From positions 62,001 through 126,000 of the forward strand of contig JAFUAB010000043.1 of assembly GCA_017460885.1 (NCBI GenBank): a stretch of DNA of 64,000 bases. Reading direction: 5' to 3'. Made by a program: the position numbers and the translations under genes. The stretch comes from Lachnospiraceae bacterium. GTDB lineage: Bacteria; Bacillota; Clostridia; Lachnospirales; Lachnospiraceae. The notes under the pieces are model-generated. The model saw only the letters and a program-made list of their open reading frames with translations. It was not told the DNA's origin and made no database searches. Shown here piece by piece: positions 1-64,000 of this stretch (within the stretch, counting starts at the first letter, position 1; the number at the start of each line of letters is the position of its first letter).

Positions 1-1
1 T

Positions 2-898
2 GCGATCGAGGATCAGATCACAGAGGATGAGCTGAAGACCTATGTGGATGTGAGTCACGAAGGCGGTGAGATCGAATCCGAAGAGCATGAGATGATCTAC
101 AATGTGCTAAATTTTTCGGATTCCGAAGCCGAGGACATCATGATCCCCCGTGAGGATATGACTACAGTGGATGTGGATGCTACCTACGAGGAGGTTATGG
201 AGGTATTCCGTGACAAGATGTTTACCCGTATACCGGTATGGGAAGAGGATCACGACAATTTTATCGGTCTTGTAAATATCAAGGATTTTATACTTGTCGA
301 TGACAGAGAAGCATTCAATACCAGAAACATTCTGAGAGAAGCTTATGTGACAGTAGAGCACAAAAAGACACTGGATCTGCTGAAGGAGATGAAGGACAAG
401 ACACTGAGCCTTGCCTTTGTGCTCAATGAATACGGCAGCTGCGTTGGAATGATCACAATGGAGGATCTCTTAGAGGAGATAGTTGGTGATATACGTGATG
501 AGTATGATGAGGACGAGGAGGAACTGATAATCGATCTGGGCAGCCGGTCGTTCCTGATCGAGGCGTCCATGAAGACCGATGATATCAATGATGCTCTGGA
601 TACCGAACTGCATTCCGAGGATTACGACTCCATCGGAGGGCTTATGATCGAGAAGCTGGAGAGACTTCCCGAGGACGGCGAGGTTGTTGAGCTTGATGAC
701 GGTACTCTTTTGCAGGCAAAGGGAATCCACCAGAACCGTATTCTGAAGGTTCTGATGACAGAACCCGAGCCAAAACCGACAGGTGATACCTCCGAAGAAT
801 CAAAGCCGGAGGAAGACGGCAGATCAGATGAGGGACACGAAGAGGATCCTGAGTACCATACGGAGACAGATCCCGAAGAGGAAGAGAAGTCCGATTAA
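2..898 (+). CDS. CNNM/CorC (HlyC) family membrane protein, 5'-truncated by window
   Basis: The frame is open from the first bases, so the start and the N-terminal DUF21/CNNM membrane domain lie outside the window. What remains is the cytoplasmic part: a short segment ending in EEHEMIYNVLNF, a pair of CBS domains (from MIPREDMTTVDVD to about LLEEIVGDIRDEYDED), then a CorC_HlyC domain (from about GSRSFLIEASM to NRILKVLM). The protein ends in an acidic tail rich in Glu, Asp and Pro. Family members are linked to Mg2+/Co2+ homeostasis; the 'hemolysin' name is historical. rlmH follows 21 bases after the stop, so the two are probably co-transcribed. Identification is firm at family level; the transported ion cannot be read from sequence. 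Confidence 0.9.
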   Translation, partial: AIEDQITEDELKTYVDVSHEGGEIESEEHEMIYNVLNFSDSEAEDIMIPREDMTTVDVDATYEEVMEVFRDKMFTRIPVWEEDHDNFIGLVNIKDFILVDDREAFNTRNILREAYVTVEHKKTLDLLKEMKDKTLSLAFVLNEYGSCVGMITMEDLLEEIVGDIRDEYDEDEEELIIDLGSRSFLIEASMKTDDINDALDTELHSEDYDSIGGLMIEKLERLPEDGEVVELDDGTLLQAKGIHQNRILKVLMTEPEPKPTGDTSEESKPEEDGRSDEGHEEDPEYHTETDPEEEEKSD

Positions 899-919
899 TT
901 GTACGGACGAACCGATCGT

Positions 920-1399
920 ATGAATATCACCGTGATTGCCGTTGGAAAAATCAAAGAATCTTTTTTTCGGGATGCGATAGCCGAATATTCCAAACGTCTG
1001 GGACGCTACTGCAGACTGAACATTATTGAAGTTGATGATGAAAAGACGCCTGATGATGCCGGAGAGACCGAAACGGACCGTATTCTCAAAAAGGAGGCTG
1101 ACCGGATCATTCAACGTATACCGGATGGTTCTCATGTGATCACTCTTGAGATCAGAGGACACGAATGTACATCCGAGGAGCTTGCGTCGCATATCTCTGA
1201 TCTTGGAGTAAGAGGCGTCAGCCACATAACCTTTATCATAGGAGGCTCTCTGGGACTGCATTCTGCGGTCATTTCTCTTGCAAAGGAGCATCTCAGCTTT
1301 TCCGAACTGACATTTCCCCATCAGCTTATGAGAGTTATACTGCTTGAGCAGATCTATCGTTCCTTTCGCATCATTAATCACGAGCCGTATCACAAATAG
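920..1399 (+). CDS. rlmH: 23S rRNA (pseudouridine(1915)-N3)-methyltransferase RlmH
   Basis: This 159-residue protein matches the usual RlmH length of about 155-160. It begins MNITVIAVGKIKESFFRDAI, the typical family start, and ends with the diagnostic EQIYRSFRIINHEPYHK. The SPOUT-type AdoMet knot is marked by FIIGGSLGLHSAV in the middle. It methylates pseudouridine 1915 in helix 69 of 23S rRNA on assembled ribosomes. The start at 920 is preferred over an upstream TTG at 899 because homologues begin with this Met. A weak GGATCA/TGATCC hairpin follows the stop (about 1403-1430) without a T tract. Confidence 0.95.
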   Translation: MNITVIAVGKIKESFFRDAIAEYSKRLGRYCRLNIIEVDDEKTPDDAGETETDRILKKEADRIIQRIPDGSHVITLEIRGHECTSEELASHISDLGVRGVSHITFIIGGSLGLHSAVISLAKEHLSFSELTFPHQLMRVILLEQIYRSFRIINHEPYHK

Positions 1400-1471
1400 T
1401 ATGGATCACGGGGAGAGCTTCGCTGATCCAAAATTGTCATCATCTCTATAGAAATGGCGTATTGGTTCCGA

Positions 1472-1563
1472 TATAATGATATAGGGGATTAAAGGACAAA
1501 ATCCGAATCGGGTTTACCTGAATGAGGCTCTTGCCCTTGGGACCCGGGAAGTACGAAACGGAT
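1472..1563 (+). promoter_or_regulatory. Possible promoter -10 and structured leader upstream of surface protein gene
   Basis: TATAAT at 1472-1477 is a good -10 but has no convincing -35. Downstream, ATCCG (1501-1505) can pair with CGGAT (1559-1563). Inside this, CGGGT (1509-1513) can pair with ACCCG (1542-1546), leaving a conserved-looking loop GGAAGTACGAAA. This suggests a folded 5' leader about 50 bases before the start codon. It does not match the c-di-GMP-I, c-di-AMP or other riboswitch cores that I can recall, so its class is unknown. Confidence 0.3.
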
Positions 1564-1615
1564 CAATTCGTAATCATAGTATTGTTAACAGAGTAAATGT
1601 CTGAGGAAGCACTTT

Positions 1616-4600
1616 ATGTATGGTTTTAAAGGAATGATAGCGGGTTTGCTGGCGGGGGCCATGGTCGTAACGTCCATGCCTGCGTGTGCCCTGGCAGCAG
1701 CGGATACCGCCCAAAAGATCCCGATAGAATTTGAGGACAGATCAGAGTTATCAGATCATGGTGATATCGCGCTGACGGTAGAGGCCGATCTGACGGATTC
1801 GTATCCTGCCGATACAGGATCGGGATCCGACGGGTATTTTGTATCGACCGTCGATGATACAGTGGGATATGATCCGGACGATACCGGAGCCGCCCAAGAC
1901 GAAATCCGGGTTTCAGCTACGTATGATATAACGGATAATGAAACGATCGGAGCCGTACCGGATTCCGATGAATATCAGCTGGCTTCGGCAGATTATGCAA
2001 ATGACGCAGCTTTGGCAGCTGATATTAATGATAAGACTGATACTGCTTCTGACATTAATGAGTCCGATGATGTTGATGAGCAGGGAGAAATGGACGGGCC
2101 GGAGGATACGGACGGTCAGGTTCTGGAGGTTCGTGACGGATATCTGAATATACCTTCGACCGAAGAGCTGTTTGAGGGCTATGTTGAGACTCTGATATAT
2201 GAGGAAACCGGTGATGAGAATTCTCTGCAGGGATATGAACTGCAGGAAGAGGTGATTGAGAACAGCGAAAACAATCAGAGCGGGGAATCCGACTGTACAG
2301 ACGCTCTTATGGCGGATATGGCCGATGCTGAGATACCGTATCTGGGATCAAGCAGGTACGAGACGGCAGATCTTACGGATGTATGGAGGAATGTTTATTC
2401 CGGTATATCCGAAGAAGTATCCAAGATTGCCGCCGGAGAAAGGGCTTCCACGGTTATATCCATCCCGATGAGCAAGCTGGGACTGACTGAGGTGAAGATG
2501 ACCAAGGCACAGCTGCAGGAGGCGGACATTGAAGATTTTACGGTTAAAAATGATGATGGTGATATAACCGGTTTTACTGACGAAGCAAAAAATGCCGTGT
2601 CTCAAAAAGTCTGTGATCAGGTCGGACTTGTCCCGTGGAAAGGGGCTTCTTCGGATATCACGGCAGAATATAAAGCTAACAGATTTATGATCCTGTATTC
2701 TCTATTGGCAGACAACCCTTATGAGCTCTATTGGTTTGACAAGGTGACCGGCTGGACCATGGTTCAAAATCTTACATATACGGGAGATGCTGCTGGAACT
2801 TATATTATGGTGAATTTTGAAAAGTCAAATCTGGTTGTCAGGATGCCGGTTGTTGATGACTTTGTGGATGAGGCCGAAGCTGCTCTGCCCGCAGCGGATT
2901 CGGAATACAGATTTAATCTGACCAATTCGGCCGGAGTCGTTACGAAGACTACAACCTGTAAGATTGATACGGAAAAAGCCGGGCTTGCATTGGCTGCTTT
3001 GGAAAAGGCTAAGAGCATAGCTGCCGAGGCAGAGGAAAGCTGCGTTACCGATTATGATAAGCTGCTTTTCTTCAAAAACCGGATTCAGACACTGGCTCCG
3101 GTATATAACAGTTCTGCGGCTGGCGGAGGTGCTCCGTACGGTAATCCCTGGCAGCTAATATACGTATTTGATGAAAATCCCGACACCAAAGTGGTTTGTG
3201 AGGGGTATTCCAAAGCATTTAAGCTTCTATGCGATCTTTCGGACTTTTATTTCGAGGATTTTGACTGCTATCTGATCAGCGGGTGGCTGAGTTCATCCAG
3301 CGCTGTGGACGCCGACGGCAGCGGGCATATGTGGAATATTGTCCGCATGGACGACGGGTACAATTATCTCATAGACATTACAAATTCCAGAAACGGAGCA
3401 ATGCACCTTTTCCTGAAGGGATATATTTCGACCAACGGTAAATGGAGAGGATTCAGGTACGGTACCTCGGGAGTGATCAATTACAGTTATAAAGAAGGTG
3501 CTACTGCTGTCTTTACAGAGGAGGAATTATCACTTTCAGAAACTGATTATTCCGGCGGAGTTCATCTTGCCGTTATTGATCCGACTTCAAAAACCAGATA
3601 TACCGGGTATCCTGTCAATCCAGAGTTTTTTGTATGTAATAGTATGACTGGAGAATTGTTCAATATTGAGGATATGACATTCTCTTATTCATCAGAGCAT
3701 ATTCTTCCTGGTGAAGTAGTAAGCGTATATGTCAACAGAATATCTGACGGACTGAAAAGTAACTCTGTGACTTATAAAATCCTTCCTGGCACTTGTTATT
3801 CTGTAGAGTTATTGGAAAATGAGTACAGATATCAGGGCAAAGCAATCACTCCGGAGGTTAGAGTAGTTAGCGACACAACAGGAGAACTCCTGACAGAGGG
3901 AGTGGATTATTTAGTATCTTATCAAAACAATAATAATTTGGGTACAGGGAAGGTTATAGTTTCCGGAATAGGTTTATACACGTCAAGTAGAATTGAAGAA
4001 TTTGAAATAATCGCATCATCCGAAAATATGAGAGTTGAGCTACCGGAGGGAACATTTGTTTATAGCGGCGAGCCAGTTGAGCCCAAGGTCGTTATCACAA
4101 ATAAAGAAAATGGAGAAAAACTTATCGAGAATAGAGATTATACACTTAAATATACAGATAATATAAATGTTGGAATCGGACATATATTAGTAACCGGAAT
4201 TGGTTTGTATACATCTTCAGAAACTCTGAAATTTGCCATTTCACCGATTAGTATTGATGATTCCAGTGTTTATTCGGATTCGGAGATTTCAATTGCTTAT
4301 AACAAAGGAAAACGTTTAAAACCCATACCTGTAGTTAGTAGAAGTGGAATTACGCTTGTAAAAGGAACGGATTATACAGTAAAGTACCTCTACTATGATC
4401 CTAAGCAAGAAACAGCTGATGAAGACGGTTTTGTGTCTTCGGATTATGTTACAGAAATTGGTGATTATATCATAAGGCTTACAGGAAAGGGTAATTATGA
4501 TTCCGGGTCAAGTCGGGATATTAAATTAAAGATAGTAGATGGTATTGATTTGATCAGTATGTCATCTTCTAAAATTACGGTAGAAATGCCTAAATATTCC

Positions 4601-6178
4601 TACAGATATGAAGAAAACCGGGACGGAACACCCAAGGCAATCATACCTGACTCGGTTGTGGTTAGGTATAATAATGAAATACTGTCACCATACACAGAGG
4701 AGGGAGAAACGCATAATGATTTCGATTATACGGTTTCCTATTCGCATAATGCTTCAGTTGGAACTGGTTATTTAATAGTTACCGGAAACGAAAAGAATGG
4801 ATTTAGCGGATCCAGGAGTGTGGCATTTGATATCACCGGTACAAGTATTACCAAAGCCAGAGTCACCGGACTGAACAAGCTGTCCGCGGAGGCCACCGAG
4901 TATACGGGCAATCCGATCACGTTGAGCAGCGTGATGGGGTCGCAGGTTCAGGTGACTGTCAACGGCGAGGCACTTAAAGAATATGACAGTGTAACAGGTA
5001 TAGGTGATTACAGGCTGGATTATCTTAACAACGAGAATGTGGGTACTGCAACTGTAATATTTATAGGGATGAATGGGTATACCGGAACACTCAAAAAGAC
5101 ATTTAAGATCACTCCGAAGGATATATCAAAGCTGGACAAAACCATCGCTTTGAGCAGTACCGCTGAGGATGATACTGCTAAATATCCTGTTGCAAGGTAT
5201 CAGAAGAGCGGGGCAAAGCCGTCGGTTACCGTTTGGGACTCTGATATCGTAGTGAGCGATAGCGATCCGAAGTGGGAAACTCAGGTGCTGAGAGAGGCAG
5301 TCGACTATACATTATCCTTTGCGGGCAACAAAAAGATAGTTACCTCCGGAGGTCCTGTTGCGAAGGTCACTATCAAGGGAAAAGGCAATTACAGCGGTAA
5401 GGAGATCAAATACTTCTATGTTGAACAGGCCGCATTGGAAGATGATGTGAGCGTCTATGCACCTGACCTTGCGGTTTCACCGAATAATAAAGGTGTGTAC
5501 AAGGCAAATAATTATAAGAGTTCCCTGACCATTACCGGAGCTGATGGGAAAAAACTCGGTATAGGTTCGGATGTGACTGTAAAATATTACAGGAACTATC
5601 TGAATGATACCGATGGAGATGACGAGATAACGGTCATAGATGACAGCGACGGTATTCAGGAAGAGATTGAACCCGGGGAAACTGAGGAAACAGAGGAAAC
5701 GGTAAAGTCGATAACAGACTATCCGGAATTGACAAAGGCTGATTCGGTGCAGCCCGGCGATACCGTGACGGTTCTGGTGACCGCTAACGGCAGAAAAAAC
5801 GAAAAAGATACCAGAGTATATTATTATACGGGATCGATAATGTTTACCTATCGTATTCTGGATGCTCCCAATGATATTGCCAAAGGCAGTGTGTTTAAGA
5901 TCGCCGATCAGCAGTATACCGGTACTGCCATAACGATCGACGGAGCAGATATTTTGACGGCAAAAGCCTCCAAAAATGCAGTGGAAAGCCTGAAGTTCGG
6001 CACTGTGAACGATGATGGCACGGTGGCTGAGGATGTTGATTTTGTGATTTTGAACTATGCGAACAACATCAAAAAGGGCAACGCGAAGGTAACCCTTAGA
6101 GGAGTGAATAAGTATTCGGGGACCAGGGTGGTTTCGTTTAAGATTGTGACCAGGAAATTTTTATGGTGGGAAGGCTGA
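1616..6178 (+). CDS. Secreted transglutaminase-like protein with repeated Ig-like (MBG-type) modules
   Basis: This is a 1520-residue exported protein. It starts with a signal peptide (charged MYGFKG, hydrophobic core, AxA-type end near residue 28). An acidic, Asp/Glu-rich spacer covers about residues 30-250. A transglutaminase-like core follows with a plausible triad Cys528 (VCEGYSKAF), His571 (GHMWNIV) and Asp587 (YLIDITN). From about residue 725 to the end there are some seven to eight modules of the form Y-G-x-x-I/V-x-P, D-Y-x-x-x-Y-x-N-N, G-x-G-x-Y, as in many Lachnospiraceae surface proteins. No LPXTG motif is seen; the C terminus is KFLWWEG. A GAGGA ribosome site sits 8 bases before the ATG. 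Cross-linking or peptidase activity at the cell surface is an inference. DNA of about 3560-4850 is visibly more AT-rich than the rest of the gene. Confidence 0.85.
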   Translation: MYGFKGMIAGLLAGAMVVTSMPACALAAADTAQKIPIEFEDRSELSDHGDIALTVEADLTDSYPADTGSGSDGYFVSTVDDTVGYDPDDTGAAQDEIRVSATYDITDNETIGAVPDSDEYQLASADYANDAALAADINDKTDTASDINESDDVDEQGEMDGPEDTDGQVLEVRDGYLNIPSTEELFEGYVETLIYEETGDENSLQGYELQEEVIENSENNQSGESDCTDALMADMADAEIPYLGSSRYETADLTDVWRNVYSGISEEVSKIAAGERASTVISIPMSKLGLTEVKMTKAQLQEADIEDFTVKNDDGDITGFTDEAKNAVSQKVCDQVGLVPWKGASSDITAEYKANRFMILYSLLADNPYELYWFDKVTGWTMVQNLTYTGDAAGTYIMVNFEKSNLVVRMPVVDDFVDEAEAALPAADSEYRFNLTNSAGVVTKTTTCKIDTEKAGLALAALEKAKSIAAEAEESCVTDYDKLLFFKNRIQTLAPVYNSSAAGGGAPYGNPWQLIYVFDENPDTKVVCEGYSKAFKLLCDLSDFYFEDFDCYLISGWLSSSSAVDADGSGHMWNIVRMDDGYNYLIDITNSRNGAMHLFLKGYISTNGKWRGFRYGTSGVINYSYKEGATAVFTEEELSLSETDYSGGVHLAVIDPTSKTRYTGYPVNPEFFVCNSMTGELFNIEDMTFSYSSEHILPGEVVSVYVNRISDGLKSNSVTYKILPGTCYSVELLENEYRYQGKAITPEVRVVSDTTGELLTEGVDYLVSYQNNNNLGTGKVIVSGIGLYTSSRIEEFEIIASSENMRVELPEGTFVYSGEPVEPKVVITNKENGEKLIENRDYTLKYTDNINVGIGHILVTGIGLYTSSETLKFAISPISIDDSSVYSDSEISIAYNKGKRLKPIPVVSRSGITLVKGTDYTVKYLYYDPKQETADEDGFVSSDYVTEIGDYIIRLTGKGNYDSGSSRDIKLKIVDGIDLISMSSSKITVEMPKYSYRYEENRDGTPKAIIPDSVVVRYNNEILSPYTEEGETHNDFDYTVSYSHNASVGTGYLIVTGNEKNGFSGSRSVAFDITGTSITKARVTGLNKLSAEATEYTGNPITLSSVMGSQVQVTVNGEALKEYDSVTGIGDYRLDYLNNENVGTATVIFIGMNGYTGTLKKTFKITPKDISKLDKTIALSSTAEDDTAKYPVARYQKSGAKPSVTVWDSDIVVSDSDPKWETQVLREAVDYTLSFAGNKKIVTSGGPVAKVTIKGKGNYSGKEIKYFYVEQAALEDDVSVYAPDLAVSPNNKGVYKANNYKSSLTITGADGKKLGIGSDVTVKYYRNYLNDTDGDDEITVIDDSDGIQEEIEPGETEETEETVKSITDYPELTKADSVQPGDTVTVLVTANGRKNEKDTRVYYYTGSIMFTYRILDAPNDIAKGSVFKIADQQYTGTAITIDGADILTAKASKNAVESLKFGTVNDDGTVAEDVDFVILNYANNIKKGNAKVTLRGVNKYSGTRVVSFKIVTRKFLWWEG

Positions 6179-6211
6179 TACAGAATATCCTCTGTTCTTA
6201 TATACTATTCG

Positions 6212-6227
6212 TGATACAATAATCCTA
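6212..6227 (+). promoter_or_regulatory. Extended -10 promoter placing the transcript start at the start codon
   Basis: TGATACAAT (6212-6220) is an extended -10 (TG-N-TACAAT). The start codon at 6227 lies where transcription should begin, six bases after the hexamer, and no Shine-Dalgarno sequence can fit. A leaderless first gene for the glycan cluster is inferred. No strong -35 is visible. Confidence 0.45.
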
Positions 6228-6766
6228 TGTGTGCTGTTTATTCTGTAAGTGAAAAACTGCTGGCCCGTCCCATAACCGAGGCCGATACCGACATGGTTGT
6301 CATGTGGCGTAACAATCCCCGTGTTGTAAACAACTTTCTTCACAGGGAAAAGGTCACTCGTGAGGATCATTTAAACTGGCTGCGTACAAGAGTTGAGCCG
6401 GGGATAGTTGATCAGCTTGTGGTCTATGAGGCCGGATCCGGAGAAACGGATGCGGAACGCCTGGAGTCGGGACGGCCTATAGGCTGTGTATACCTGCGTG
6501 ATATAGATCATGACGCCGGGAACTGCGAATACGGTGTTTTTATCGGTGAGGATGACTGCACCGGCCACGGATACGGCAACGAGATAGCGTCCTGGGCAGT
6601 CGGTTATGCGAGAGATCATCTGCATCTTACCAAAATGATACTCCGAGTACTTGAGGGAAATGAAAGCGCTTACAGGAGTTATCTTCGTGCCGGCTTTGTT
6701 CCGGTAGAGAAAATCCCGGACTATATCGACGGACGTGATTTGATCATGATGGAGCGAGAACTATGA
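6227..6766 (+). CDS. GNAT family N-acetyltransferase, probably acting on an amino sugar
   Basis: This 179-residue protein has the GNAT fold signature. It contains RPITEADTDMVVMWRNN near the start, the acetyl-CoA loop GHGYGNEIA at about residues 108-116, and VLEGNESAYRSYLRAGFVPV near the end, like RimJ/RimL and PseH-type enzymes. PseH-like members acetylate the 4-amino group of nucleotide-activated amino-dideoxy sugars. A 4,6-dehydratase and a DegT aminotransferase occur downstream at 12197-15294, so acetylation of that 4-amino sugar is the likely role (inference). It carries a short hydrophilic insertion around residue 65 (GSGETDAERLESGR). The stop overlaps the next start as ATGA. No ribosome site precedes the ATG; see the promoter entry. 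Confidence 0.8.
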   Translation: MCAVYSVSEKLLARPITEADTDMVVMWRNNPRVVNNFLHREKVTREDHLNWLRTRVEPGIVDQLVVYEAGSGETDAERLESGRPIGCVYLRDIDHDAGNCEYGVFIGEDDCTGHGYGNEIASWAVGYARDHLHLTKMILRVLEGNESAYRSYLRAGFVPVEKIPDYIDGRDLIMMEREL

Positions 6767-7695
6767 GTAAAGTAAGCTTTGTAATCCCCTGCTACAGATC
6801 GGAAAAAACTCTTGAGTCCGTGATAGATGAGATAAGAGAAACGATGCGGGGACTGACGGAATATACATATGACATAGTGCTTGTCAACGATGCCTCGCCC
6901 GACGGAACCTGGAATGTGATCCGAAGACTCACCGGGAGCGTTGAAAACATCATCGGGATAAATCTGAGCCGTAATTTCGGACAGCATGCAGCCCTGATGG
7001 CCGGATATTCATATACCGACGGAGATATTGTCGTAAGCCTGGATGATGACGGACAGACACCTGCCGATGAGGTCGGCAAACTGCTGAAGAAGATCGAAGA
7101 AGGCAGCGATGTGGTCTATGCCAAATATACGCATAAACAACACAGCGGATTCCGCAATCTCGGAAGCAGGATAAATGAGCTGATGACCCGTGTTATGCTG
7201 GGTAAACCGAAGGAACTGTATGTATCCAGCTATTTTGCGGCCAGACGTTTCATAATAGATGAGATACTCAGATACAGGCAATCCTATCCTTATGTTATAG
7301 GTCTTGTGCTCAGATCCACATCCAATATATCAAATGTGGAGGTGACTCACAGAGCGCGTACCGTAGGCAGCTCCGGATATACGTTCGGCAAGCTCATGGG
7401 GCTGTGGATGAACGGATTTACGGCATTCTCCATCAAGCCGCTGCGGATCGCCACGGCCATCGGATTTGTAAGCACTGTTATTTCACTCATATATGGAATA
7501 TATACCATAGTCAAAAAGTTTGTACGTCCGGATGTTCCCATAGGTTTTTCCGCCCTCGTCTGTATCATTCTTTTTGTAGGAGGCGTGATGATGATAATGC
7601 AGGGAATGATCGGCGAATATCTGGGCAGAACGTATATGTCCGTAAACGAAACACCTCAGTTCGTCATACGGGAGATCACCGGAGCGAAATGGTAA
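6763..7695 (+). CDS. GtrB/ArnC-like polyprenyl-phosphate glycosyltransferase (GT2)
   Basis: This is a 310-residue GT2 enzyme. The N-terminal catalytic domain shows VIPCYRSEKTLESV, VNDASPDGTW and the metal-binding SLDDDGQTP near residue 90. Two membrane helices follow at about residues 225-250 and 262-290, then the typical IGEYLGRTYMSVNETPQFVI end. Family members move a sugar from a nucleotide donor to undecaprenyl phosphate on the cytoplasmic face. It overlaps the GNAT gene by 4 bases and the DUF6020 gene by 7 bases, so the three are translationally coupled. The DUF6020 protein may be the membrane partner that uses the lipid-linked sugar; that is inferred. Confidence 0.88.
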   Translation: MSKVSFVIPCYRSEKTLESVIDEIRETMRGLTEYTYDIVLVNDASPDGTWNVIRRLTGSVENIIGINLSRNFGQHAALMAGYSYTDGDIVVSLDDDGQTPADEVGKLLKKIEEGSDVVYAKYTHKQHSGFRNLGSRINELMTRVMLGKPKELYVSSYFAARRFIIDEILRYRQSYPYVIGLVLRSTSNISNVEVTHRARTVGSSGYTFGKLMGLWMNGFTAFSIKPLRIATAIGFVSTVISLIYGIYTIVKKFVRPDVPIGFSALVCIILFVGGVMMIMQGMIGEYLGRTYMSVNETPQFVIREITGAKW

Positions 7696-9371
7696 CGGAC
7701 AGAAAAAGAATTTTTATCTCTCTGATAACAGGTCTGATCTGTGCATCCTTTATGGCTGTCGGATTTGATATGGACCATTACGGTGAACTGAACCCGGGCA
7801 CGGTATCTGTTCTGATATTTGCAATAACCCTGGCAGTGATGTGTGCAGCTTCGTATTTACTGCTGGGCGTACGCCGGGATATATCGCATTTTTTAAGCAG
7901 ACGTGTAAGCGTACGTCTGCCTTTTGTTGTGACCTGGCTTATTATCATCGGCTGCTGGATTCCGGTTTTGCTTGCCGAATATCCCGGATTTTTTGTATAT
8001 GATGCCGTGGATGAGTATGTTTCGGTTGCGACCAGAACCTTTACGACGCATCATCCGCTTCTGCATACATTACTCCTCGGAGGTGCTGTGTATGGGGGAG
8101 AAGTGAAGCTGGGCAGCGCCAATGCCGGGATAATGTTGTATATTTCGGTACAGATGCTCCTGCTTTCGTATATTTTTGCAGGAACCGTTGACAGGATGAA
8201 AAGCTTCCGTCTGACCGCTACGCTGTTTTATGCCTTGTTTCCGACTGTTGTGATGTTTGCGCTGTGTTCGGTCAAGGATACGCTGTTTGCGGCTGCAATG
8301 CTTGCGTTTGTTGTGGATCGCGGGGGCAGTGCGTGTCAGCGGGACGGTTCTTCCGACATAAAATGTGTCGGCAGAACCGTCCCGCTGACACACACGCTGA
8401 CACACGCCATCCCCCTGACACTGATGATGCTTCTGCGTCACAATGCCGTGTATGCGGTTTTTGTGCTGCTGGCAGCGGAGATCATAGCGGCGGCCGCGGA
8501 AAGCTCAAAGCCGTCTTTGAGGAGCGCATCCGATGATCCGGGATTGCCGGGAGACAGCGGAAGCCCGAGCAGCTCCTTTACGCGTTACGGACGGCTTATA
8601 TCCGTTGCGGTGTCACTGATATTGTATTTTGCTATCAATACTGTGCTGGTAATGGCAACGGGAGCCGATACGGGCATCAGGGAACATCAGGAGATACTCA
8701 CTGTTCCTATACAGCAGATAGCCCGCACTTATGATACCTACAGTGACGAGCTTTCTCGGGAGGAAGAGGAGAAGCTTTTTGAATACCTGCCGGAGGAGGC
8801 CTTCGTGCACTATACTCCTCAGCTTTCCGATCCGGTTAAGATGTATTTTGATAACGACGCCTATGAGGCCGATCCGTCGGGCTTCTGGGATATCTGGAAA
8901 AGGGGTCTGGCGGCGCATCCTGTAAGCTATATTAATGCATGGCTTAACACCTGCTACGGATATTTTTATCCTTTTACCGTTGTTAATGTATATGAGGGCC
9001 ATACGGTATATACCTTTACATATACCGAGAGTTCCTATTTCGGGTATGAGGTGGAGTACCCCGGCACAAGACATTCGCTTATACCGGTCATCGACCGCTT
9101 TTACAGATGGATATCGCTGGATGATGACATACAGAGGATTCCGGTGATCTCCCTGACCTTCAGCATGGCGGCGCTGGCCTGGGTGTATCTCCTGGCAATG
9201 TCAGTGTTTATCTATGGTCGGGAACGGGAACTTGTGATCACGTATATTCTGCCCGCCGCAGTCTGGGCAACACTTTTGCCGGGTCCGACTTTCCTGCCGA
9301 GATATACGGTATTTTTGTGGTTTTTGTTGCCATATACTGTTGACAGGATGCTGGATCCGGACATGATATGA
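7689..9371 (+). CDS. DUF6020-type polytopic membrane protein with in-frame palindromic repeat
   Basis: This 560-residue protein has many hydrophobic segments. It carries the family-typical stretch WIPVLLAEYPGFFVYDAVDEY followed by [13 protein letters not shown] and a later SVKDTLF motif. A second copy of the same family is cut by the window end (62934 onward). It resembles GT-C-type or glycan-related membrane proteins, but no reaction is established. The ATG at 7689 lies in the end of the preceding gene and in frame. Residues about 215-235 (QRDGSS...VGRTVPLTH) are encoded by a palindromic repeat at 8333-8391 and fall in a predicted cytoplasmic loop. A Ser/Pro/Asp-rich loop follows at about residues 280-300. 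Confidence 0.75.
   Translation: MVTDRKRIFISLITGLICASFMAVGFDMDHYGELNPGTVSVLIFAITLAVMCAASYLLLGVRRDISHFLSRRVSVRLPFVVTWLIIIGCWIPVLLAEYPGFFVYDAVDEYVSVATRTFTTHHPLLHTLLLGGAVYGGEVKLGSANAGIMLYISVQMLLLSYIFAGTVDRMKSFRLTATLFYALFPTVVMFALCSVKDTLFAAAMLAFVVDRGGSACQRDGSSDIKCVGRTVPLTHTLTHAIPLTLMMLLRHNAVYAVFVLLAAEIIAAAAESSKPSLRSASDDPGLPGDSGSPSSSFTRYGRLISVAVSLILYFAINTVLVMATGADTGIREHQEILTVPIQQIARTYDTYSDELSREEEEKLFEYLPEEAFVHYTPQLSDPVKMYFDNDAYEADPSGFWDIWKRGLAAHPVSYINAWLNTCYGYFYPFTVVNVYEGHTVYTFTYTESSYFGYEVEYPGTRHSLIPVIDRFYRWISLDDDIQRIPVISLTFSMAALAWVYLLAMSVFIYGRERELVITYILPAAVWATLLPGPTFLPRYTVFLWFLLPYTVDRMLDPDMI
8333..8391. repeat. Palindromic GGGACGGTTCT element inside the DUF6020 gene
   Basis: The arms begin GTGTCAGCGGGACGGTTCT and end AGAACCGTCCCGCTGACAC, with about 27 bases per arm, one or two mismatches and an AAAA centre. 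The frame is kept and encodes RDGSS...CVGRTVP. It belongs to the same family as elements at 10704-10757, 18382-18408, 20487-20546 and 25236-25294. Confidence 0.85.
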
Positions 9372-9430
9372 TTCGTTGGGAAAGACTGAATTGATCAGGC
9401 TTTCCCCGGCTATTTACAGAGGAAGCAGTT

Positions 9431-12190
9431 ATGAGAAAGATAATAACCCGTGGACAGGCAGTAAGATATGCGATCTGGAGTATACTTGCGATCCTTATAC
9501 TTGCAGTATTCCCATGCAGGATCTTCAGGGAAAAAATAGAGTCATCCGGTAAGGAGAGTCCTGCCGGAGCTGTCAGTGTCGGCGGCGAAAATGTCCTGCT
9601 TCAGGAATTCAAAGCCGAATATGACCATATTTCCTCCATAGGCTTTTATCTTAAGGGGGAATACTATTCCGATACGCTTACATTCAGGGTGTTTAAGGAA
9701 AGCACCGGAGAGCTGCTCAGAGAGATCACAGTTTCCACGGATGATTTCCACAGGATCGACGGGCGCACGTTTTCGGGTTCCGGTGAGGGCTACGCCGATA
9801 TCTATGTCAATCTGGATACTGTTGTCGGAGACGGGTATTTCTATACCGTTGAGGGGCTCAGTACGGATTTCGAGATCCCGTTTGAACTGACCGGCAATTC
9901 CGGTACATATAACAACGGTTTTATGCAGTACGCAGGGGAAAACAAGGATGCATACAATGCTGTTACCCGTTATATCTATACACAGCCTCTCAGAAAGATC
10001 AGATCACTTATACTCATCGCCATTCTGGCCGCAACCGGAGCGGTGTTGACTGCTTTGGCGCTGTTCCTCGAAAAGAGGGTTAAGTTCTTCGGAGAACTCA
10101 CTACTCCGGCATGGATGATCCGGGTTATAGCCAACCCGCTTATAGTTGCGGGCGGCATTGCGGCTGTGATTGCGGTTGGTCCGCTGCATATGTTCAGTAT
10201 TTATATTGCCGATATCATCATCATGATCATCGGTATATTGCTGCTTGCTGCCATTTTGCTGTACGCCGTCAATTTCGGACTTCCGGGAACAGATATCCGT
10301 ATATCGGATGAACCTTATAATGCATCCGCATATATACCGGGTCAGAAGGTGATCACGCTCCCGACGCCAGTATCATTTCTTCAGTCGCTTTTTATAGCTC
10401 TGGCACTTCTGTATTGCGTGCATTACATGAATGCCCTGTATGAGGTTTTTCATGATATAGCGTGGCGCAAGATGGCTTTCTTTCTCGGACTTGCCGTGAT
10501 CGTCTCATTTAAATTCAGAGATCTTGTAAATATTTGGAATCTGATCCTTCTTATCGCCGGTATCGTGGTATCCCGGATCTATTATGTCAGGAATCTGCCG
10601 GATATGGTGGATGAGTATCATACCGACGCCATGCTCGGAACCTGCCTGTGCATACCGGTCATCCTCGTACTGATCGGCTGTTTTGTGACACAGTTTGTCA
10701 AGCGGGGCAGAACCGTCCCCATGATCCAATGGATCAAAAGAACCGTCCCCGTGACCCAGATCATATACCCTGTCGCGACCGTCGTCCTTGTTGCCGGTAT
10801 GATAATACGCCGCAACGGCAGATACTGGCCGATAGTGGCGGCCGTGATCGGAGTTGTTTACTTTGTCAGACTGGCTTTGTGGGAGAAGCGCATGGTGTTC
10901 CTTGACAACCTTACGAGAGGGATACTGCTTCATTTTGCCGGAGCTGTCATCTACTGCCTGATGCACAGGCCCTACGAAGCCTTTGAATATGTGAGGTTTC
11001 CGTTTGTCTTCCATACCGTTACGATCACTGCCGAATATATGGCGCTGGTCATGGCTGCCGCCTTTGTGAGGCTTTTTGCGGCGTACAGATGTAAACACCG
11101 TCTTTCTGACTGCAAATGGGAAATGTTTGTGTTCGGAACGGCTTCGGTCTACACGCTTTTTACAATGTCCAGGACCGCAATGATCGGCATTGTGGCAGCC
11201 GGTCTGACCATGTGGATCGCCTATTCGTATAAGGACAGGGAACATGGAAGGATCAGGAATCTGTGTGTTTCCGCCGGAGGCGTTATTATGGGGGTTTTGA
11301 TCTGCTTCCCGATCTTTTTTACGGCACAGAAGGCTCTTCCCGGTGTGATCGGTCAGCCGAGGCTTCTCGAGATAGAGCGTTATCCCCAGGATCTGCTTAT
11401 CAGTAAGGATTACGAAAGTGAAGAGTATATCACGATAACACGGTTTTCCAAGGCTTTTATCCACAAAATGCTGGGAATGGACGAGGATAAGATCAAATGG
11501 GATCTTTATACGGTAAATGGCAAAAGAGACGATATATACGTGGATTACTCGGAATATCTTACCGGAGGGACCGAAGTATCTCACGAAACAGTGACCGTAC
11601 CGGACGGGGAACTTTTGCTTTCCGCCGAAAACGGAAGATCCGTACTTCCAAGTAAATTTGCACCTCCGCATGCATACGGTGAAGAAGGTGAACCGCCTGC
11701 GGAATGGTGGGACGAGGATTATTGGGTATATTATCCGGAAACCGGGGAATGGGAGTTTGCCACATGGAAGCTTGAAGAAGAGGCTGCGGCGGATGTGACC
11801 AACGGACGCCTGGATATTTATCGTGCATATATCGAACAGCTGAACCGTGAAGGACATGAGGAAATGGGTGCGATCCTGCCTGACGGTGAAATTGCCGCGC
11901 ATGCCCACAACATATATTTGCAGGTGGCATATGATAATGGTAAAATTATAGGGATAATGTTTATTATTTGGGTCGTTCTGACCTGTATCAGGGCACTGAA
12001 CGTATTTATCCGTATCCGGGACTGTGATCCCGCTGCGGGAATCCTGCTGTCGGTGTCCGTTACCTATGCCGTATGCGGCGTGACGGAATGGATATCCCAT
12101 CCGTGCAATCCTGCGGGCATGGTAATGATGCTTGTCAGTGCGGTGCTCTGCCTTCCTGTCGGGAGCGTGACCTGCAAAGCCGACCTTTGA
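9431..12190 (+). CDS. O-antigen ligase/polymerase-like (Wzy/WaaL family) membrane protein
   Basis: This 919-residue protein has an N-terminal helix (about residues 10-30) and an extracytoplasmic beta-rich domain (about 45-180). A long series of membrane helices follows (about 195-640), then a large soluble loop (about 640-810) and final helices. The segment GEIAAHAHNIYLQVAYDNGKI before the last helices is the His-Asn-x-Tyr-Leu pattern of the Wzy_C/O-antigen ligase family. Such proteins polymerise or transfer lipid-linked glycan outside the membrane. It is much longer than the usual 400-500 residues because of the two soluble domains. GAGGAAG lies 7 bases before the start. Two direct copies of the AGAACCGTCCCC repeat lie in frame at about residues 425-442 (GRTVP and KRTVP). 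Confidence 0.8.
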   Translation: MRKIITRGQAVRYAIWSILAILILAVFPCRIFREKIESSGKESPAGAVSVGGENVLLQEFKAEYDHISSIGFYLKGEYYSDTLTFRVFKESTGELLREITVSTDDFHRIDGRTFSGSGEGYADIYVNLDTVVGDGYFYTVEGLSTDFEIPFELTGNSGTYNNGFMQYAGENKDAYNAVTRYIYTQPLRKIRSLILIAILAATGAVLTALALFLEKRVKFFGELTTPAWMIRVIANPLIVAGGIAAVIAVGPLHMFSIYIADIIIMIIGILLLAAILLYAVNFGLPGTDIRISDEPYNASAYIPGQKVITLPTPVSFLQSLFIALALLYCVHYMNALYEVFHDIAWRKMAFFLGLAVIVSFKFRDLVNIWNLILLIAGIVVSRIYYVRNLPDMVDEYHTDAMLGTCLCIPVILVLIGCFVTQFVKRGRTVPMIQWIKRTVPVTQIIYPVATVVLVAGMIIRRNGRYWPIVAAVIGVVYFVRLALWEKRMVFLDNLTRGILLHFAGAVIYCLMHRPYEAFEYVRFPFVFHTVTITAEYMALVMAAAFVRLFAAYRCKHRLSDCKWEMFVFGTASVYTLFTMSRTAMIGIVAAGLTMWIAYSYKDREHGRIRNLCVSAGGVIMGVLICFPIFFTAQKALPGVIGQPRLLEIERYPQDLLISKDYESEEYITITRFSKAFIHKMLGMDEDKIKWDLYTVNGKRDDIYVDYSEYLTGGTEVSHETVTVPDGELLLSAENGRSVLPSKFAPPHAYGEEGEPPAEWWDEDYWVYYPETGEWEFATWKLEEEAAADVTNGRLDIYRAYIEQLNREGHEEMGAILPDGEIAAHAHNIYLQVAYDNGKIIGIMFIIWVVLTCIRALNVFIRIRDCDPAAGILLSVSVTYAVCGVTEWISHPCNPAGMVMMLVSAVLCLPVGSVTCKADL
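10704..10757. repeat. Two direct half-copies of the GGGACGGTTCT element inside the polymerase gene
   Basis: CAGAACCGTCCCC at 10708-10720 and AAGAACCGTCCCC at 10738-10750 have the same orientation, 30 bases apart, and both are read as RTVP. They are half-arms of the palindromic family rather than a full inverted pair. Confidence 0.7.
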
Positions 12191-12196
12191 GGCGTG

Positions 12197-14062
12197 ATGA
12201 AACAGTTTAACTTCAAAATACTATACAGGCGTACTGCACTTGTCGTTTATGATATTGTCAGTATTATTGCCTCAGCTTATCTTGCTCTGCTGATCAGGTA
12301 TGAATTTTCTTTTAATTCAGTGCCGGATCATTTTCGCAACCCGATTGAGCATTTTCTTCCGATCAATATCCTGATCACCATAGTACTCTTTTATGTTTTT
12401 CGCCTGTATAATTCGCTATGGGCATATGCGGGCGAGACTGAACTGCAGTCCATAGTTATAAGCTCAGTACTGTCCGGACTTGTCAATCTTTTCGGACTTC
12501 AGTTCTTTAAAGAAGGAACCCTTGCGGTGCCCAAAAGCTATTATTTCCTGTATGTATTCCTGCTCATCGCTTTTGTGTTTGTGAGCCGGTTCTCGTACAG
12601 GTTTCTGCGTAATCTGAAGCATAAGAGCAATAACCGGAATAACGATATAGCCGTCATGGTCATAGGAGCCGGAGAGGCTGCCAACGTGATCATCAAGGAG
12701 ATCATAAACTCCACCTTCAGTACGATGAAGATACGCTGTATCATTGATGATGATCAGGGGAAATGGGGTAAATACATACAGGGAGTCCGCGTAGTCGGCG
12801 GACGTGATAAGATCATAGAATGTGCCGATACATATGAGATCGACCAGATCATTGTGGCAGTTCCGTCCATATCCCGGCGTGAACTCAGGGGAATACTTGA
12901 GATATGTAAGGAAACGGGCTGTAAGATACAGTCCCTTCCCGGAATGTACCAGCTTGTTAACGGTGATGTGTCGGTATCCAAGCTTCGCGATATAGAGATC
13001 GAGGATCTTCTTGGCAGGGATCCCGTGGATATAGATATAGATTCCATTATCGGATATGTACAGGGTAAGACGATCCTGGTTACCGGAGCAGGTGGTTCGA
13101 TCGGAAGTGAGCTGTGCCGGCAGATCGCTACACACAAACCGGCTAAGCTTGTTATGGTGGATATTTACGAAAACAGTATCTATGAGATCCAGCAGGAACT
13201 GAAGCTTAAGCATCCCGAACTCAATCTGGCGGTTCTGATAGCCAGCGTTCGCAATGCCAACCGCATGAATTGGATCTTCGATCAGTATAAGCCGGACATC
13301 GTATATCATGCGGCAGCGCATAAACATGTGCCGCTGATGGAGGACTCACCGGGAGAAGCGATCAAGAATAACGTATTCGGAACCTTTAATGTGGCCCAGT
13401 CAGCCGCGATGAGCGGAGTTCGCAGGTTTGTTATGATAAGCACCGATAAGGCCGTGAACCCCACCAATATCATGGGCGCTTCCAAAAGGATCTGTGAGAT
13501 GATAATACAGACCTTTAACAATAAGTATGAAACGGAATTTGTGGCTGTTCGTTTCGGTAATGTACTGGGTTCCAACGGATCGGTCATTCCTCTGTTCAGG
13601 AGGCAGATAGCCGAAGGAGGCCCCGTGACGGTCACACATCCCGATATCATCAGATACTTTATGACCATACCCGAGGCAGTGTCGCTGGTATTGCAGGCGG
13701 GAGCGTATGCCAAAGGAGGAGAGATATTTGTGCTGGATATGGGAGAGCCGGTCAGGATCCTTGATCTGGCGGAAAATCTTATCCGGCTTTCGGGCTATAA
13801 GCCTTATGATGAGATACCGATCAAGTTTACGGGACTGCGTCCCGGCGAAAAGCTGTTTGAGGAAATGCTGATGGATGAGGAAGGCCTGCAGGAGACGGCC
13901 AACTCAATGATACACATCGGGCGGCCTCTGGAGATCGATGAGGCACGGTTTTTTGAGGAATTGAAGGAACTTAAGGATTCCTGTGAGATCGAGGGCCAGG
14001 ATATCCGTCCTCTGGTTCACGATATAGTTTCGACTTATGTATATAACAGAACAGCAGTGTAA
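12197..14062 (+). CDS. Membrane-anchored UDP-GlcNAc 4,6-dehydratase (PglF/WbpM/CapD type)
   Basis: This is a 621-residue protein with four N-terminal helices (about residues 10-140) and a first Rossmann-like region (VIGAGEAANVIIKE near 155). The catalytic SDR domain starts near residue 292 with TGAGGSIGSEL. The active-site stretch STDKAVNPTNIMGASKR (about residues 413-430) has Thr-Asp-Lys and Met in place of the usual Tyr, as in WbpM/PglF. It converts UDP-GlcNAc to the 4-keto-6-deoxy sugar. Either GTG 12194 or ATG 12197 could start it; the ATG has better spacing from GAGG. The DegT aminotransferase follows after 11 bases, giving the first two steps towards a 4-amino-4,6-dideoxy sugar. Confidence 0.93.
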   Translation: MKQFNFKILYRRTALVVYDIVSIIASAYLALLIRYEFSFNSVPDHFRNPIEHFLPINILITIVLFYVFRLYNSLWAYAGETELQSIVISSVLSGLVNLFGLQFFKEGTLAVPKSYYFLYVFLLIAFVFVSRFSYRFLRNLKHKSNNRNNDIAVMVIGAGEAANVIIKEIINSTFSTMKIRCIIDDDQGKWGKYIQGVRVVGGRDKIIECADTYEIDQIIVAVPSISRRELRGILEICKETGCKIQSLPGMYQLVNGDVSVSKLRDIEIEDLLGRDPVDIDIDSIIGYVQGKTILVTGAGGSIGSELCRQIATHKPAKLVMVDIYENSIYEIQQELKLKHPELNLAVLIASVRNANRMNWIFDQYKPDIVYHAAAHKHVPLMEDSPGEAIKNNVFGTFNVAQSAAMSGVRRFVMISTDKAVNPTNIMGASKRICEMIIQTFNNKYETEFVAVRFGNVLGSNGSVIPLFRRQIAEGGPVTVTHPDIIRYFMTIPEAVSLVLQAGAYAKGGEIFVLDMGEPVRILDLAENLIRLSGYKPYDEIPIKFTGLRPGEKLFEEMLMDEEGLQETANSMIHIGRPLEIDEARFFEELKELKDSCEIEGQDIRPLVHDIVSTYVYNRTAV

Positions 14063-14073
14063 AGGAGTCAGAA

Positions 14074-15294
14074 ATGCCGTTTGAAAAGAAAATCTACCTG
14101 TCCAGTCCCACCATGCACGGCGAGGAACTCAAGTATATTACCGAAGCATATGAAACCAACTGGATGTCCACGATAGGCGCGAATCTGAATGCCATAGAAA
14201 GTGAGATCGCCGAATATGTCGGATGCAGGCATGCAGTTGCTCTGTCCAGCGGAACATCGGCTCTGCACCTGGCGATCAAATATGCCGGAGAAAAAGCATA
14301 CGGACCTACGATCCCGGGAAAGGGCGCGCTCAGAGGCCATCATGTGTTCTGTTCGGATATGACGTTTGATGCATCTGTTAATCCTGTAGTATATGAATGC
14401 GGAACCCCGGTGTTTATCGATACCGAACCGGATACCTGGAATATGTCCCCGGAAGCGCTTGAGAGGGCCTTTGAACAGTTTCCCGAGGTTAAGATCGTGG
14501 TTTTTGCACATCTGTACGGAACACCATCCCGGATAGACGAGCTGATCGGAACAGCGCATGCGCATCATGCGATAGTTATCGAGGATGCGGCGGAAAGCCT
14601 TGGGGCGACATATCACGGACATCAGACCGGGACCTTCGGTGATTACAATGCGATAAGCTTTAACGGTAATAAGATCATAACCGGTTCCAGCGGAGGAATG
14701 TTCCTGACCGATGATGAGGATGCTGCCGAAAAGGTGCGCAAATGGTCTACCCAGTCAAGAGACAACGCTCCCTGGTACCAGCACAGTGAGCTTGGATATA
14801 ATTACCGTATGAGTAATGTGATCGCCGGTGTTATCAGAGGCCAGTTCCCATATCTCGGGGAGCATATCGCCCGGAAAAAGGCTGTCTACGAGCGTTACCG
14901 GGAGGGATTTAAGGATCTTCCGGTATCGATGAATCCCATCGGAGGAGATGGCGTTTCTCCCAATTACTGGCTATCCTGCCTGCTCATCGATCCCGATGCG
15001 ATGTGCGGATATACACGTACGGATCATGAGTATTCATACGAATCCGAGCCGGGGCATACCTGCCCGGATGAGATATTGGACGCAATTGCGGCGCTTAATG
15101 CGGAGGGACGGCCGATCTGGAAGCCCATGCATATGCAGCCGATATATAAAGATAATCCGTTTATACTGGGCAATACAAAGGATTCAGTCGGAGAGGATAT
15201 CTTTGCACGCGGTCTTTGTCTGCCAAGTGATAATAAGATGAAGCCCGAAGAACAGGATGTGATCATAGATGCGGTCCGCAGATGCTTCAGATGA
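14074..15294 (+). CDS. DegT/DnrJ/EryC1/StrS aminotransferase, PglE-like
   Basis: This 406-residue PLP enzyme starts KIYLSSPTMHGEELKYI and contains SSGTSALHLAI near the phosphate-binding region. It also has the EDAAESLGATYHGHQTGTFGD stretch, and the PLP lysine is Lys200 in SFNGNKIITGSSGG. It should place the 4-amino group on the 4-keto-6-deoxy sugar made by the preceding dehydratase, as PglE does in bacillosamine synthesis. AAAGGAG precedes the ATG by 8 bases. A slightly extended acidic loop (about residues 310-330) is unlike shorter homologues. Confidence 0.92.
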   Translation: MPFEKKIYLSSPTMHGEELKYITEAYETNWMSTIGANLNAIESEIAEYVGCRHAVALSSGTSALHLAIKYAGEKAYGPTIPGKGALRGHHVFCSDMTFDASVNPVVYECGTPVFIDTEPDTWNMSPEALERAFEQFPEVKIVVFAHLYGTPSRIDELIGTAHAHHAIVIEDAAESLGATYHGHQTGTFGDYNAISFNGNKIITGSSGGMFLTDDEDAAEKVRKWSTQSRDNAPWYQHSELGYNYRMSNVIAGVIRGQFPYLGEHIARKKAVYERYREGFKDLPVSMNPIGGDGVSPNYWLSCLLIDPDAMCGYTRTDHEYSYESEPGHTCPDEILDAIAALNAEGRPIWKPMHMQPIYKDNPFILGNTKDSVGEDIFARGLCLPSDNKMKPEEQDVIIDAVRRCFR

Positions 15295-15324
15295 TCAATT
15301 GAGATACAGACAGGTGGTCAGCTT

Positions 15325-15984
15325 TTGCATAAGTGTTACGGTCCATACGAAAAGTTCATAAAACGTCCGCTGGATCTTGTACTGTCAGGTGCCGGTCTCA
15401 TTGTTTTGAGCCCCGTACTGGGGATCACAGCGATCCTGGTTCGTGTCAAACTGGGCAGTCCCGTACTTTTTAAGCAGGACAGACCCGGAAGGGACGGGAA
15501 GGTATTTAAACTCTGTAAGTTCAGGACTATGACGGATGCAAGGGACAGCGAGGGAAACCTGCTTCCTGACGAAGACAGATTGCCTGCATTCGGAAGAAAA
15601 CTCAGATCAACCTCCCTTGATGAACTTCCGGAGCTGATAAATATCGTAAAGGGTGATATGGCGATAGTTGGCCCCAGACCTCTGCTTGTCAGATATCTGC
15701 CCAGATATAACGAACATCAGGCCAGACGACATGAAGTGCGTCCGGGCTTTACGGGATTGGCGCAGGTACACGGACGCAACTCTATATCCTGGGAGGAAAA
15801 ATTTGACTGGGATGTAAAATATGTGGATAAGATTACATTTTTGGGCGATCTTAGGATCCTGGCAGATACCGTTAAGGTAGTATTGAAACGTGATGGCATT
15901 TCAAGCGCGACAAGCGCGACCATGGAGGAATTCATGGGAACAGAGGCTGGCATCGATGAAAAGGGTACTGATAATAGCAAATAA
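15325..15984 (+). CDS. Bacterial sugar transferase (PglC-like monotopic phosphoglycosyl transferase)
   Basis: This 219-residue enzyme has one N-terminal re-entrant hydrophobic helix (LVLSGAGLIVLSPVLGITAI). The catalytic signature follows: GSPVLFKQDRPGRDGK, KFRTM, RSTSLDELPELINIVKGDM and VGPRPLLVRYLPRYN. PglC-type enzymes transfer a phospho-sugar from UDP-sugar to undecaprenyl phosphate and so start glycan assembly. The start is TTG at 15325, with AGGTGG 7 bases upstream; no ATG occurs in frame before residue 71. The 3' end overlaps the following glycosyltransferase gene by 29 bases. Confidence 0.9.
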   Translation: MHKCYGPYEKFIKRPLDLVLSGAGLIVLSPVLGITAILVRVKLGSPVLFKQDRPGRDGKVFKLCKFRTMTDARDSEGNLLPDEDRLPAFGRKLRSTSLDELPELINIVKGDMAIVGPRPLLVRYLPRYNEHQARRHEVRPGFTGLAQVHGRNSISWEEKFDWDVKYVDKITFLGDLRILADTVKVVLKRDGISSATSATMEEFMGTEAGIDEKGTDNSK

Positions 15985-17077
15985 TGATGCGGGTATTTAC
16001 CTGTTCCGTCGTGAACTTCTGGTGGCGCTCGATGAGGAAGGGTTTGAGATTCATATTATCACACCCGATACCGGTTTTACGGCAAGGCTTCTCGATCTGG
16101 GAGCTGTCTTGCATGTGACGGATATAGACCGGCGCGGTACCAATCCCTTACATGATATTTCGTTGTATCGCAGTTATCGCAGACTGATCCGTGAGGTATC
16201 GCCGGATGTGATACTGACATATACCATCAAGCCCATAGTATATGGCGGAGTTGCGGGCAGAAAGGCACATATTCCGGTGCTCGCCACGATCACCGGACTC
16301 ACATCGGCAATGCTGGGCGGTGGCCCGATGAAGCTGATGCTGAAATCCATGTATGCGGCAGGGCTTAAAGGAGCTGCCTGTGTGTTTTTCCAGAACCGGG
16401 ACAATATGAACTTTATGACGAGCTCGGGTTGCCTTCCACGGAATGCCAAAACCGCTCTTCTGCCCGGATCCGGAGTTGATCTTGAGGATTATGACAGTGT
16501 TCCCTATCCTTCGGAAGAAGATGGCCTGAGACTGCTGGCGGTATGCCGGCTATCCGAAAAAAAGGGTTCCGCACGCCTTCTTGATATGATACGTGAGGTT
16601 CACTCCAGGAGGCCCGATGTGACGCTTGATATAGTAGGCGGATACGAGCTTGGCTGTGAAGAGAAATATAAAGCGGTGATTGATGATCTGGTTGGCAGAG
16701 GTGCGGTCAGATTTACAGATTTCGTATCCGATGTCAGACCCTTTTATGCCTCGTGTCATGCACTTGTTCATCCGACCGTGAGCGAGGGCATGTCAAACGT
16801 GGTCCAGGAGGCATGTGCCACCGCAAGACCCGTGATCACCAGTGACATCCCGGGGTGCAGGGAGATATACGAGCCGGGTAAGGGAGGCTTCGGATTTGCC
16901 GTGGACAGTCTGGAGGATATGATAGAGACTGTGATGAGATTTGTCGAAATGTCACGTGAAGAGCGGGAACAGATGGGCAGGAATGCAAGAGAGTATGTAG
17001 CCGCTCATTTTGACCGAAGGATCGTAATAAAATCATATATGGAGGAGATAAAAAGAAACTGTCATGAATGTGTATGA
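15956..17077 (+). CDS. Glycosyltransferase family 4, PglA-like
   Basis: This 373-residue GT-B enzyme begins MKRVLIIANNDAGIYLFRRE. It has TYTIKPIVYGGVAGRKAHIP at about 85-105 and the donor-binding end HPTVSEGMSNVVQEACATARPVI with the family Glu-x7-Glu pattern. PglA-like enzymes add the second sugar onto undecaprenyl-diphosphate bacillosamine; the gene order dehydratase, aminotransferase, PglC-like, PglA-like repeats the logic of the Campylobacter pgl locus. The ATG lies inside the end of the preceding gene, preceded by AGAGG. Its own end overlaps the next gene by 14 bases. Confidence 0.88.
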   Translation: MKRVLIIANNDAGIYLFRRELLVALDEEGFEIHIITPDTGFTARLLDLGAVLHVTDIDRRGTNPLHDISLYRSYRRLIREVSPDVILTYTIKPIVYGGVAGRKAHIPVLATITGLTSAMLGGGPMKLMLKSMYAAGLKGAACVFFQNRDNMNFMTSSGCLPRNAKTALLPGSGVDLEDYDSVPYPSEEDGLRLLAVCRLSEKKGSARLLDMIREVHSRRPDVTLDIVGGYELGCEEKYKAVIDDLVGRGAVRFTDFVSDVRPFYASCHALVHPTVSEGMSNVVQEACATARPVITSDIPGCREIYEPGKGGFGFAVDSLEDMIETVMRFVEMSREEREQMGRNAREYVAAHFDRRIVIKSYMEEIKRNCHECV

Positions 17078-18380
17078 GATGCTTACGACACGTAAAACAA
17101 AACTGTCTCTGGTAGGACTTGGGTATGTCGGTATGCCCATTGCGGTAGCATTTGCCAGGCATATCGATGTTATAGGATATGATCTCAATGAAGCTAAGAT
17201 CGACCTGTACAGAAACGGTATCGATCCTACCAATGAGGTCGGCAATGAGGTGATAAAGAACACCACCGTGGATTTTACATCAGATGCCTCAAGACTAAGG
17301 GAGGCACTGTTTCATATAGTTGCGGTTCCGACCCCGGTTAATCCGGATCATACGCCTGATCTGACTCCTGTTGAGGGGGCAAGCCGGATCCTGGGACAGA
17401 ATCTTTCTCCTGGATCGGTGATAGTATTTGAATCCACGGTATATCCCGGCGTGACGGAGGATATATGCGTGCCGATCATTGAGAGGGAATCCGGCCTGAA
17501 ATGCGGTAAGGATTTCCGGATCGGATACTCGCCCGAACGCATCAATCCCGGCGATAAGGTGCACAGACTGGAAACCATAACCAAGATCGTATCGGGCATG
17601 GATGAAGAAACACTGGATACCGTTGCAAAAGTGTACGAGCTCGTGGTGGAAGCCGGTGTCTACAGGGCGCAGTCCATTAAGGTCGCAGAGGCTGCAAAGG
17701 TCATAGAGAACAGTCAGCGTGATATAAACATTGCTTTTATGAATGAATTGTCCATAATCTTTCACAAAATGGGCATTGATACGCGCGAAGTCCTGGAAGC
17801 GGCCGGAACAAAGTGGAATTTCCTCAGGTTTATGCCCGGTCTGGTCGGAGGACACTGCATAGGCGTTGACCCGTATTATCTGACATATAAGGCGGAGGAA
17901 CTCGGATATCATTCACAGATCATTCTGTCCGGCCGCCGTATCAATGACGATATGGGCAGATATGTTGCGGAAAGCCTTGTCAAGAATCTGATCAAAGCCG
18001 ATATGCCTGTCAGGGGAGCCAGAATTGCCATATGCGGGTTTACATTCAAGGAAAACTGTCCTGATACGCGCAATACCAAGGTTATCGATATCTATAACGA
18101 GCTTGGCGAGTACGGTGTAACTCCGATTGTCGTGGATCCGGAAGCGGATGCCGGTGAGGCCAAAAGGCTGTATGGCATAGATTTCTGTGACGAAAGCGCC
18201 CTGAGGAATATGGATGCGGTGATATTTGCGGTAGCGCATGATTCTTTTAAAAAATATGAAAAGGCGGACATAGACCGTATGTTTAACCCGGACAATAAAG
18301 TCAGGGTGCTGGCGGATCTGAAGGGAATGTTTGACAAAAACCGGTTCCGGTCGGAGGATTATCTGTACTGGAGACTGTGA
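17064..18380 (+). CDS. Nucleotide sugar dehydrogenase (TviB/WbpA-like UDP-HexNAc 6-dehydrogenase)
   Basis: This 438-residue protein has the NAD-binding motif VGLGYVGMPIAVAF near residues 17-30 and the catalytic cysteine Cys265 in GGHCIGVDPYYL. It also has ICGFTFKENCPDTRNTKV of the C-terminal UDP-binding domain. The sequence pattern is of the TviB/WbpA/VipA group, which oxidises UDP-GlcNAc or UDP-GalNAc to the uronic acid using two NAD+. The next gene is a TviC/WbpP-like 4-epimerase, so UDP-GalNAcA is the expected product of the pair (inference from family and order). Confidence 0.92.
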   Translation: MNVYEMLTTRKTKLSLVGLGYVGMPIAVAFARHIDVIGYDLNEAKIDLYRNGIDPTNEVGNEVIKNTTVDFTSDASRLREALFHIVAVPTPVNPDHTPDLTPVEGASRILGQNLSPGSVIVFESTVYPGVTEDICVPIIERESGLKCGKDFRIGYSPERINPGDKVHRLETITKIVSGMDEETLDTVAKVYELVVEAGVYRAQSIKVAEAAKVIENSQRDINIAFMNELSIIFHKMGIDTREVLEAAGTKWNFLRFMPGLVGGHCIGVDPYYLTYKAEELGYHSQIILSGRRINDDMGRYVAESLVKNLIKADMPVRGARIAICGFTFKENCPDTRNTKVIDIYNELGEYGVTPIVVDPEADAGEAKRLYGIDFCDESALRNMDAVIFAVAHDSFKKYEKADIDRMFNPDNKVRVLADLKGMFDKNRFRSEDYLYWRL

Positions 18381-18381
18381 T

Positions 18382-18408
18382 GTGTGAGCGGGACGGTTCT
18401 GATGACAT
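18382..18408. repeat. Single arm of the GGGACGGTTCT element
   Basis: GTGTGAGCGGGACGGTTCT followed by GATGACAT lies directly after the dehydrogenase stop codon. No matching opposite arm is present, so this is a half-copy. Confidence 0.65.
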
Positions 18409-18435
18409 ATTTTCAGCATCGATCAAAGGAGAGTT

Positions 18436-19410
18436 ATGAGTTTACAAGACGTAAAATTAAATCCGGATTCAACTTTTCTTGTGACAGGAGGAGCCGGATT
18501 CATCGGATCAAACATCTGTGAAAGCCTGGTAAACAGAGGGGTTACGGTACGCTGTCTGGATAACCTTTCAACGGGCTTTATGAAGAATATCGAACATCTT
18601 TTGGAGAGAGAAAATTTTGAGTTTACAGAAGGTGATATACGGGATCCTGATACATGTTTGAAGCTTACAGATGGGGTGGATTATGTATTGAATCAGGCGG
18701 CCTGGGGCTCGGTGCCCCGCTCTATCGAGATGCCGCTTCTGTATGAGGAGATCAACATCAGGGGAACGCTCAACATGATGGAGGCTTCCCGTCAGAACGG
18801 TGTTAAAGCTTTTGTATACGCTTCAAGCTCTTCGGTATATGGTGACAGCACCACATTGCCCAAGCAGGAGGGCGGAGAGGGAAAGGTATTAAGTCCCTAC
18901 GCACTCACCAAAAAGGTGGACGAGGAGTATGGAAGGCTTTATCATGAATTATACGGTCTGAATACATACGGACTCAGGTATTTCAACGTATTCGGACGCA
19001 GGCAGAATCCTGACGGTATGTATGCAGCCGTGATCCCCAGATTTATACGTCAGCTCATGGCGGGAGAAAAGTGCGTGATCAACGGAGACGGACGCCAGTC
19101 AAGGGATTTTACTTATATAGATAATGTTATAGAAGGAAATCTCAGGGCAGCGCTTGCCGGCGGTGAGGCAGCAGGCGAGGCGTATAATATCGGCGCCGGA
19201 GGAAGGGAGTATCTGATAGACATTTATTACGATCTGTGTAAGGCTCTTGAGATCGAGCGCGAACCGGAATTCGGCCCACCGAGAAAGGGAGATATAAGGG
19301 ATTCAAATGCCGATATTTCCAAGGCGAGAGAAAAACTGGGCTATGATCCGGAATATGATTTTGCTGCCGGAATATCACTTGCCATAGACTGGTACAGACA
19401 GAATCTGTAA
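18436..19410 (+). CDS. NAD-dependent sugar epimerase (TviC/WbpP-like UDP-HexNAc 4-epimerase)
   Basis: This 324-residue extended SDR protein has FLVTGGAGFIGSNICESL at residues 14-31, SSSSVYG near 130 and the catalytic Tyr155-x3-Lys159 in SPYALTKKVDEEYG. The N-terminal extension before the Gly motif and the NQAAWGSVPRSIEMP stretch are typical of the WbpP/TviC group, which interconverts UDP-GlcNAc(A) and UDP-GalNAc(A). AAAGGAGAG precedes the ATG. It is separated from the next gene by a 131-base gap that holds a long inverted repeat. Confidence 0.92.
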   Translation: MSLQDVKLNPDSTFLVTGGAGFIGSNICESLVNRGVTVRCLDNLSTGFMKNIEHLLERENFEFTEGDIRDPDTCLKLTDGVDYVLNQAAWGSVPRSIEMPLLYEEINIRGTLNMMEASRQNGVKAFVYASSSSVYGDSTTLPKQEGGEGKVLSPYALTKKVDEEYGRLYHELYGLNTYGLRYFNVFGRRQNPDGMYAAVIPRFIRQLMAGEKCVINGDGRQSRDFTYIDNVIEGNLRAALAGGEAAGEAYNIGAGGREYLIDIYYDLCKALEIEREPEFGPPRKGDIRDSNADISKAREKLGYDPEYDFAAGISLAIDWYRQNL

Positions 19411-19420
19411 CAGACGAATT

Positions 19421-19522
19421 TATAGTCAACGAATTTAGTAATTGCCGTATGGCGAGCCATAATGCTTGAATTTATGGCAGTTATGGCTCGGCAAAGTGCA
19501 ATTGCTTAATTCGTTTACTATA
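19421..19522. repeat. 102-bp imperfect inverted repeat (MITE-like)
   Basis: The left end TATAGTCAACGAATTTAG (19421 onward) matches the reverse complement of the right end, TATAGTAAACGAATTAAG. The pairing continues inwards through AATTGC and GCGAGCCATAA versus GCCGAGCCATAA. The arms are about 42-45 bases with few mismatches. It encodes nothing and fills the gap between epimerase and formyltransferase. The shape suits a miniature inverted-repeat element or a large RNA hairpin. Confidence 0.75.
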
Positions 19523-19541
19523 GTGTGATCGGAGGAGACGC

Positions 19542-20480
19542 ATGCATTATAAAGTGGTCGTATTCGGAGTAAAGGATACTTCCGAAAATATCATTGATTT
19601 CATTCAAACGGAAATCTGCCCCGTGGATCTTGTGATAACGATCGCCCCGACTGTTACCGAGCGCAATCAGGTTTCGGGCTTTAAGGGACTCGGGTTTCTC
19701 ACCGAAAAATACGGGATGCCGGTGCATGAAGCAGACAGCTACGGACTTACCGATGACCATACACGGGAACTGATAGAGAATAATACCTTTGACATAGGAA
19801 TCTCCATGGGCTGGCAGAGACTTGTCCCCGGCTATGTTCTGGATTCATTTAAGTACGGGGTATTCGGATTTCACGGAAATGCCGGGTATCTGCCCTTCGG
19901 AAGAGGAAGATCTCCGCTCAACTGGTCTATTATCCTTGGTGATACCAGATTTAATCTCAATCTGTTCAAATATGACGAAAAGGCAGATTCTCCCAATATC
20001 TTTGCAACCGAATCGTTTCAGATCGGCCCGTGTGACGATATCCGTACCGCTCAGTACAAAAACATGATCGTGTCCAAGCGCCTGATACGAAAGCTTCTGA
20101 ACGCATACAGTGAGGATGATATCACTATCCGTACCGAATCCAAAGATTACGATTCGTGGTATTCCAAGAGAACGGCAGCGGACGGTCTGGTTGATTTTCA
20201 CGGGCGTACACGGGATATATATAATCTGATCCGGGGAGTTGCCGCTCCTTTTCCGGGAGCATATGCTTTTATAAACGGCAGGAGGATCACTATATGGAAT
20301 GCCCAGCCCTTTGATGAAATGATAGATTTTTCGGATTATGCACCGGGTGAAATAGCGGATATTTTTGATGACAGACTTGTTGTCAGATGTGTAGACGGAT
20401 CCCTGCTGATCAACAGATATGATTATGAAGGCGATATCCGTGTCGGAGATATTATCGTATCGGAGGAAGCGCACTGTTGA
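19542..20480 (+). CDS. Formyltransferase-family protein (sugar N-formyltransferase-like)
   Basis: This 312-residue protein has the formyltransferase core. FDIGISMGWQRLVP and GFHGNAGYLPFGRGRSPLNWSII correspond to the N-x-H...LPxxRG...P region of methionyl-tRNA formyltransferase. A downstream Asp lies in DEKADSPNIFA. The catalytic Asn two residues before His is Gly here (GFH). A C-terminal domain resembling the Fmt C-terminal domain follows from about residue 205. In the glycan cluster it most likely formylates an amino sugar with formyl-tetrahydrofolate. The Gly substitution leaves activity open. GGAGGAG precedes the ATG by 5 bases. Confidence 0.8.
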   Translation: MHYKVVVFGVKDTSENIIDFIQTEICPVDLVITIAPTVTERNQVSGFKGLGFLTEKYGMPVHEADSYGLTDDHTRELIENNTFDIGISMGWQRLVPGYVLDSFKYGVFGFHGNAGYLPFGRGRSPLNWSIILGDTRFNLNLFKYDEKADSPNIFATESFQIGPCDDIRTAQYKNMIVSKRLIRKLLNAYSEDDITIRTESKDYDSWYSKRTAADGLVDFHGRTRDIYNLIRGVAAPFPGAYAFINGRRITIWNAQPFDEMIDFSDYAPGEIADIFDDRLVVRCVDGSLLINRYDYEGDIRVGDIIVSEEAHC

Positions 20481-20486
20481 CATGGA

Positions 20487-20546
20487 TGTGTCGGCAGAAC
20501 CGTCCCGCTGATACAAAATGTGCCGGCAGAACCGTCCCGCTGACAC
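20487..20546. repeat. Tandem direct pair of GGGACGGTTCT-family arms
   Basis: TGTGTCGGCAGAACCGTCCC at 20487 and TGTGCCGGCAGAACCGTCCC at 20519 are direct copies 32 bases apart, each ending GCTGAxAC. They fill most of the 82-base gap before the next glycosyltransferase. Confidence 0.8.
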
Positions 20547-20562
20547 ATATTGAGCGAAGAAA

Positions 20563-21780
20563 ATGATCAAGGTTTTGCATGTTCTCGGCGGTCTTGGACT
20601 CGGCGGCGCGGAAAGCCGCATAATGGATCTGTACCGCCATATCGACAGAAACATAATACAGTTTGATTTTATGGTCCATATGGATCCGTCAGAGTATAAA
20701 AGGGCGGTAGCTGAGGGGATTGAACCCGCATCGTTTCGTAAACCCCAGCATTATGACGATGAGATCAGGGAACTGGGCGGCAGCATATATGCATTGCCCT
20801 GCTATCGCGTGATCAATCATCCTGAATACAAAAAGGCAGCGGACAGGTTCTTTAAAGAGCATCATGATTATAATGTCGTACAGGGACATATGACCAGTAC
20901 GGGATCGATATATCTGAGTGCCGCGCGCAGATACCGCGCTGATGATCCGCCGTATATGTTTACGGTTGCACATACCCGCAATGCCGGGGTTTCGGGAGGA
21001 CTTAAAGGACTCGCAGTACGCTGTCTGAGAAGGTCGCTTCCGGATTCGGCCGACAGATTGTTTGCCTGTTCACATCTTGCCGGTGATGAAACTTTTGGGG
21101 GAGCATCATATACATATATCCCCAATACCATAGATACCGACAGGTTTGTGTTCAGCATGACCGACAGGAAAGAGATACGGTCTAAATACGGTATACCCGA
21201 TGACGGATTGCTTATAGGAAATGTCGCCCGGTTTGAATCACAGAAGAACCAGCCGTTTTTGATCAGAGCGTTTGCCGGGATGAGGAATCGGGATAATGCG
21301 TATCTGATATTCTGCGGTGACGGACCGGACAGACAATCCTGTGAAGAATTGTGTGACAGGCTGGGTATAGCCGATAAGGTTATATTTGCAGGCAGGCAGA
21401 AGGAGATGCCGAAGTATTACAGTTCGATGGATGTGTTTGCCTTTCCGTCGGTATATGAGGGCCTCCCCGGGGTGGTTGTGGAGGCGCAGACATCCGGACT
21501 TTATTGTATGATCTCCGATACGATAACCACCGATGTGATCGTTAGCGACAGGATTGATGTGATCGGAATACAGGATACATCGGTATGGACTGCTTCGATG
21601 GATGAGCTGGCAGACAGACTGCCGTATGGGGCGAAAGATAAAGGACAATCTCCGGAACAGGGATCCGATGACCGGAGAAGCTATGTCGGGATAATGAAAA
21701 ATGCGGGATTTGATGTAGCTGCACAGGCAAAAATGATGTCCGCGTTTTATTTGGATCCCGTAAATGCGGAGATTACATAG
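20563..21780 (+). CDS. Glycosyltransferase family 4 (GT-B)
   Basis: This 405-residue enzyme has MIKVLHVLGGLGLGGAESRI at the start, GNVARFESQKNQPFLI near residue 215 and the donor site PSVYEGLPGVVVEAQTSG with paired Glu residues at about 300-310. It is a cytoplasmic retaining transferase that extends the lipid-linked glycan; donor and acceptor cannot be read from sequence. The ribosome site is weak (GCGAAGAAA). Two repeat arms lie just upstream. The C-terminal part has a hydrophilic insertion (GAKDKGQSPEQGSDD, about residues 352-366). Confidence 0.87.
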   Translation: MIKVLHVLGGLGLGGAESRIMDLYRHIDRNIIQFDFMVHMDPSEYKRAVAEGIEPASFRKPQHYDDEIRELGGSIYALPCYRVINHPEYKKAADRFFKEHHDYNVVQGHMTSTGSIYLSAARRYRADDPPYMFTVAHTRNAGVSGGLKGLAVRCLRRSLPDSADRLFACSHLAGDETFGGASYTYIPNTIDTDRFVFSMTDRKEIRSKYGIPDDGLLIGNVARFESQKNQPFLIRAFAGMRNRDNAYLIFCGDGPDRQSCEELCDRLGIADKVIFAGRQKEMPKYYSSMDVFAFPSVYEGLPGVVVEAQTSGLYCMISDTITTDVIVSDRIDVIGIQDTSVWTASMDELADRLPYGAKDKGQSPEQGSDDRRSYVGIMKNAGFDVAAQAKMMSAFYLDPVNAEIT

Positions 21781-21819
21781 AGCCGGCGCAGTTGTATTGA
21801 GCGTCTGGGGGATCGGGTT

Positions 21820-23706
21820 ATGTGCGGTATATGCGGTTTTATCAGTAAAAAGAATATAACTATGGATGATCTCACGCGAATGAATGACACGATGTATCAT
21901 CGCGGTCCTGATGACAGCGGTCAGGAGATATATGTGATGAAACACGGCTGGAGCATTGGACTTGCGCAGCGCAGACTCGCGATCCAGGATCTTACTCAGG
22001 CCGGACATCAGCCGATGCATTCTCCCGACAGACGTCTTACCGTAGTGTTTAACGGAGAGATATACAATTTTAACGAACTGAAAAAGGAGCTTTCGGATTT
22101 CACCTTTATGTCCAGCTGCGATACCGAGGTGATAATCGCCGCTTACCTTAAATGGGGACTTGAGTGCGTGGAACACTTTAACGGTATGTTTGCGATAGCA
22201 ATATATGACCGGGACACCGAAACATTGCACCTTCTCCGTGACCGCATCGGAAAAAAACCTCTTTACTATGCCTATATTGACAGGGAGATCATCTTTGGCT
22301 CCGAGCTTAAGCCCATAATGAGCTTCCCGGGCTTCGGAGATCCGATCAATAAGCGTATAGTTCCCAGATATCTGACAACACAGTATATCAATGCTCCTGA
22401 TACGATATTTGAACATGTTTATAAACTGGAGCCGGGGTGTACACTTACATATCATAACGGTGAGATCTCTGTCACCAGATATTGGGATATAGTTGAAAAA
22501 TATCATATCGGTTCCGCCGATCAGGTGAAGAGCTACAAGGAAGCCAAAGAAACCTTAAAGCATCTGCTCACAGAGTCGGTACGGCGAAGAATGATTGCAG
22601 ATGTTCCGTTAGGTACCTTCCTGAGCGGAGGCTATGATTCCTCTCTGATAACGGCTCTGGCGCAGTCCATATCCAATGAGCCTGTCGCTACCTTTTCCAT
22701 AGGATTCAATGAGGAAAAGTGGAATGAAGCTCCGTATGCCAAAGCAGTAGCGGATCATCTCGGGACGAATCACACGGAATACTATATAGACGAAGACGAA
22801 ATGCTCAAGCAGGTAAAGAGTATTTCCACATATTATGATGAGCCGTTTGCGGATCCGTCGGAGATAGCGACCATGCTTGTGAGTGCCCTGGCGAGCACTA
22901 AGGTAACGGTGGCGCTCTCGGGAGACGGCGGTGATGAGTTTTATTGCGGTTACAATGTGTATGAATATGTACGCAAAGCCAGTATGCTTGACCCGGTGGG
23001 AGCAGCCGCACACGGAGTACTCGGAACCGGAGTAGGAGCCATGCTCGGACTGGAATCCCGTATGCCCGTAAAAGTCCGCGCGATCTCACAAAACCGCAAT
23101 ATAGAGACCAAGACACAGTTTACTAACTCGTCATACAAGGAATTGGCACGCAAAATGGTGCTTCCCGGGGAATATTCCTCATGTGATTATGATTTTGAAA
23201 GCAAATACGGAGTCGACAACTGGCAGATACGCAGGATGCTGCTTGATATGGAAACATATCTGCCCGGAGACATACTGGCCAAGGTCGACAGAGCCTCAAT
23301 GAAATACTCTCTGGAGACCAGATGTCCGATCCTCGATCAGGATGTCATGGAGTACTCATTCAGGATCCCTCATAATTATAAATATCATCACGGAGACAAA
23401 AAGCATATCCTGAAGGATATAGCTTATGATTATATACCCAGGGAGCTGCTCGATCGTCCGAAACAGGGATTCGGCGTACCGATCGATAAATGGCTCAGAG
23501 GGCCGTTAAAAGCGCAGCTGATGGATTACAGCAATAGGGAATACCTGATGAAACAGGGTATTTTTGATCCGGATCCTGTATATGAAATGATAAGGGGGTA
23601 TCTGCAGACCGGTGACCTCGGTCCTGCGACCGGCGGAAATCTGTCTAAGATCTGCTGGTCGTTCCTACAATTCCAGGAATGGTATCATTTATATATGGAA
23701 AAATAA
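21820..23706 (+). CDS. AsnB-like glutamine amidotransferase, copy 1
   Basis: This 628-residue protein starts MCGICGF, so Cys2 becomes the glutaminase nucleophile after Met removal. The class II glutaminase domain covers about residues 2-210 (RGPDDSG, FNGEIYNF, RDRIGKKPLYY). The synthetase domain has the ATP pyrophosphatase loop LSGGYDSS near residue 268 and LSGDGGDEFYCGYNVY. In glycan loci such enzymes (WbpS type) amidate uronic acids rather than making asparagine. With the UDP-HexNAcA genes at 17064-19410 nearby, amidation of that uronic acid is a reasonable inference. Confidence 0.9.
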   Translation: MCGICGFISKKNITMDDLTRMNDTMYHRGPDDSGQEIYVMKHGWSIGLAQRRLAIQDLTQAGHQPMHSPDRRLTVVFNGEIYNFNELKKELSDFTFMSSCDTEVIIAAYLKWGLECVEHFNGMFAIAIYDRDTETLHLLRDRIGKKPLYYAYIDREIIFGSELKPIMSFPGFGDPINKRIVPRYLTTQYINAPDTIFEHVYKLEPGCTLTYHNGEISVTRYWDIVEKYHIGSADQVKSYKEAKETLKHLLTESVRRRMIADVPLGTFLSGGYDSSLITALAQSISNEPVATFSIGFNEEKWNEAPYAKAVADHLGTNHTEYYIDEDEMLKQVKSISTYYDEPFADPSEIATMLVSALASTKVTVALSGDGGDEFYCGYNVYEYVRKASMLDPVGAAAHGVLGTGVGAMLGLESRMPVKVRAISQNRNIETKTQFTNSSYKELARKMVLPGEYSSCDYDFESKYGVDNWQIRRMLLDMETYLPGDILAKVDRASMKYSLETRCPILDQDVMEYSFRIPHNYKYHHGDKKHILKDIAYDYIPRELLDRPKQGFGVPIDKWLRGPLKAQLMDYSNREYLMKQGIFDPDPVYEMIRGYLQTGDLGPATGGNLSKICWSFLQFQEWYHLYMEK

Positions 23707-23779
23707 AATTGGATTAGTTTTTTACGATTTTTTTGGCTGATTTGGGTCAAAAATGGGCCTGAAAGAATCAGATAACAGG

Positions 23780-23797
23780 TTGCAAGGTTACTTGCAA
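23780..23797. promoter_or_regulatory. Palindrome between the two asnB-like genes
   Basis: TTGCAAG-GTTA-CTTGCAA is a perfect 7-bp inverted repeat in the 156-base gap before the second asnB-like gene. It may be an operator or small hairpin. No clear -35/-10 pair is seen near it. Confidence 0.35.
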
Positions 23798-23862
23798 AAT
23801 ATCGATAACGTTTGAAATTAAACAAATCAGGCATCAAGTTTTTGGAGGATTTGCACAAAGAA

Positions 23863-25767
23863 ATGTGCGGCATTGTCGGATTTTACAATCTGAAATCAGA
23901 GAATAGTGCGAATATTGAACTTATGTTGCGTGAAATCGCACATCGCGGACCGGATGCAAGCGGCGTCTGGAATGACGGAAGGGTTGAAGGAGTGGTCATC
24001 GGACATACCAGACTATCGATCCAGGATCTGACAGAGACCGGTTCGCAGCCCATGATAAGTCACAGCGGGAGATATGTAATCGCGTATAACGGAGAAATAT
24101 ATAACTCGCGTGATTTATTAAACAGGATGAGAGCTTCGGGCTATACCGACCATATGAGAGGTACATCGGATACGGAGATCCTGCTGGAGGCATGCGGGTA
24201 TTACGGAGTGGAAGAGACCCTCGTCGCAGCTAAGGGGATGTTTGCCTTTGCATTGTATGACAGAGATACTCATGATCTGATCCTGGCGAGGGATAGGATC
24301 GGCGAGAAACCGATGTATTACGGGTTTGCCGGAGATGCCTTCGTGTTTGCGTCGGAACTGGGGGCCATCAGAAAAGTTGACGGTTTTTCAGCTGAGATCA
24401 ACAGAGAGATACTGCCTGTTTATATGAAATACGGGTACATTCCCGCGCCGTATTCCATATATCGAAATGTATGGAAGCTGATGCCCGGGACTATACTAAA
24501 AATTAAATGTGAATTAAATAAATATAGAGGATTTGAAACCTCGGAATATTGGAAAATAACAGATGTTGCGATTCACGGACAGCAGAATCTTTTTAAAGGC
24601 AGCAGAAAAGAAGCGGCAGATGAGTTGGAACGGCTGTTCAAAAATTCCGTCAGGGGACAGATGATATCTGATGTTCCGCTGGGGGCTTTTCTGTCAGCGG
24701 GTATTGATTCGTCCACTGTCGTTTCCGTAATGCAGTCTGTTTCGGAGACTCCGGTCAGGACCTTTACGATAGGATTTGAAGACAGGGAATATGATGAATC
24801 TGCTGTCGCAGGGGAGATCGCTTCACGTCTCGGAACAATGCATACCAGACTTACCGCTACCGAACAGGAGGCGATGGAGGCAATCCCGTTGATGCCGCGG
24901 ATCTTTGGGGAACCTTTCGGAGACTCATCACAGATCCCTACATATCTTGTGAGCCGTCTTACCAAAGAGCATGTGACCGTTTCACTGTCAGGTGACGGAG
25001 GAGACGAGCTGTTCGCGGGATACCGGGATTATGCCGGAGTCTATTCGATATATAATAAGATACATAATATTCCACTGTGGATCAGGAAAGGTGCCGGGGC
25101 TCTGATGAGAAATCTCCCCGGAGACGGAGAGAATTCCCGCAGGATACGTGCACATGGTGCACTGCTTCCGGCCGAAAACTGTGCGGATCTCTATCTGCGT
25201 ACATATGAGACCTGGGACGGACTTGATAAGCTGATGTGTTCCCGGGACGGTTCTGCTGACACAAGCTGTGTCGGCAGAACCGTCCCGGCGACACATTTTG
25301 ATCCGGTACACACAGCCATGCTTCTCAATATGCAGATGTATCATCCGGACGATATACTGGTGAAGGTCGACCGTACAGCCATGGCCGTAAGCCTTGAGAC
25401 AAGAGTCCCGATGCTCGATCGTGACATAGTTGAGTTTGCATGGACGCTTCCCCTTGAATATATTTTTGACGGAACCGTTGGTAAACTTGTGCTGAGAGAT
25501 GTATTATACAGATATGTGGACAGGGAACTGATGGATCGTCCGAAAAAAGGGTTTGGCGTGCCTGTCGCGAGATGGATCAGAGATGGAAAACTCAGAGAAT
25601 GGGCAGAAGAATTATTTAATCCTAATTTAATTAATACGCAAGGTTTGCTTGACACCAAAGAGACCGTCAGGCTTTGGAAAGACTATATTAACAGGAATAT
25701 CTGGCGTCCTCAGATATGGTATATTCTGATGCTGAATTCCTGGATGAAAAGTGAGATGTCACTATGA
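23863..25767 (+). CDS. AsnB-like glutamine amidotransferase, copy 2, with in-frame repeat
   Basis: This is a 634-residue protein. The start at 23863 is chosen because it gives Met-Cys-Gly-Ile-Val-Gly with the catalytic Cys2; an upstream ATG at 23812 would bury it. The glutaminase domain has HRGPDASGVW and AYNGEIYNS; the synthetase domain has LSAGIDSSTV and LSGDGGDELFAGYRDY. It differs clearly from copy 1, so the pair may amidate different acids or one may supply asparagine. A palindromic repeat at 25236-25294 adds about 20 residues (SRDGSADTSCVGRTVPATH) around residue 460, in a loop that copy 1 lacks. GGAGG lies 14 bases upstream, somewhat far. The stop overlaps the next ATG. Confidence 0.9.
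   Translation: MCGIVGFYNLKSENSANIELMLREIAHRGPDASGVWNDGRVEGVVIGHTRLSIQDLTETGSQPMISHSGRYVIAYNGEIYNSRDLLNRMRASGYTDHMRGTSDTEILLEACGYYGVEETLVAAKGMFAFALYDRDTHDLILARDRIGEKPMYYGFAGDAFVFASELGAIRKVDGFSAEINREILPVYMKYGYIPAPYSIYRNVWKLMPGTILKIKCELNKYRGFETSEYWKITDVAIHGQQNLFKGSRKEAADELERLFKNSVRGQMISDVPLGAFLSAGIDSSTVVSVMQSVSETPVRTFTIGFEDREYDESAVAGEIASRLGTMHTRLTATEQEAMEAIPLMPRIFGEPFGDSSQIPTYLVSRLTKEHVTVSLSGDGGDELFAGYRDYAGVYSIYNKIHNIPLWIRKGAGALMRNLPGDGENSRRIRAHGALLPAENCADLYLRTYETWDGLDKLMCSRDGSADTSCVGRTVPATHFDPVHTAMLLNMQMYHPDDILVKVDRTAMAVSLETRVPMLDRDIVEFAWTLPLEYIFDGTVGKLVLRDVLYRYVDRELMDRPKKGFGVPVARWIRDGKLREWAEELFNPNLINTQGLLDTKETVRLWKDYINRNIWRPQIWYILMLNSWMKSEMSL
25236..25294. repeat. Palindromic GGGACGGTTCT element inside the second asnB-like gene
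   Basis: The left arm GTGTTCCCGGGACGGTTCT and the right arm AGAACCGTCCCGGCGACAC form an inverted pair around CTGACACAAGCTGTGTCGG. The frame is preserved and encodes RDGSAD...CVGRTVP, nearly the peptide seen in the DUF6020 gene. Confidence 0.85.
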
Positions 25768-26657
25768 TCATAATGCAGCTTACCGGCGGGCTGGGAAACC
25801 AGATGTTCCAATATGCCTGCTATCTCAAATTGAAGAGTCTGGGCAGAGAGGTTAAATTCGATGATATTTCGGGATATCAGACCGGTAATGCGCGTCCGAT
25901 ACAGCTTGCGGTCTTTGATATAATCTATCCCCGTGCGGATAAGACCGAGATCGTTGAGATGAGGGATGCTTCTCCTTCTCTGCGTGACAGGATCCGTCGC
26001 AAGCTCAAAGGGAGGAACCTCAGGCAGTATATTGAGAAGGATTATTCATTTGACCCCCATATTTATGAACTTGATGATGTTTATCTTATCGGCTATTTTC
26101 AGTCGGATAAATATTTCAGCGGGATCGAGGATGAGCTTCGCAGAACATTTGTCCTGAGAGAGGATCTTCTGACTACAGATGTAAAGAGACTGGGAAGTGC
26201 GATCGATCAGATCCGTGACAGCGTCAGTATCCATATCCGACGCGGCGATTACATGAGCGCCGACGGTGCGGATATATACAGGGATATCTGTACTGATGAG
26301 TATTATGATGCGGCGGTGAACCATATACTCTCCAGATATCCGGGGGCGATATTTTATCTGTTCACCAATGATGTTACATGGGGAGAATACTTTGCCAATA
26401 CCCATCCCGAACTGGAATTAAACGTTATGACGGGAAACACGGAGTATTCCGGCTATCTGGATATGTATCTGATGAGCAGATGCCGGCATCATATAGTTGC
26501 CAACAGCTCCTTTTCGTGGTGGGGAGCCTGGATGAATGCGGATCCGGACGGATGTGTTATCGCTCCGGGACCGTGGCTTAATTCCAGCACATGGTGCAGT
26601 GACATCCACACCTCAGCTATGACGCTTATCAGTCCCGAAGGCGAGGTTTTGAATTAA
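25764..26657 (+). CDS. Alpha-1,2-fucosyltransferase (GT11), copy 1
   Basis: This 297-residue protein has the GT11 motifs: MQLTGGLGNQMFQYA at the start, SVSIHIRRGDYMS (the Arg-rich donor-binding motif HxRRxD) and NSSFSWWGAWMN near the end. It should transfer L-fucose from GDP-fucose in alpha-1,2 linkage. GDP-fucose synthesis genes (gmd, fcl) are not in the window. It overlaps the preceding gene by 4 bases, and the next gene starts immediately after its stop. Confidence 0.92.
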   Translation: MIIMQLTGGLGNQMFQYACYLKLKSLGREVKFDDISGYQTGNARPIQLAVFDIIYPRADKTEIVEMRDASPSLRDRIRRKLKGRNLRQYIEKDYSFDPHIYELDDVYLIGYFQSDKYFSGIEDELRRTFVLREDLLTTDVKRLGSAIDQIRDSVSIHIRRGDYMSADGADIYRDICTDEYYDAAVNHILSRYPGAIFYLFTNDVTWGEYFANTHPELELNVMTGNTEYSGYLDMYLMSRCRHHIVANSSFSWWGAWMNADPDGCVIAPGPWLNSSTWCSDIHTSAMTLISPEGEVLN

Positions 26658-28070
26658 ATGGCGCAAAAGAACAGAATAATCGAGAGATACGGTATCTGGC
26701 TCTGTGATCTGATATGTATCCTCGTTATCTTCATATCTTCTACCTATATCAGGTTCGGAAACTTCAGGGATATGGGCGATAAGTCTGCCCATTTTAATGT
26801 ATGTATCACCTTCCTGCTGGTCTGCACGGTCTACAATTTTTTTGCCGATTGGAACAGCAATTTTATGAAAAGAGGTATCTGGCTGGAGTTTACGGCCGTT
26901 GCCAGATATGACATCATAATGGCGCTTACCGTGGGCGTGATCATGTACTTTATGAAATGGGCCGATACTTTTTCACGTCTGGTATTTATCTACTTCGTGA
27001 TAGGAAACCAGCTGCTTACCTGGATAGCGAGACTGATCCTCAAACGTGCGCTTTATGCCTATTACCGATCCGATTCAAGTGCCATACGCCTGCTAGTCGT
27101 TGCCCAGTCCTCCAATATCGCAGATACTTTACATGAGCTGAAATCCAGGCTTGGGGTTCATATCAGACTGATCGGAGCAGTATGTCCGGATAAGGATATG
27201 CGTGACGAGGTTATAGAGGGTGTGCCGGTAGTTGCCTGCGGAGATGATATGGTCGATGTTGCCAGAACAATGGCTATAGACGAGATGTTCATCACTATTC
27301 CCGGCAGTCCTATGTCCGAACTGGAAACGATAATCCGTGAATTTGACGAGATGGGGATAGTCGTTCACCGCAAACTTGAGGCCGATGTATACGGAGCGGG
27401 AAGAAGCTATATCCAGCGCTATGGCGGATATACCGTTATCACCTGCGGCCATATGCATTACAGCTATAAACGGCTGATGTTCAAGAGGTTCATAGATATA
27501 GTCGGCGGCCTGATAGGATGCGTGATAACGCTCATTCTTACGATATTTATCGGACCGGCTATCAAGCTGACTTCTCCCGGCCCGGTTTTTTTCAGCCAGA
27601 TCAGAGTCGGAAGAAACGGACGCAGATTCAGGATATATAAGTTCCGTTCCATGTACCGGGATGCCGAAGCCAGAAAAGCCGAGCTGATGAAGGACAATGA
27701 GGTTGACGGGCTTATGTTCAAGATCGAGGACGATCCGAGGATCACCCCCATAGGCAGATTTTTGCGTAAGACCAGTCTGGACGAGTTTCCCCAGTTCCTG
27801 AACGTGCTGAAAGGGGACATGTCACTGGTGGGTACAAGGCCCCCGACAGAGGATGAGTTTGAACAGTACAGTACATATTACAGAAGAAGACTGTCCATGA
27901 CTCCGGGACTCACCGGTCTCTGGCAGGTCAGCGGACGGAGTGACATTACCGATTTTGACGAGGTTGTAAAACTTGACCTGGAATATATCGATAACTGGAG
28001 TCTGGGCCTGGATTTCAAACTCCTGCTTAAGACGATAGTCGTTGTGCTTACAGGAAAGGGTTCCAAATAG
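26658..28070 (+). CDS. Polyprenyl glycosylphosphotransferase (WbaP/CpsE-type initiating enzyme)
   Basis: This 470-residue protein has four N-terminal membrane helices (about residues 10-125) and a Rossmann-like middle region (LLVVAQSSNIAD). A further hydrophobic segment begins near residue 275 (FIDIVGGLIGCVITLILTIF). The sugar transferase domain then shows FFSQIRVGRNGRRF, YKFRSM, KTSLDEFPQFLNVLKGDMSL and GTRPPTEDEF. This is the long polytopic form that starts EPS or O-antigen-like synthesis. It is the second initiating enzyme in the cluster, after the short PglC-like one at 15325. Confidence 0.92.
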   Translation: MAQKNRIIERYGIWLCDLICILVIFISSTYIRFGNFRDMGDKSAHFNVCITFLLVCTVYNFFADWNSNFMKRGIWLEFTAVARYDIIMALTVGVIMYFMKWADTFSRLVFIYFVIGNQLLTWIARLILKRALYAYYRSDSSAIRLLVVAQSSNIADTLHELKSRLGVHIRLIGAVCPDKDMRDEVIEGVPVVACGDDMVDVARTMAIDEMFITIPGSPMSELETIIREFDEMGIVVHRKLEADVYGAGRSYIQRYGGYTVITCGHMHYSYKRLMFKRFIDIVGGLIGCVITLILTIFIGPAIKLTSPGPVFFSQIRVGRNGRRFRIYKFRSMYRDAEARKAELMKDNEVDGLMFKIEDDPRITPIGRFLRKTSLDEFPQFLNVLKGDMSLVGTRPPTEDEFEQYSTYYRRRLSMTPGLTGLWQVSGRSDITDFDEVVKLDLEYIDNWSLGLDFKLLLKTIVVVLTGKGSK

Positions 28071-28075
28071 GCGGC

Positions 28076-29104
28076 ATGAAAGTATCGATAATCGTTCCCG
28101 TATACAACAAAGAGAAATATATAAGGGAGTGTCTGGATTCACTGACAGGTCAGACCTACCAGGGTATTGAGATCATACTGATAGACGGTGGATCAAAAGA
28201 CCGGAGCGCCGATATCTGTGAAGAATACGCCTCAGAGGATGACAGGATCAGATTATTCAGAATGGAACACAGCAGAGGCCCCGCTGATTCCGTCAGACGC
28301 GGACTTGAGGAGGCATGCGGAGATTATTGCCTTTTTGTGGACAGTGACGACTGGATCGATATCGATACCGTGGAGAGGATGATAAGGCATACTACCGGAA
28401 GCGATGCCGAGATGATCCTGAGCGATTATATCATAGAGCGTCCGGACGGAACACAGACACACATTTATCAGGATATATTGTCCGGCGAATATGATCCGGA
28501 AGACATCAGGAAGAAGATATATCCCCGTCTATGGGGGCTTGAGGACCGCGCTGTCAGCCAGTCCCGGTGCATGAAGCTGTATTCGATGCCGCTGGCTAAG
28601 AGAAATGCTTCTTATCCCGATCCCGATCTTATCTTTGCCGAGGACGGAGCCTTTCTGATTCCCTGTGTCCTGGATGCAAAACGGATCTTTATCATGGATC
28701 AGGCGGCTATGTATCATTACAGGTATGTGACTGATTCGGCTGTGCATCGTTACAAGCCTCAGATGACCGATAATATCTACCGTGTCAGGGAGATCATCAA
28801 AAGGGCCATAAGGGACAAGTATTCCGATGAACCGGGGTACAGAGATGAACTCCTTGAGATGTATGAACCCGAATATGTCATACTTCTGATGTTTGCGATA
28901 CGCAATGAGATGCTGTGTGATACGGGGGAGTACATAGACCATATCAGACAGATATGCCTTGATCCCGATAACCGGCAGGTGATACGGAACAATCCTGTCA
29001 CTTTCAGGCATTTGTATAACAGGCTGATCTATATGATCATGAAGCATCCCTCGCCGTTCATATGCAGGGCTGTCAGAAAACTTAATGATATACACGGTGC
29101 GTAA
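28076..29104 (+). CDS. Glycosyltransferase family 2
   Basis: This 342-residue protein has the GT-A core with SIIVPVYNKEKYIRECLDSL at the start, LIDGGSKDRS and the metal-binding FVDSDDWIDI near residue 88. FAEDGAFLIP at about 186 is likely the acceptor-side acidic motif. It resembles the capsule and EPS GT2 enzymes (EpsH, CpsI-like); the linkage made is unknown. Its end overlaps the following GT2 start by one base, and the two are similar enough to be paralogues acting in sequence. Confidence 0.9.
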   Translation: MKVSIIVPVYNKEKYIRECLDSLTGQTYQGIEIILIDGGSKDRSADICEEYASEDDRIRLFRMEHSRGPADSVRRGLEEACGDYCLFVDSDDWIDIDTVERMIRHTTGSDAEMILSDYIIERPDGTQTHIYQDILSGEYDPEDIRKKIYPRLWGLEDRAVSQSRCMKLYSMPLAKRNASYPDPDLIFAEDGAFLIPCVLDAKRIFIMDQAAMYHYRYVTDSAVHRYKPQMTDNIYRVREIIKRAIRDKYSDEPGYRDELLEMYEPEYVILLMFAIRNEMLCDTGEYIDHIRQICLDPDNRQVIRNNPVTFRHLYNRLIYMIMKHPSPFICRAVRKLNDIHGA

Positions 29105-30123
29105 TGAGTATCCCGATAATCACGGTCATAGTACCGGTACACAATGAAGAAGAATATATTGACCGCCTGATGGAGAGTCTCCAGGTACAGACATACCGCA
29201 GACTTCAGGTCATTCTGATAGACGGGGGATCCACAGATTCCACTCCCGCCAGGATAGATGCCTGGGCATCCAAATGGAATATGGGGCCGGATTCAAATAT
29301 GGGAATAGTGGAAGTTATCCATACCTCCGATAAAGGTGTGTCCGCTTCCAGAAATATCGGTTTAAACCATGCCAGCGGAGATCTGATCACCTTTGTTGAC
29401 GGGGATGACTGGCTCGAAAAGGATGCGCTCGAGAGAATGTACCGCTGTATGCAGGAAAGCGGCGCGGATCTGGTCGGCATGGATTTTGAAAGCATATATC
29501 CGGATACGTCAGGAAGCGAAACGGAGCAGGGAGACGGGGGATCGCGGTATACCGAATACTCTCCGGCAGAATTCCAGTCCGAACATATCCTCAGGGGAGA
29601 TGTTCATGTATGGGGGCGTTTGTACAGATCGTCCCGCATAGGGAGACTGAGATTCAGGGAGGGACTCACGATAGGCGAGGATATGCTGTTTGTTTCGGAA
29701 TACGCGGCCTGCTGCGTCAGGATAGCGCATATGGAATACCGGGGATATAACTATTTCAGAAATCCGGCGGGTGCGATGGGCAGGCCGTTTACCTCCGCCG
29801 CGATGGATCAGGTAAGGTGTTTCAGACTTGAGCAGGAACTGCTCGGCAATATCGCTCCGGAACTGGCAGACTCGGATGAACTGAAGTCCAATATGCTCAT
29901 ATCTGTAATGCTGACTGCAGGGCGGATCGCTTTTCTGGATAAGGAGATCAGGAAAGACGAAGAACACAAAGGCTATATCAGGGAGCTGAGATCTACGATC
30001 AAAGAATATAAGTCACGCGGAGCAATGAAACTGCTGGACAGGGGCTACAGGATAAAGGTAAGATTGTTCAGGGCATTGCCGGGCCTTTATCTGGCTCTGT
30101 ACCATACACACAGACCGAAATGA
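29104..30123 (+). CDS. Glycosyltransferase family 2
   Basis: This 339-residue GT-A enzyme carries TVIVPVHNEEEYIDRLMESL, LIDGGSTDSTPAR and FVDGDDWLEKDALERM. A later IGEDMLFVSEYAAC motif corresponds to the EDxxF acceptor-side motif. An inserted hydrophilic stretch (TSGSETEQGDGG) lies at about residues 137-148. It starts within the stop of the previous gene and overlaps the pyruvyltransferase-like gene by 4 bases. Confidence 0.9.
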   Translation: MSIPIITVIVPVHNEEEYIDRLMESLQVQTYRRLQVILIDGGSTDSTPARIDAWASKWNMGPDSNMGIVEVIHTSDKGVSASRNIGLNHASGDLITFVDGDDWLEKDALERMYRCMQESGADLVGMDFESIYPDTSGSETEQGDGGSRYTEYSPAEFQSEHILRGDVHVWGRLYRSSRIGRLRFREGLTIGEDMLFVSEYAACCVRIAHMEYRGYNYFRNPAGAMGRPFTSAAMDQVRCFRLEQELLGNIAPELADSDELKSNMLISVMLTAGRIAFLDKEIRKDEEHKGYIRELRSTIKEYKSRGAMKLLDRGYRIKVRLFRALPGLYLALYHTHRPK

Positions 30124-31328
30124 CCGAAATGAACACGAAATCAACCAAATATCTGATGTATATGCATGCCGGAAGTGCAAATCACGGCTGTGAAGCCATT
30201 GTGAGAGGATTGAGCTGCATTCTTGGAAACGGAGCGGATATCAGTGTCATCTCGAACAGACCCGAGCAGGATGAGCAGGCGGAGCTTGATAAGCTGGTAC
30301 GTATTATACCGGCCAGACCGCATGATTCCGGATTCCTGCGAAAGGCATGGTTTTATCTTCTCAGACATCTGACCGGCAGTTCCGATGCCCGGATGAAGTA
30401 TAAGTATGCCGGAGCAGAGCCTTTTGCGGAGTATGAGGCAGCCTTTTCCATCGGAGGCGATAATTACTGCTATCCGGACGCACTGAGTGATCTTGCCGGT
30501 GCAAATCTGATGTTTAACAGATCCGGAATCCCAACTGCACTGATAGGATGTTCCGTTGAACCGGATATTCTCAAGGAGCCGGGGATTGTAACGGATCTTG
30601 GCAGATACGGGCTGATAGTTGCAAGAGAAAGTGTTACGTATAAAGCTTTGCTCGATGCACTGCCCCGGGATCGCCATGAGCGCATACACCTTCTGCCGGA
30701 TCCTGCTTTTGCCCTGGAACCAAAAGAATGTGAGCTTCCCGCGGGATTCAGGATCGGACATACCATAGGGGTGAATGTAAGTCCGATGATAATCAATTAT
30801 GAGGCCGGAGGAAAAAGCGGTATCACGATGGAGAACTACCGGTTTTTGATAGAAACGATCCTAAGGGAGACCGGCGATACAGTTGCATTGATACCGCATG
30901 TGGTAACGCCTCTGTCGGATGACAGGAAGCCTCTCAAACAGCTGTATGATATGTTCGCTGACAGCGGCAGGGTGATTCTCGCAGAGGACAGGCCGGCCGG
31001 AGAATTGAAATATATGATCAGCAAATGCCGGCTGCTTATCGCCGCCAGAACACATGCGTCGATCGCAGCGTATTCTTCATGCGTTCCGACACTGGTAGTG
31101 GGCTATTCGGTCAAGGCCTGCGGCATCGCAAAGGATCTTTTCGGTACCGATGAAGGCTATGTATGTCCGGTTCAGAGCCTGCGGAATAAGGATGATCTGA
31201 CAGCCGCATATACCCGGCTTGAGGCTGAGGCGGAAACACAGCGGGAGCTTTTGCAGGACAGGATACCGGAGTGGAAAAACCGGTGCCGTGAGTTGAAGGA
31301 TATCCTGCAGTCCGGTATATTCCGCTGA
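30120..31328 (+). CDS. Polysaccharide pyruvyl transferase family protein
   Basis: This 402-residue protein starts with YLMYMHAGSANHGCEAIVRGL, matching the GSANxGxEA pattern of the family (CsaB, WcaK-like). SIGGDNYCYP (about 108-117) and the C-terminal ARTHASIAAYSSCVPTLVVGYSVKACGIAKDLFG complete the fold signature. Members add a pyruvate ketal to a sugar or act as related glycan modifiers. A second possible ATG lies 9 bases inside. The N terminus overlaps the preceding gene, which argues for co-translation. Confidence 0.88.
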   Translation: MTEMNTKSTKYLMYMHAGSANHGCEAIVRGLSCILGNGADISVISNRPEQDEQAELDKLVRIIPARPHDSGFLRKAWFYLLRHLTGSSDARMKYKYAGAEPFAEYEAAFSIGGDNYCYPDALSDLAGANLMFNRSGIPTALIGCSVEPDILKEPGIVTDLGRYGLIVARESVTYKALLDALPRDRHERIHLLPDPAFALEPKECELPAGFRIGHTIGVNVSPMIINYEAGGKSGITMENYRFLIETILRETGDTVALIPHVVTPLSDDRKPLKQLYDMFADSGRVILAEDRPAGELKYMISKCRLLIAARTHASIAAYSSCVPTLVVGYSVKACGIAKDLFGTDEGYVCPVQSLRNKDDLTAAYTRLEAEAETQRELLQDRIPEWKNRCRELKDILQSGIFR

Positions 31329-31354
31329 TTTCCGGGATATGTTACGGAGAAAAG

Positions 31355-32491
31355 ATGAATAAAATAAATAAATCACTGACAGCAGAGGCCGTAAGGCTGT
31401 TGAATGTCTCCGATGTCCCCGATCTGTATCACCGGATCCGCAGATGGGCGAGGCTTCATATAAAGCATGAACCCGTTGCCCCCATAGACCGTATAAACTG
31501 GCCTAAAGGGATACTGATGACGGGTCTTCTGCATAAAGCGGAGGAGCTTAAAAATGCCGACAATTCCGTTGACAGGGCAAGCTGCGTTTATGCCGTCGCT
31601 TCGGTACAGGAGTATCTGGACAGGTGGATTTATGGCGGCACGCCTGTTTTTTATATCGATGATTCACTTGCCGGACTGGCACTTCTGATGCTGTCGGAGA
31701 TATACAGGCATGAGGATGATGTTCTCAGCGATAAATATCTGAGGGCAGCAGGCTTTATCGCCGATTTTCTCAAGGGACAGAGAACGGATCCCGAAGGAGT
31801 TATCCCTTACCGTCCGGCCCATGGCAATGACCTTATATTTGCGGACAGCAGCGGCATGGTCCTGCCTTTTCTGATCAGGTACGGTGTGATCAAAAGGGAT
31901 GATGATGCTATAGATATGGGGCTTCGCCAGATAAGAGCGGTGATGAAGTACGGGATCGATCCGGAGTCCGGATTGCCGTGTCATGCTTATTCGCTGATCG
32001 GAGATGAGGGAAAAGTCCCGGAGACAGTTAAAAGGATCCGGAATACGGATGCAAACGGTGAATATCCGGGCTGGTGCCGTTATGCCCCCGGATGGGGACG
32101 CGCGCTTGGATGGATCATGTACGGGTTTGGAATGTGTGCCGAGGTCCTTGACCGCTACGGTGCCATATCTCCTTTGGAAATACAGGTTCAAAACGAAATA
32201 CACAGGCATCTGACGACTCTGTCCGGTACGGCGCTTGAATATGTGCGCGATGACGGACTATACGGCAGTATAATTAATGATCCTTCGTCGATGCCCGATA
32301 CCTCTGCGACGGCCATGATATATTACGGTCAGACACGGTACGGAGAGGGAGCCGATGTCACGAATCTGCTGCCATATATCACATCCGCCGGTGAAGTAAA
32401 GGGCGCACAGGGAGAATGTCAGGGACTCGGAGTATATTCGGATGATTACGGCAGCTATCCCTGGTCCGTAGGATCGGTGCTGATGCTCTGA
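31355..32491 (+). CDS. Glycoside hydrolase of the GH88/GH105 type (unsaturated glucuronyl/galacturonyl hydrolase-like)
   Basis: This 378-residue protein has an alpha/alpha barrel pattern. FYIDDSLAGLALLMLSEIY (about 103-121), LIFADSSGMVLPFLIRYG (about 163-180) and GWGRALGWIMYGFGMCAEVL (about 247-266) match the conserved Asp-bearing and W-x-R-x-x-GW motifs of the family. These enzymes hydrate the double bond in unsaturated uronic acids left by polysaccharide lyases. No signal peptide is present, so it is cytoplasmic. Its place inside a biosynthetic cluster is unusual; turnover of the cluster's own uronic acid polymer is one explanation. Confidence 0.82.
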   Translation: MNKINKSLTAEAVRLLNVSDVPDLYHRIRRWARLHIKHEPVAPIDRINWPKGILMTGLLHKAEELKNADNSVDRASCVYAVASVQEYLDRWIYGGTPVFYIDDSLAGLALLMLSEIYRHEDDVLSDKYLRAAGFIADFLKGQRTDPEGVIPYRPAHGNDLIFADSSGMVLPFLIRYGVIKRDDDAIDMGLRQIRAVMKYGIDPESGLPCHAYSLIGDEGKVPETVKRIRNTDANGEYPGWCRYAPGWGRALGWIMYGFGMCAEVLDRYGAISPLEIQVQNEIHRHLTTLSGTALEYVRDDGLYGSIINDPSSMPDTSATAMIYYGQTRYGEGADVTNLLPYITSAGEVKGAQGECQGLGVYSDDYGSYPWSVGSVLML

Positions 32492-32551
32492 GACGGACAT
32501 ATCACGTAACGTTCCTTAGGCGTGGAAATACATACATATCCGGGTGTTTAA

Positions 32552-33523
32552 ATGATCATTATCAGATTAATGGGCGGACTGGGAAATCAGCTTCAGCAGT
32601 ATGCCCTATGTCAAAAGTATATATCCCTTGGAAAGGATGCGAGACTCGATCTTTCGTGGTTTGCACCCGGGGTTCAGGATTCGGTAAAGGCACCTCGTCG
32701 CCCTGAGCTTAACGAGTTCAAGAATGCGGACTACAAAGAGGCTTCCCGTGATGATGTCGTTCGTATTATAGGCAGGGATGATCTCGCAGGCAAGATATAC
32801 CGCAGGATAAGGAACAGCTGTTTTACCGAGCGGGAGATGTACTATCCGGATCTGTTTGACAGAGATAACATATATCTGGAGGGTTACTGGGCTGCGGAAA
32901 GGTACTATGCCGATATCATCCCCGTTCTGGCGGAAAAGCTCAGGTTTGATACGGAGTCCGTGCCGCAGGAAACGATGGATATTGCCTCCCGGATTTCCGG
33001 GGGAACACTTGATCAGTGTTTCCCTGACTATTCTTCGTATACCGGGGAAACCGCGGTGGAACATGAACATCCGTTTTCCGTGGCTGTTCATATCAGGCGC
33101 GGAGATTATCTGGATCCCGAAAACATGGCGTTATTCGGTAATATTGCCACTGACGGATATTATGAGGCTGCCATTTCTCTTGTCAGGGAGAAACTTCCGG
33201 GGGCGCATTTCTTTATCTTTTCCGATGATCCGGCCTACGTTCGGGCAAAATACGGAAATGATCATGATAAGACCATTGTGGATGTGAATCGCGGCGAGAA
33301 CAGTCGCTTTGATATGTGGCTGATGAGCTTATGCGATGCACATATCTGCGCCAATTCCACCTTCAGTTTCTGGGGAGCAAGGCTGTCACGGAGTTATGCG
33401 GACGGTGGACTCAGGATAAGACCCACGATACAGAAAAATACCCAGACCTTTGATCACAGCATTATGAAAGAACTGTGGAAGGGCTGGATATTTATCGATC
33501 CGGTCGGCAAGGTATACGAATAG
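32552..33523 (+). CDS. Alpha-1,2-fucosyltransferase (GT11), copy 2
   Basis: This 323-residue GT11 protein has IIIRLMGGLGNQLQQYALCQ, AVHIRRGDYLDPENMALFG and NSTFSFWGARLS. It is clearly diverged from the copy at 25764, so two distinct fucosyl linkages or acceptors are likely. It is the last gene of the 27-kb block; the next gene runs the other way and its 3' end is 25 bases away. No strong terminator is visible in that gap. A fragment GTTCCTTAGGCGTG in the upstream gap resembles the edge of the inverted repeat at 46639-46709. Confidence 0.9.
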   Translation: MIIIRLMGGLGNQLQQYALCQKYISLGKDARLDLSWFAPGVQDSVKAPRRPELNEFKNADYKEASRDDVVRIIGRDDLAGKIYRRIRNSCFTEREMYYPDLFDRDNIYLEGYWAAERYYADIIPVLAEKLRFDTESVPQETMDIASRISGGTLDQCFPDYSSYTGETAVEHEHPFSVAVHIRRGDYLDPENMALFGNIATDGYYEAAISLVREKLPGAHFFIFSDDPAYVRAKYGNDHDKTIVDVNRGENSRFDMWLMSLCDAHICANSTFSFWGARLSRSYADGGLRIRPTIQKNTQTFDHSIMKELWKGWIFIDPVGKVYE

Positions 33524-33548
33524 GTGAAGCAGGGAAGCGGATCCCGGA

Positions 33549-34235
33549 TCAGTGCTTGTCCTGATAAAGAGCAATGTGACGCATGATAGCCAGTTCCTGA
33601 TTGTCTATATGTATCCCGCTGGCGGCTTCCGCCGCTTCCTCGTCACGTGCGCCGATGGCGTCACAGATCGCTTTGTGTTCGGCTATCAGCGTAGGATACT
33701 TGGCGGTATCTTTCAGATATTCAAACCTGTATCGGTACATTTCCGCACTCAGATCGCGCATCATTTCTATCAGTCTTTTATTTCTGGTGGCTTCGATTAT
33801 GATATTGTGAAAAGCAATATCACAGGAAGCGATATTTGTGATATCCGAGACGCTTGAAACGGCTTTTTCGAAGTCGTCGCATGCTTTCTGGAGGTTTGTC
33901 AGTTCCTCGGATGACATACGCAGACAGGCCAGGCGGGCGCAGGAGATATCCAGTGTTCTTCTGATCTCCAGAACATCCTGCATACCGTCAGTTGATATCC
34001 CTGCTACCGTAGCCCCCTTTGCGGGACGGATGACTACCAGACCATCCCGTTCCAGCATATGGATGGCTTCTCTGATCGGGGTACGGCTTACGCCGAAGTG
34101 TTCGGCCAGATGGATCTCCATCAGTCTGTCTCCGGGAGAAAAAGCTCCTGTCAGTATTGCCCGTCGCAGCGTTCCGTATACCGATTCGTGAAGCGGCAGG
34201 TTAGGATTGTATTCAAGTTCAAATTTATATCTCAT
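33549..34235 (-). CDS. GntR family transcriptional regulator with FCD domain
   Basis: This 228-residue protein has an N-terminal winged helix (LRRAILTGAFSPGDRLMEI, GVSRTPIREAIHMLERDGLV) and a C-terminal FCD helical domain. The domain has the expected metal/ligand His residues (IAFHNIIIEATRNKRL, LIAEHKAICDAI). Regulators of this subclass bind organic acids or sugar acids. The start overlaps the ispE stop by 4 bases, so it is co-transcribed with ispE. A 10-bp periodic ATTGTA array in front of ispE is a candidate operator for it. Confidence 0.92.
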   Translation of the reverse strand: MRYKFELEYNPNLPLHESVYGTLRRAILTGAFSPGDRLMEIHLAEHFGVSRTPIREAIHMLERDGLVVIRPAKGATVAGISTDGMQDVLEIRRTLDISCARLACLRMSSEELTNLQKACDDFEKAVSSVSDITNIASCDIAFHNIIIEATRNKRLIEMMRDLSAEMYRYRFEYLKDTAKYPTLIAEHKAICDAIGARDEEAAEAASGIHIDNQELAIMRHIALYQDKH

Positions 34236-35275
34236 ATCACAAACTCCGCATATTCCGCATAGATCCCGGGATAGATATCTTTAACACGTTTCATTGCCAT
34301 AAGGCATTGATCCTTTTGATCAAATAAACCAAAAACCGAGGGGCCGGAGCCGCTCATCATCGCTCCCGCTGCTCCGGCATCGGTAAGCAGATCCTCCAGT
34401 TCGGTTATTATCCCGTGATCTGCTGCGGTGACGATCCTCAGATCGTTATAAAGCGAACTCCCGATCGCTGTCAGGTCTCCGTCCTCAAGGGCCTGTATCA
34501 TTCGGGCATCCGGGGTATCAGCCTCTGCGTTAGGATTTGATGCTGCTCCATCATCGGAAATCCCCGGGGTGAAACATTTCGGACACGATCCCCGATTGTA
34601 TGTTCCTGATCCGGCAGAAGCGGATGTGCGCTCGTCAAACCTGACGTAAACATTGCCTGTAGGCACGTCGATAGAGGGCTTGACTATCAAAAGGTGTGCG
34701 GCGGGCGGAGATGAAACCGGAGTCAGTTTTTCGCCAATGCCTTCGGCGAGGCAGCTGCCTCCCCTTATGCAATACGGAACATCCGCACCTATTGAGACAC
34801 CGATAGAGCAAAGCTCCTGTGTGCCGAGTCCAAGCTCCAGCAATTCATTGATCCCGCGCAGAGCCGCTGCGGCATCCGTGCTTCCCCCGGCCAGTCCCGC
34901 GGCCATGGGGATACGTTTGGTAAGGACGATATTCAGTCCCAACCGTCCTGAAATAACGTCTATAGCGATATCCGAAAGCCGGACCGTATCCGTGCCTGCA
35001 CCGTTCAGTCCTCTCGCATAATTCAGAATGGCTTTTGCGGCTTTGGTGACAAGATTATCATCACCGTTACTCAATGATACCTCTTCGGACAGATTTTTTC
35101 CTTCGATCCTGCACGTCAGATGTATTCCCGGCTCATCCGAAACGGATATCTCCAGATCATCATGAATGCTTATCGACTCCATGATCATGGAAAGCTCATG
35201 GTATCCGTCCGGCCGTTTGGAGCATACATGAAGTAAAAGATTGATTTTTGCATAAGCGCATTGATGTGTGTTCAT
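34232..35275 (-). CDS. ispE: 4-diphosphocytidyl-2-C-methyl-D-erythritol kinase
   Basis: This 347-residue GHMP kinase is longer than the usual 280-310. It has AYAKINLLLHVCSKRPDGYHEL at the start and the ATP loop PMAAGLAGGSTDAAAALRG. GADVPYCIRGGSCLAEGIGE and the C-terminal GAMMSGSGPSVFGLF complete the signature. It phosphorylates CDP-methylerythritol in the MEP isoprenoid pathway. The extra length is a Ser/Asn/Asp-rich insertion of about 45 residues near residues 215-258 with CPKC in it. No ribosome site fits before the ATG; only six bases separate it from a -10-like TACACT, so a leaderless message is possible. Confidence 0.94.
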   Translation of the reverse strand: MNTHQCAYAKINLLLHVCSKRPDGYHELSMIMESISIHDDLEISVSDEPGIHLTCRIEGKNLSEEVSLSNGDDNLVTKAAKAILNYARGLNGAGTDTVRLSDIAIDVISGRLGLNIVLTKRIPMAAGLAGGSTDAAAALRGINELLELGLGTQELCSIGVSIGADVPYCIRGGSCLAEGIGEKLTPVSSPPAAHLLIVKPSIDVPTGNVYVRFDERTSASAGSGTYNRGSCPKCFTPGISDDGAASNPNAEADTPDARMIQALEDGDLTAIGSSLYNDLRIVTAADHGIITELEDLLTDAGAAGAMMSGSGPSVFGLFDQKDQCLMAMKRVKDIYPGIYAEYAEFVI

Positions 35276-35281
35276 GCTTAA

Positions 35282-35317
35282 AGTGTACTATATTGTATTA
35301 AATTGTACAAGATTGTA
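35282..35317 (-). promoter_or_regulatory. Promoter of ispE-gntR with 10-bp periodic repeat array
   Basis: On the minus strand the hexamer TACAAT occurs three times and TACACT once, exactly 10 bases apart (reverse complements at 35312, 35302, 35292 and 35282). TACACT as -10 has TTGTAC (35305-35310) as -35 at a 17-base spacing and lies six bases before the ispE ATG. One-helical-turn spacing suggests an operator array, possibly for the GntR regulator in the same operon. Confidence 0.55.
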
Positions 35318-35338
35318 TTTCCGGCAATCCCGTAGCTG

Positions 35339-35366
35339 TTGTATTTCGGCAACGCTCCGGTATACT
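35339..35366 (+). promoter_or_regulatory. Promoter for the DUF1934 gene
   Basis: TTGTAT (35339-35344), a 16-base spacer and TATACT (35361-35366) form a sigma-A-like promoter diverging from ispE. It would give an untranslated leader of about 130 bases. Confidence 0.5.
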
Positions 35367-35501
35367 GTCTGATTCTTTGGGGAAAGACCGAATTGCCTTA
35401 TCCTGTGATTTGTGGTAGCATAGCCCTATGTATCAGGGTATATGGTATTGAACGGTATTTCACGGGATATCAGCTGATGAATCCGGTTATGGAGACATAT
35501 C

Positions 35502-35948
35502 ATGACTAATGATGTATTACTGGCGATGAAGGGCTTGCAGTTTGCGTTTGCCGAGGATGGTACCGGTGTTCCCATCGAACTCATCACCAATGCAAAATAT
35601 TACGAAAAAAACGACAGCCGCTATCTGCTGTATGATGAAATGGTAGAGGGGGCGTCAGAATACATATCAAATCTCGTCAAATTTGACGGTGATACGATTG
35701 AGGTTACCAAGAAGGGTGTGATCAATGTGCATATGGTTTTTGAGGAGGGAAAGCAGAATCTTTCCAGCTATCAGACTCCGTACGGCACTCTTATGATCGG
35801 TATCAATACCCGTAAGGTGGAGATCACCGAAACCGAAGAGCTGATCCATCTGCAGGCCGATTACGGACTGGATATCAATTATGAATATGTGTCCGACTGT
35901 ACGATATCCATGGATATCTCACCGCGGGATCGGATCAATCTTTCATGA
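35502..35948 (+). CDS. DUF1934 (YwiB-like) protein
   Basis: This 148-residue protein has the calycin-like DUF1934 pattern. It begins with substrate-free beta strands (YLLYDEMVEGASEY), then DTIEVTKKGVINVHMVFEEG, SSYQTPYGTLMIGINT and a final DINYEYVSDCTISMDI. Bacillus YwiB belongs to this family; the molecular function is not known. GGAGACA precedes the ATG. A strong terminator follows within 10 bases, so it is a single-gene unit. Confidence 0.82.
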   Translation: MTNDVLLAMKGLQFAFAEDGTGVPIELITNAKYYEKNDSRYLLYDEMVEGASEYISNLVKFDGDTIEVTKKGVINVHMVFEEGKQNLSSYQTPYGTLMIGINTRKVEITETEELIHLQADYGLDINYEYVSDCTISMDISPRDRINLS

Positions 35949-35956
35949 TAATAAAG

Positions 35957-35990
35957 AAACAGGCATCTCGGCGATGCCTGTTTTTGTTTT
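35957..35990. terminator. Bidirectional rho-independent terminator
   Basis: AAACAGGCATC (35957-35967) and GATGCCTGTTT (35973-35983) form an 11-bp stem with loop TCGGC, followed by TTTTTGTTTTTT. On the other strand the stem is followed by CTTTATTAT, so it can serve the convergent gene that ends at 35991. Confidence 0.9.
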
Positions 35991-36479
35991 TTATTTGATG
36001 GGTTTTGCTCCGGCTTTTTCCTGAAGCTTGTCGATCTTATCCTGTAATTTCGCCCTCCAGTTCTTTTTGACCGGCTCGGAGGGCTTATTATTGTTGCCGT
36101 GAAGCCCTCTGACGGAAGAGATATACAAACCGCTGACGGTAGCTTTTACTTCTCTTTTGACGGGAATATCGTCAAATATCTTTTCATCCGCTATGAAGCT
36201 CATGATCTGGGGTCCGACCTTGGCCTTCACAATCGGAAGCTTGGAACCCTGCAGGTATTTGGGGGTCTGATCCAAAACCATTTGCGGCAGTCCCGCATCT
36301 CTCAGCTTCATTCGTTTCTTGTCGATGACGAGCATACTGACGGTCTGCTTCATCGCATCAAGCTGTTCCTGCTGTTCGGCCTGCTTTTTCTGTGCTTTTT
36401 TACCCAGGAAATACAAAACCGCCAATCCGGCTATCATCACCAGTAAGATAATCAACACTACGATCTGCCAGGTTTGCAT
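35991..36479 (-). CDS. Conserved small membrane-anchored protein of unknown function
   Basis: This 162-residue protein has one N-terminal membrane helix (IVVLIILLVMIAGLAVLYFLG, residues 6-26) and a basic, Gln-rich helical stretch (about 27-50). A conserved-looking soluble part follows (RMKLRDAGLPQMVLDQTPKY, ADEKIFDDIPVKREVKATVSGLYISS), with a Lys-rich C-terminal helix. It looks like a bitopic protein facing the cytoplasm. I do not recognise a named family; the overall form recalls YajC/FtsH-associated small proteins only in topology. It is divergent from the NlpC/P60 gene and shares its upstream region. Confidence 0.75.
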   Translation of the reverse strand: MQTWQIVVLIILLVMIAGLAVLYFLGKKAQKKQAEQQEQLDAMKQTVSMLVIDKKRMKLRDAGLPQMVLDQTPKYLQGSKLPIVKAKVGPQIMSFIADEKIFDDIPVKREVKATVSGLYISSVRGLHGNNNKPSEPVKKNWRAKLQDKIDKLQEKAGAKPIK

Positions 36480-36540
36480 ATGGAGTCCTCCGATCTTGAT
36501 CCAAAGTTATCAATCAGTATATTTGTGCCGGCAAAAGCAG

Positions 36541-36554
36541 TAAGGAACTGTTGC
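36541..36554. repeat. Fragment of the AGGAACTGTT inverted-repeat family
   Basis: TAAGGAACTGTTGC is identical to the left end of the inverted repeat at 46639-46709 (its first bases overlap the stop codon of the small gene there). Only this end is present, in the leader upstream of the NlpC/P60 gene. Confidence 0.45.
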
Positions 36555-36647
36555 GCTTTGTTAACACAGTATTTCAATTATATCCTAAATATGCTAAAAT
36601 TAACAGATAAGTTTTATTTGTTTTCAGTTATATTTTGGGAGCGTATT

Positions 36648-38132
36648 TTGAAAAAGCATGATTTTCGGAATAACCGCATATCAGGCAAAACCGCAGTGCT
36701 GTGGGCGCTGTTTATGTCAGTTGTTCTCGCTTCTTCAGAGCCGCTAAGTATATTTGCGACTCCGGTTGAAGAAACCGAAGAAACCGAGGAAACCGACAGG
36801 AATACAAAGGATGATAAAACCGATACCGGGAGCAAGGAGTCGCTTGCGGATCTTCAAAAGGAGATAGATTCCCTGAATTCCGAGATCAAAGATCTGGAGG
36901 GTCAGAAAAAGGACGCCAAGAATGCCATTAATTCCGCACAGAGCAGTCTGAATTCCACCAATACCCAGATCAATTCGATCTCCGGAGCCATGGGTGATCT
37001 CGGCCAGGAGATCGAGGGTATCAATCAGGAACTGGTCGGACTGCTGACAGATATTGAGCTGATCGAAACCGATATAGCCAATAAGGAACAGCAGATCGTC
37101 GAGACCGAGGCTGAGTATAACGAGGCCGTCAGACAGCGTGATTCACAGTATGAATCCATGAAGATCCGTGTCAGATACATGTACGAACAGGGAGATGCAA
37201 TGTACATTTCCATCTTTCTGGATGCTACGACGTCACTTGCGGATGCTATCAACAAAGCCGATTATGTGGAGCAGTTATACGCATATGACAGGGCTATGCT
37301 GGAAGAGTATATGGCTACCGTTGAATATACTCATGAGGTGTGGGACCGTCTGGAAGAGGAAAAGTCAGAGCTCGAAACATCCAAAGAGGAGCTGGAGAGC
37401 GAGCAGGCCTATCTGGAGGAGGTTGAGGCTCAGCTGGAATCCGAGTATGATAACTATTCGGTTATGCTGGCACAGGCCAAACAGCAGGCTGCCATCTATA
37501 CCGCCAAGATAAACCAGCAGACCAACGAGATCCGTCAGCTTGAACGTGAAGAGGCTCAAAAGAAGAAAGAGGCTGAGGAAAAGAAAAAAGAAAAGAAGGC
37601 CGAGGAGGACCGGCTTAAGGCTGAAGCAGAGGCCGCTGCAGCGGCAGCAGCTGCTGCAAGTGAGCAGGTTGCGGAGGATACGGCCGTAACCACTTATGAT
37701 GAAGACGATTCATCCGATAATGATCAGGAAACGACGACAACCACGCAGTCTAAAGGAAGTTCCGGCAGCGGAACCACAGCATCCGGGAGCGGCAAGGGCT
37801 CACAGATCGCCAATTATGCGCTTCAGTTTGTGGGTAATCCCTATGTTGCGGGCGGTACTTCGCTGACGGACGGATGTGACTGCTCGGGCTTCGTATATTC
37901 GATATATCAGGCGTTCGGTATAAGCCTGCCCAGAACCTCATATTCGCAATCGGGCGTAGGAAGAGCAGTCTCTTATTCGGAGGCTCAGCCCGGCGACATA
38001 CTCTATTATGGAGGTCATGTGGGAATATATATCGGAAACGGACAGATCGTTCATGCTTCCACGGAACGTACCGGCATTAAGGTGGCACCTGCAACGTATC
38101 GCAGTATTGTCACGATCCGGAGAGTTGTGTGA
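36648..38132 (+). CDS. Secreted NlpC/P60 peptidoglycan hydrolase with N-terminal coiled coil
   Basis: This 494-residue protein starts at TTG 36648, with GGGAG 6 bases upstream, and gives MKKHDFRNN plus a signal peptide ending near IFA. Residues about 65-320 are a long coiled coil with CwlO/PcsB-like heptads (KEIDSLNSEIKDLEGQKKDA, MKIRVRYMYEQGDAMYISIF). A low-complexity Lys/Glu/Ala then Ser/Gly linker covers about 300-385. The catalytic NlpC/P60 domain has Cys412 (DCSGFVYSIY) and His457 (GGHVGIYIGNGQIVHAS). It cleaves D-gamma-glutamyl-meso-DAP bonds in cell-wall peptides. In relatives the coiled coil is controlled by FtsEX; no ftsEX gene is adjacent here. Confidence 0.9.
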   Translation: MKKHDFRNNRISGKTAVLWALFMSVVLASSEPLSIFATPVEETEETEETDRNTKDDKTDTGSKESLADLQKEIDSLNSEIKDLEGQKKDAKNAINSAQSSLNSTNTQINSISGAMGDLGQEIEGINQELVGLLTDIELIETDIANKEQQIVETEAEYNEAVRQRDSQYESMKIRVRYMYEQGDAMYISIFLDATTSLADAINKADYVEQLYAYDRAMLEEYMATVEYTHEVWDRLEEEKSELETSKEELESEQAYLEEVEAQLESEYDNYSVMLAQAKQQAAIYTAKINQQTNEIRQLEREEAQKKKEAEEKKKEKKAEEDRLKAEAEAAAAAAAAASEQVAEDTAVTTYDEDDSSDNDQETTTTTQSKGSSGSGTTASGSGKGSQIANYALQFVGNPYVAGGTSLTDGCDCSGFVYSIYQAFGISLPRTSYSQSGVGRAVSYSEAQPGDILYYGGHVGIYIGNGQIVHASTERTGIKVAPATYRSIVTIRRVV

Positions 38133-38173
38133 TTTCAGGGATGTGCACCGGGGACGGTAGAGTAGTCCACGTA

Positions 38174-39652
38174 TTATTTCTTTCGGAATAACGTGGACTT
38201 TGAGGTCGGATGCAGGAATTCCTTCCAGACGCCCGGAGTAAAGAGCATCAGCATCGGAAACAGCTCAAGTCTGCCGGCGAGCATATCAAACATCAGCACG
38301 TATTTGCTGAGGATGCTGAAAAACGAGAAATTCTGTGTAGGTCCCACTGCCGCCAGGCCGGGACCTATATTGTTTAATGTGGCGGCCACCGCAGTAAATA
38401 TAGTGACCGGATCATGACCGTCTATGCTGATCAGCAGCGTTGAAAGTCCAAACAGAAAAATATAGGTGATAAAAAAGACATTAACACTCCTGAGCACCTC
38501 GTGCTCAACGGGCTTTTCGTCCATTGTGAGCTTTTTAATGCTCTTGGAGTGAATATATCCTCCGATCTCCTTGACTACGGTTTTGGCCGCGATGACAAAG
38601 CGACTTACCTTGATCCCGCCGCCTGTCGATCCCGCGCAGGCTCCGATGAACATCAGTATCACCAGTACAATTCTGCTTGTAACGTCCCAGGTATCAAAAT
38701 CCGCCGATGCAAATCCTGTCGTAGTTATGATCGAAGCCACCTGGAAAGAGGAATGTGTGAGTGCTGTAAAGAAACTGCCGTATATGTTGACCGTGTCAAA
38801 CATAATGATAGCGATGGCAGCTATGATCACACAGAAGTAAGTGCGTACTTCTTCCATTTTGAGGGCACGTCCCAGCTGACCGAACAGTATCAGGTAATAT
38901 GCGTTGAAATTGACACCGAAAAGTATCATGAAAATGGTGACTATCCATTGCTCGGCAGCATTATAGCCGGCAAAGGAATCTGCTTTTACCCCGAAGCCAC
39001 CCGTTCCCGCAGTGCCGAGAGCGGTACAGATCGCTTCAAATGCATTCATCCGGGCTATGATAAGGGCCAGGAACTCAAGCAGGGTCATCGCAATGTAGAT
39101 GATATACAGAATGCGTGCGGTTGATTTGATCTTGGGCACCAGCTTTCCCACGGAGGGACCGGGGCTTTCCGCGCGCATCAGATTGATGTTCGAGCCGCCG
39201 CTCATCGGTATCACCGCAAGAAGGAACACAAGCACACCCATACCGCCGATCCAATGGGTAAAGCTTCTCCAGAAAAGCATGCAGTGGGACATTGCCTCCA
39301 CATCGGGAAGTATTGAAGCACCGGTGGTCGTAAAGCCGGAAATGGTCTCAAAAAGCGCATCCGTGAATGACGGGATCTCCCCCGCCAGATAAAAGGGAAG
39401 AGCCCCTATCAGTGAAAGCATTATCCAGCTCAGAGCACAGGTAACACAGCCCTCCTTGAGGTAGAAGACCGTAGATTCGGGCTTATGGATGGTCAAAAGC
39501 ATACCCAGCAAAAAGGACCCGCTGGCGACTGCGATAAACCACAGTCCCAATGGCTCCTGATAAATAAACGAAACTAACAGAGGGAGTAATAACAATATTG
39601 CTTCTATACGGAGTACACGTCCCAGCAGGTAGCGTATCATTGATCTGTTCAT
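38174..39652 (-). CDS. trkH: Trk potassium uptake membrane subunit TrkH
   Basis: This 492-residue polytopic protein carries the four pore-loop repeats of Trk/Ktr transporters, for example ETISGFTTTGASIL, AGTGGFGVKADSF, SIITTTGFASADFDTWD and ATLNNIGPGLAAVG. It forms the K+ channel-like dimer gated by TrkA. It lies 16 bases after trkA on the minus strand. A hairpin (GTCCACGT/ACGTGGAC, 38165-38198) spans the stop codon but lacks a T tract. Confidence 0.93.
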   Translation of the reverse strand: MNRSMIRYLLGRVLRIEAILLLLPLLVSFIYQEPLGLWFIAVASGSFLLGMLLTIHKPESTVFYLKEGCVTCALSWIMLSLIGALPFYLAGEIPSFTDALFETISGFTTTGASILPDVEAMSHCMLFWRSFTHWIGGMGVLVFLLAVIPMSGGSNINLMRAESPGPSVGKLVPKIKSTARILYIIYIAMTLLEFLALIIARMNAFEAICTALGTAGTGGFGVKADSFAGYNAAEQWIVTIFMILFGVNFNAYYLILFGQLGRALKMEEVRTYFCVIIAAIAIIMFDTVNIYGSFFTALTHSSFQVASIITTTGFASADFDTWDVTSRIVLVILMFIGACAGSTGGGIKVSRFVIAAKTVVKEIGGYIHSKSIKKLTMDEKPVEHEVLRSVNVFFITYIFLFGLSTLLISIDGHDPVTIFTAVAATLNNIGPGLAAVGPTQNFSFFSILSKYVLMFDMLAGRLELFPMLMLFTPGVWKEFLHPTSKSTLFRKK

Positions 39653-39668
39653 AAATATGTGCCGGCGG

Positions 39669-41057
39669 TTATCTGACGATATCGGAAATATCCTTTACAC
39701 CCTTCTCGGTTGTGATTATGACCACCGAATCTCCTTTTTTGATTGAATCCGAACCACCGGGAATGATGGTTGTTCCGTTGCGTACTATACAGGCAACAAG
39801 GAAGTTCTTCCTGAGCTCAAGATCCTTGAGCGGTATATCGGTAGCCTTGTTGCTCTCTTTTATTTTGAATTCGATCGCTTCAGCCGCATCATCCAGAAGG
39901 TGGTACATGGTTACGATATTACTGTATCCCTGAGAATTGCGCATGGCGCGTACATAACCGATTATCGCTTCGGCAGTTATCTTTTTGGGATAAAGGACAC
40001 TGCCCAGATCCAGATTGGCTATGATCTCGGGAAAACCTATCTTGGTGATCTTGGTTATGATCTTCCCTTTACATATTTTTTTTGCATACAGAGTCAGGAT
40101 TATGTTCTGCTCATCGATACCGGTCAGCGGAATAAATGCTTCTGCATTGACCAGCCCCTCCTCCCGGAGTACTTCCTCATCGGTACCGTCTGCATTGATG
40201 ATGACGGCCTTGGGAAGAAGGATCGAGAGCTCTTCGCATCTGGCTCTGTTGCGCTCTATGATCTTGACGGCGATATTCATGTTAAGGAGCATAGTTGCCA
40301 GATAGATCCCGGACTGCCCGCCGCCGATGATTATCGCGTTTCTGACCGCTTGATTATGCATGCCTGCATATTCCATAAATTTGCGCACACTTTTGCGTGT
40401 GCCGATCACAGATACGATGTCCCCGGAACGTATCTTGAACATACCATTGGGAATATAGACGGCTCCGTTGCGTTCCACCGAACCTATCAGGATGGATTCG
40501 GTATTTTTTCTGCCCAGGTCTACCAGTGCCCGGCCGTCAAGCACATTTCCCTCGTCGACCTTAATCCGCACCAGCTGCGCCTGGCCGTTCGCAAAAGGGT
40601 TTACCTCCAGAGCCGAAGGCATACCGAGGATATTGGCGGCTTCCGAAGCCGCTTCCAGTTCGGGATTGACGATCATGGCAAGTCCGAGCTTGTCCTTCAG
40701 ATATCCTATTTCGCGGGCATAATCCGATGTACGGACTCTGGCTATGGTAGAACAGGTGCCGGCTTTTTCTGCTATGGTACAGCAGAGCATGTTGAGTTCG
40801 TCGGATCCGGTTACGGATATCAGCAGATCCGCATCCTGTATGCCGGCTTCCATCTGAACCGTATAGCTGGCTCCGTTGCCCGTGACTCCCATTACGTCAT
40901 ATAGATTGGTGATCTCGTTTATTCTGGAGGAGTCCTTGTCAATGACTGTGATGTCGTGCCCTTCGCGAATAAGCTGTGTGACCAGGTTGGAGCCAACCTT
41001 GCCGCAGCCGACGATTATTATATTTAAGCCTGTTTTTTCTTTACGAAATAATGACAT
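39669..41057 (-). CDS. trkA: Trk potassium transporter regulatory subunit TrkA
   Basis: This 462-residue protein has two RCK units. Each has a Rossmann nucleotide-binding domain (NIIIVGCGKVGSNLV at about 13; NAIIIGGGQSGIYLA at about 240) followed by a TrkA_C domain. It binds NAD(H)/ATP in the cytoplasm and gates TrkH. It follows the efflux permease genes after 63 bases on the same strand and precedes trkH. Confidence 0.94.
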   Translation of the reverse strand: MSLFRKEKTGLNIIIVGCGKVGSNLVTQLIREGHDITVIDKDSSRINEITNLYDVMGVTGNGASYTVQMEAGIQDADLLISVTGSDELNMLCCTIAEKAGTCSTIARVRTSDYAREIGYLKDKLGLAMIVNPELEAASEAANILGMPSALEVNPFANGQAQLVRIKVDEGNVLDGRALVDLGRKNTESILIGSVERNGAVYIPNGMFKIRSGDIVSVIGTRKSVRKFMEYAGMHNQAVRNAIIIGGGQSGIYLATMLLNMNIAVKIIERNRARCEELSILLPKAVIINADGTDEEVLREEGLVNAEAFIPLTGIDEQNIILTLYAKKICKGKIITKITKIGFPEIIANLDLGSVLYPKKITAEAIIGYVRAMRNSQGYSNIVTMYHLLDDAAEAIEFKIKESNKATDIPLKDLELRKNFLVACIVRNGTTIIPGGSDSIKKGDSVVIITTEKGVKDISDIVR

Positions 41058-41120
41058 ATATCTATACCTTTAATTTCAGATCCATGGCTAATTGTACCAC
41101 GTATACCTTATTATGCACAG

Positions 41121-42335
41121 TCATTCCATTCTTAGTGCTTCTATCGGATTGAGTGCGGCCGCCTTACGTGCGGGATATATTCCAAAAAAAACGCCGACCC
41201 CCACGGAGATGGCTACGACCAGTATCACATCGGAGGGGAGTATAACTGCCTTCAGATCGGCCAAACGCCCCACAACGTTACTGAAAAGAAAGCCGAGGAT
41301 CATTCCTATGAATCCGCCGATCATGCAGATCATGGATGATTCGATCAAAAACTGCAGCATTATCGATGAAGTCCTTGCCCCCAGGGATTTGCGGATGCCT
41401 ATCTCCCTGGTTCGCTCGGTCACGGTCACGGTCATGATGTTCATGACACCTATGCCTCCTACCAACAGCGAGATCGCGGCCACAAGGGCGATGACCAGAG
41501 TGACTGAATCCATGATGTTGGCGTACATATCAAGCATGGATGCCAGGGATTGCATTGTTACGGCTTTTTGCCCCCGGAGATCAAGAATGTTTTCCGTTAC
41601 CTTGATCGCCTTGGCGGCAGCGGCCTCGGACTGACCGTTTATGGGAAAGATCTCGAATGAGGAGAGTTTTTCGTCCATCAGGTTATATCTTGAGGTAAAA
41701 AGGGTATAGGGGACAAATACGTCTGCATAGATATATCCGATCTGGTCATTGGCAATGAGTGTTCTGACGTTTTCGATATCATATTCCTCGCTGCGCAATA
41801 CCCCGATTACCGTCAGTTCCCGGATCTTGTCATCCAGCGTAACCGGCAGCGTCATGCCCAGCACGTCAAAGGTATTAAAAATGACCACGGCACTTGCCTG
41901 TGTCAGCACACAGACCTCGGATGCGGATTCCACGTCGTATTCGGAGTAATACCGTCCGCTGTAAAAGCCATCCTTGAATTCGACGACTGACTGTTCGTTT
42001 CCGCCGGTGAGCCGTGTCTCGGCTTTACGTTTGACGTTGCAGGACGCATACATGTTGACATGCGGAGTTGCACCGGATATAAGGGGTACCGCTCCTCCGA
42101 CCGCCTTGATCTGGTCATTGGTTATCGTCTTTGTGGTTTTCTTGGGATCCAGGGCGATCGTTACGGAACCGCCCGTGATATCATCCAGGGAAGACGTTAC
42201 GTCTTTCTTCAGTCCGTTGCCCATTGACAGTATCGTTATCACGGAGGAGATGCCGATGATGATCCCCAGCATGGTCAGTATTGTCCGTCCCTTGTTCATT
42301 TTGATGTTTTTCCACGCACTTTTGACGTATTCCAT
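41121..42335 (-). CDS. MacB-type ABC transporter permease, copy 2
   Basis: This 404-residue permease has an N-terminal helix (RTILTMLGIIIGISSVITIL), a large extracytoplasmic domain (about 45-270) and three C-terminal helices. The FtsX/MacB signature SLLVGGIGVMNIMTVTVTER and the coupling-helix TREIGIRKSLGA are present. It starts at the last base of the preceding permease gene. Two permeases, an adaptor and one ATPase make a heteromeric MacAB-like exporter of peptides or envelope-active compounds; the substrate is unknown. Confidence 0.92.
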   Translation of the reverse strand: MEYVKSAWKNIKMNKGRTILTMLGIIIGISSVITILSMGNGLKKDVTSSLDDITGGSVTIALDPKKTTKTITNDQIKAVGGAVPLISGATPHVNMYASCNVKRKAETRLTGGNEQSVVEFKDGFYSGRYYSEYDVESASEVCVLTQASAVVIFNTFDVLGMTLPVTLDDKIRELTVIGVLRSEEYDIENVRTLIANDQIGYIYADVFVPYTLFTSRYNLMDEKLSSFEIFPINGQSEAAAAKAIKVTENILDLRGQKAVTMQSLASMLDMYANIMDSVTLVIALVAAISLLVGGIGVMNIMTVTVTERTREIGIRKSLGARTSSIMLQFLIESSMICMIGGFIGMILGFLFSNVVGRLADLKAVILPSDVILVVAISVGVGVFFGIYPARKAAALNPIEALRME

Positions 42336-43549
42336 CAGCTTCTCCTGTTAAGCGCATCCACGGGCTTGAGCCTGGCAGCCTTGCGAGCGGGGTAGATTCC
42401 AAAGAAAACTCCTATTCCCGATGAAAAAACTGCGGAAAGCAGGACGGAAGACGGCGTGACTATGAATTTAAAATTGATCAGATGACATACTATGGCAGCT
42501 ATCAACAGTCCGAGCAGTACGCCTATGACGCCGCCCAGCAGGGATATGATCGATGATTCCGCCAGAAACTGGATCAGGATCGATCCGGTTCGGGCTCCGA
42601 TGGATTTACGGATGCCTATCTCGCGGGTTCGTTCCGTTACGGACACCAGCATTATGTTCATTACACCGATGCCGCCGACGAGCAGGGAGATGGCGGCAAC
42701 AAACGACATAAAGGTCGTGATTATTCCCATTACCTGATTTATCTCGTCGGTATCACCGGCTGAATCGTAATAGAATAAGGCATTTGTGCCACGCAAGCCT
42801 TTATAGATCTCGAGAAATTTGATAACTTTTCCCGTGGGGACGGCCCTGCTTCCTTTTTCGACGTATATGTCCATTGATGTTTCTTTGTTGATCCCCAGTG
42901 AGAAAGCACTTTCTGCGGTTGTGTACGGCATTTTGACCGATGGAGGCATTCCGAGCATCTCATACATTTTGCTGATCATTTCGCCGAGGTCTTCAAATAC
43001 GCCTACGATCTCAAAGTCCGCGATTTGATTGTCAACGTTGATCTGCAGAGTCATTCCGACGGGGTTTTCGGTTCCGCACAGTTTTTTTGCATCGGAAACC
43101 TTGAGTGTGCAGACTCTTGCGTTTGATTCCATCTCCTCTGCGGTAAAGTTCCTGCCGTGGAGAAGCTTTGTCCCCTCGGAAAGATACTGGTAGTTGCTCA
43201 CAAATTGGGCATCAATGTCAAAGCTGCCCTTACGGCTCGTGGCCGTGGCCGCGTAATACAGGCAGTATGAGGTTCCGATGATTCCGGGGAATTGTTCGAC
43301 GACGGCATTGGCATCATCCGTAGTGAGAAACTGTTCCGTTTTGGTGGAGTCCAGATATACGGAGATCGTGGATGCTCCGGTGGAACTGAACTGCTTGCCG
43401 ACATATTCGGTCATGCCGTTGCCGAGAGTGATTATTGCCACCACAGCCGCGATGCCTATGATAATGCCGAGCATCGTGAGCAGTGTGCGCATCCTGTTGG
43501 AACGGATGTTTTTGATTGCACTTTCTATGTATTCACGTAAAGTGTCCAT
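42335..43549 (-). CDS. MacB-type ABC transporter permease, copy 1
   Basis: This 404-residue protein has the same layout as the neighbouring permease: RTLLTMLGIIIGIAAVVAII, an extracytoplasmic domain, and a C-terminal three-helix FtsX domain with SLLVGGIGVMNIMLVSVTER and GIFFGIYPARKAARLKPVDAL. The two copies share motifs but differ in the extracytoplasmic domain, consistent with a heterodimeric transporter. Confidence 0.92.
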   Translation of the reverse strand: MDTLREYIESAIKNIRSNRMRTLLTMLGIIIGIAAVVAIITLGNGMTEYVGKQFSSTGASTISVYLDSTKTEQFLTTDDANAVVEQFPGIIGTSYCLYYAATATSRKGSFDIDAQFVSNYQYLSEGTKLLHGRNFTAEEMESNARVCTLKVSDAKKLCGTENPVGMTLQINVDNQIADFEIVGVFEDLGEMISKMYEMLGMPPSVKMPYTTAESAFSLGINKETSMDIYVEKGSRAVPTGKVIKFLEIYKGLRGTNALFYYDSAGDTDEINQVMGIITTFMSFVAAISLLVGGIGVMNIMLVSVTERTREIGIRKSIGARTGSILIQFLAESSIISLLGGVIGVLLGLLIAAIVCHLINFKFIVTPSSVLLSAVFSSGIGVFFGIYPARKAARLKPVDALNRRS

Positions 43550-43569
43550 GGTAATCTATGGTGTCTTTC

Positions 43570-45243
43570 CTACTCGTTTTCCATCTCGGGAAGTACCGGC
43601 ATGCCTTCGTAGAGTGAGTCGGGATCGGCAGTCACGATCACGTCTCCGGCCTCGAGCCCCTCGATTATCTGTGCATCAGTGCTGGTTGAAAGTCCGATTG
43701 TGACGTTACGGCGATACAGCATGCCTGAATCGTCTATCATGTATACGAAGTCACCATCGGCGTCCGCACCGATGTATTCGTAGGAAACAACCAGTGTGTC
43801 ATCAGCCTTGTCAGTGTGTATCCTGGTTGTAGCCTCCGTGCCGAGTATTATCGAATCGGAAGGGTTGTCTATGGAAATCTGAGTATTGACGACTGCTACT
43901 CCGCTGGAATTTTTGGAGGCAGCACCGGAAATCTGTGCAACTTTGCCCGTGTAGCTTTCGCCACTGATGGTAACGTCTGCGAGCTGGCCTTCCTTAACCC
44001 GGCCGATATCGGATTTGGAGATCTGAATGTCGATGCGGATGTCATCGGTGCTGGTAATGGTTATGACCTTGGATCCTTTTTGTGCCATTGCACCTTCCTC
44101 TGCGGACACCTCCGTGACGACTCCGTCAAATTCAGCCGTGATGCCGTTTTCAACGCTTTCGATGCTGGCGATCGTGTTGCTGTTTTCGAGTGACGAAAGC
44201 TCTTTTTGCGCTTCAAGCGCGGTCCTGTCTCCTGAAGTCATGCGGGCGCTTTCTGCGGCAGAGGCCTCAGACAGCCTGTTCTTTTCCTCGTTCAGGTCAT
44301 TGATCTGTTTTTTCCATGCCAGCAGCTCCGGATCATACTGAAGAGCATACTGAACATCATTTATGGATTCCTGGAGAGCGAGGGACATTTGCTTGTTTTT
44401 GTCCTTTTCGTCTTTTTCGGTCATTCTGTCCGTGGGAGCTGTATTGCCCTGGGCTGCGTCGGTTGTGTCGGATATGCCGTTCTGATCCACGTCCATGGTG
44501 GTTTTCTGCAGGTCCGTCAGGGTTTGCTGCATGCGGGCAGTCTTCTCATTGATCTTGTCATTGAGCGAGTCAACCTGAGCGGTGATCTCGTCCAATCTGG
44601 AATTGATGGCGGACAGGCTCATGCCGTTGGCATTGATCGTGGCAATGGCGTTTTTCTGCAGGGATCCCGTATAATTGCCCTCAGATTGGGCCAATGTCAG
44701 GCTGGCCTGTTCTTTTAGCAGGGCGAGGTCGTCCTCGGCATACTTATACAGGAGGTCGCCCTTTTTGACCCTGTCTCCGACATGAAGCTTCATCTCGGAT
44801 ATCGGGGCCGTTACCTGAGAGTAATAGCTTTTTAACTCATTGCTGGCTATGGTTCCGCTGTAGCTGCTTATTACCTCTATGCTGCCGTTTGAGACCGTGG
44901 TCACCGTTACGGGTGTTATGGCATTTTTTCCTTTGTTTATCACATAGAAAACAAGAGCAATGACGGCGATGAGAATAACCGCAAGGATGATCAGCCATTT
45001 TTTGCCTTTTTTATGTTTCGGAAGTGAGAGAGCGGATGAACGGGAGGATGAATCTGAAACCTCCTTTTTGGCTTCTGAGTCACTTTTGGAGGCAGCCTTT
45101 GATTCTGCCTTTTCGACGGGGGCGGCTGTTTGCACAACGTTTGTGCCGGTCGCAGGCTCAGTCTCCTTCGTAATGGTCTTTGCGTCAGCATTATCCGTGC
45201 CGGTCGCGGTTTCGTTGGGTTCCGTAGTTTTCTTTTCTGACAT
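43570..45243 (-). CDS. MacA/HlyD-like membrane fusion (adaptor) protein
   Basis: This 557-residue protein has an acidic, low-complexity cytoplasmic N terminus (about residues 1-78, Thr/Glu/Ser-rich). One membrane helix follows (WLIILAVILIAVIALVFYVI, about 83-103). The barrel-sandwich (lipoyl-like) halves surround a long coiled-coil hairpin (about 180-370), and beta-barrel domains complete it (ITSTDDIRIDIQISKSDIGRVKEGQ). It links the permeases to the cell wall side. The N-terminal extension before the helix is unusually long. Confidence 0.9.
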   Translation of the reverse strand: MSEKKTTEPNETATGTDNADAKTITKETEPATGTNVVQTAAPVEKAESKAASKSDSEAKKEVSDSSSRSSALSLPKHKKGKKWLIILAVILIAVIALVFYVINKGKNAITPVTVTTVSNGSIEVISSYSGTIASNELKSYYSQVTAPISEMKLHVGDRVKKGDLLYKYAEDDLALLKEQASLTLAQSEGNYTGSLQKNAIATINANGMSLSAINSRLDEITAQVDSLNDKINEKTARMQQTLTDLQKTTMDVDQNGISDTTDAAQGNTAPTDRMTEKDEKDKNKQMSLALQESINDVQYALQYDPELLAWKKQINDLNEEKNRLSEASAAESARMTSGDRTALEAQKELSSLENSNTIASIESVENGITAEFDGVVTEVSAEEGAMAQKGSKVITITSTDDIRIDIQISKSDIGRVKEGQLADVTISGESYTGKVAQISGAASKNSSGVAVVNTQISIDNPSDSIILGTEATTRIHTDKADDTLVVSYEYIGADADGDFVYMIDDSGMLYRRNVTIGLSTSTDAQIIEGLEAGDVIVTADPDSLYEGMPVLPEMENE

Positions 45244-45345
45244 GTTTTTTTCCTTTGGTGAGTAATGAAGTTCTCTTTTTTCTATGTTTGCCGCCCGGGT
45301 TTACGGGCTTGCCGGCTTGTTGTCATGCGGTCTGCAGGACATTCT

Positions 45346-46080
45346 TCATTCATCCGGTGCCACTCGGTTTTGCTCCCTCAGGCGCAGGAAATTCTCGGTG
45401 TTGTCCTCGTCCTTTATTATGTGACCGTCGCTGATCGTGATGATCCTTTTGGCCTGCGCTGCAATCCCGGGATCGTGCGTTATGATGATGACTGTCCTGC
45501 CCTCGGCGTAGAGGCCGTGAATGACTTCTATGATGTCACGGCTGGATGCGCTGTCCAGGTTACCGGTAGGTTCGTCAGCCAGCAGTATCGGCGGCGCCTG
45601 CGCGATCGCGCGTGCTATGGCGACACGCTGCTGCTGCCCTCCCGAAAGTTCGCTTGGCTTGTGATCCATTCGCTTGGACAGTCCTACCTTTTCAAGGGCG
45701 CGCATGGACAGTTCGCGGCGTTCCCTGCGTGAAACCTTCCTGTAGATCAGCGGCAGTTCGACGTTTTCGAACGCGGTCAGTGACTGTATCAGGTTAAATC
45801 CCTGGAAAATAAAACCGATCTCGCGATTGCGCACATCGGATTGTTCGTCGTCCGTCATGTGTGATACGTCAATACCGTGCAGCATGTAGGTGCCACTCGT
45901 GGGAGTATCCAGACATCCCAGCATATTCATCAGTGTGGACTTACCCGATCCGGACTGTCCGATGATGGCGACGAATTCTCCCTCTTCGATGGTCAGGCTT
46001 ACGTGATCAAGGGCACGCACCTCGTTCTCGCCGGGATTGTATATCTTGCTTATGTCTTTTACTTCAACCAAAACGGCCAT
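45346..46080 (-). CDS. ABC transporter ATP-binding protein (MacB/LolD-like)
   Basis: This 244-residue ATPase has Walker [11 protein letters not shown]-loop, signature [14 protein letters not shown], Walker [14 protein letters not shown] and a switch His ([10 protein letters not shown]). It energises the two permeases downstream in the operon. ATG 46080 is chosen over an upstream start at 46119 because homologues begin near [11 protein letters not shown] and GGAGAACAC lies just before it. Confidence 0.93.
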
Positions 46081-46393
46081 GTGTTCTCCAAAGCATTGCA
46101 CAAATACAGTAAACAACAAAACGATTTTTCGTTTTGGTCGTTTGATGCGCGGGAAACGCTTTGATCAGCGTCACCCTGTAATACATTTTTCAAAAACACT
46201 TACAATCGATTAGTATAACATAAAAAGCAGGAAGAATTCTTAAAAAAACAGTAAATATATTATGGGAAAGAGCAGAAATTACGTTTCCCCGGCTGATTTC
46301 GTTTATTTACAGTTGTTTCACGGTTGTGTATTATTTTGATGATAGGGTTTTAGGGAAACGCTGATAAAGCGTGTCAGATCGTGAGTATTCAGA
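46081..46393. promoter_or_regulatory. Intergenic region with promoter of the efflux-trk operon
   Basis: On the minus strand TGTTATACT (46212-46220) is an extended -10 about 130 bases upstream of the ATPase gene; no clear -35 is present. Two short similar palindromes ACGCT...AGCGT occur at 46156-46171 and 46358-46372. Apart from these I see no gene in this stretch. Confidence 0.45.
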
Positions 46394-46639
46394 ATGAATG
46401 TTGAGAAACTGATGGATGGTTTGGACAAGATTTACGGCCCCGGCCGGGGAGTCGGGGTATACATGACGATAATTCCCGGAATCCTGGCCGATTTTGACAA
46501 GATGCTTGCCAAAGCAGGGCCGGACAGCGAAGTGACGGAGGAATACCGCCTGGAGGACGGCAGGGGTGCTGTTTTTATGAAGGGCAAGGTCAGTCCGTCC
46601 GGAGAAAAAGAGATCGAAGCGGAACTGGTTGTGAAGTAA
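46394..46639 (+). CDS. Small conserved-looking hypothetical protein
   Basis: This 81-residue protein has a regular composition and no low complexity: an N-terminal helix (VEKLMDGLDKIYGPG), a hydrophobic stretch (GVGVYMTIIPGILADFDKML) and a beta-rich C-terminal half (EEYRLEDGRGAVFMKG). No family is recognised. The ribosome site is poor. An inverted repeat begins at its stop codon. It may be a real small cytoplasmic protein; its single-gene position gives no function. Confidence 0.5.
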   Translation: MNVEKLMDGLDKIYGPGRGVGVYMTIIPGILADFDKMLAKAGPDSEVTEEYRLEDGRGAVFMKGKVSPSGEKEIEAELVVK

Positions 46640-46709
46640 GGAACTGTTGCAAAATAACTTGATCATTTATCCTTTGCCAACTGTTCAAGTTATTTATGAA
46701 CAGTTCCTA
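46639..46709. repeat. 71-bp inverted repeat (MITE-like)
   Basis: AGGAACTGTTGCAAAATAACTTGA on the left matches the reverse complement of the right end, AGGAACTGTTCATAAATAACTTGA, at about 21 of 24 positions. The 23-base centre is not conserved. Fragments of the same ends occur at 36541 and 32507. It is not followed by a T tract, so a mobile miniature element is more likely than a terminator. Confidence 0.7.
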
Positions 46710-46715
46710 AGGCGT

Positions 46716-46780
46716 GAGATCATGAACTGATGAAGAAGCATGCGCAGGAGATCATGAATTGATGAAGAAGCATATGTCAG
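46716..46780. repeat. 32-bp tandem duplication upstream of guaA
   Basis: GAGATCATGAAxTGATGAAG starting at 46716 is repeated at 46748 and both copies continue AAGCAT. The duplication places two copies in the guaA leader, just before the ribosome site. Confidence 0.7.
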
Positions 46781-46796
46781 AGAGGAGCAGATGAAG

Positions 46797-48650
46797 ATGA
46801 TACGGGAGCAGGAAAAGGTAATAGTCATAGACTTCGGAGGGCAATACAACCAGCTGGTTGCCCGCAGAGTCAGGGAGTGTAATGTATATTGCGAGATATA
46901 TTCGTACAGAACGCCTCTCGAAGAGATCATGAAGATGCAGCCAAAAGGGATCATCCTTACCGGCGGACCAAACAGCTGCTATGAGGAGGGAGCGCCGACC
47001 GCTCCAAAGGAACTTTTTGAACTCGGAGTGCCGGTTCTCGGCCTGTGCTACGGAGCGCAGCTGATGCAGCAGGTGCTGGGAGGCAGGGTAGAACGTGCCG
47101 CGATGCGTGAATACGGCAAGACCGAGGTGAAGGTGAATACCTCCAGTCCCTTGTTTATTGGGATCACCGAGGAAAACGGCACTGATCCCACGTCGGAATC
47201 CGGTGATGGCAGTTCAGCGGCCCATGAGGTTACGACGATCTGCTGGATGAGCCATTTTGACTACATTTCCAGGCTTGCGCCGGGGTTCGAATCCGTGGCG
47301 TACAGTGACAACTGTCCGGTCGCCGCCGCTCAGGACCGCTCGAGGGGATTGTATGGCATTCAGTTCCATCCGGAGGTTCTGCACACCAGGGACGGCAAAA
47401 GGATGCTCTATAATTTTGTTCGCAACGTATGCGGCTGTGCGGGGACCTGGCGCATGGATTCCTTCGTGGAATCATCGGTTAAGGAGATCAGGAATAAGGT
47501 CGGAGACGGCAGGGTGCTGCTTGCCCTTTCGGGGGGTGTGGATTCATCAGTGCTGGCTGCACTGCTGGCCCGTGCCGTTGGCCCCCAGCTGACGTGCGTG
47601 TTCGTGGATCACGGACTCATGAGAAAGGACGAGGGCGATGAGGTCGAGGCCGTATTCGGCAAGGGAGGTCTTTTCGATATCAATTTTATACGGGTAAATG
47701 CTGCTGACAGATATTACGTCCGACTGGCCGGCGTGGATGAGCCGGAGCAGAAAAGAAAGATAATCGGCCGTGAGTTCATCCGCGTATTCGAAGAGGAGGC
47801 AAAGAAGATCGGTAAGGTCGATTTCCTGGCACAGGGAACCATCTATCCCGACGTCGTGGAATCGGGACTTGGCGGCGAGAGCGTCGTGATCAAGTCTCAT
47901 CATAACGTGGGCGGCCTGCCGGATCACGTGGATTTCAAGGAGATAATCGAACCGCTACGTAACCTGTTTAAGGATGAAGTGCGCAAGGTCGGACTGGAGC
48001 TTGGCATTCCCGAGAATCTCGTCTTCCGCCAGCCTTTCCCCGGCCCCGGCCTGGGCATCCGCATCATAGGCGACGTAACGGCGGAGAAGGTCCGCATAGT
48101 CCGGGAGGCCGATGCGATATTTCGCGAAGAGGTGGCAAGGGCTGCCGAGGAGTGGAGAGTTAAAAATATTAAAGGATACCGGGCAGCCAAAGAAATGGTT
48201 CAGACAGTGAGCGACGGGAAATCGAACGAAGCGACCCTGGATGCCTCAGGCGGAAATCCGTTCGATGAGACGGCTGGAAATGTTTCAAATACGGACGGTC
48301 GTGCTACGGCCGGCACAGGCGCCGGCATCACCTCGGATACTTCCGGACTGTCCGTTCAGGAGAAATTCGACAGATACATGAATCAGAATCCCGAATGGAT
48401 GCCGGATCAGTATTTCGCCGCGCTCACCAACGTCCGCTCCGTCGGAGTCATGGGTGACGAGCGAACCTACGACTACGCCGTGGCACTTCGCGCCGTCCGC
48501 ACCATCGACTTCATGACCGCCGAAGCCGCACCCCTCCCCTGGGACCTGGTCCAGCGCGTCACCAGCCGCATCATCAACGAAGTCCGCTCCTGTAATAATG
48601 TGTTTTACTGTTGTGCAGGGAAGCCGCCGGCCACGATAGAGCTGGAATAA
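46797..48650 (+). CDS. guaA: GMP synthase (glutamine-hydrolysing)
   Basis: This 617-residue enzyme has the class I glutaminase with [10 protein letters not shown] (Cys nucleophile) and QFHPEVLHT, then the ATP pyrophosphatase loop [15 protein letters not shown]. The C-terminal dimerisation domain has [16 protein letters not shown] and ends PPATIELE. It converts XMP to GMP. It is about 100 residues longer than usual because of two insertions: a short Ser/Gly/Asp loop near residue 125, and a large hydrophilic one between [10 protein letters not shown] and [13 protein letters not shown] (48136-48410). ATG 46797 is preferred over 46791 because it lies 9 rather than 3 bases from AGAGGAG. Its last bases are duplicated at 52657, marking an integration site. 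Confidence 0.95.
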
Positions 48651-48652
48651 TG
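48636..48652 (+). repeat. Putative att site at the guaA 3' end
   Basis: ATAGAGCTGGAATAATG includes the guaA stop codon and is repeated at 52657-52673 with one mismatch. Known guaA-targeting elements such as Tn5801 recombine at this same codon stretch. Confidence 0.6.
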
Positions 48653-48731
48653 TACATTGTCATAGGGCAAAGCAGTTTATCCTCCAAGAGGCAAACTGTC
48701 TTAGCCTGTAAGAATTAAATAGTACATAAGT

Positions 48732-48787
48732 AACAGACCTTGAAAAGGACTCCACAATCGTCTTTCCAAGGTCTGTTCTTTTGTTTA
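48732..48787 (+). terminator. Rho-independent terminator
   Basis: AACAGACCTTG (48732-48742) pairs perfectly with CAAGGTCTGTT (48767-48777), with further partial pairing inside, followed by CTTTTGTTT. It lies 80 bases downstream of guaA, inside the putative island, and may now end guaA transcription. Confidence 0.8.
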
Positions 48788-48884
48788 TTAATCCTTGTAG
48801 TATAAGGCGTTGATGGATTTATGACTCTGGAGTTAGAGTCTTTTACAGATAACCATTAAGAAGTATTATGGGTACTCTTTATCT

Positions 48885-49655
48885 ATGGGTGGAGGATATG
48901 ATTACTTTTGTTTGAGTGATGCAGAAAAGGAATACTGGACTTCAAATGAGGCGAAGATTCCGAAGCCCTTTGTGTGGAAAACAAATTATGGCTTGTATTC
49001 AATGCGTGCGAATATCTCTGCTTCTATGACGCTTGCGATATTCTTGATCGGGATCTGTCTGTCTGGGATATATGCCGGAGAACTGAGCCATCGAACGGAG
49101 GACTTAATCCTTTGTACAAAAACAGGCAAAGAAACGATAGCAGCAGCAAAATTGATCTCAGGAGGCCTTTTTTCTGCCGTAGTGGGAGGGATATTGTTTA
49201 TTGCCGTAAACTCTCCTCATGTCATTTTTAATGGGTTCAACGGCTGGGATACTGCATGTCAGCTTATCATTCCATTTACGTCCTACCCATATACATCAGG
49301 GAAGATGGTGCTTGTTTGTTTTGGGGTCTATATGTTGGCTTCGGTATTGGCGGGTGCAATTGCTATGTTTCTGTCCTGTGTTCTAAAGAATATGGTGGCA
49401 TCTGCAGGAGTAATCTGTGGAACTGTGTTTGTTGATCTGTTCTTTACAATCCCACACAGGTTCCGTGTTCTTTCGCAGATGCGATTTCTTACTCCGATAC
49501 AGGTTCTTATCAATGGCTCCATGACGGATCCAAGGCTTGTTCATATAGGTGAGCATTTTTTGGGGACATATCAGACCGCTGCAATTCTCTATGTTGTTCT
49601 GATCTGCGTGTTCTGCATGTTGACATACCAGGCTTATATGAGAGTGAAGCGATAA
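48885..49655 (+). CDS. 5'-truncated ABC-2-type permease remnant
   Basis: The 256-residue frame begins inside a soluble loop (GGGYDYFCLSDAEKEYW) and then shows five or so helices typical of the C-terminal part of bacitracin/lantibiotic-type ABC permeases. These include the SGIYAGELSHRTEDLILCTKTGK region before the coupling helix. The first helix and N terminus are missing. The frame stays open upstream to about 48835 without a start, and there is no ribosome site. It is probably a broken gene; no partner ATPase is adjacent. Confidence 0.5.
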   Translation: MGGGYDYFCLSDAEKEYWTSNEAKIPKPFVWKTNYGLYSMRANISASMTLAIFLIGICLSGIYAGELSHRTEDLILCTKTGKETIAAAKLISGGLFSAVVGGILFIAVNSPHVIFNGFNGWDTACQLIIPFTSYPYTSGKMVLVCFGVYMLASVLAGAIAMFLSCVLKNMVASAGVICGTVFVDLFFTIPHRFRVLSQMRFLTPIQVLINGSMTDPRLVHIGEHFLGTYQTAAILYVVLICVFCMLTYQAYMRVKR

Positions 49656-49684
49656 GAAGAGTAGCAATATAGTCGTGGTATGAT

Positions 49685-49713
49685 GGAAAAGGGAGCGATA
49701 GTATTTCGCTCCC
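49685..49713 (-). terminator. Rho-independent terminator for the minus-strand gene
   Basis: GGGAGCGA (49691-49698) pairs with TCGCTCCC (49706-49713). Read on the minus strand the stem is followed by TTTTCC, about 30 bases after the stop of the gene ending at 49742. Confidence 0.7.
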
Positions 49714-49741
49714 TCCTGCCTACAAATTCTGATAAAGCAGA

Positions 49742-50443
49742 TTACTTTTTGATGAGTTCCTCCGCCATAGAGAACAGATCGTCAGCTGATACATCATCAT
49801 TTGTGAAAATGAGATAGCGTATCCCGTCCTTTGCAAAGGACGCATTGCTGAAGAAGTATGTTTCTTTATCGCCGCCGTAGCTTACAAAGAAATGATCATC
49901 TTTTTCCTTGCGCTCCTGTACCGATGTTTCAAGGGGTTCATCCTCATTGGGGAGAATGAGATATTCATCGTAGTTGAATGCGACGGTAATGCCGTCTGTG
50001 GTACGGGTTTCGGTAGGAGTACGATCTTCATCATCCGATATGTTGTATGACAGGGTGAGATTTACTATACCACCGTCAGCGTTTTTATATACGGCACGAA
50101 GGTCATCCCACTTACCAATAGTATTGCCAGCTTCGTCCTTTCCGCTGACATTTACGGTATTTCCGCCGTCAAAAACATAATCGTCACCTAACGAATCCGG
50201 AAACTCCGGCATCTTAACATCCGTGGTTGTCTGAACACCGTCGGTAGCATCGTTCATCTCTATTACGGATGTGTAATCATAAGCTCCCCTGGAGCTTGCC
50301 TCGTAGGAAATGATCTTTGATGCGGCAAATAGCATCAGGTGATCTGGTGAAAGTCTGTGAGAAAGAGCTGAAGTAGATTTCGGGATATTTTTACAAGAAC
50401 TAAATGATAACATGTAAATTAACACGTAAATATACTTGCGCAT
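49742..50443 (-). CDS. Hypothetical exported protein, possibly DUF4367-like, perhaps truncated
   Basis: This 233-residue protein starts MRKYIYVLIYMLSFSSC, a short hydrophobic segment that could be a signal or lipoprotein peptide. The rest is soluble and acidic: GAYDYTSVIEMND, MPEFPDSLGDDYVFDGG, GKWDDLRAVYKNADGG. The C-terminal DDHFFVSYGGDKETYFFSNA...DDLFSMAEELIKK recalls DUF4367/anti-sigma-associated domains. The residues joining the hydrophobic start to the soluble part look non-native, so the original N terminus may have been lost. A longer start at 50491 is possible but would cross the divergent promoter. Confidence 0.5.
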   Translation of the reverse strand: MRKYIYVLIYMLSFSSCKNIPKSTSALSHRLSPDHLMLFAASKIISYEASSRGAYDYTSVIEMNDATDGVQTTTDVKMPEFPDSLGDDYVFDGGNTVNVSGKDEAGNTIGKWDDLRAVYKNADGGIVNLTLSYNISDDEDRTPTETRTTDGITVAFNYDEYLILPNEDEPLETSVQERKEKDDHFFVSYGGDKETYFFSNASFAKDGIRYLIFTNDDVSADDLFSMAEELIKK

Positions 50444-50463
50444 TGGTTTTTGTGTTGTATTAT
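50436..50463 (+). promoter_or_regulatory. Promoter of the antitoxin gene
   Basis: TTGCGC (50436-50441), a 16-base spacer and TATTAT (50458-50463) lie about 45 bases before the start. The reverse strand of the same site reads TATAAT, giving a divergent overlapping promoter for the minus-strand gene. Confidence 0.5.
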
Positions 50464-50508
50464 AAGTGTAAATTTGTAGCAGAAGAATCAATGGATGGAG
50501 GTGTCAAT

Positions 50509-50769
50509 ATGCCGAGTATAATGCCGATTTCGGACTTGAGGAATTATACAGAAGTCCTTAAGGAAGTTGATAGTAAAAATCGCGTTTATCTTACAAGAAA
50601 CGGTCATGGTGCATATACGATCATGACGGTGGCTGAAGCTGATGAGTTGGACAGGATCAGAGCTGCTAGAGCACTTGCTACAGATCTGCGAAGAGCTGAA
50701 GATCGGGCTAACCGGGAAGGCTGGATTGATGCGGATGACTTTGACCGGGAGATGGGGATCATAGATTGA
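50509..50769 (+). CDS. Orphan Phd/YefM-family antitoxin
   Basis: This 86-residue protein starts MPSIMPISDLRNYTEVLKEV, the classical Phd/YefM N terminus that binds DNA. RVYLTRNGHGAYTIMTVAEADELD follows, then an acidic helical tail ending WIDADDFDREMG that would wrap the toxin. GGAGGTG lies 6 bases before the ATG at 50509. In this family a ParE/RelE toxin gene normally follows directly. Here the downstream DNA has only a Lys/Glu-rich frame without a start, so the toxin has been lost. Confidence 0.85.
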   Translation: MPSIMPISDLRNYTEVLKEVDSKNRVYLTRNGHGAYTIMTVAEADELDRIRAARALATDLRRAEDRANREGWIDADDFDREMGIID

Positions 50770-50929
50770 AGAAATTTATGCTGCTAAGATTCGTGAAAAG
50801 AAAGCTGAAGAAAAACGTGCCAAAGAAAAGATGCAGGAAAAAAAGCGAGCACTTAAGCAAAAGGAAAAACTAGAGGAGAAGAAATTAGAAATTAAAGAGG
50901 AATGTTTAGGTTTTAATAAATACGGCTGA
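50765..50929 (+). pseudogene. Lys/Glu-rich frame fragment after the antitoxin
   Basis: From 50765 a frame one base shifted from the antitoxin encodes EEIYAAKIREKKAEEKRAK and further Lys/Glu-rich helix, ending GFNKYG at 50929. It begins right after a stop codon and has no start except an internal ATG at 50831. It looks like the tail of another gene joined to the antitoxin by deletion. A +1 shift at the antitoxin stop would fuse the two. Confidence 0.35.
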
Positions 50930-50955
50930 GTGGTACTACCATTCATTATATAACA

Positions 50956-51003
50956 GCTCTCGGACTGGAATGTAACATTTCCACGAAGAGAGCTATTTCT
51001 TTG
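50956..51003 (+). terminator. Terminator-like hairpin
   Basis: AGCTCTC (50956-50962) pairs with GAGAGCT (50989-50995), with inner pairing TGGAA/TTCCA, followed by ATTTCTTT. It separates the antitoxin segment from the AlbA_2 gene. Confidence 0.6.
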
Positions 51004-51053
51004 CAGATGGTTGTATGGAAAGCGAAAGACACTGAAAATGTTTGCAGATTCAT

Positions 51054-51103
51054 ATAATATAAGTGACAAAAAATGTCACTTATATTATAATAATGTCACT
51101 TAT
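51054..51103 (+). promoter_or_regulatory. Operator-like triad upstream of the AlbA_2 gene
   Basis: A perfect 15-bp inverted repeat, ATAATATAAGTGACA (51054-51068) and TGTCACTTATATTAT (51074-51088), is followed by a third direct half-site TGTCACTTAT (51094-51103) and GAAAAA. The ribosome site GAGGTG and the ATG lie just after. The same triad occurs inside the gene at 52232-52270. Confidence 0.7.
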
Positions 51104-51121
51104 GAAAAATGAGGTGCTGAA

Positions 51122-52474
51122 ATGAATCTTGGAAAAGAGACTGAGACGCTTGAGTTTAAGAAATCTACTGGTGAGATAAAAGAAGGAATGGTGTCAATAT
51201 CGTCTATCCTGAATAAGCATGGGGTTGGTACATTATACTTCGGAGTAAAACCTAATGGTGATGTAATCGGACAGGATGTTTCCGAGTCGTCACTCCGGGA
51301 TGTTTCAAGGGCTGTATATGAAAATATCAAACCCCAAATATATCCGGCGATTGATGAAGAAGTGCTTGATGGGCGTCATGTTATTAAGGTGGAATTCAGC
51401 GGAGAAAATGCACCGTATTCTGCGGCTGGAAGGTACTATTTGAGAACTGCAGACGAGGATCGAGAAGTAACACCGGAAGAATTGAAGGCATTCTTTGGGG
51501 CAAGCAAACATCGTGGTAAATGGGAGCGGGCAAAGTCCGAGGCTAAAGAAGATAAGGTTGATAGGAAGACTATTAGATCCTTTTGGAAAAAAGCTGTATC
51601 AGTTGGCAGATTGCCGGAAGGGAAATACACCTGTCCTATAATTTTAAACCGTTATGGGCTGGTTACAGGCGGATATTTGACGAATGCGGGAGAGGTTCTG
51701 TTTGGTAATACACATCCCGTTACACTGAAAATGGCTATTTTTGCAACCAATGAGAAGCTGACCTTTTTAGATATGAAGGTCTATGAAGATAACATATATA
51801 ATTTGCTACAGATTGCCGAGGATTACATTTTAAAAAATATCCATTGGAGAAACGAAATTACCGGATTTGAAAGAGAAGAGATTCCGGAGATCCCGATAGC
51901 TGTTATCAGAGAGGTTCTCGCAAACAGCTTTGCTCATGCTATCTATGATAACAGGACACAGCATGAAATATGTATTCATCCGGACATGGTGACAATTTAC
52001 AGTCCGGGGGACTATGCAAGTGAGTATAAGCCCGAGGAATACATTAAGCGAAACATTGAATCTGAACTGAGGAACCCTAATATAGCAAGGCTTCTTTACT
52101 TAACCAAATCTATTGAGAAATTTGGAAGTGGTTTTAAGAGAATAGACAGTTTGTGCAGGGATGCCGGAGTTAAATATTCATATGATAGAACAAAAAATGG
52201 CTTCAAGTTCATTCTGTATAGATCCGGGTCCATAAGTGACACATCAAGTGTCACTTATGATGTCACTTATGAAAAAAGACAGGCTTTAAACATTACAGAA
52301 CAAGCTGTGCTTGCCGTATTAAAACAAAATCCTGCAATATCGCGTGAGGAGATTGCTGAAAGGGTATCAAAGACTGTGAGAACTGTACAGAGAGCATTGG
52401 TGTCTTTGACGGAAAAAGGATATATAAAGCGTGTTGGAGCAAAGAAAAACTCCACATGGGAAGTGCTGAAATAA
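51122..52474 (+). CDS. AlbA_2 (Schlafen-like) domain, ATPase-like and HTH regulator
   Basis: This 450-residue protein starts with an AlbA_2/Schlafen-type domain (TETLEFKKSTGEIKEGMVSI, HGVGTLYFGVKPNGDVIGQ, about residues 1-125). A HATPase_c_4-type region covers about 255-360 (REVLANSFAHAIYD, RNPNIARLLYLTKSIEKFGSGFKRI). The C-terminal winged helix spans about 390-450 (ISREEIAERVSKTVRTVQRAL). The linker at residues 371-383 (SISDTSSVTYDVT) is encoded by copies of TGTCACTTAT, the same sequence found in its promoter. Such proteins are predicted regulators of accessory loci; autoregulation is inferred. It is the only apparently intact gene of the island besides the antitoxin. Confidence 0.88.
   Translation: MNLGKETETLEFKKSTGEIKEGMVSISSILNKHGVGTLYFGVKPNGDVIGQDVSESSLRDVSRAVYENIKPQIYPAIDEEVLDGRHVIKVEFSGENAPYSAAGRYYLRTADEDREVTPEELKAFFGASKHRGKWERAKSEAKEDKVDRKTIRSFWKKAVSVGRLPEGKYTCPIILNRYGLVTGGYLTNAGEVLFGNTHPVTLKMAIFATNEKLTFLDMKVYEDNIYNLLQIAEDYILKNIHWRNEITGFEREEIPEIPIAVIREVLANSFAHAIYDNRTQHEICIHPDMVTIYSPGDYASEYKPEEYIKRNIESELRNPNIARLLYLTKSIEKFGSGFKRIDSLCRDAGVKYSYDRTKNGFKFILYRSGSISDTSSVTYDVTYEKRQALNITEQAVLAVLKQNPAISREEIAERVSKTVRTVQRALVSLTEKGYIKRVGAKKNSTWEVLK
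52232..52270 (+). repeat. Intragenic copy of the operator triad
   Basis: ATAAGTGACA (52232-52241), TGTCACTTAT (52249-52258) and TGTCACTTAT (52261-52270) followed by GAAAAA repeat the order and orientation of the promoter triad, with shorter spacers. They sit exactly in the linker before the HTH domain. Confidence 0.8.
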
Positions 52475-52656
52475 AAACATTGGAAATAGAGGCAGTGCAT
52501 GGTACAAGGATTATTTATAAGAAGCAGTAAATGTTCCGTGATACCTTTTTGATACCTGTTTGTTTTGAAACGAGGAATAATCTGTCAAAACCGTAAAATA
52601 TAGATACGAAAACAGCGGATTATAGACAATATATAAACCTAAACGGGTTTAATACA

Positions 52657-52673
52657 ATAGAGCTGGAGTAATG
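52657..52673 (+). repeat. Second guaA-tail repeat (putative att site)
   Basis: ATAGAGCTGGAGTAATG matches the guaA end at 48636-48652 at 16 of 17 positions, but here is not part of any gene. Confidence 0.6.
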
Positions 52674-52712
52674 CCATCAGAATATTGATCGGCTTAAAGC
52701 AAGCTTATCCGT

Positions 52713-52742
52713 GGGATACGCTGTTTCGGCGTATCCCCTTTG
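52713..52742 (+). terminator. Hairpin, probably the original guaA terminator
   Basis: GGGATACGC (52713-52721) and GCGTATCCC (52729-52737) form a 9-bp stem followed by CTTTG. It lies 40 bases after the displaced guaA tail, which is where a guaA terminator would have been before insertion. The T tract is short. Confidence 0.55.
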
Positions 52743-52793
52743 TACATGTGGAAACTGAAGCATTTAATGAGCGGATGACGTGCCCATCCACGC

Positions 52794-53219
52794 ATGTCAG
52801 GCGGGACAAAAGTGTCAAAAGAAAACAGCGAAACAAGACATAAAAACATGGTCTCGATCAAGAGCAGGGACACGAGCATCGAGGTCAAGCTGAGGAAAAT
52901 GCTGTGGGACCGCGGTATCAGATACCGCAAAAACTACAAGGCCCTGCCCGGCAGCCCGGACATTGTGCTCACCAAATACAGGATCGCCAAGATCGCAAGG
53001 AACATAGACCGGGATGATGCGGTCAACAAGCAGCTGATCGCCATAGGATGGACGGTGCTGAGATTTTGGGGCAGGGACATACTGAAATACCCGGATGAGT
53101 GCCTTCGCGCCGTCGAGGAGACGATTTTTGAAAATGAGCTCAGGCAATACGAAAGCGATGCCGAAAGGCGCGAGGAGACCGGAGAAGACGTGATCCCGGA
53201 CTCCGGTACGGAGGAATGA
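52794..53219 (+). CDS. vsr: Vsr-type mismatch endonuclease with internal deletion
   Basis: This 141-residue protein matches Vsr at the start (RHKNMVSIKSRDTSIEVKLRKMLWDRGIRYRKNY, PGSPDIVLTKYRIA) and at the end (ARNIDRDDAVNKQLIAIGWTVLRFWG). The roughly 40 residues that normally join them are absent. That part holds the FWH motif and catalytic His residues, so the enzyme is probably inactive. The junction is in frame near 52990. An acidic C-terminal tail is added. The start is uncertain (ATG 52794, GTG 52812 or ATG 52848; none has a clear ribosome site). No cytosine methyltransferase gene is adjacent. The flavin reductase gene starts 3 bases after the stop. Confidence 0.8.
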   Translation: MSGGTKVSKENSETRHKNMVSIKSRDTSIEVKLRKMLWDRGIRYRKNYKALPGSPDIVLTKYRIAKIARNIDRDDAVNKQLIAIGWTVLRFWGRDILKYPDECLRAVEETIFENELRQYESDAERREETGEDVIPDSGTEE

Positions 53220-53222
53220 GTG

Positions 53223-53849
53223 ATGCCTAAACAAAAGATGCAAAAGCAGGAGAGATCAGGACAAGCGGCCGTGAAGCGCAGTGCGGCCAAACAATCATGG
53301 AAAGCCGGTAACATGCTTTATCCGGTGCCGGCGGTGATGGTCAGCTGCCGGAGGCCGGGTGAAAAGGCCAACATAGTGACGATAGCCTGGGCCGGGACGG
53401 TGTGCTCGGATCCTGCCATGACGTCGATCTCGGTCCGTCCCGAGAGACATTCGCACGACGTCATCGAGGAAACCGGAGAATTCGTCATCAATCTGGTGAA
53501 TGAGGAACTGGTCCGTGCCTGTGACTGGTGCGGAGTCACGTCCGGCAGGGATCATGACAAATTTAAGGAGATGAACCTGAACGAATATGTCTCCGAATTC
53601 ATGCAGACCCCCGCCATAGCAGAGAGCCCTGTCAACATATACTGCAAGGTGGTCAGGACCGAGCGCCTCGGGTCTCACGACATGTTCATCGGAGAAGTCG
53701 CGGGCGTTACCGTGGATGAGAAATACATGGATGAAAAGGGCCGGTTTGCGCTGGAGCATACCGGACTCATCGCCTATTCGCATGGCGAGTATTTTGCACT
53801 GGGCAAAAAGCTTGGCAAGTTCGGGTATTCCGTAAAGAAAAGCAAGTGA
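53223..53849 (+). CDS. Flavin reductase family protein
   Basis: This 208-residue protein has the split-barrel FMN-binding pattern: NMLYPVPAVMVSCRRPGEKANIVTIAWAG, SVRPERHSHDVIEETGEFVINL, and CDWCGVTSGRDHDKF. It likely binds FMN and reduces it or serves an unknown redox partner. ATG 53223 lies 8 bases after GGAGG. A basic, Gln-rich N-terminal extension of about 28 residues precedes the domain. It is co-transcribed with vsr and the clpS-clpA-aat genes. Confidence 0.9.
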   Translation: MPKQKMQKQERSGQAAVKRSAAKQSWKAGNMLYPVPAVMVSCRRPGEKANIVTIAWAGTVCSDPAMTSISVRPERHSHDVIEETGEFVINLVNEELVRACDWCGVTSGRDHDKFKEMNLNEYVSEFMQTPAIAESPVNIYCKVVRTERLGSHDMFIGEVAGVTVDEKYMDEKGRFALEHTGLIAYSHGEYFALGKKLGKFGYSVKKSK

Positions 53850-53930
53850 GAAACAGCGAAGCAGGGCCGGAACTAAGCTGGGCCGGCAGGCCAGGCTGCC
53901 CGGCAAACGAAGTTCAGATGGAGGCAGACC

Positions 53931-54233
53931 GTGGCAACTGACAGTGCCCTAAAGGAAAATACAAAGATAGAGCTAAAGGAGCCGAAGCATTACAACGTGA
54001 TCATGATCAATGATGATTTCACTACCATGGAATTCGTGGTCATGATCCTGGTGGACGTATTTGACAAGGATGAGGCGACCGCGGAGGAGCTGATGATGAA
54101 GGTACACAGGATCGGCCGTGCCGTCGTGGGTACGTATCCCTATGACATTGCCATGACCAGGACGAGCAAGGCGCTTGACATGGCCAGGATGGAGGGATTT
54201 CCCTTCAGGATGATCGTGGAGGAGACGGAATGA
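53931..54233 (+). CDS. clpS: ATP-dependent Clp protease adaptor ClpS
   Basis: This 100-residue adaptor has the N-degron pocket residues in place: Asn27-Asp28-Asp29 (IMINDDFTTMEFVV), Thr31, Met33 and His59 (MMKVHRIG). The Pro of the usual TPMEF is Thr here. ClpS presents proteins with N-terminal Leu, Phe, Tyr or Trp to ClpA. The start is GTG 53931 with GGAGG 8 bases upstream. The stop overlaps the clpA start as ATGA. Confidence 0.93.
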   Translation: MATDSALKENTKIELKEPKHYNVIMINDDFTTMEFVVMILVDVFDKDEATAEELMMKVHRIGRAVVGTYPYDIAMTRTSKALDMARMEGFPFRMIVEETE

Positions 54234-56530
54234 ATCTCTCTAAGGGACTGGGCGTTGTCTTAAGCGATGCCTTTCAATATGCATTGGTCAATGGATATGC
54301 CTTAGTCACGCCTGAACTCCTGTTGCTTAAGATGTGCGAGTCGCCTGATTTCGATCGTGCGCTGCGAGGATGCGGAGGAGACGTGTATGAACTTGCCGAA
54401 GACCTGGAGGAATATGGGATTGAGTACTTAAGCGGACCGGGCAGTGGTGAGCCGGAGCTTTCGACAGGGCTGACCACGCTGTTTTCGATCGCGGGGCAGC
54501 AGGCGGCCAGCAGTGGCAGGGGAGAAGTTGACTTTGCCCACGTGGCATATGCCCTGTGGGAGCTTAAGGACTCCTATGCCGTCTATTATCTGGAGAAGCA
54601 GGGGATCGACAGGACAGAGCTGTTGATGCAGCTGGCGGGATCGAGCGGTACGGAATCCGAGGCGGACGATGACAAATCCGGAGCGGACGAAGACGAAGCC
54701 GCAGCCGGTGACGGAAAACGCCGTCATCAGAAAAAAACACGCGCCGGAGGGAAAAATGCGGATGATCCTGAGTCCTGGCAATCATATGCGCATTGCCTGA
54801 ACGACGTGCTGGATGACGTGAATCCGCTGATCGGCAGGGAAGAAGAGTTGGAGAGGACGATACAGATCCTTTGCAGGAGGGACAAGAACAATCCGCTGCA
54901 CATAGGCGAGCCCGGCGTCGGCAAAACCGCCATCACCTTTGGACTGGCACGGAGGATAAACGAGGGCAAGGTGCCCGAACCGCTGATCGGCAGCCGGATA
55001 TTCATGCTGGACATGGGCGGAATGCTCGCGGGGACGCAGTATCGCGGAGACTTTGAAAAAAGGTTCAAGCATGTCCTCGGAGAGATAGAAAAAGAAGAAC
55101 GTCCGATCATATACATAGACGAGATACACACGCTGACGGGTGCAGGCGCCGTCGGCGAAGGCGCGCATGACGCGTCCAACATGCTAAAGCCATACCTCAG
55201 CGGGGGACACATACGGTTCATAGGTGCGACCACTTTTGAAGAGCATAAGAAACACTTCGAAAAAAACAAGAGCCTTGCCCGCAGGTTTCAGAACGTTGAG
55301 ATCCGTGAACCCAGTGAGGAGGACACGGTTCGAATTCTGGAGGGCCTGAGGGAAAGGTACGAAAGCTTTCACGGAGTGCATTATGAGGACGGCGTGTTTG
55401 AATATGCCGTAAGCATGAGCGCAAAGCATATTAACGAGAGGTTTCTGCCGGACAAGGCGATAGACCTGATCGATGAGGCGGGATCTTATCGCAGGCTGCA
55501 TCCGATTGAACAGGCTGATCCCGGTGATGCCGTGGGTAAACAGCCCGTCAGCAGGGAAGTGATATCCGAAGTCCTGACCGGGATATGCAGGGTGCCGTTG
55601 GAAACAGTCGAGTCAGACGAAGTGGCCAACCTGGCCACCCTCGAGGAAAGGCTCGGAGCCAGGGTATTTGGACAGGATGAGGCATTGACGCAGGTGGTTA
55701 ACGCGATCAAGTTTTCGCGCGCCGGACTGTCCGAAGAGGACAAGCCGCTGGCCAGCCTGCTTTTCGTCGGACCCACCGGAGTCGGCAAGACGGAGGTCGC
55801 GAAGAGCCTTTCGGAGGAACTGGGTGCCAAGCTGATCAGGTTTGACATGAGCGAATACACGGAAAAGCACGCCGTGGCCAAGCTCATAGGTTCACCGGCG
55901 GGATACGTCGGATACGAGGAAGGCGGACTGCTGACGGAAGAGATACGCAAGAACCCTTCGGCCGTGCTGCTGCTTGATGAGATAGAAAAGGCACATCCAG
56001 AGATATTCGGCGTGCTGCTGCAGGTGATGGACTACGCGACCCTTACCGACAATCAGGGCAGAAAGGCAGACTTCAGGAACGTCGTGCTGATTATGACCTC
56101 CAATGCCGGAGCGAACCGCCTGGGCAAAAAGGGCATAGGCTTCCGGAGCGGTTACGTGGATGACAGCGCCCTCATGGAGGAAGTCAAGCGTACGTTCCAG
56201 CCTGAGTTCCGTAACCGTCTCAACAAGATCGTGCCTTTTAACGGCATGGATGATGAGATGGCCGCACGCGTAGTTGACAAAAAGATCCGCGAACTGGGGA
56301 ATCTGCTGGGTAAGAAGAACATAGAGATTAGCGCTGATGACGAAGCCCGCAGCCTGATCCTGGAACGCGGCATCAGCAGGGAATTCGGAGCCAGGGAAGT
56401 GGACAGGGTCATCAGGAATGATGTCAAGCCGCTTTTTGTGGATGAGATACTGTTTGGCAGGTTGAAGGACGGCGGCAGGATCGTCCTCTCCGTAAGCGAT
56501 GGTGAGTTTGCCGTCACGATCAGTCCATAA
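54230..56530 (+). CDS. clpA: ATP-dependent Clp protease ATP-binding subunit ClpA
   Basis: This 766-residue AAA+ unfoldase has the Clp N domain (about 1-140) and an acidic then basic linker (about 143-180). The first AAA module has GEPGVGKTA and IIYIDEIHTLTGAG. The second has FVGPTGVGKTEVAKSL and VLLLDEIEKAHPEIFG. KKGIGFRSG is the ClpP-docking IGF loop. No ClpC-type UVR motif or ClpB middle domain is present, so it is of the ClpA type. It works with ClpP (not in the window) and ClpS, encoded just upstream. ClpA is uncommon in Firmicutes, where ClpC usually fills the role. Confidence 0.93.
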   Translation: MNLSKGLGVVLSDAFQYALVNGYALVTPELLLLKMCESPDFDRALRGCGGDVYELAEDLEEYGIEYLSGPGSGEPELSTGLTTLFSIAGQQAASSGRGEVDFAHVAYALWELKDSYAVYYLEKQGIDRTELLMQLAGSSGTESEADDDKSGADEDEAAAGDGKRRHQKKTRAGGKNADDPESWQSYAHCLNDVLDDVNPLIGREEELERTIQILCRRDKNNPLHIGEPGVGKTAITFGLARRINEGKVPEPLIGSRIFMLDMGGMLAGTQYRGDFEKRFKHVLGEIEKEERPIIYIDEIHTLTGAGAVGEGAHDASNMLKPYLSGGHIRFIGATTFEEHKKHFEKNKSLARRFQNVEIREPSEEDTVRILEGLRERYESFHGVHYEDGVFEYAVSMSAKHINERFLPDKAIDLIDEAGSYRRLHPIEQADPGDAVGKQPVSREVISEVLTGICRVPLETVESDEVANLATLEERLGARVFGQDEALTQVVNAIKFSRAGLSEEDKPLASLLFVGPTGVGKTEVAKSLSEELGAKLIRFDMSEYTEKHAVAKLIGSPAGYVGYEEGGLLTEEIRKNPSAVLLLDEIEKAHPEIFGVLLQVMDYATLTDNQGRKADFRNVVLIMTSNAGANRLGKKGIGFRSGYVDDSALMEEVKRTFQPEFRNRLNKIVPFNGMDDEMAARVVDKKIRELGNLLGKKNIEISADDEARSLILERGISREFGAREVDRVIRNDVKPLFVDEILFGRLKDGGRIVLSVSDGEFAVTISP

Positions 56531-56534
56531 GCCC

Positions 56535-57188
56535 ATGTCCGTATTTTTGCTTGATAAAAATGAAATATGGTTTCCCGAGCCGACACTCGCTGACCCTGAC
56601 GGACTGCTTGCGGTGGGAGGAGACTTGTCGGTTGACCGCCTGATCCTGGCATATACCCATGGCATTTTTCCATGGTACAACGAGGGCGACGACATCATGT
56701 GGTGGTGTCCGCACGAGAGATACGTGATCAGGCCTGCCAACGTACACGTTTCGCATTCCGTGAAGAAATTCATGAAAAAGCACGAGATTGAGTTCATGCT
56801 GAACCGGGACTTCGCCGACACCATTCACAGATGCAGGCTCAAGCGGGAATTCAAGGAAGGCACCTGGATCCATGATGCCATGGAGGAGGCGTACGGACGG
56901 CTGCATGAAAAGGGATATGCGCTCGCCTTCGAGGCCTCGGTGGACGGGATCATCGCCGGAGGATTGTACGGCGTGTGCCTGGGCAGGTGCTTTTTTGGCG
57001 AAAGCATGTACTCGGATTCGGAGAACGGATCCAAGCTCGCGCTCATAGCCCTGGCCGGCATGCTTGAAACCAGGAATTTCATCTTCATCGACTGCCAGTT
57101 TCACACCGATCACCTGGAAAGCATGGGCGGTGAGATGATCAGTTACGAGGAATACATGAAACTGATGGAGATCGGCCTGGGAACGTGA
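56535..57188 (+). CDS. aat: Leucyl/phenylalanyl-tRNA--protein transferase
   Basis: This 217-residue protein has the whole family pattern: FPEPTLADPDGLLAVGGDLS, YTHGIFPWYN, IMWWCPHERYVI, FKEGTWIHDAM, GGLYGVCLGRCFFGESMYS and FIDCQFHTDHLESMGG. It adds Leu or Phe to proteins with N-terminal Arg or Lys, making ClpS substrates. It starts 4 bases after the clpA stop, without a clear ribosome site, suggesting coupled translation. A longer start at 56499 inside clpA is possible but non-homologous. Confidence 0.94.
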   Translation: MSVFLLDKNEIWFPEPTLADPDGLLAVGGDLSVDRLILAYTHGIFPWYNEGDDIMWWCPHERYVIRPANVHVSHSVKKFMKKHEIEFMLNRDFADTIHRCRLKREFKEGTWIHDAMEEAYGRLHEKGYALAFEASVDGIIAGGLYGVCLGRCFFGESMYSDSENGSKLALIALAGMLETRNFIFIDCQFHTDHLESMGGEMISYEEYMKLMEIGLGT

Positions 57189-57266
57189 GAAGAAGCCGGC
57201 AATGCCATCATGCCATCCCGGGTGCGTTGCCCTTGGTGCTGCCGGAAATGACCTGTCAAATGTGTA

Positions 57267-57296
57267 TTGTAAAAATGCAATGGACTGTGATATAGT
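57267..57296 (+). promoter_or_regulatory. Promoter of tRNA-Ala
   Basis: TTGTAA (57267-57272), an 18-base spacer and TATAGT (57291-57296) precede the tRNA by 26 bases. Confidence 0.6.
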
Positions 57297-57322
57297 ATAT
57301 TCGTTTAAGAAACTTATCTCAT

Positions 57323-57395
57323 GGGGCATTAGCGCAGTTGGGAGCGCGCCACACTGGCAGTGTGGAGGTCACGGGTTCAAGTCCCGTATGCTCCA
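57323..57395 (+). tRNA. tRNA-Ala (anticodon GGC)
   Basis: The 73-base cloverleaf has acceptor GGGGCAT/ATGCTCC with one G-T pair, a D arm with AGTTGGGA, anticodon stem CCACA/TGTGG with loop CTGGCAG (anticodon GGC), and a T arm with GGTTCAAGTC. Discriminator A is at 57395 and CCA is not encoded. A T-rich stretch follows. Confidence 0.95.
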
Positions 57396-57467
57396 TTTTT
57401 GTTTTTTTCGGAGCCGACAGGTGCGATACTTTTTTTGGAGATATCGCGGTTTTTACAGGAGGGGACT

Positions 57468-58295
57468 ATGAAGTATATTGAGGAACCGATCAAGGTCGAA
57501 GGAAGTGCCGACTATGCAAAGGTGATCTGGTATCTGCTGGATTATTCAGAGGAGATCGGGATCAGTAAGCGGCCCATCGTGATCATATGTCCGGGCGGCG
57601 GATACTGCTTTACCTCCGACAGGGAGGCTGAGCTTTTTGCAATGCAGTGGACTGCCTGCGGATATCATGCCGCTGTAGTCAGGTATTCGGTTTCGCCTGA
57701 GGCTGAATATCCGGTCGCTCTTAATGAACTTGCGACGGTTGTGCGCAGGGCTCATCGGATGGCCGAAGAGTGGTTGATCGATGAGAAGCTCATTATTCTG
57801 GAGGGATCGTCTGCCGGAGGACATCTGGCATGTAATTACGGACAGTCCTGGGATAAACCTCTTCTTTTTGAACTTACCGGAGCACCTGCCGGAGAATTGA
57901 AGCCTGCGGGGCTGATCCTTAATTACCCCGTTATCACTTCGGGTGAATATGCTCATGATGATTCTTTCCGAAAGCTTTTGGGTGAACGTTACGACGAGAT
58001 GAAGGACAGTCTTTCTTTGGAAAATAACGTGGATTCGTCTATGCCGCCCGCCTTTATCTGGACAACAAACGAGGACGGACTGGTTCCTGCCGAGAATTCG
58101 TTTCTGCTGGCACTCGAGATGCGTAAAAAGGGAATTCCCGTAGAACTCCATATGTATGCAAAAGGTGATCACGGCCTGGGACTTGCTGACATCCGTACCA
58201 TGACTCCGGATCATCAGTGTTTGGTTCCTTCCGTGACCACATGGATGAATCTGGCACGTATCTGGATAGAGACGGTACTGCTGGGCGGCGAATGA
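57468..58295 (+). CDS. Alpha/beta hydrolase, acetyl-esterase-like
   Basis: This 275-residue protein has the oxyanion motif CPGGGY, the nucleophile elbow EGSSAGGHLA (Ser), a likely acid in TTNEDGLVP and His in KGDHGLGL. The pattern fits the Aes/xylan-esterase-like group of the esterase/lipase superfamily. No signal peptide is seen, so it acts in the cytoplasm, perhaps removing acetyl groups from imported oligosaccharides. AGGAGGGG lies 5 bases before the ATG at 57468; an upstream in-frame extension would run into the tRNA. Confidence 0.87.
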   Translation: MKYIEEPIKVEGSADYAKVIWYLLDYSEEIGISKRPIVIICPGGGYCFTSDREAELFAMQWTACGYHAAVVRYSVSPEAEYPVALNELATVVRRAHRMAEEWLIDEKLIILEGSSAGGHLACNYGQSWDKPLLFELTGAPAGELKPAGLILNYPVITSGEYAHDDSFRKLLGERYDEMKDSLSLENNVDSSMPPAFIWTTNEDGLVPAENSFLLALEMRKKGIPVELHMYAKGDHGLGLADIRTMTPDHQCLVPSVTTWMNLARIWIETVLLGGE

Positions 58296-58336
58296 TCTGC
58301 CGAGTATGCTGAAGAGACAAATGGTGTCCCTGCAAT

Positions 58337-59077
58337 ATGAAAAATTATAAGTTTATTCTCTGCTACGACGGTACGAGATACAAAGGCTGGGAACACCAGC
58401 CCGGAATTGACAACACGATACAGGGCAAAATGGAATACCATCTGGCACAGATGACCGGCGGGGAGATCGAGGTTCTGGGAGCCGGACGGACCGATGCCGG
58501 AGTACATGCCAAGGGTATGGTGTGTAACGCCCGCTTTGATACAGCTCTTACTCCGGAAGAGATTACGGGCTATATGAATGAGCATCTGCCCGAGGATATA
58601 TGTGTTCTCGAGACCAGGATCGCTTCGGACAGATTTCATGCCAGGTACAATGCGGTTGGCAAGACATATTGTTACACCTGCTATGTCGGGCTCGGCAAGC
58701 CCGTATTTAACAGGAAATATGTTCTGACTCTTGAAAAAAGGCCGGATGTGGAGGCTATGCGCAAAGCAGCCGGATATCTGGTTGGCAAACATGATTACAG
58801 ATCCTTCTGCGGCAATAAGCATATGACCAAATCCACGGTCCGCATTGTCGATTCGATAGAGATTTCCGAGAGAAACGGTTATATAAATCTGACATACCAT
58901 GGTACCGGATTTTTGCAGCATATGGTCAGGATTATGACAGGAACACTGCTCGAGGTCGGAGCCGGAGATAGAGATCCCGAATCAATCCCGGAGCTGATAG
59001 AGGCCTGCGACAGATCGCTGGCCGGATTTACGGCACCTGCCAGAGGGCTCTGCCTGATCAGCGTGGATTATGACTGA
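58337..59077 (+). CDS. truA: tRNA pseudouridine(38-40) synthase TruA
   Basis: This 246-residue protein has CYDGTRYKGWEHQPG, the catalytic Asp53 in GAGRTDAGVHAKG, RFHARYNAVGKTYCYTC, HDYRSFC and FLQHMVRIMTGTLLEVG. It modifies uridines 38-40 in the tRNA anticodon stem. The stop overlaps the acyltransferase start by 8 bases. Confidence 0.94.
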   Translation: MKNYKFILCYDGTRYKGWEHQPGIDNTIQGKMEYHLAQMTGGEIEVLGAGRTDAGVHAKGMVCNARFDTALTPEEITGYMNEHLPEDICVLETRIASDRFHARYNAVGKTYCYTCYVGLGKPVFNRKYVLTLEKRPDVEAMRKAAGYLVGKHDYRSFCGNKHMTKSTVRIVDSIEISERNGYINLTYHGTGFLQHMVRIMTGTLLEVGAGDRDPESIPELIEACDRSLAGFTAPARGLCLISVDYD

Positions 59078-60188
59078 CAAAAACAAGCGTGAATATAATA
59101 TGGATCTTGAGCGCGTACTTCTGACCGTGTTCGTGATCATTCTGCATTTGAATAATCGCGATATGGGAGGCGCGCTTAATTTGGTTAATACAGGGACCGC
59201 GGCCGAGATAATGATCCGATTCTTTGAATCCGCGTCGATCTGTGCGGTAGACGCTTTTTTGATGTTGAGCGGGTATTTTGCGGCGGTCAGGCATCCGAAA
59301 TCCGACTATGCATCGGGCTCGGTCTCCCCAAACGGAAACCGGTCCGATTCAGGTATACCGGTACGCAAATCCGTTCTTCTGCTGCTCACATGTTCCTTCT
59401 ACAGGGTCACAGGCTATATCTGCTACATCATTTTTATTACTCCCGGAGATTTTAACATTCGGACATTTATCGGATATATGCTTCCAAACAACTGGTATGT
59501 ATGCCTTTTTGTGACAGTACTTTTGCTCAGCCCTTTCATCAACCGCCTTCTGTCCGCACTGAATGACAGGGAACGCAGCATTCTGACGGGGCTGTCACTG
59601 TTCCTTTTCAGTGCGGTGCCCATGTTTGTTACCATGATGGGTGAGATCGAAGGCGTGGATATACGCGGACTGTCAACGGTCACGTGGCAGGGCGACGGTA
59701 TGGGCTTCAACGCGGCTGTTTTTGTCACCTGTTATATCGTCGGGTATTCGATCAGATGCAGCAGGGATTACTGGGACCGGTTCGGAGTATCGTTTTATCT
59801 GGTCATGTATTTTCTGACTTCCGCTCTTACTGCGGCTGTTAGCAGGTTTACCGAATCGGTCTGGCATTATTCGGATCTGCTGGTGATAATGGAAGCCGCG
59901 ATGCTTACGCTTGCCTTTACGCGGGTATCTGTCAGATCGGATCGTATCGGAAAAGTTATCTCCGCATTGGCAGGCTGTTCTCTGGGGATCTTCCTCTGGC
60001 ATACGATGCCGGTTATGTTTGCTGGCTTTTGGGTTCGCTTTGGGATAGCAGCGTCTGCGGAAAAGGGTTTTGCTGCTTTTGCTCTGACATGCACCGGTGC
60101 GGCAGCTGCCATGTATGCAGTCAGCGGAGCCTGGGTGCTCGCGTGCAGATATATAATCAGGACTGTCACGGGAGCGCTTCACAGATAA
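59070..60188 (+). CDS. Membrane acyltransferase (AT3 family-like)
   Basis: This 372-residue polytopic protein has about ten helices. The N-terminal YNMDLERVLLTVFVIILHLN has the Arg-Val...His pattern of acyltransferase-3 enzymes, and SASICAVDAFLMLSGYF is typical of the second helix. Members move acetyl groups to glycans across the membrane. A loop rich in Ser/Asn/Gly (about residues 73-95) is inserted after the second helix. Overlap with truA is probably incidental; glycan genes follow. Confidence 0.8.
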   Translation: MTDKNKREYNMDLERVLLTVFVIILHLNNRDMGGALNLVNTGTAAEIMIRFFESASICAVDAFLMLSGYFAAVRHPKSDYASGSVSPNGNRSDSGIPVRKSVLLLLTCSFYRVTGYICYIIFITPGDFNIRTFIGYMLPNNWYVCLFVTVLLLSPFINRLLSALNDRERSILTGLSLFLFSAVPMFVTMMGEIEGVDIRGLSTVTWQGDGMGFNAAVFVTCYIVGYSIRCSRDYWDRFGVSFYLVMYFLTSALTAAVSRFTESVWHYSDLLVIMEAAMLTLAFTRVSVRSDRIGKVISALAGCSLGIFLWHTMPVMFAGFWVRFGIAASAEKGFAAFALTCTGAAAAMYAVSGAWVLACRYIIRTVTGALHR

Positions 60189-60266
60189 TCCGAATAAGAA
60201 GGGACTTACGCGGAAGAGAAATCGATGCATCGGATCAAAGGGCGGTCACGTGGAAACTACCAAATC

Positions 60267-60295
60267 TTGTATAAAATAACAAGATATAATATAAT
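60267..60295 (+). promoter_or_regulatory. Promoter of the radical SAM gene
   Basis: TTGTAT (60267-60272), a 17-base spacer and TATAAT (60290-60295) lie about 44 bases before the next start codon. Confidence 0.7.
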
Positions 60296-60338
60296 ATATG
60301 GATACGTAACGTTTAACTGATTTGAAAGGATAAGTTTA

Positions 60339-61319
60339 ATGCCTATCAGAATTCATAATTTCATGGGTAAGCTGGGATGGACGGCTCGCAAGTACTTTCC
60401 CAAGCTGTCTTCCGAAAGCTATCTTAAGCTTCAGTTTGTTTCCAGACGCAAGCTTCAGCAGCAGTACATAGATTATTTCATGAACTCGGAGGAACCGCCG
60501 CAGCCCCTGGTGGTCAATATCGAAACCGTCAACAGATGTAACTCCACCTGTGCTTTCTGTACCGCAAACATACATGCGGAGAAACGTCCCTATATGAAGA
60601 TCGAGGATGATATCTATTATTCGATAATCGATCAGCTTGCCGACTGGGGATACAAGGGACATCTGACTCTTTACGGCAATAACGAACCGCTGCTCGATAC
60701 CCGTATATTTGACTTTCATAAATATGCCAGGGAAAAGCTGCCGAATGCGTTTATCTTTATGTCCACCAACGGCCTGATACTCAATCTGGACAAGCTTCGT
60801 AAGGTGCAGCCCTATGTCGATCAGCTGATCATAAACAACTACAGTATGGAAATGAAGCTGCATGACAATATTCAGGAGATTTATGACTATGTCAGCACGC
60901 ATCCGGATGAATTCAAGGATATAGATATCCTGATCCAGATGAGATATCTGCAGGAGGTACTTACCAATCGCGCGGGATCGGCTCCGAACAAAAAGGCTAC
61001 CGAGAAGGTAATAACAGAGACCTGTCTGATGCCTTATACCGATATGTGGATCATGCCTAACGGCAAAATGGGCATCTGCTGCTGCGATAATTTTGAAGTG
61101 ACCAATCTGGCTGATCTGCACAATGTCAGCCTCAGGGACGGATGGAATTCCGAACCGTATAAGAAACTCAGACAGGATATCCGTACCGGCCGTCAGAACT
61201 ATCCGTTCTGCAAGCATTGCGACTTTATTGATGCGGGACTCAGGATGGATGCGGTCAAGGACGAGCTTGCCCATTCGGAAAAGCTTCATGGTGCAAGACA
61301 GTCGCTGAGACAGTATTAA
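60339..61319 (+). CDS. Radical SAM protein with SPASM-like C-terminal cysteines
   Basis: This 326-residue protein has the [4Fe-4S]-AdoMet motif Cys67-x3-Cys71-x2-Cys74 (RCNSTCAFC) after an N-terminal helical region. LTLYGNNEPLLD and FMSTNGLIL lie in the barrel. A SPASM-like Cys set (MGICCCDNFEV, PFCKHCDF) sits near the end. Such enzymes modify peptides or sugars. GAAAGGA precedes the ATG. The glycan-linked flavoenzyme that follows suggests a part in envelope sugar chemistry; the substrate is unknown. Confidence 0.85.
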   Translation: MPIRIHNFMGKLGWTARKYFPKLSSESYLKLQFVSRRKLQQQYIDYFMNSEEPPQPLVVNIETVNRCNSTCAFCTANIHAEKRPYMKIEDDIYYSIIDQLADWGYKGHLTLYGNNEPLLDTRIFDFHKYAREKLPNAFIFMSTNGLILNLDKLRKVQPYVDQLIINNYSMEMKLHDNIQEIYDYVSTHPDEFKDIDILIQMRYLQEVLTNRAGSAPNKKATEKVITETCLMPYTDMWIMPNGKMGICCCDNFEVTNLADLHNVSLRDGWNSEPYKKLRQDIRTGRQNYPFCKHCDFIDAGLRMDAVKDELAHSEKLHGARQSLRQY

Positions 61320-61390
61320 TGCCCCGGTGTGGGGCGATCGCCGGAGAAGGGATCCGCTGATCCGCAGGATCCGGTATTTGGAGGTTACAG

Positions 61391-62971
61391 ATGAGTAAGG
61401 TATTGATCATAGGTGCCGGCCCGGCCGGACTTACCGCAGCTTATGAATTGCTTAAATCCGGCAAAGGATATGAGGTTACCGTATTCGAAGAGACCGAGAG
61501 CTTCGGAGGCATTTCAAAGACCGTGGAATATCACGGTAACCGGATGGATATGGGCGGTCACAGGTTTTTCTCCAAGATACCCGAGGTCAATACATGGTGG
61601 GATAATATGCTTCCTTTGCAGGGATCTCCTACATGGGACGATATCAAACTGAACCGTAAGATGACTTTGACAAAGGGAGGTCCCGATCCCGAAAAGACCG
61701 ATCGTGTCATGCTCAAGAGGCATCGTGTATCCAGGATCCTTTTCAGCGATAAATTCTATGATTATCCGATCTCACTCAAGCCCGAGACGATAAAGAACTT
61801 CGGATTTCTTATGACTATGAAGGTCGGATTCTCATATCTGGCTTCCGTTTTTCACAAGAGACCCGAGGATAATCTCGAAAACCTTTATATCAATTCCTTT
61901 GGTAAAAAGCTTTACTCAATGTTTTTTGAGTATTATACGGAGAACCTCTGGGGAAGACATCCCAGCGAGATAGATGCTTCATGGGGGAAGCAGAGGACCA
62001 AGGGACTGTCGATATTCGGAATTATCGCGGATTATTTCGGTAAGCTTTTTAAGGTAAAGAACCGTAAGGTCAATACATCTCTTATCGAGGAGTTCAAGTA
62101 TCCAAAGCTCGGTCCCGGACAGCTGTGGGATGTGACGGCGGATGAGGTCAGAAAACTGGGCGGTACCATACTGACCGGAGCCCGGGTCATCCGGGTACAC
62201 AAGGATGAGAACGAGCACATGACCGGCCTGACATATATATCCGAAGGCGTGGAAAAGGCTGTTGACGGAGATATTATAATCTCGTCGATGCCGCTGAAGG
62301 ATCTGGTGTGCGGTATGAACAATGTTCCCAAGGAGAAGCTTGAGATAGCCGCAGGACTTCCTTACAGGGACTATATGACGCTTGGCGTTCTGATCCCCTC
62401 GGAGGCTCTTAAGCTGGTCAATAAGACCGATATACCCACTATTTCCAATATTGTGCCCGACTGCTGGATATATGTGCAGGAGCGCAAGGTCAAGATGGGA
62501 CGTTTCCAGATCTACAATAACTGGTCACCCTATATGATCAAAGATGTCGAGCATACCGTATGGATGGGACTTGAATACTTCGTACAGGAAGGCGATGAAT
62601 ACTGGACCATGGAGGATTCCGGATTCTCCGACTTTGCTGTAAAAGAAATGGTTACTCTTGGACTTATCGACAGTCCGGATGTGGTCATCGATACGCACGT
62701 GGAACGTGTCACGAAGGCATATCCGGCTTACTTTGATACCTATGACCGCATCGATGAGCTTGTAGACTATCTCAAAGGCATCGATAATCTGTACTGTGTG
62801 GGACGTAATGGCCAGCATCGCTATAACAATATCGATCACAGTATGTGCACTTCCTTTGAGACTGTCAGGAATATACTCTCCGGCGTGACAACCAAGGACA
62901 ATATATGGAGTGTCAACACCGAGGAAGAATATCATGAAGAGAATTCAGAAAACTCTGAAGAATTGGATTGA
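61391..62971 (+). CDS. FAD-dependent oxidoreductase, UDP-galactopyranose mutase/protoporphyrinogen-oxidase-like
   Basis: This 526-residue flavoprotein has the dinucleotide motif [20 protein letters not shown] at residues 6-25, and [27 protein letters not shown] in the flavin region. [15 protein letters not shown] and [17 protein letters not shown] occur mid-protein, and [17 protein letters not shown] near the end binds FAD. Homologues of this form occur in polysaccharide loci as amine-oxidase/UGM-like proteins; the exact reaction is not established. GGAGG precedes the ATG. Its end overlaps the next gene by 38 bases. Confidence 0.85.
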
Positions 62972-64000
62972 TACAGACAAAAGAGATTTTATCCGGACCT
63001 TTCTGTTATCGGAAGGGTTCGGATTTTGCTTGTGTTTAAGCCTGATCACCGGATACAGGCTGGACAGGTACGGAGAGGCTGCGAAGGACTTTCCGGTATT
63101 GATACCGTTGAGCCTTATAGTGGGGACGGTATTTGCACTCACACTTCAGCTGCTGTGGGGATTTCAAAAAGAAAGAAAAAATGAGACATACCTTTTGGAT
63201 AACCGGATTATTTCCAAAAGTGTATCCCTCCGCATTTGGCTGGCAGCGTCTGTGATAATACTGGCCTGCTGGATCCCGGTATGGCTGGCCTATTACCCCG
63301 TCATATTTGCATATGATGCCAATACTCAGCTGTCACAGGTTATCTCGGGGACATATTCTACACATCATCCGCTGTTGCATACGCTCTGGCTCGGAGCATG
63401 CATGAAGCTGCTTTATGATATCGGCGGTATAAATGCCGGTATGGCGCTGTATGCCGTTACCCAGATGATCGTAATGGCCGGGATCTTCGGTTGGACTATG
63501 GCTGAGGGATTTCGGTTGATAAACCGGCGAGGGAGACAGATACTGTTGGTCATATACGGAGCTTATATCGCTCTTTTTCCGGCTAATCCGATGCTGGCGG
63601 TCTCTGCTACCAAGGATGTGGTCTTTTCGGGGCTGGTGCTCGTGTTTGTACTGCTGCTCAGAAGGACTGCGGAGATGGGATGTGTCGAAACACCGGATGC
63701 CGGAGGCGGCGGCAATGAAGCCGGATCCTTCGAGCAAAGGACATACACAGGAATAGCGGTTTCGGCTGCATTGATGATAGCCTTCAGGAACAATGCCGTG
63801 TATGCGCTTGTATTGATGACGGCAGTGCTGACGGTATGCCGGCTGATATATCGGTTCAAACAGTCAAACGCGGTAAAGAACCGGAACAAATTACTTATCT
63901 GTATCGCCACGGGAATTCTTGCGGGACTTTTTGTTACGGGCGGATTGAAGTTTGTGTTTCATGCGGAAAGCGGAAGCCCGAGGGAGGCCCTGTCGATCCC
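62934..64000 (+). CDS. DUF6020-type membrane protein, cut by window end
   Basis: The frame opens at ATG 62934 inside the end of the preceding gene and runs past the last base. [36 protein letters not shown] and [10 protein letters not shown] parallel the protein at 7689. Instead of the palindromic repeat it carries a Gly-rich insertion (about residues 257-270, [13 protein letters not shown]) in the same cytoplasmic loop after the KD motif. At least eight hydrophobic segments are visible. It probably belongs to a further glycan block outside the window. Confidence 0.8.

What the first reader, a model, noticed from the sequence alone, without database searches (positions are those of the whole stretch)
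51054..52270. Promoter operator triad duplicated inside the regulator's own coding sequence
The gene at 51122 has an inverted pair ATAAGTGACA/TGTCACTTAT plus a third direct TGTCACTTAT followed by GAAAAA in its promoter. The same order, orientation and flank occur again at 52232-52270, where they encode the linker just before the HTH domain. The copies are about 1.2 kb apart. Either the protein binds both and loops its own gene (auto-repression), or the promoter was seeded by copying from the coding repeat. A regulator whose interdomain linker is its own operator would be a distinctive arrangement.
Basis: partly seen in the sequence, partly recalled or inferred. Interest (0 to 1): 0.82.

Follow-up and report, generated by a model that had tools for sequence, protein, structure and literature searches.

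The report
Regulator gene carries its own operator
In many members of this family of bacterial regulators, the stretch of gene encoding the link just before the DNA-binding domain appears to double as a binding site for that same protein, and in some, as here, it matches sites in the gene's promoter, so protein code and control signal share the same letters.

Summary
Six exact TGTCACTTAT half-sites, three over the promoter and three in the interdomain linker, are the only exact copies in the window. Order and orientation match; spacing does not (starts 15/20 versus 17/12 bp), so it is not a block copy. The promoter sites cover the predicted -35, spacer and transcription start.

In 223 full-length relatives (SLFN_AlbA_2 + HATPase_c_4 + winged HTH), own promoter and own linker share DNA far above chance (score >=14: 27 genes; 7 of 1784 cross-cluster swaps). 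The shared letters differ between clades. Linker codons are frozen in the window's clade. 78 linkers hold 12-bp tandem arrays (0 of 2977 other windows). Eight others hold 11-bp arrays that ignore the reading frame, so the DNA, not the peptide, is repeated. Linker DNA similarity tracks the HTH, not the body of the protein.

Best explanation: the linker is an operator array for its own HTH; here it works with a promoter operator in autorepression. Binding, repression and looping are inferred, not shown. Against it: most relatives lack a matching promoter copy, including 65 of the 86 with an array, so the linker array is the commoner element.

The parts
51122..52474 (+). Regulator gene, 450 aa: SLFN_AlbA_2 (aa 6-116), HATPase_c_4 (aa 282-351), winged HTH (aa 389-436)
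51059..51068 (-). Promoter half-site 1 (ATAAGTGACA on +); its GTGACA (51063-51068) is also the predicted -35
51074..51083 (+). Promoter half-site 2 (TGTCACTTAT), in the 17-nt spacer between -35 and -10
51086..51091 (+). Predicted -10 box TATAAT, exactly 17 nt after GTGACA
   Evidence: GTGACA with a 17-nt spacer is the best-scoring candidate in 12 of 17 cluster members
51094..51103 (+). Promoter half-site 3 (TGTCACTTAT), at the predicted start of transcription, followed by GAAAAA
52223..52288 (+). Interdomain linker (aa 368-389) that carries the intragenic operator
52232..52241 (-). Linker half-site 1 (ATAAGTGACA on +; encodes I-S-D)
52249..52258 (+). Linker half-site 2 (TGTCACTTAT; encodes V-T-Y)
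52261..52270 (+). Linker half-site 3 (TGTCACTTAT; encodes V-T-Y), followed by GAAAAA
52286..52429 (+). Winged HTH (HTH_24), the presumed reader of both operators; helix window SKTVRTVQRALVSL (residues 416-429)
51137..51469 (+). SLFN_AlbA_2 (Schlafen-like) domain
51965..52174 (+). HATPase_c_4 domain

Best explanation
The gene encodes a Schlafen-like/ATPase/winged-HTH protein whose interdomain linker DNA is an operator for its own HTH. The protein most likely represses its own gene by binding the three promoter half-sites, which cover the predicted -35, the spacer and the start of transcription. It most likely also binds the same half-sites in the linker about 1.17 kb downstream, which would strengthen repression by a DNA loop, a roadblock to elongating polymerase, or local concentration of protein. 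Across the family the linker DNA (operator) and the adjacent HTH (reader) evolve as one cassette, and the promoter carries the same 'dialect' where a promoter operator exists. Shown by comparison: matching and covarying promoter, linker and HTH; selection on linker DNA rather than peptide. Inferred: that the HTH binds both sites, that binding represses, and how the linker site acts.
For: (1) Exact sites, only two palindromes in the genome. (2) Own promoter versus own linker in 223 genes: score >=12, 45 genes versus 41 of 1784 cross-cluster swaps; >=14, 27 versus 7 of 1784; >=18, 13 versus 0 of 1784; of 112 best own matches of score >=12, 44 fall in the linker and 2-11 in each of 11 other bins. 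Own-promoter shuffles: 27 genes versus 5 of 1784 at >=14. (3) Different letters, same rule: TGTCACTTAT/TGTCACTTTG, TGGGTGATAAA, TTGGGAATAAAG, AATGTCGGTTTG, GATTCGATAAATGA, AAATGATAAGAT, TAAAGCGCAA; TGTCACTAGT in Mycoplasmopsis plasmid records. (4) Frozen codons: seven linker codons with pairwise codon identity 1.00 in 13 sequences versus mean 0.47 over 347 other columns. (5) 12-bp arrays in 78 of 223 linkers versus 0 of 2977 other windows; 8 further linkers with out-of-frame 11-bp arrays versus none in 2977. (6) Between clusters, linker DNA tracks the HTH (partial rho 0.21, 0 of 300 permutations) and not the body (-0.03). In the VGDK/VGNK cluster, five GGGAATAAA members have E-T in the helix and six others (GGTGAT, or the intermediates GGTAAT and GGGGAT) have G-K-T. 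(7) Promoter overlap.
Against: No binding or expression data. 178 of 223 genes score below 12 between promoter and linker; of 86 genes with linker arrays 65 have no upstream copy at score >=13, and 49 no copy anywhere in the fetched locus outside the linker, so promoter pairing is not universal. Counting one gene per cluster the signal is smaller (7 of 50 at >=12 against a 0.015 swap rate). Within clusters the own promoter is rarely the single best (2 of 17, 3 of 11, 4 of 9 with ties), and in the NVGL cluster the difference is not significant (p=0.064). The VGDK/VGNK cluster shows no raised codon identity in the linker as a whole (best windows lie elsewhere). Some of the 43 positives are probably chance (L219, L255, L269, L260, L198), and L177 looks like a partial copy of its own gene end.
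Confidence: 0.8

Rival explanations
1. Promoter and linker match because DNA was copied from one to the other (gene conversion, partial duplication), without function at the linker.
For: Long shared runs in some genes (L036, L254). L177 has a 64-nt upstream stretch that looks like a copied gene end.
Against: Spacing between half-sites differs in the window. The linker codons stay frozen in the window's clade while the rest of the gene varies at synonymous sites. The HTH covaries with linker DNA.
Confidence: 0.06
2. The peptide repeat is what matters (flexible or binding linker); the DNA repeats follow from it.
For: Most arrays are 12 bp, in frame, and give four-residue repeats (VTDK, NVGL, QATT).
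Against: Eight arrays of 11 bp run through more than one frame and encode non-repetitive peptides. An inverted half-site encodes a different peptide (I-S-D versus V-T-Y). Codons are frozen. Non-coding promoters carry the same DNA.
Confidence: 0.05
3. The tandem repeats are contingency loci: slippage changes copy number and so linker length or (11-bp arrays) the frame of the HTH.
For: Tandem arrays with near-identical units. A unit gained or lost in an 11-bp array would shift the frame.
Against: The matching promoter copies and inverted half-sites are not explained; 12-bp arrays do not switch frame; units have diverged in several arrays, which argues against rapid turnover.
Confidence: 0.07
4. 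The linker sequence acts in the mRNA, as a site for the Schlafen/AlbA-like domain or another RNA-binding factor.
For: SLFN_AlbA_2 belongs to a group that acts on RNA (passages; recalled); 4 of 12 plasmid hits are annotated 'RNA-binding domain-containing protein' (H1, H3, H9, H12).
Against: Promoter half-sites 1 and 2 lie upstream of the predicted transcription start; sites occur on both strands and overlap -35. Linker DNA tracks the HTH, not the body that holds the AlbA domain.
Confidence: 0.04
5. A different host factor, not the gene's own protein, binds both places.
Against: The motif differs between clades and covaries with the gene's own HTH; the exact palindrome pattern occurs nowhere else in the genome.
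Confidence: 0.03

Closest known systems
Repressors with auxiliary operators in coding sequence: lac O2 in lacZ, gal OI in galE, the second purR operator inside purR (recalled, not from a call)
   Same: A promoter operator plus a second operator inside a coding sequence; loop or roadblock proposed; in purR the gene is the regulator's own.
   Different: Here the intragenic operator lies in the interdomain linker next to its own reader domain, is often a helically phased 11- or 12-bp array, and diversifies together with the HTH across many clades.
Schlafen RNase + minimal histidine-kinase-like ATPase + wHTH proteins of BREX and related defence loci (PMC12839542, passages seen)
   Same: Same domain order; described there as widely spread suicidal RNase effectors linked to defence loci.
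   Different: 'autoregulat' occurs 0 times in its main text and the passages seen do not mention self-operators. No BREX gene was looked for around the window gene, and its clade has P at the position that is D in 148 of 223 relatives.
Regulators that bind direct repeats as cooperative multimers, e.g. BldC (PMC5859096, listing and start of abstract seen)
   Same: DNA-binding protein on direct repeats.
   Different: BldC sites are not known to be encoded in its own linker (recalled); different family.
Iteron arrays of plasmid origins and Rep autoregulation (recalled)
   Same: Tandem sites spaced about one helical turn, bound by the protein of the same locus.

Membership tests
SLFN_AlbA_2 / HATPase_c_4 / winged-HTH proteins | N-terminal SLFN_AlbA_2 domain | tested here: met
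   PF04326, 63.6 bits, cut-off 25.3
SLFN_AlbA_2 / HATPase_c_4 / winged-HTH proteins | Central HATPase_c_4 | tested here: met
   PF13749, 44.2 bits, cut-off 26
SLFN_AlbA_2 / HATPase_c_4 / winged-HTH proteins | C-terminal winged HTH | tested here: met
   PF13412, 34.8 bits, cut-off 21.9
Active Schlafen-type RNase effector | Three acidic active-site residues (triad recalled from mammalian SLFN work) | tested here: inconclusive
   E6 and E11 kept; third position is P44 in 16 of 17 cluster members and R in L029 (D in 148 of 223 genes); an acidic residue sits at 47
Active Schlafen-type RNase effector | Cleaves tRNA or other RNA | not testable with these tools
   needs a biochemical assay
Autoregulator with an intragenic auxiliary operator (lac/gal/purR kind) | Operator overlaps the core promoter | tested here: met
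   half-sites over predicted -35, spacer and start; the promoter itself is a prediction
Autoregulator with an intragenic auxiliary operator (lac/gal/purR kind) | Second copy of the operator inside a coding sequence | tested here: met
Autoregulator with an intragenic auxiliary operator (lac/gal/purR kind) | Own protein binds both and represses | not testable with these tools
   comparative evidence only
Autoregulator with an intragenic auxiliary operator (lac/gal/purR kind) | Loop between the two operators | not testable with these tools
   distance about 1.17 kb would allow it

The most novel reading that the evidence does not exclude
A categorically new layout: a portable 'operator + reader' cassette in which the coding sequence of the linker is the cognate operator array of the domain it precedes. 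When the C-terminal cassette moves to another protein body it brings its own binding sites, and promoters later acquire the same dialect. The linker peptide is then mostly a by-product of an operator.
Probability: 0.5. Interest if true: 0.92.

Novelty: new variant of a known kind. Interest (0 to 1): 0.85.

Why it matters
If true, the operator of an uncharacterised DNA-binding protein can be read from its own gene, in a common family linked elsewhere to phage defence (PMC12839542, passages). It offers many natural pairs of HTH and operator to learn a recognition code from, a clear case of DNA-level selection dictating a protein linker (out-of-frame 11-bp arrays), and a way by which a horizontally moving regulator could keep its operator with it.

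Tried and rejected
Relatives of the window protein in viral contigs: 13 stretches matched a pattern, none a relative. A phylum-wide protein search gave little: 3 of 149 genomes with a match, the window's own included. Other regulon members: the exact palindrome pattern found none outside the gene; single half-sites genome-wide were not counted. Papers: ten searches, of which I saw the listings and the starts of abstracts, and passages of two papers; none of these described self-operators in the linker of this family. The library lacks bioRxiv and most subscription journals, so this is weak evidence of absence. The bioRxiv preprint on bacterial Schlafens cited in PMC12839542 was not read. 'The promoter sites are a block copy of the linker' was rejected on spacing. 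'The match reflects base composition' was rejected by own-promoter shuffles and by the rest of the same gene. A first survey of exact matches in 97 genes and a look by eye at 17 of them already showed both the matches and many array-bearing linkers without a promoter copy. Cassette exchange between bodies rests on few pairs: of 12 pairs with body <0.45 and HTH >=0.5, L038/L286 (KHQxDVLxDVL) and L277/L127 share the linker clearly, most others do not; L038 and L286 show no evident promoter copy.

Full report
OBSERVATION. The gene at 51122-52474 (+) encodes 450 aa with SLFN_AlbA_2, HATPase_c_4 and a C-terminal winged HTH. TGTCACTTAT occurs exactly six times in the 64-kb window: 51059-51068(-), 51074-51083(+), 51094-51103(+), and 52232-52241(-), 52249-52258(+), 52261-52270(+). 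The second triad encodes roughly residues 371-383, just before the HTH. Order, orientation and GAAAAA flank agree; spacing does not (15/20 versus 17/12 bp start to start). 0 of 2000 dinucleotide shuffles of the 200 nt upstream reach the observed 15 shared ten-mers or the 17-nt longest match. In the 3.6-Mb assembly the exact palindrome pattern with a 2-12 nt gap is found only at these two places.

PROMOTER. GTGACA (51063-51068) is followed after exactly 17 nt by TATAAT (51086-51091). Half-site 1 contains the -35, half-site 2 lies in the spacer and half-site 3 covers the predicted start. Among 17 members of the window's 50%-identity cluster, GTGACA with a 17-nt spacer is the best-scoring (once tied) promoter candidate in the 120 nt upstream in 12; L024 and L013 have near forms, and L026, L029 and L129 do not. 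A protein bound there should block initiation; this is inference.

DATA SET. Relatives came from genome contigs (20 loci), family, order, class and phylum searches and fetched stretches. From 306 loci held at that point, 265 genes or fragments were kept after removal of duplicates and 223 passed the filter (N- and C-terminus present, >=150 nt upstream, no N, 380-640 aa). Not every match listed by the searches was fetched. Linkers were defined by alignment to a profile. The 223 form 50 single-linkage clusters at 50% identity. Searches were drawn mainly from the window's own family, order and class, so other phyla are thinly sampled. A 97%-identical relative (L004) is from an uncultured Lachnospiraceae.

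OWN PROMOTER VERSUS OWN LINKER. Ungapped local scores (match +1, mismatch -1.25, both strands, 250 nt upstream) reach 12 in 45 genes (41 of 1784 swaps with other clusters; 5.1 genes expected), 14 in 27 (7 of 1784; 0.9 expected) and 18 in 13 (0 of 1784). The linker beats the rest of the gene in 45 of 223 (5.9% in swaps). Of 112 best own matches with score >=12, 44 lie in the linker, which averages 6% of the gene, and 2-11 in each of 11 other bins. Shuffling each gene's own upstream gives 45 of 1784 at >=12 and 5 of 1784 at >=14, against 44 and 27 genes in that run, so composition does not explain it. One gene per cluster: 7 of 50 at >=12 against a swap rate of 0.015. 43 positives (score >=12 and better than the rest of the gene) fall in 11 clusters. 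I regard six as clear: the window's (14 of 17), VGDK/VGNK (10 of 11), NVGL (6 of 9), IND/NDK (3 of 4), KAQ (2 of 3, with L216 at 12.2 failing the second condition) and NVQI (1 of 2). The single hits in clusters 3, 12, 27 and 36 and the three in cluster 8 are weak or doubtful.

DIFFERENT LETTERS, SAME RULE. Examples: L235 promoter TGGGTGATAAAGTGGGTGATAAA and linker TGGGTGATAAAATGGGTGATAAA; L270 TTGGGAATAAAGTTGGGAATA in both; L243 AAATGTCGGTTTGAATGTCGGT in both; L146 AAATGATTCGATAAATGAT in both; L062 TAAAGCGCAAAAT in both. Within the window's cluster L011, L013, L024 and L139 read TGTCACTTTG in linker and promoter. Own promoters match better than the average promoter of other members of the same cluster (Wilcoxon p=0.0008 window cluster, p=0.0015 VGDK/VGNK, p=0.064 NVGL; genes treated as independent), although the own promoter is rarely the single best (2 of 17, 3 of 11, 4 of 9 with ties). 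In two Mycoplasmopsis arginini plasmid records (Mycoplasmatota, 47-48% identity; they look like copies of one locus) three TGTCACTAGT/TGTCACTAAT sites stand upstream and TGTCACTAGT in the linker. I read 9 of the 20 plasmid and phage hits. The other seven (L311-L317) show no clear match between upstream and linker; L311 and L314 lie directly behind another gene on the same strand, and L312 and L317 could not be judged properly (broken frame; C-terminus cut).

SELECTION IS ON DNA. In 13 members of the window's clade (those with S-D...V-T linkers; L004, a 97% copy, and L026, L029, L129 left out) codons S372, D373, V377, T378, D380, V381 and T382 have pairwise codon identity 1.00, against a mean of 0.47 (sd 0.19) over 347 other columns, of which 2.9% reach 0.95. 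The three best six-column windows of the gene are this stretch. In NVGL the six best windows all overlap the linker. VGDK/VGNK does not show this (linker mean 0.57, best windows elsewhere), as expected if its members use two dialects, but it is not evidence for constraint. Tandem arrays with 12-bp period (>=20 of 24 identical) stand in 78 of 223 linkers and in 0 of 2977 other windows of equal length. Eight further linkers (L040, L203, L221, L222, L252, L276, L288, L294) have 11-bp arrays, and L127 a 13-bp one. These run through more than one reading frame, for example CATCGGAGAAG repeated in L221, within a peptide that reads ENIGEASEKHRRSIGETSE. In 2977 control windows the only period found was 6 bp, 19 times. 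Periods of 11 and 12 bp are about one helical turn, as expected for neighbouring sites on one face of DNA (inference).

OPERATOR AND READER COVARY. In the VGDK/VGNK cluster the five members with GGGAATAAA-type linkers (L138, L262, L270, L271, L272) have S/A-E-T in the helix region. The other six have G-K-T: four with GGTGAT and two intermediates, L256 (GGTAAT) and L282 (GGGGAT) (L138 itself lacks a promoter match). Over 4876 between-cluster pairs among 104 genes with arrays or promoter matches, linker DNA similarity correlates with HTH identity (partial rho 0.208 given the body; 0 of 300 permutations reach it) and not with body identity (-0.032 given the HTH). A random sample of 5937 pairs from all genes gave the same direction (0.170 against 0.05-0.06). 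The effect is modest in size. Pairs such as L038/L286 (body 20%, HTH 53%, linker KHQxDVLxDVL in both) suggest that linker and HTH travel together; of 12 such pairs only a few share linkers clearly.

LIMITS. 178 of 223 genes score below 12. Of 86 genes with linker arrays, 21 have an upstream copy at score >=13 (L177 among them), 1 a downstream copy, 15 only matches inside the gene (many at the edge of the array itself; in L029 the match ends 5 nt inside the gene and is really upstream), and 49 none. So the linker array is commoner than a matching promoter, and in most array-bearing genes its action cannot be autoregulation through a similar promoter site near the gene. It may act alone (roadblock), on targets not fetched, or have another DNA-level role. 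No structure prediction was possible.

WHAT THE PROTEIN MAY BE. [quoted passage not shown] The window protein shares the domain order. Its clade has P where most relatives have D at position 44 (P in 16 of 17 cluster members, R in L029; D in 148 of 223), a position I take, from recall, to be the third active-site acid; so it may be a pure regulator. A toxic RNase would be a good reason for very tight autorepression; this is speculation.

NOVELTY. Operators inside coding sequence and autoregulation are known (lac O2, gal OI, purR; recalled). I found no description of an operator encoded by the linker of its own reader, as a widespread, diversifying array, in the listings, abstract starts and passages named under Tried and rejected. 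I call it a new variant of a known kind; the bolder reading is a portable operator-plus-reader cassette.

Noticed in passing
window 52794-53219 (+): Vsr-like ORF that matches only the first third of the PADLOC Vsr profile (positions 7-59 of 156, 1.4e-12); it begins about 320 nt after the regulator gene.
   Followed up: no
window 50509-50769 (+): Phd/YefM-like antitoxin ORF (below Pfam's cut-off) upstream of the regulator; a possible toxin partner was not looked for.
   Followed up: no
window 51122-52474: Position 44 of the Schlafen-like domain is P in 16 of 17 members of the cluster (R in L029) but D in 148 of 223 relatives; possible loss of RNase activity.
   Followed up: partly
L309, L310 (Mycoplasmopsis arginini plasmid records): The homologue lies beside a type I restriction S gene and, in L309, just before the R gene; in L310 the same gene is annotated in three pieces. 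In Aliarcobacter (L314) it also directly precedes hsdR.
   Followed up: no
L035, upstream of the gene: The upstream region holds a long array of about eight 12-bp units like GATAAATGACTT, while its linker has only a trace.
   Followed up: no
L177, upstream of the gene: A 64-nt stretch that resembles the gene's own linker region, probably a partial copy of a related gene end.
   Followed up: no
L012 (contig labelled Planctomycetaceae): An 80% identical partial homologue, perhaps misbinned; a palindrome like ATAAGCGACA...TGTCGCTTAT stands downstream of the gene, a shifted form of the operator (seen output).
   Followed up: no
L017-L022 and other partial loci: Several hits cover only part of the gene; those without an N-terminus or upstream region were not used in the counts.
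   Followed up: no
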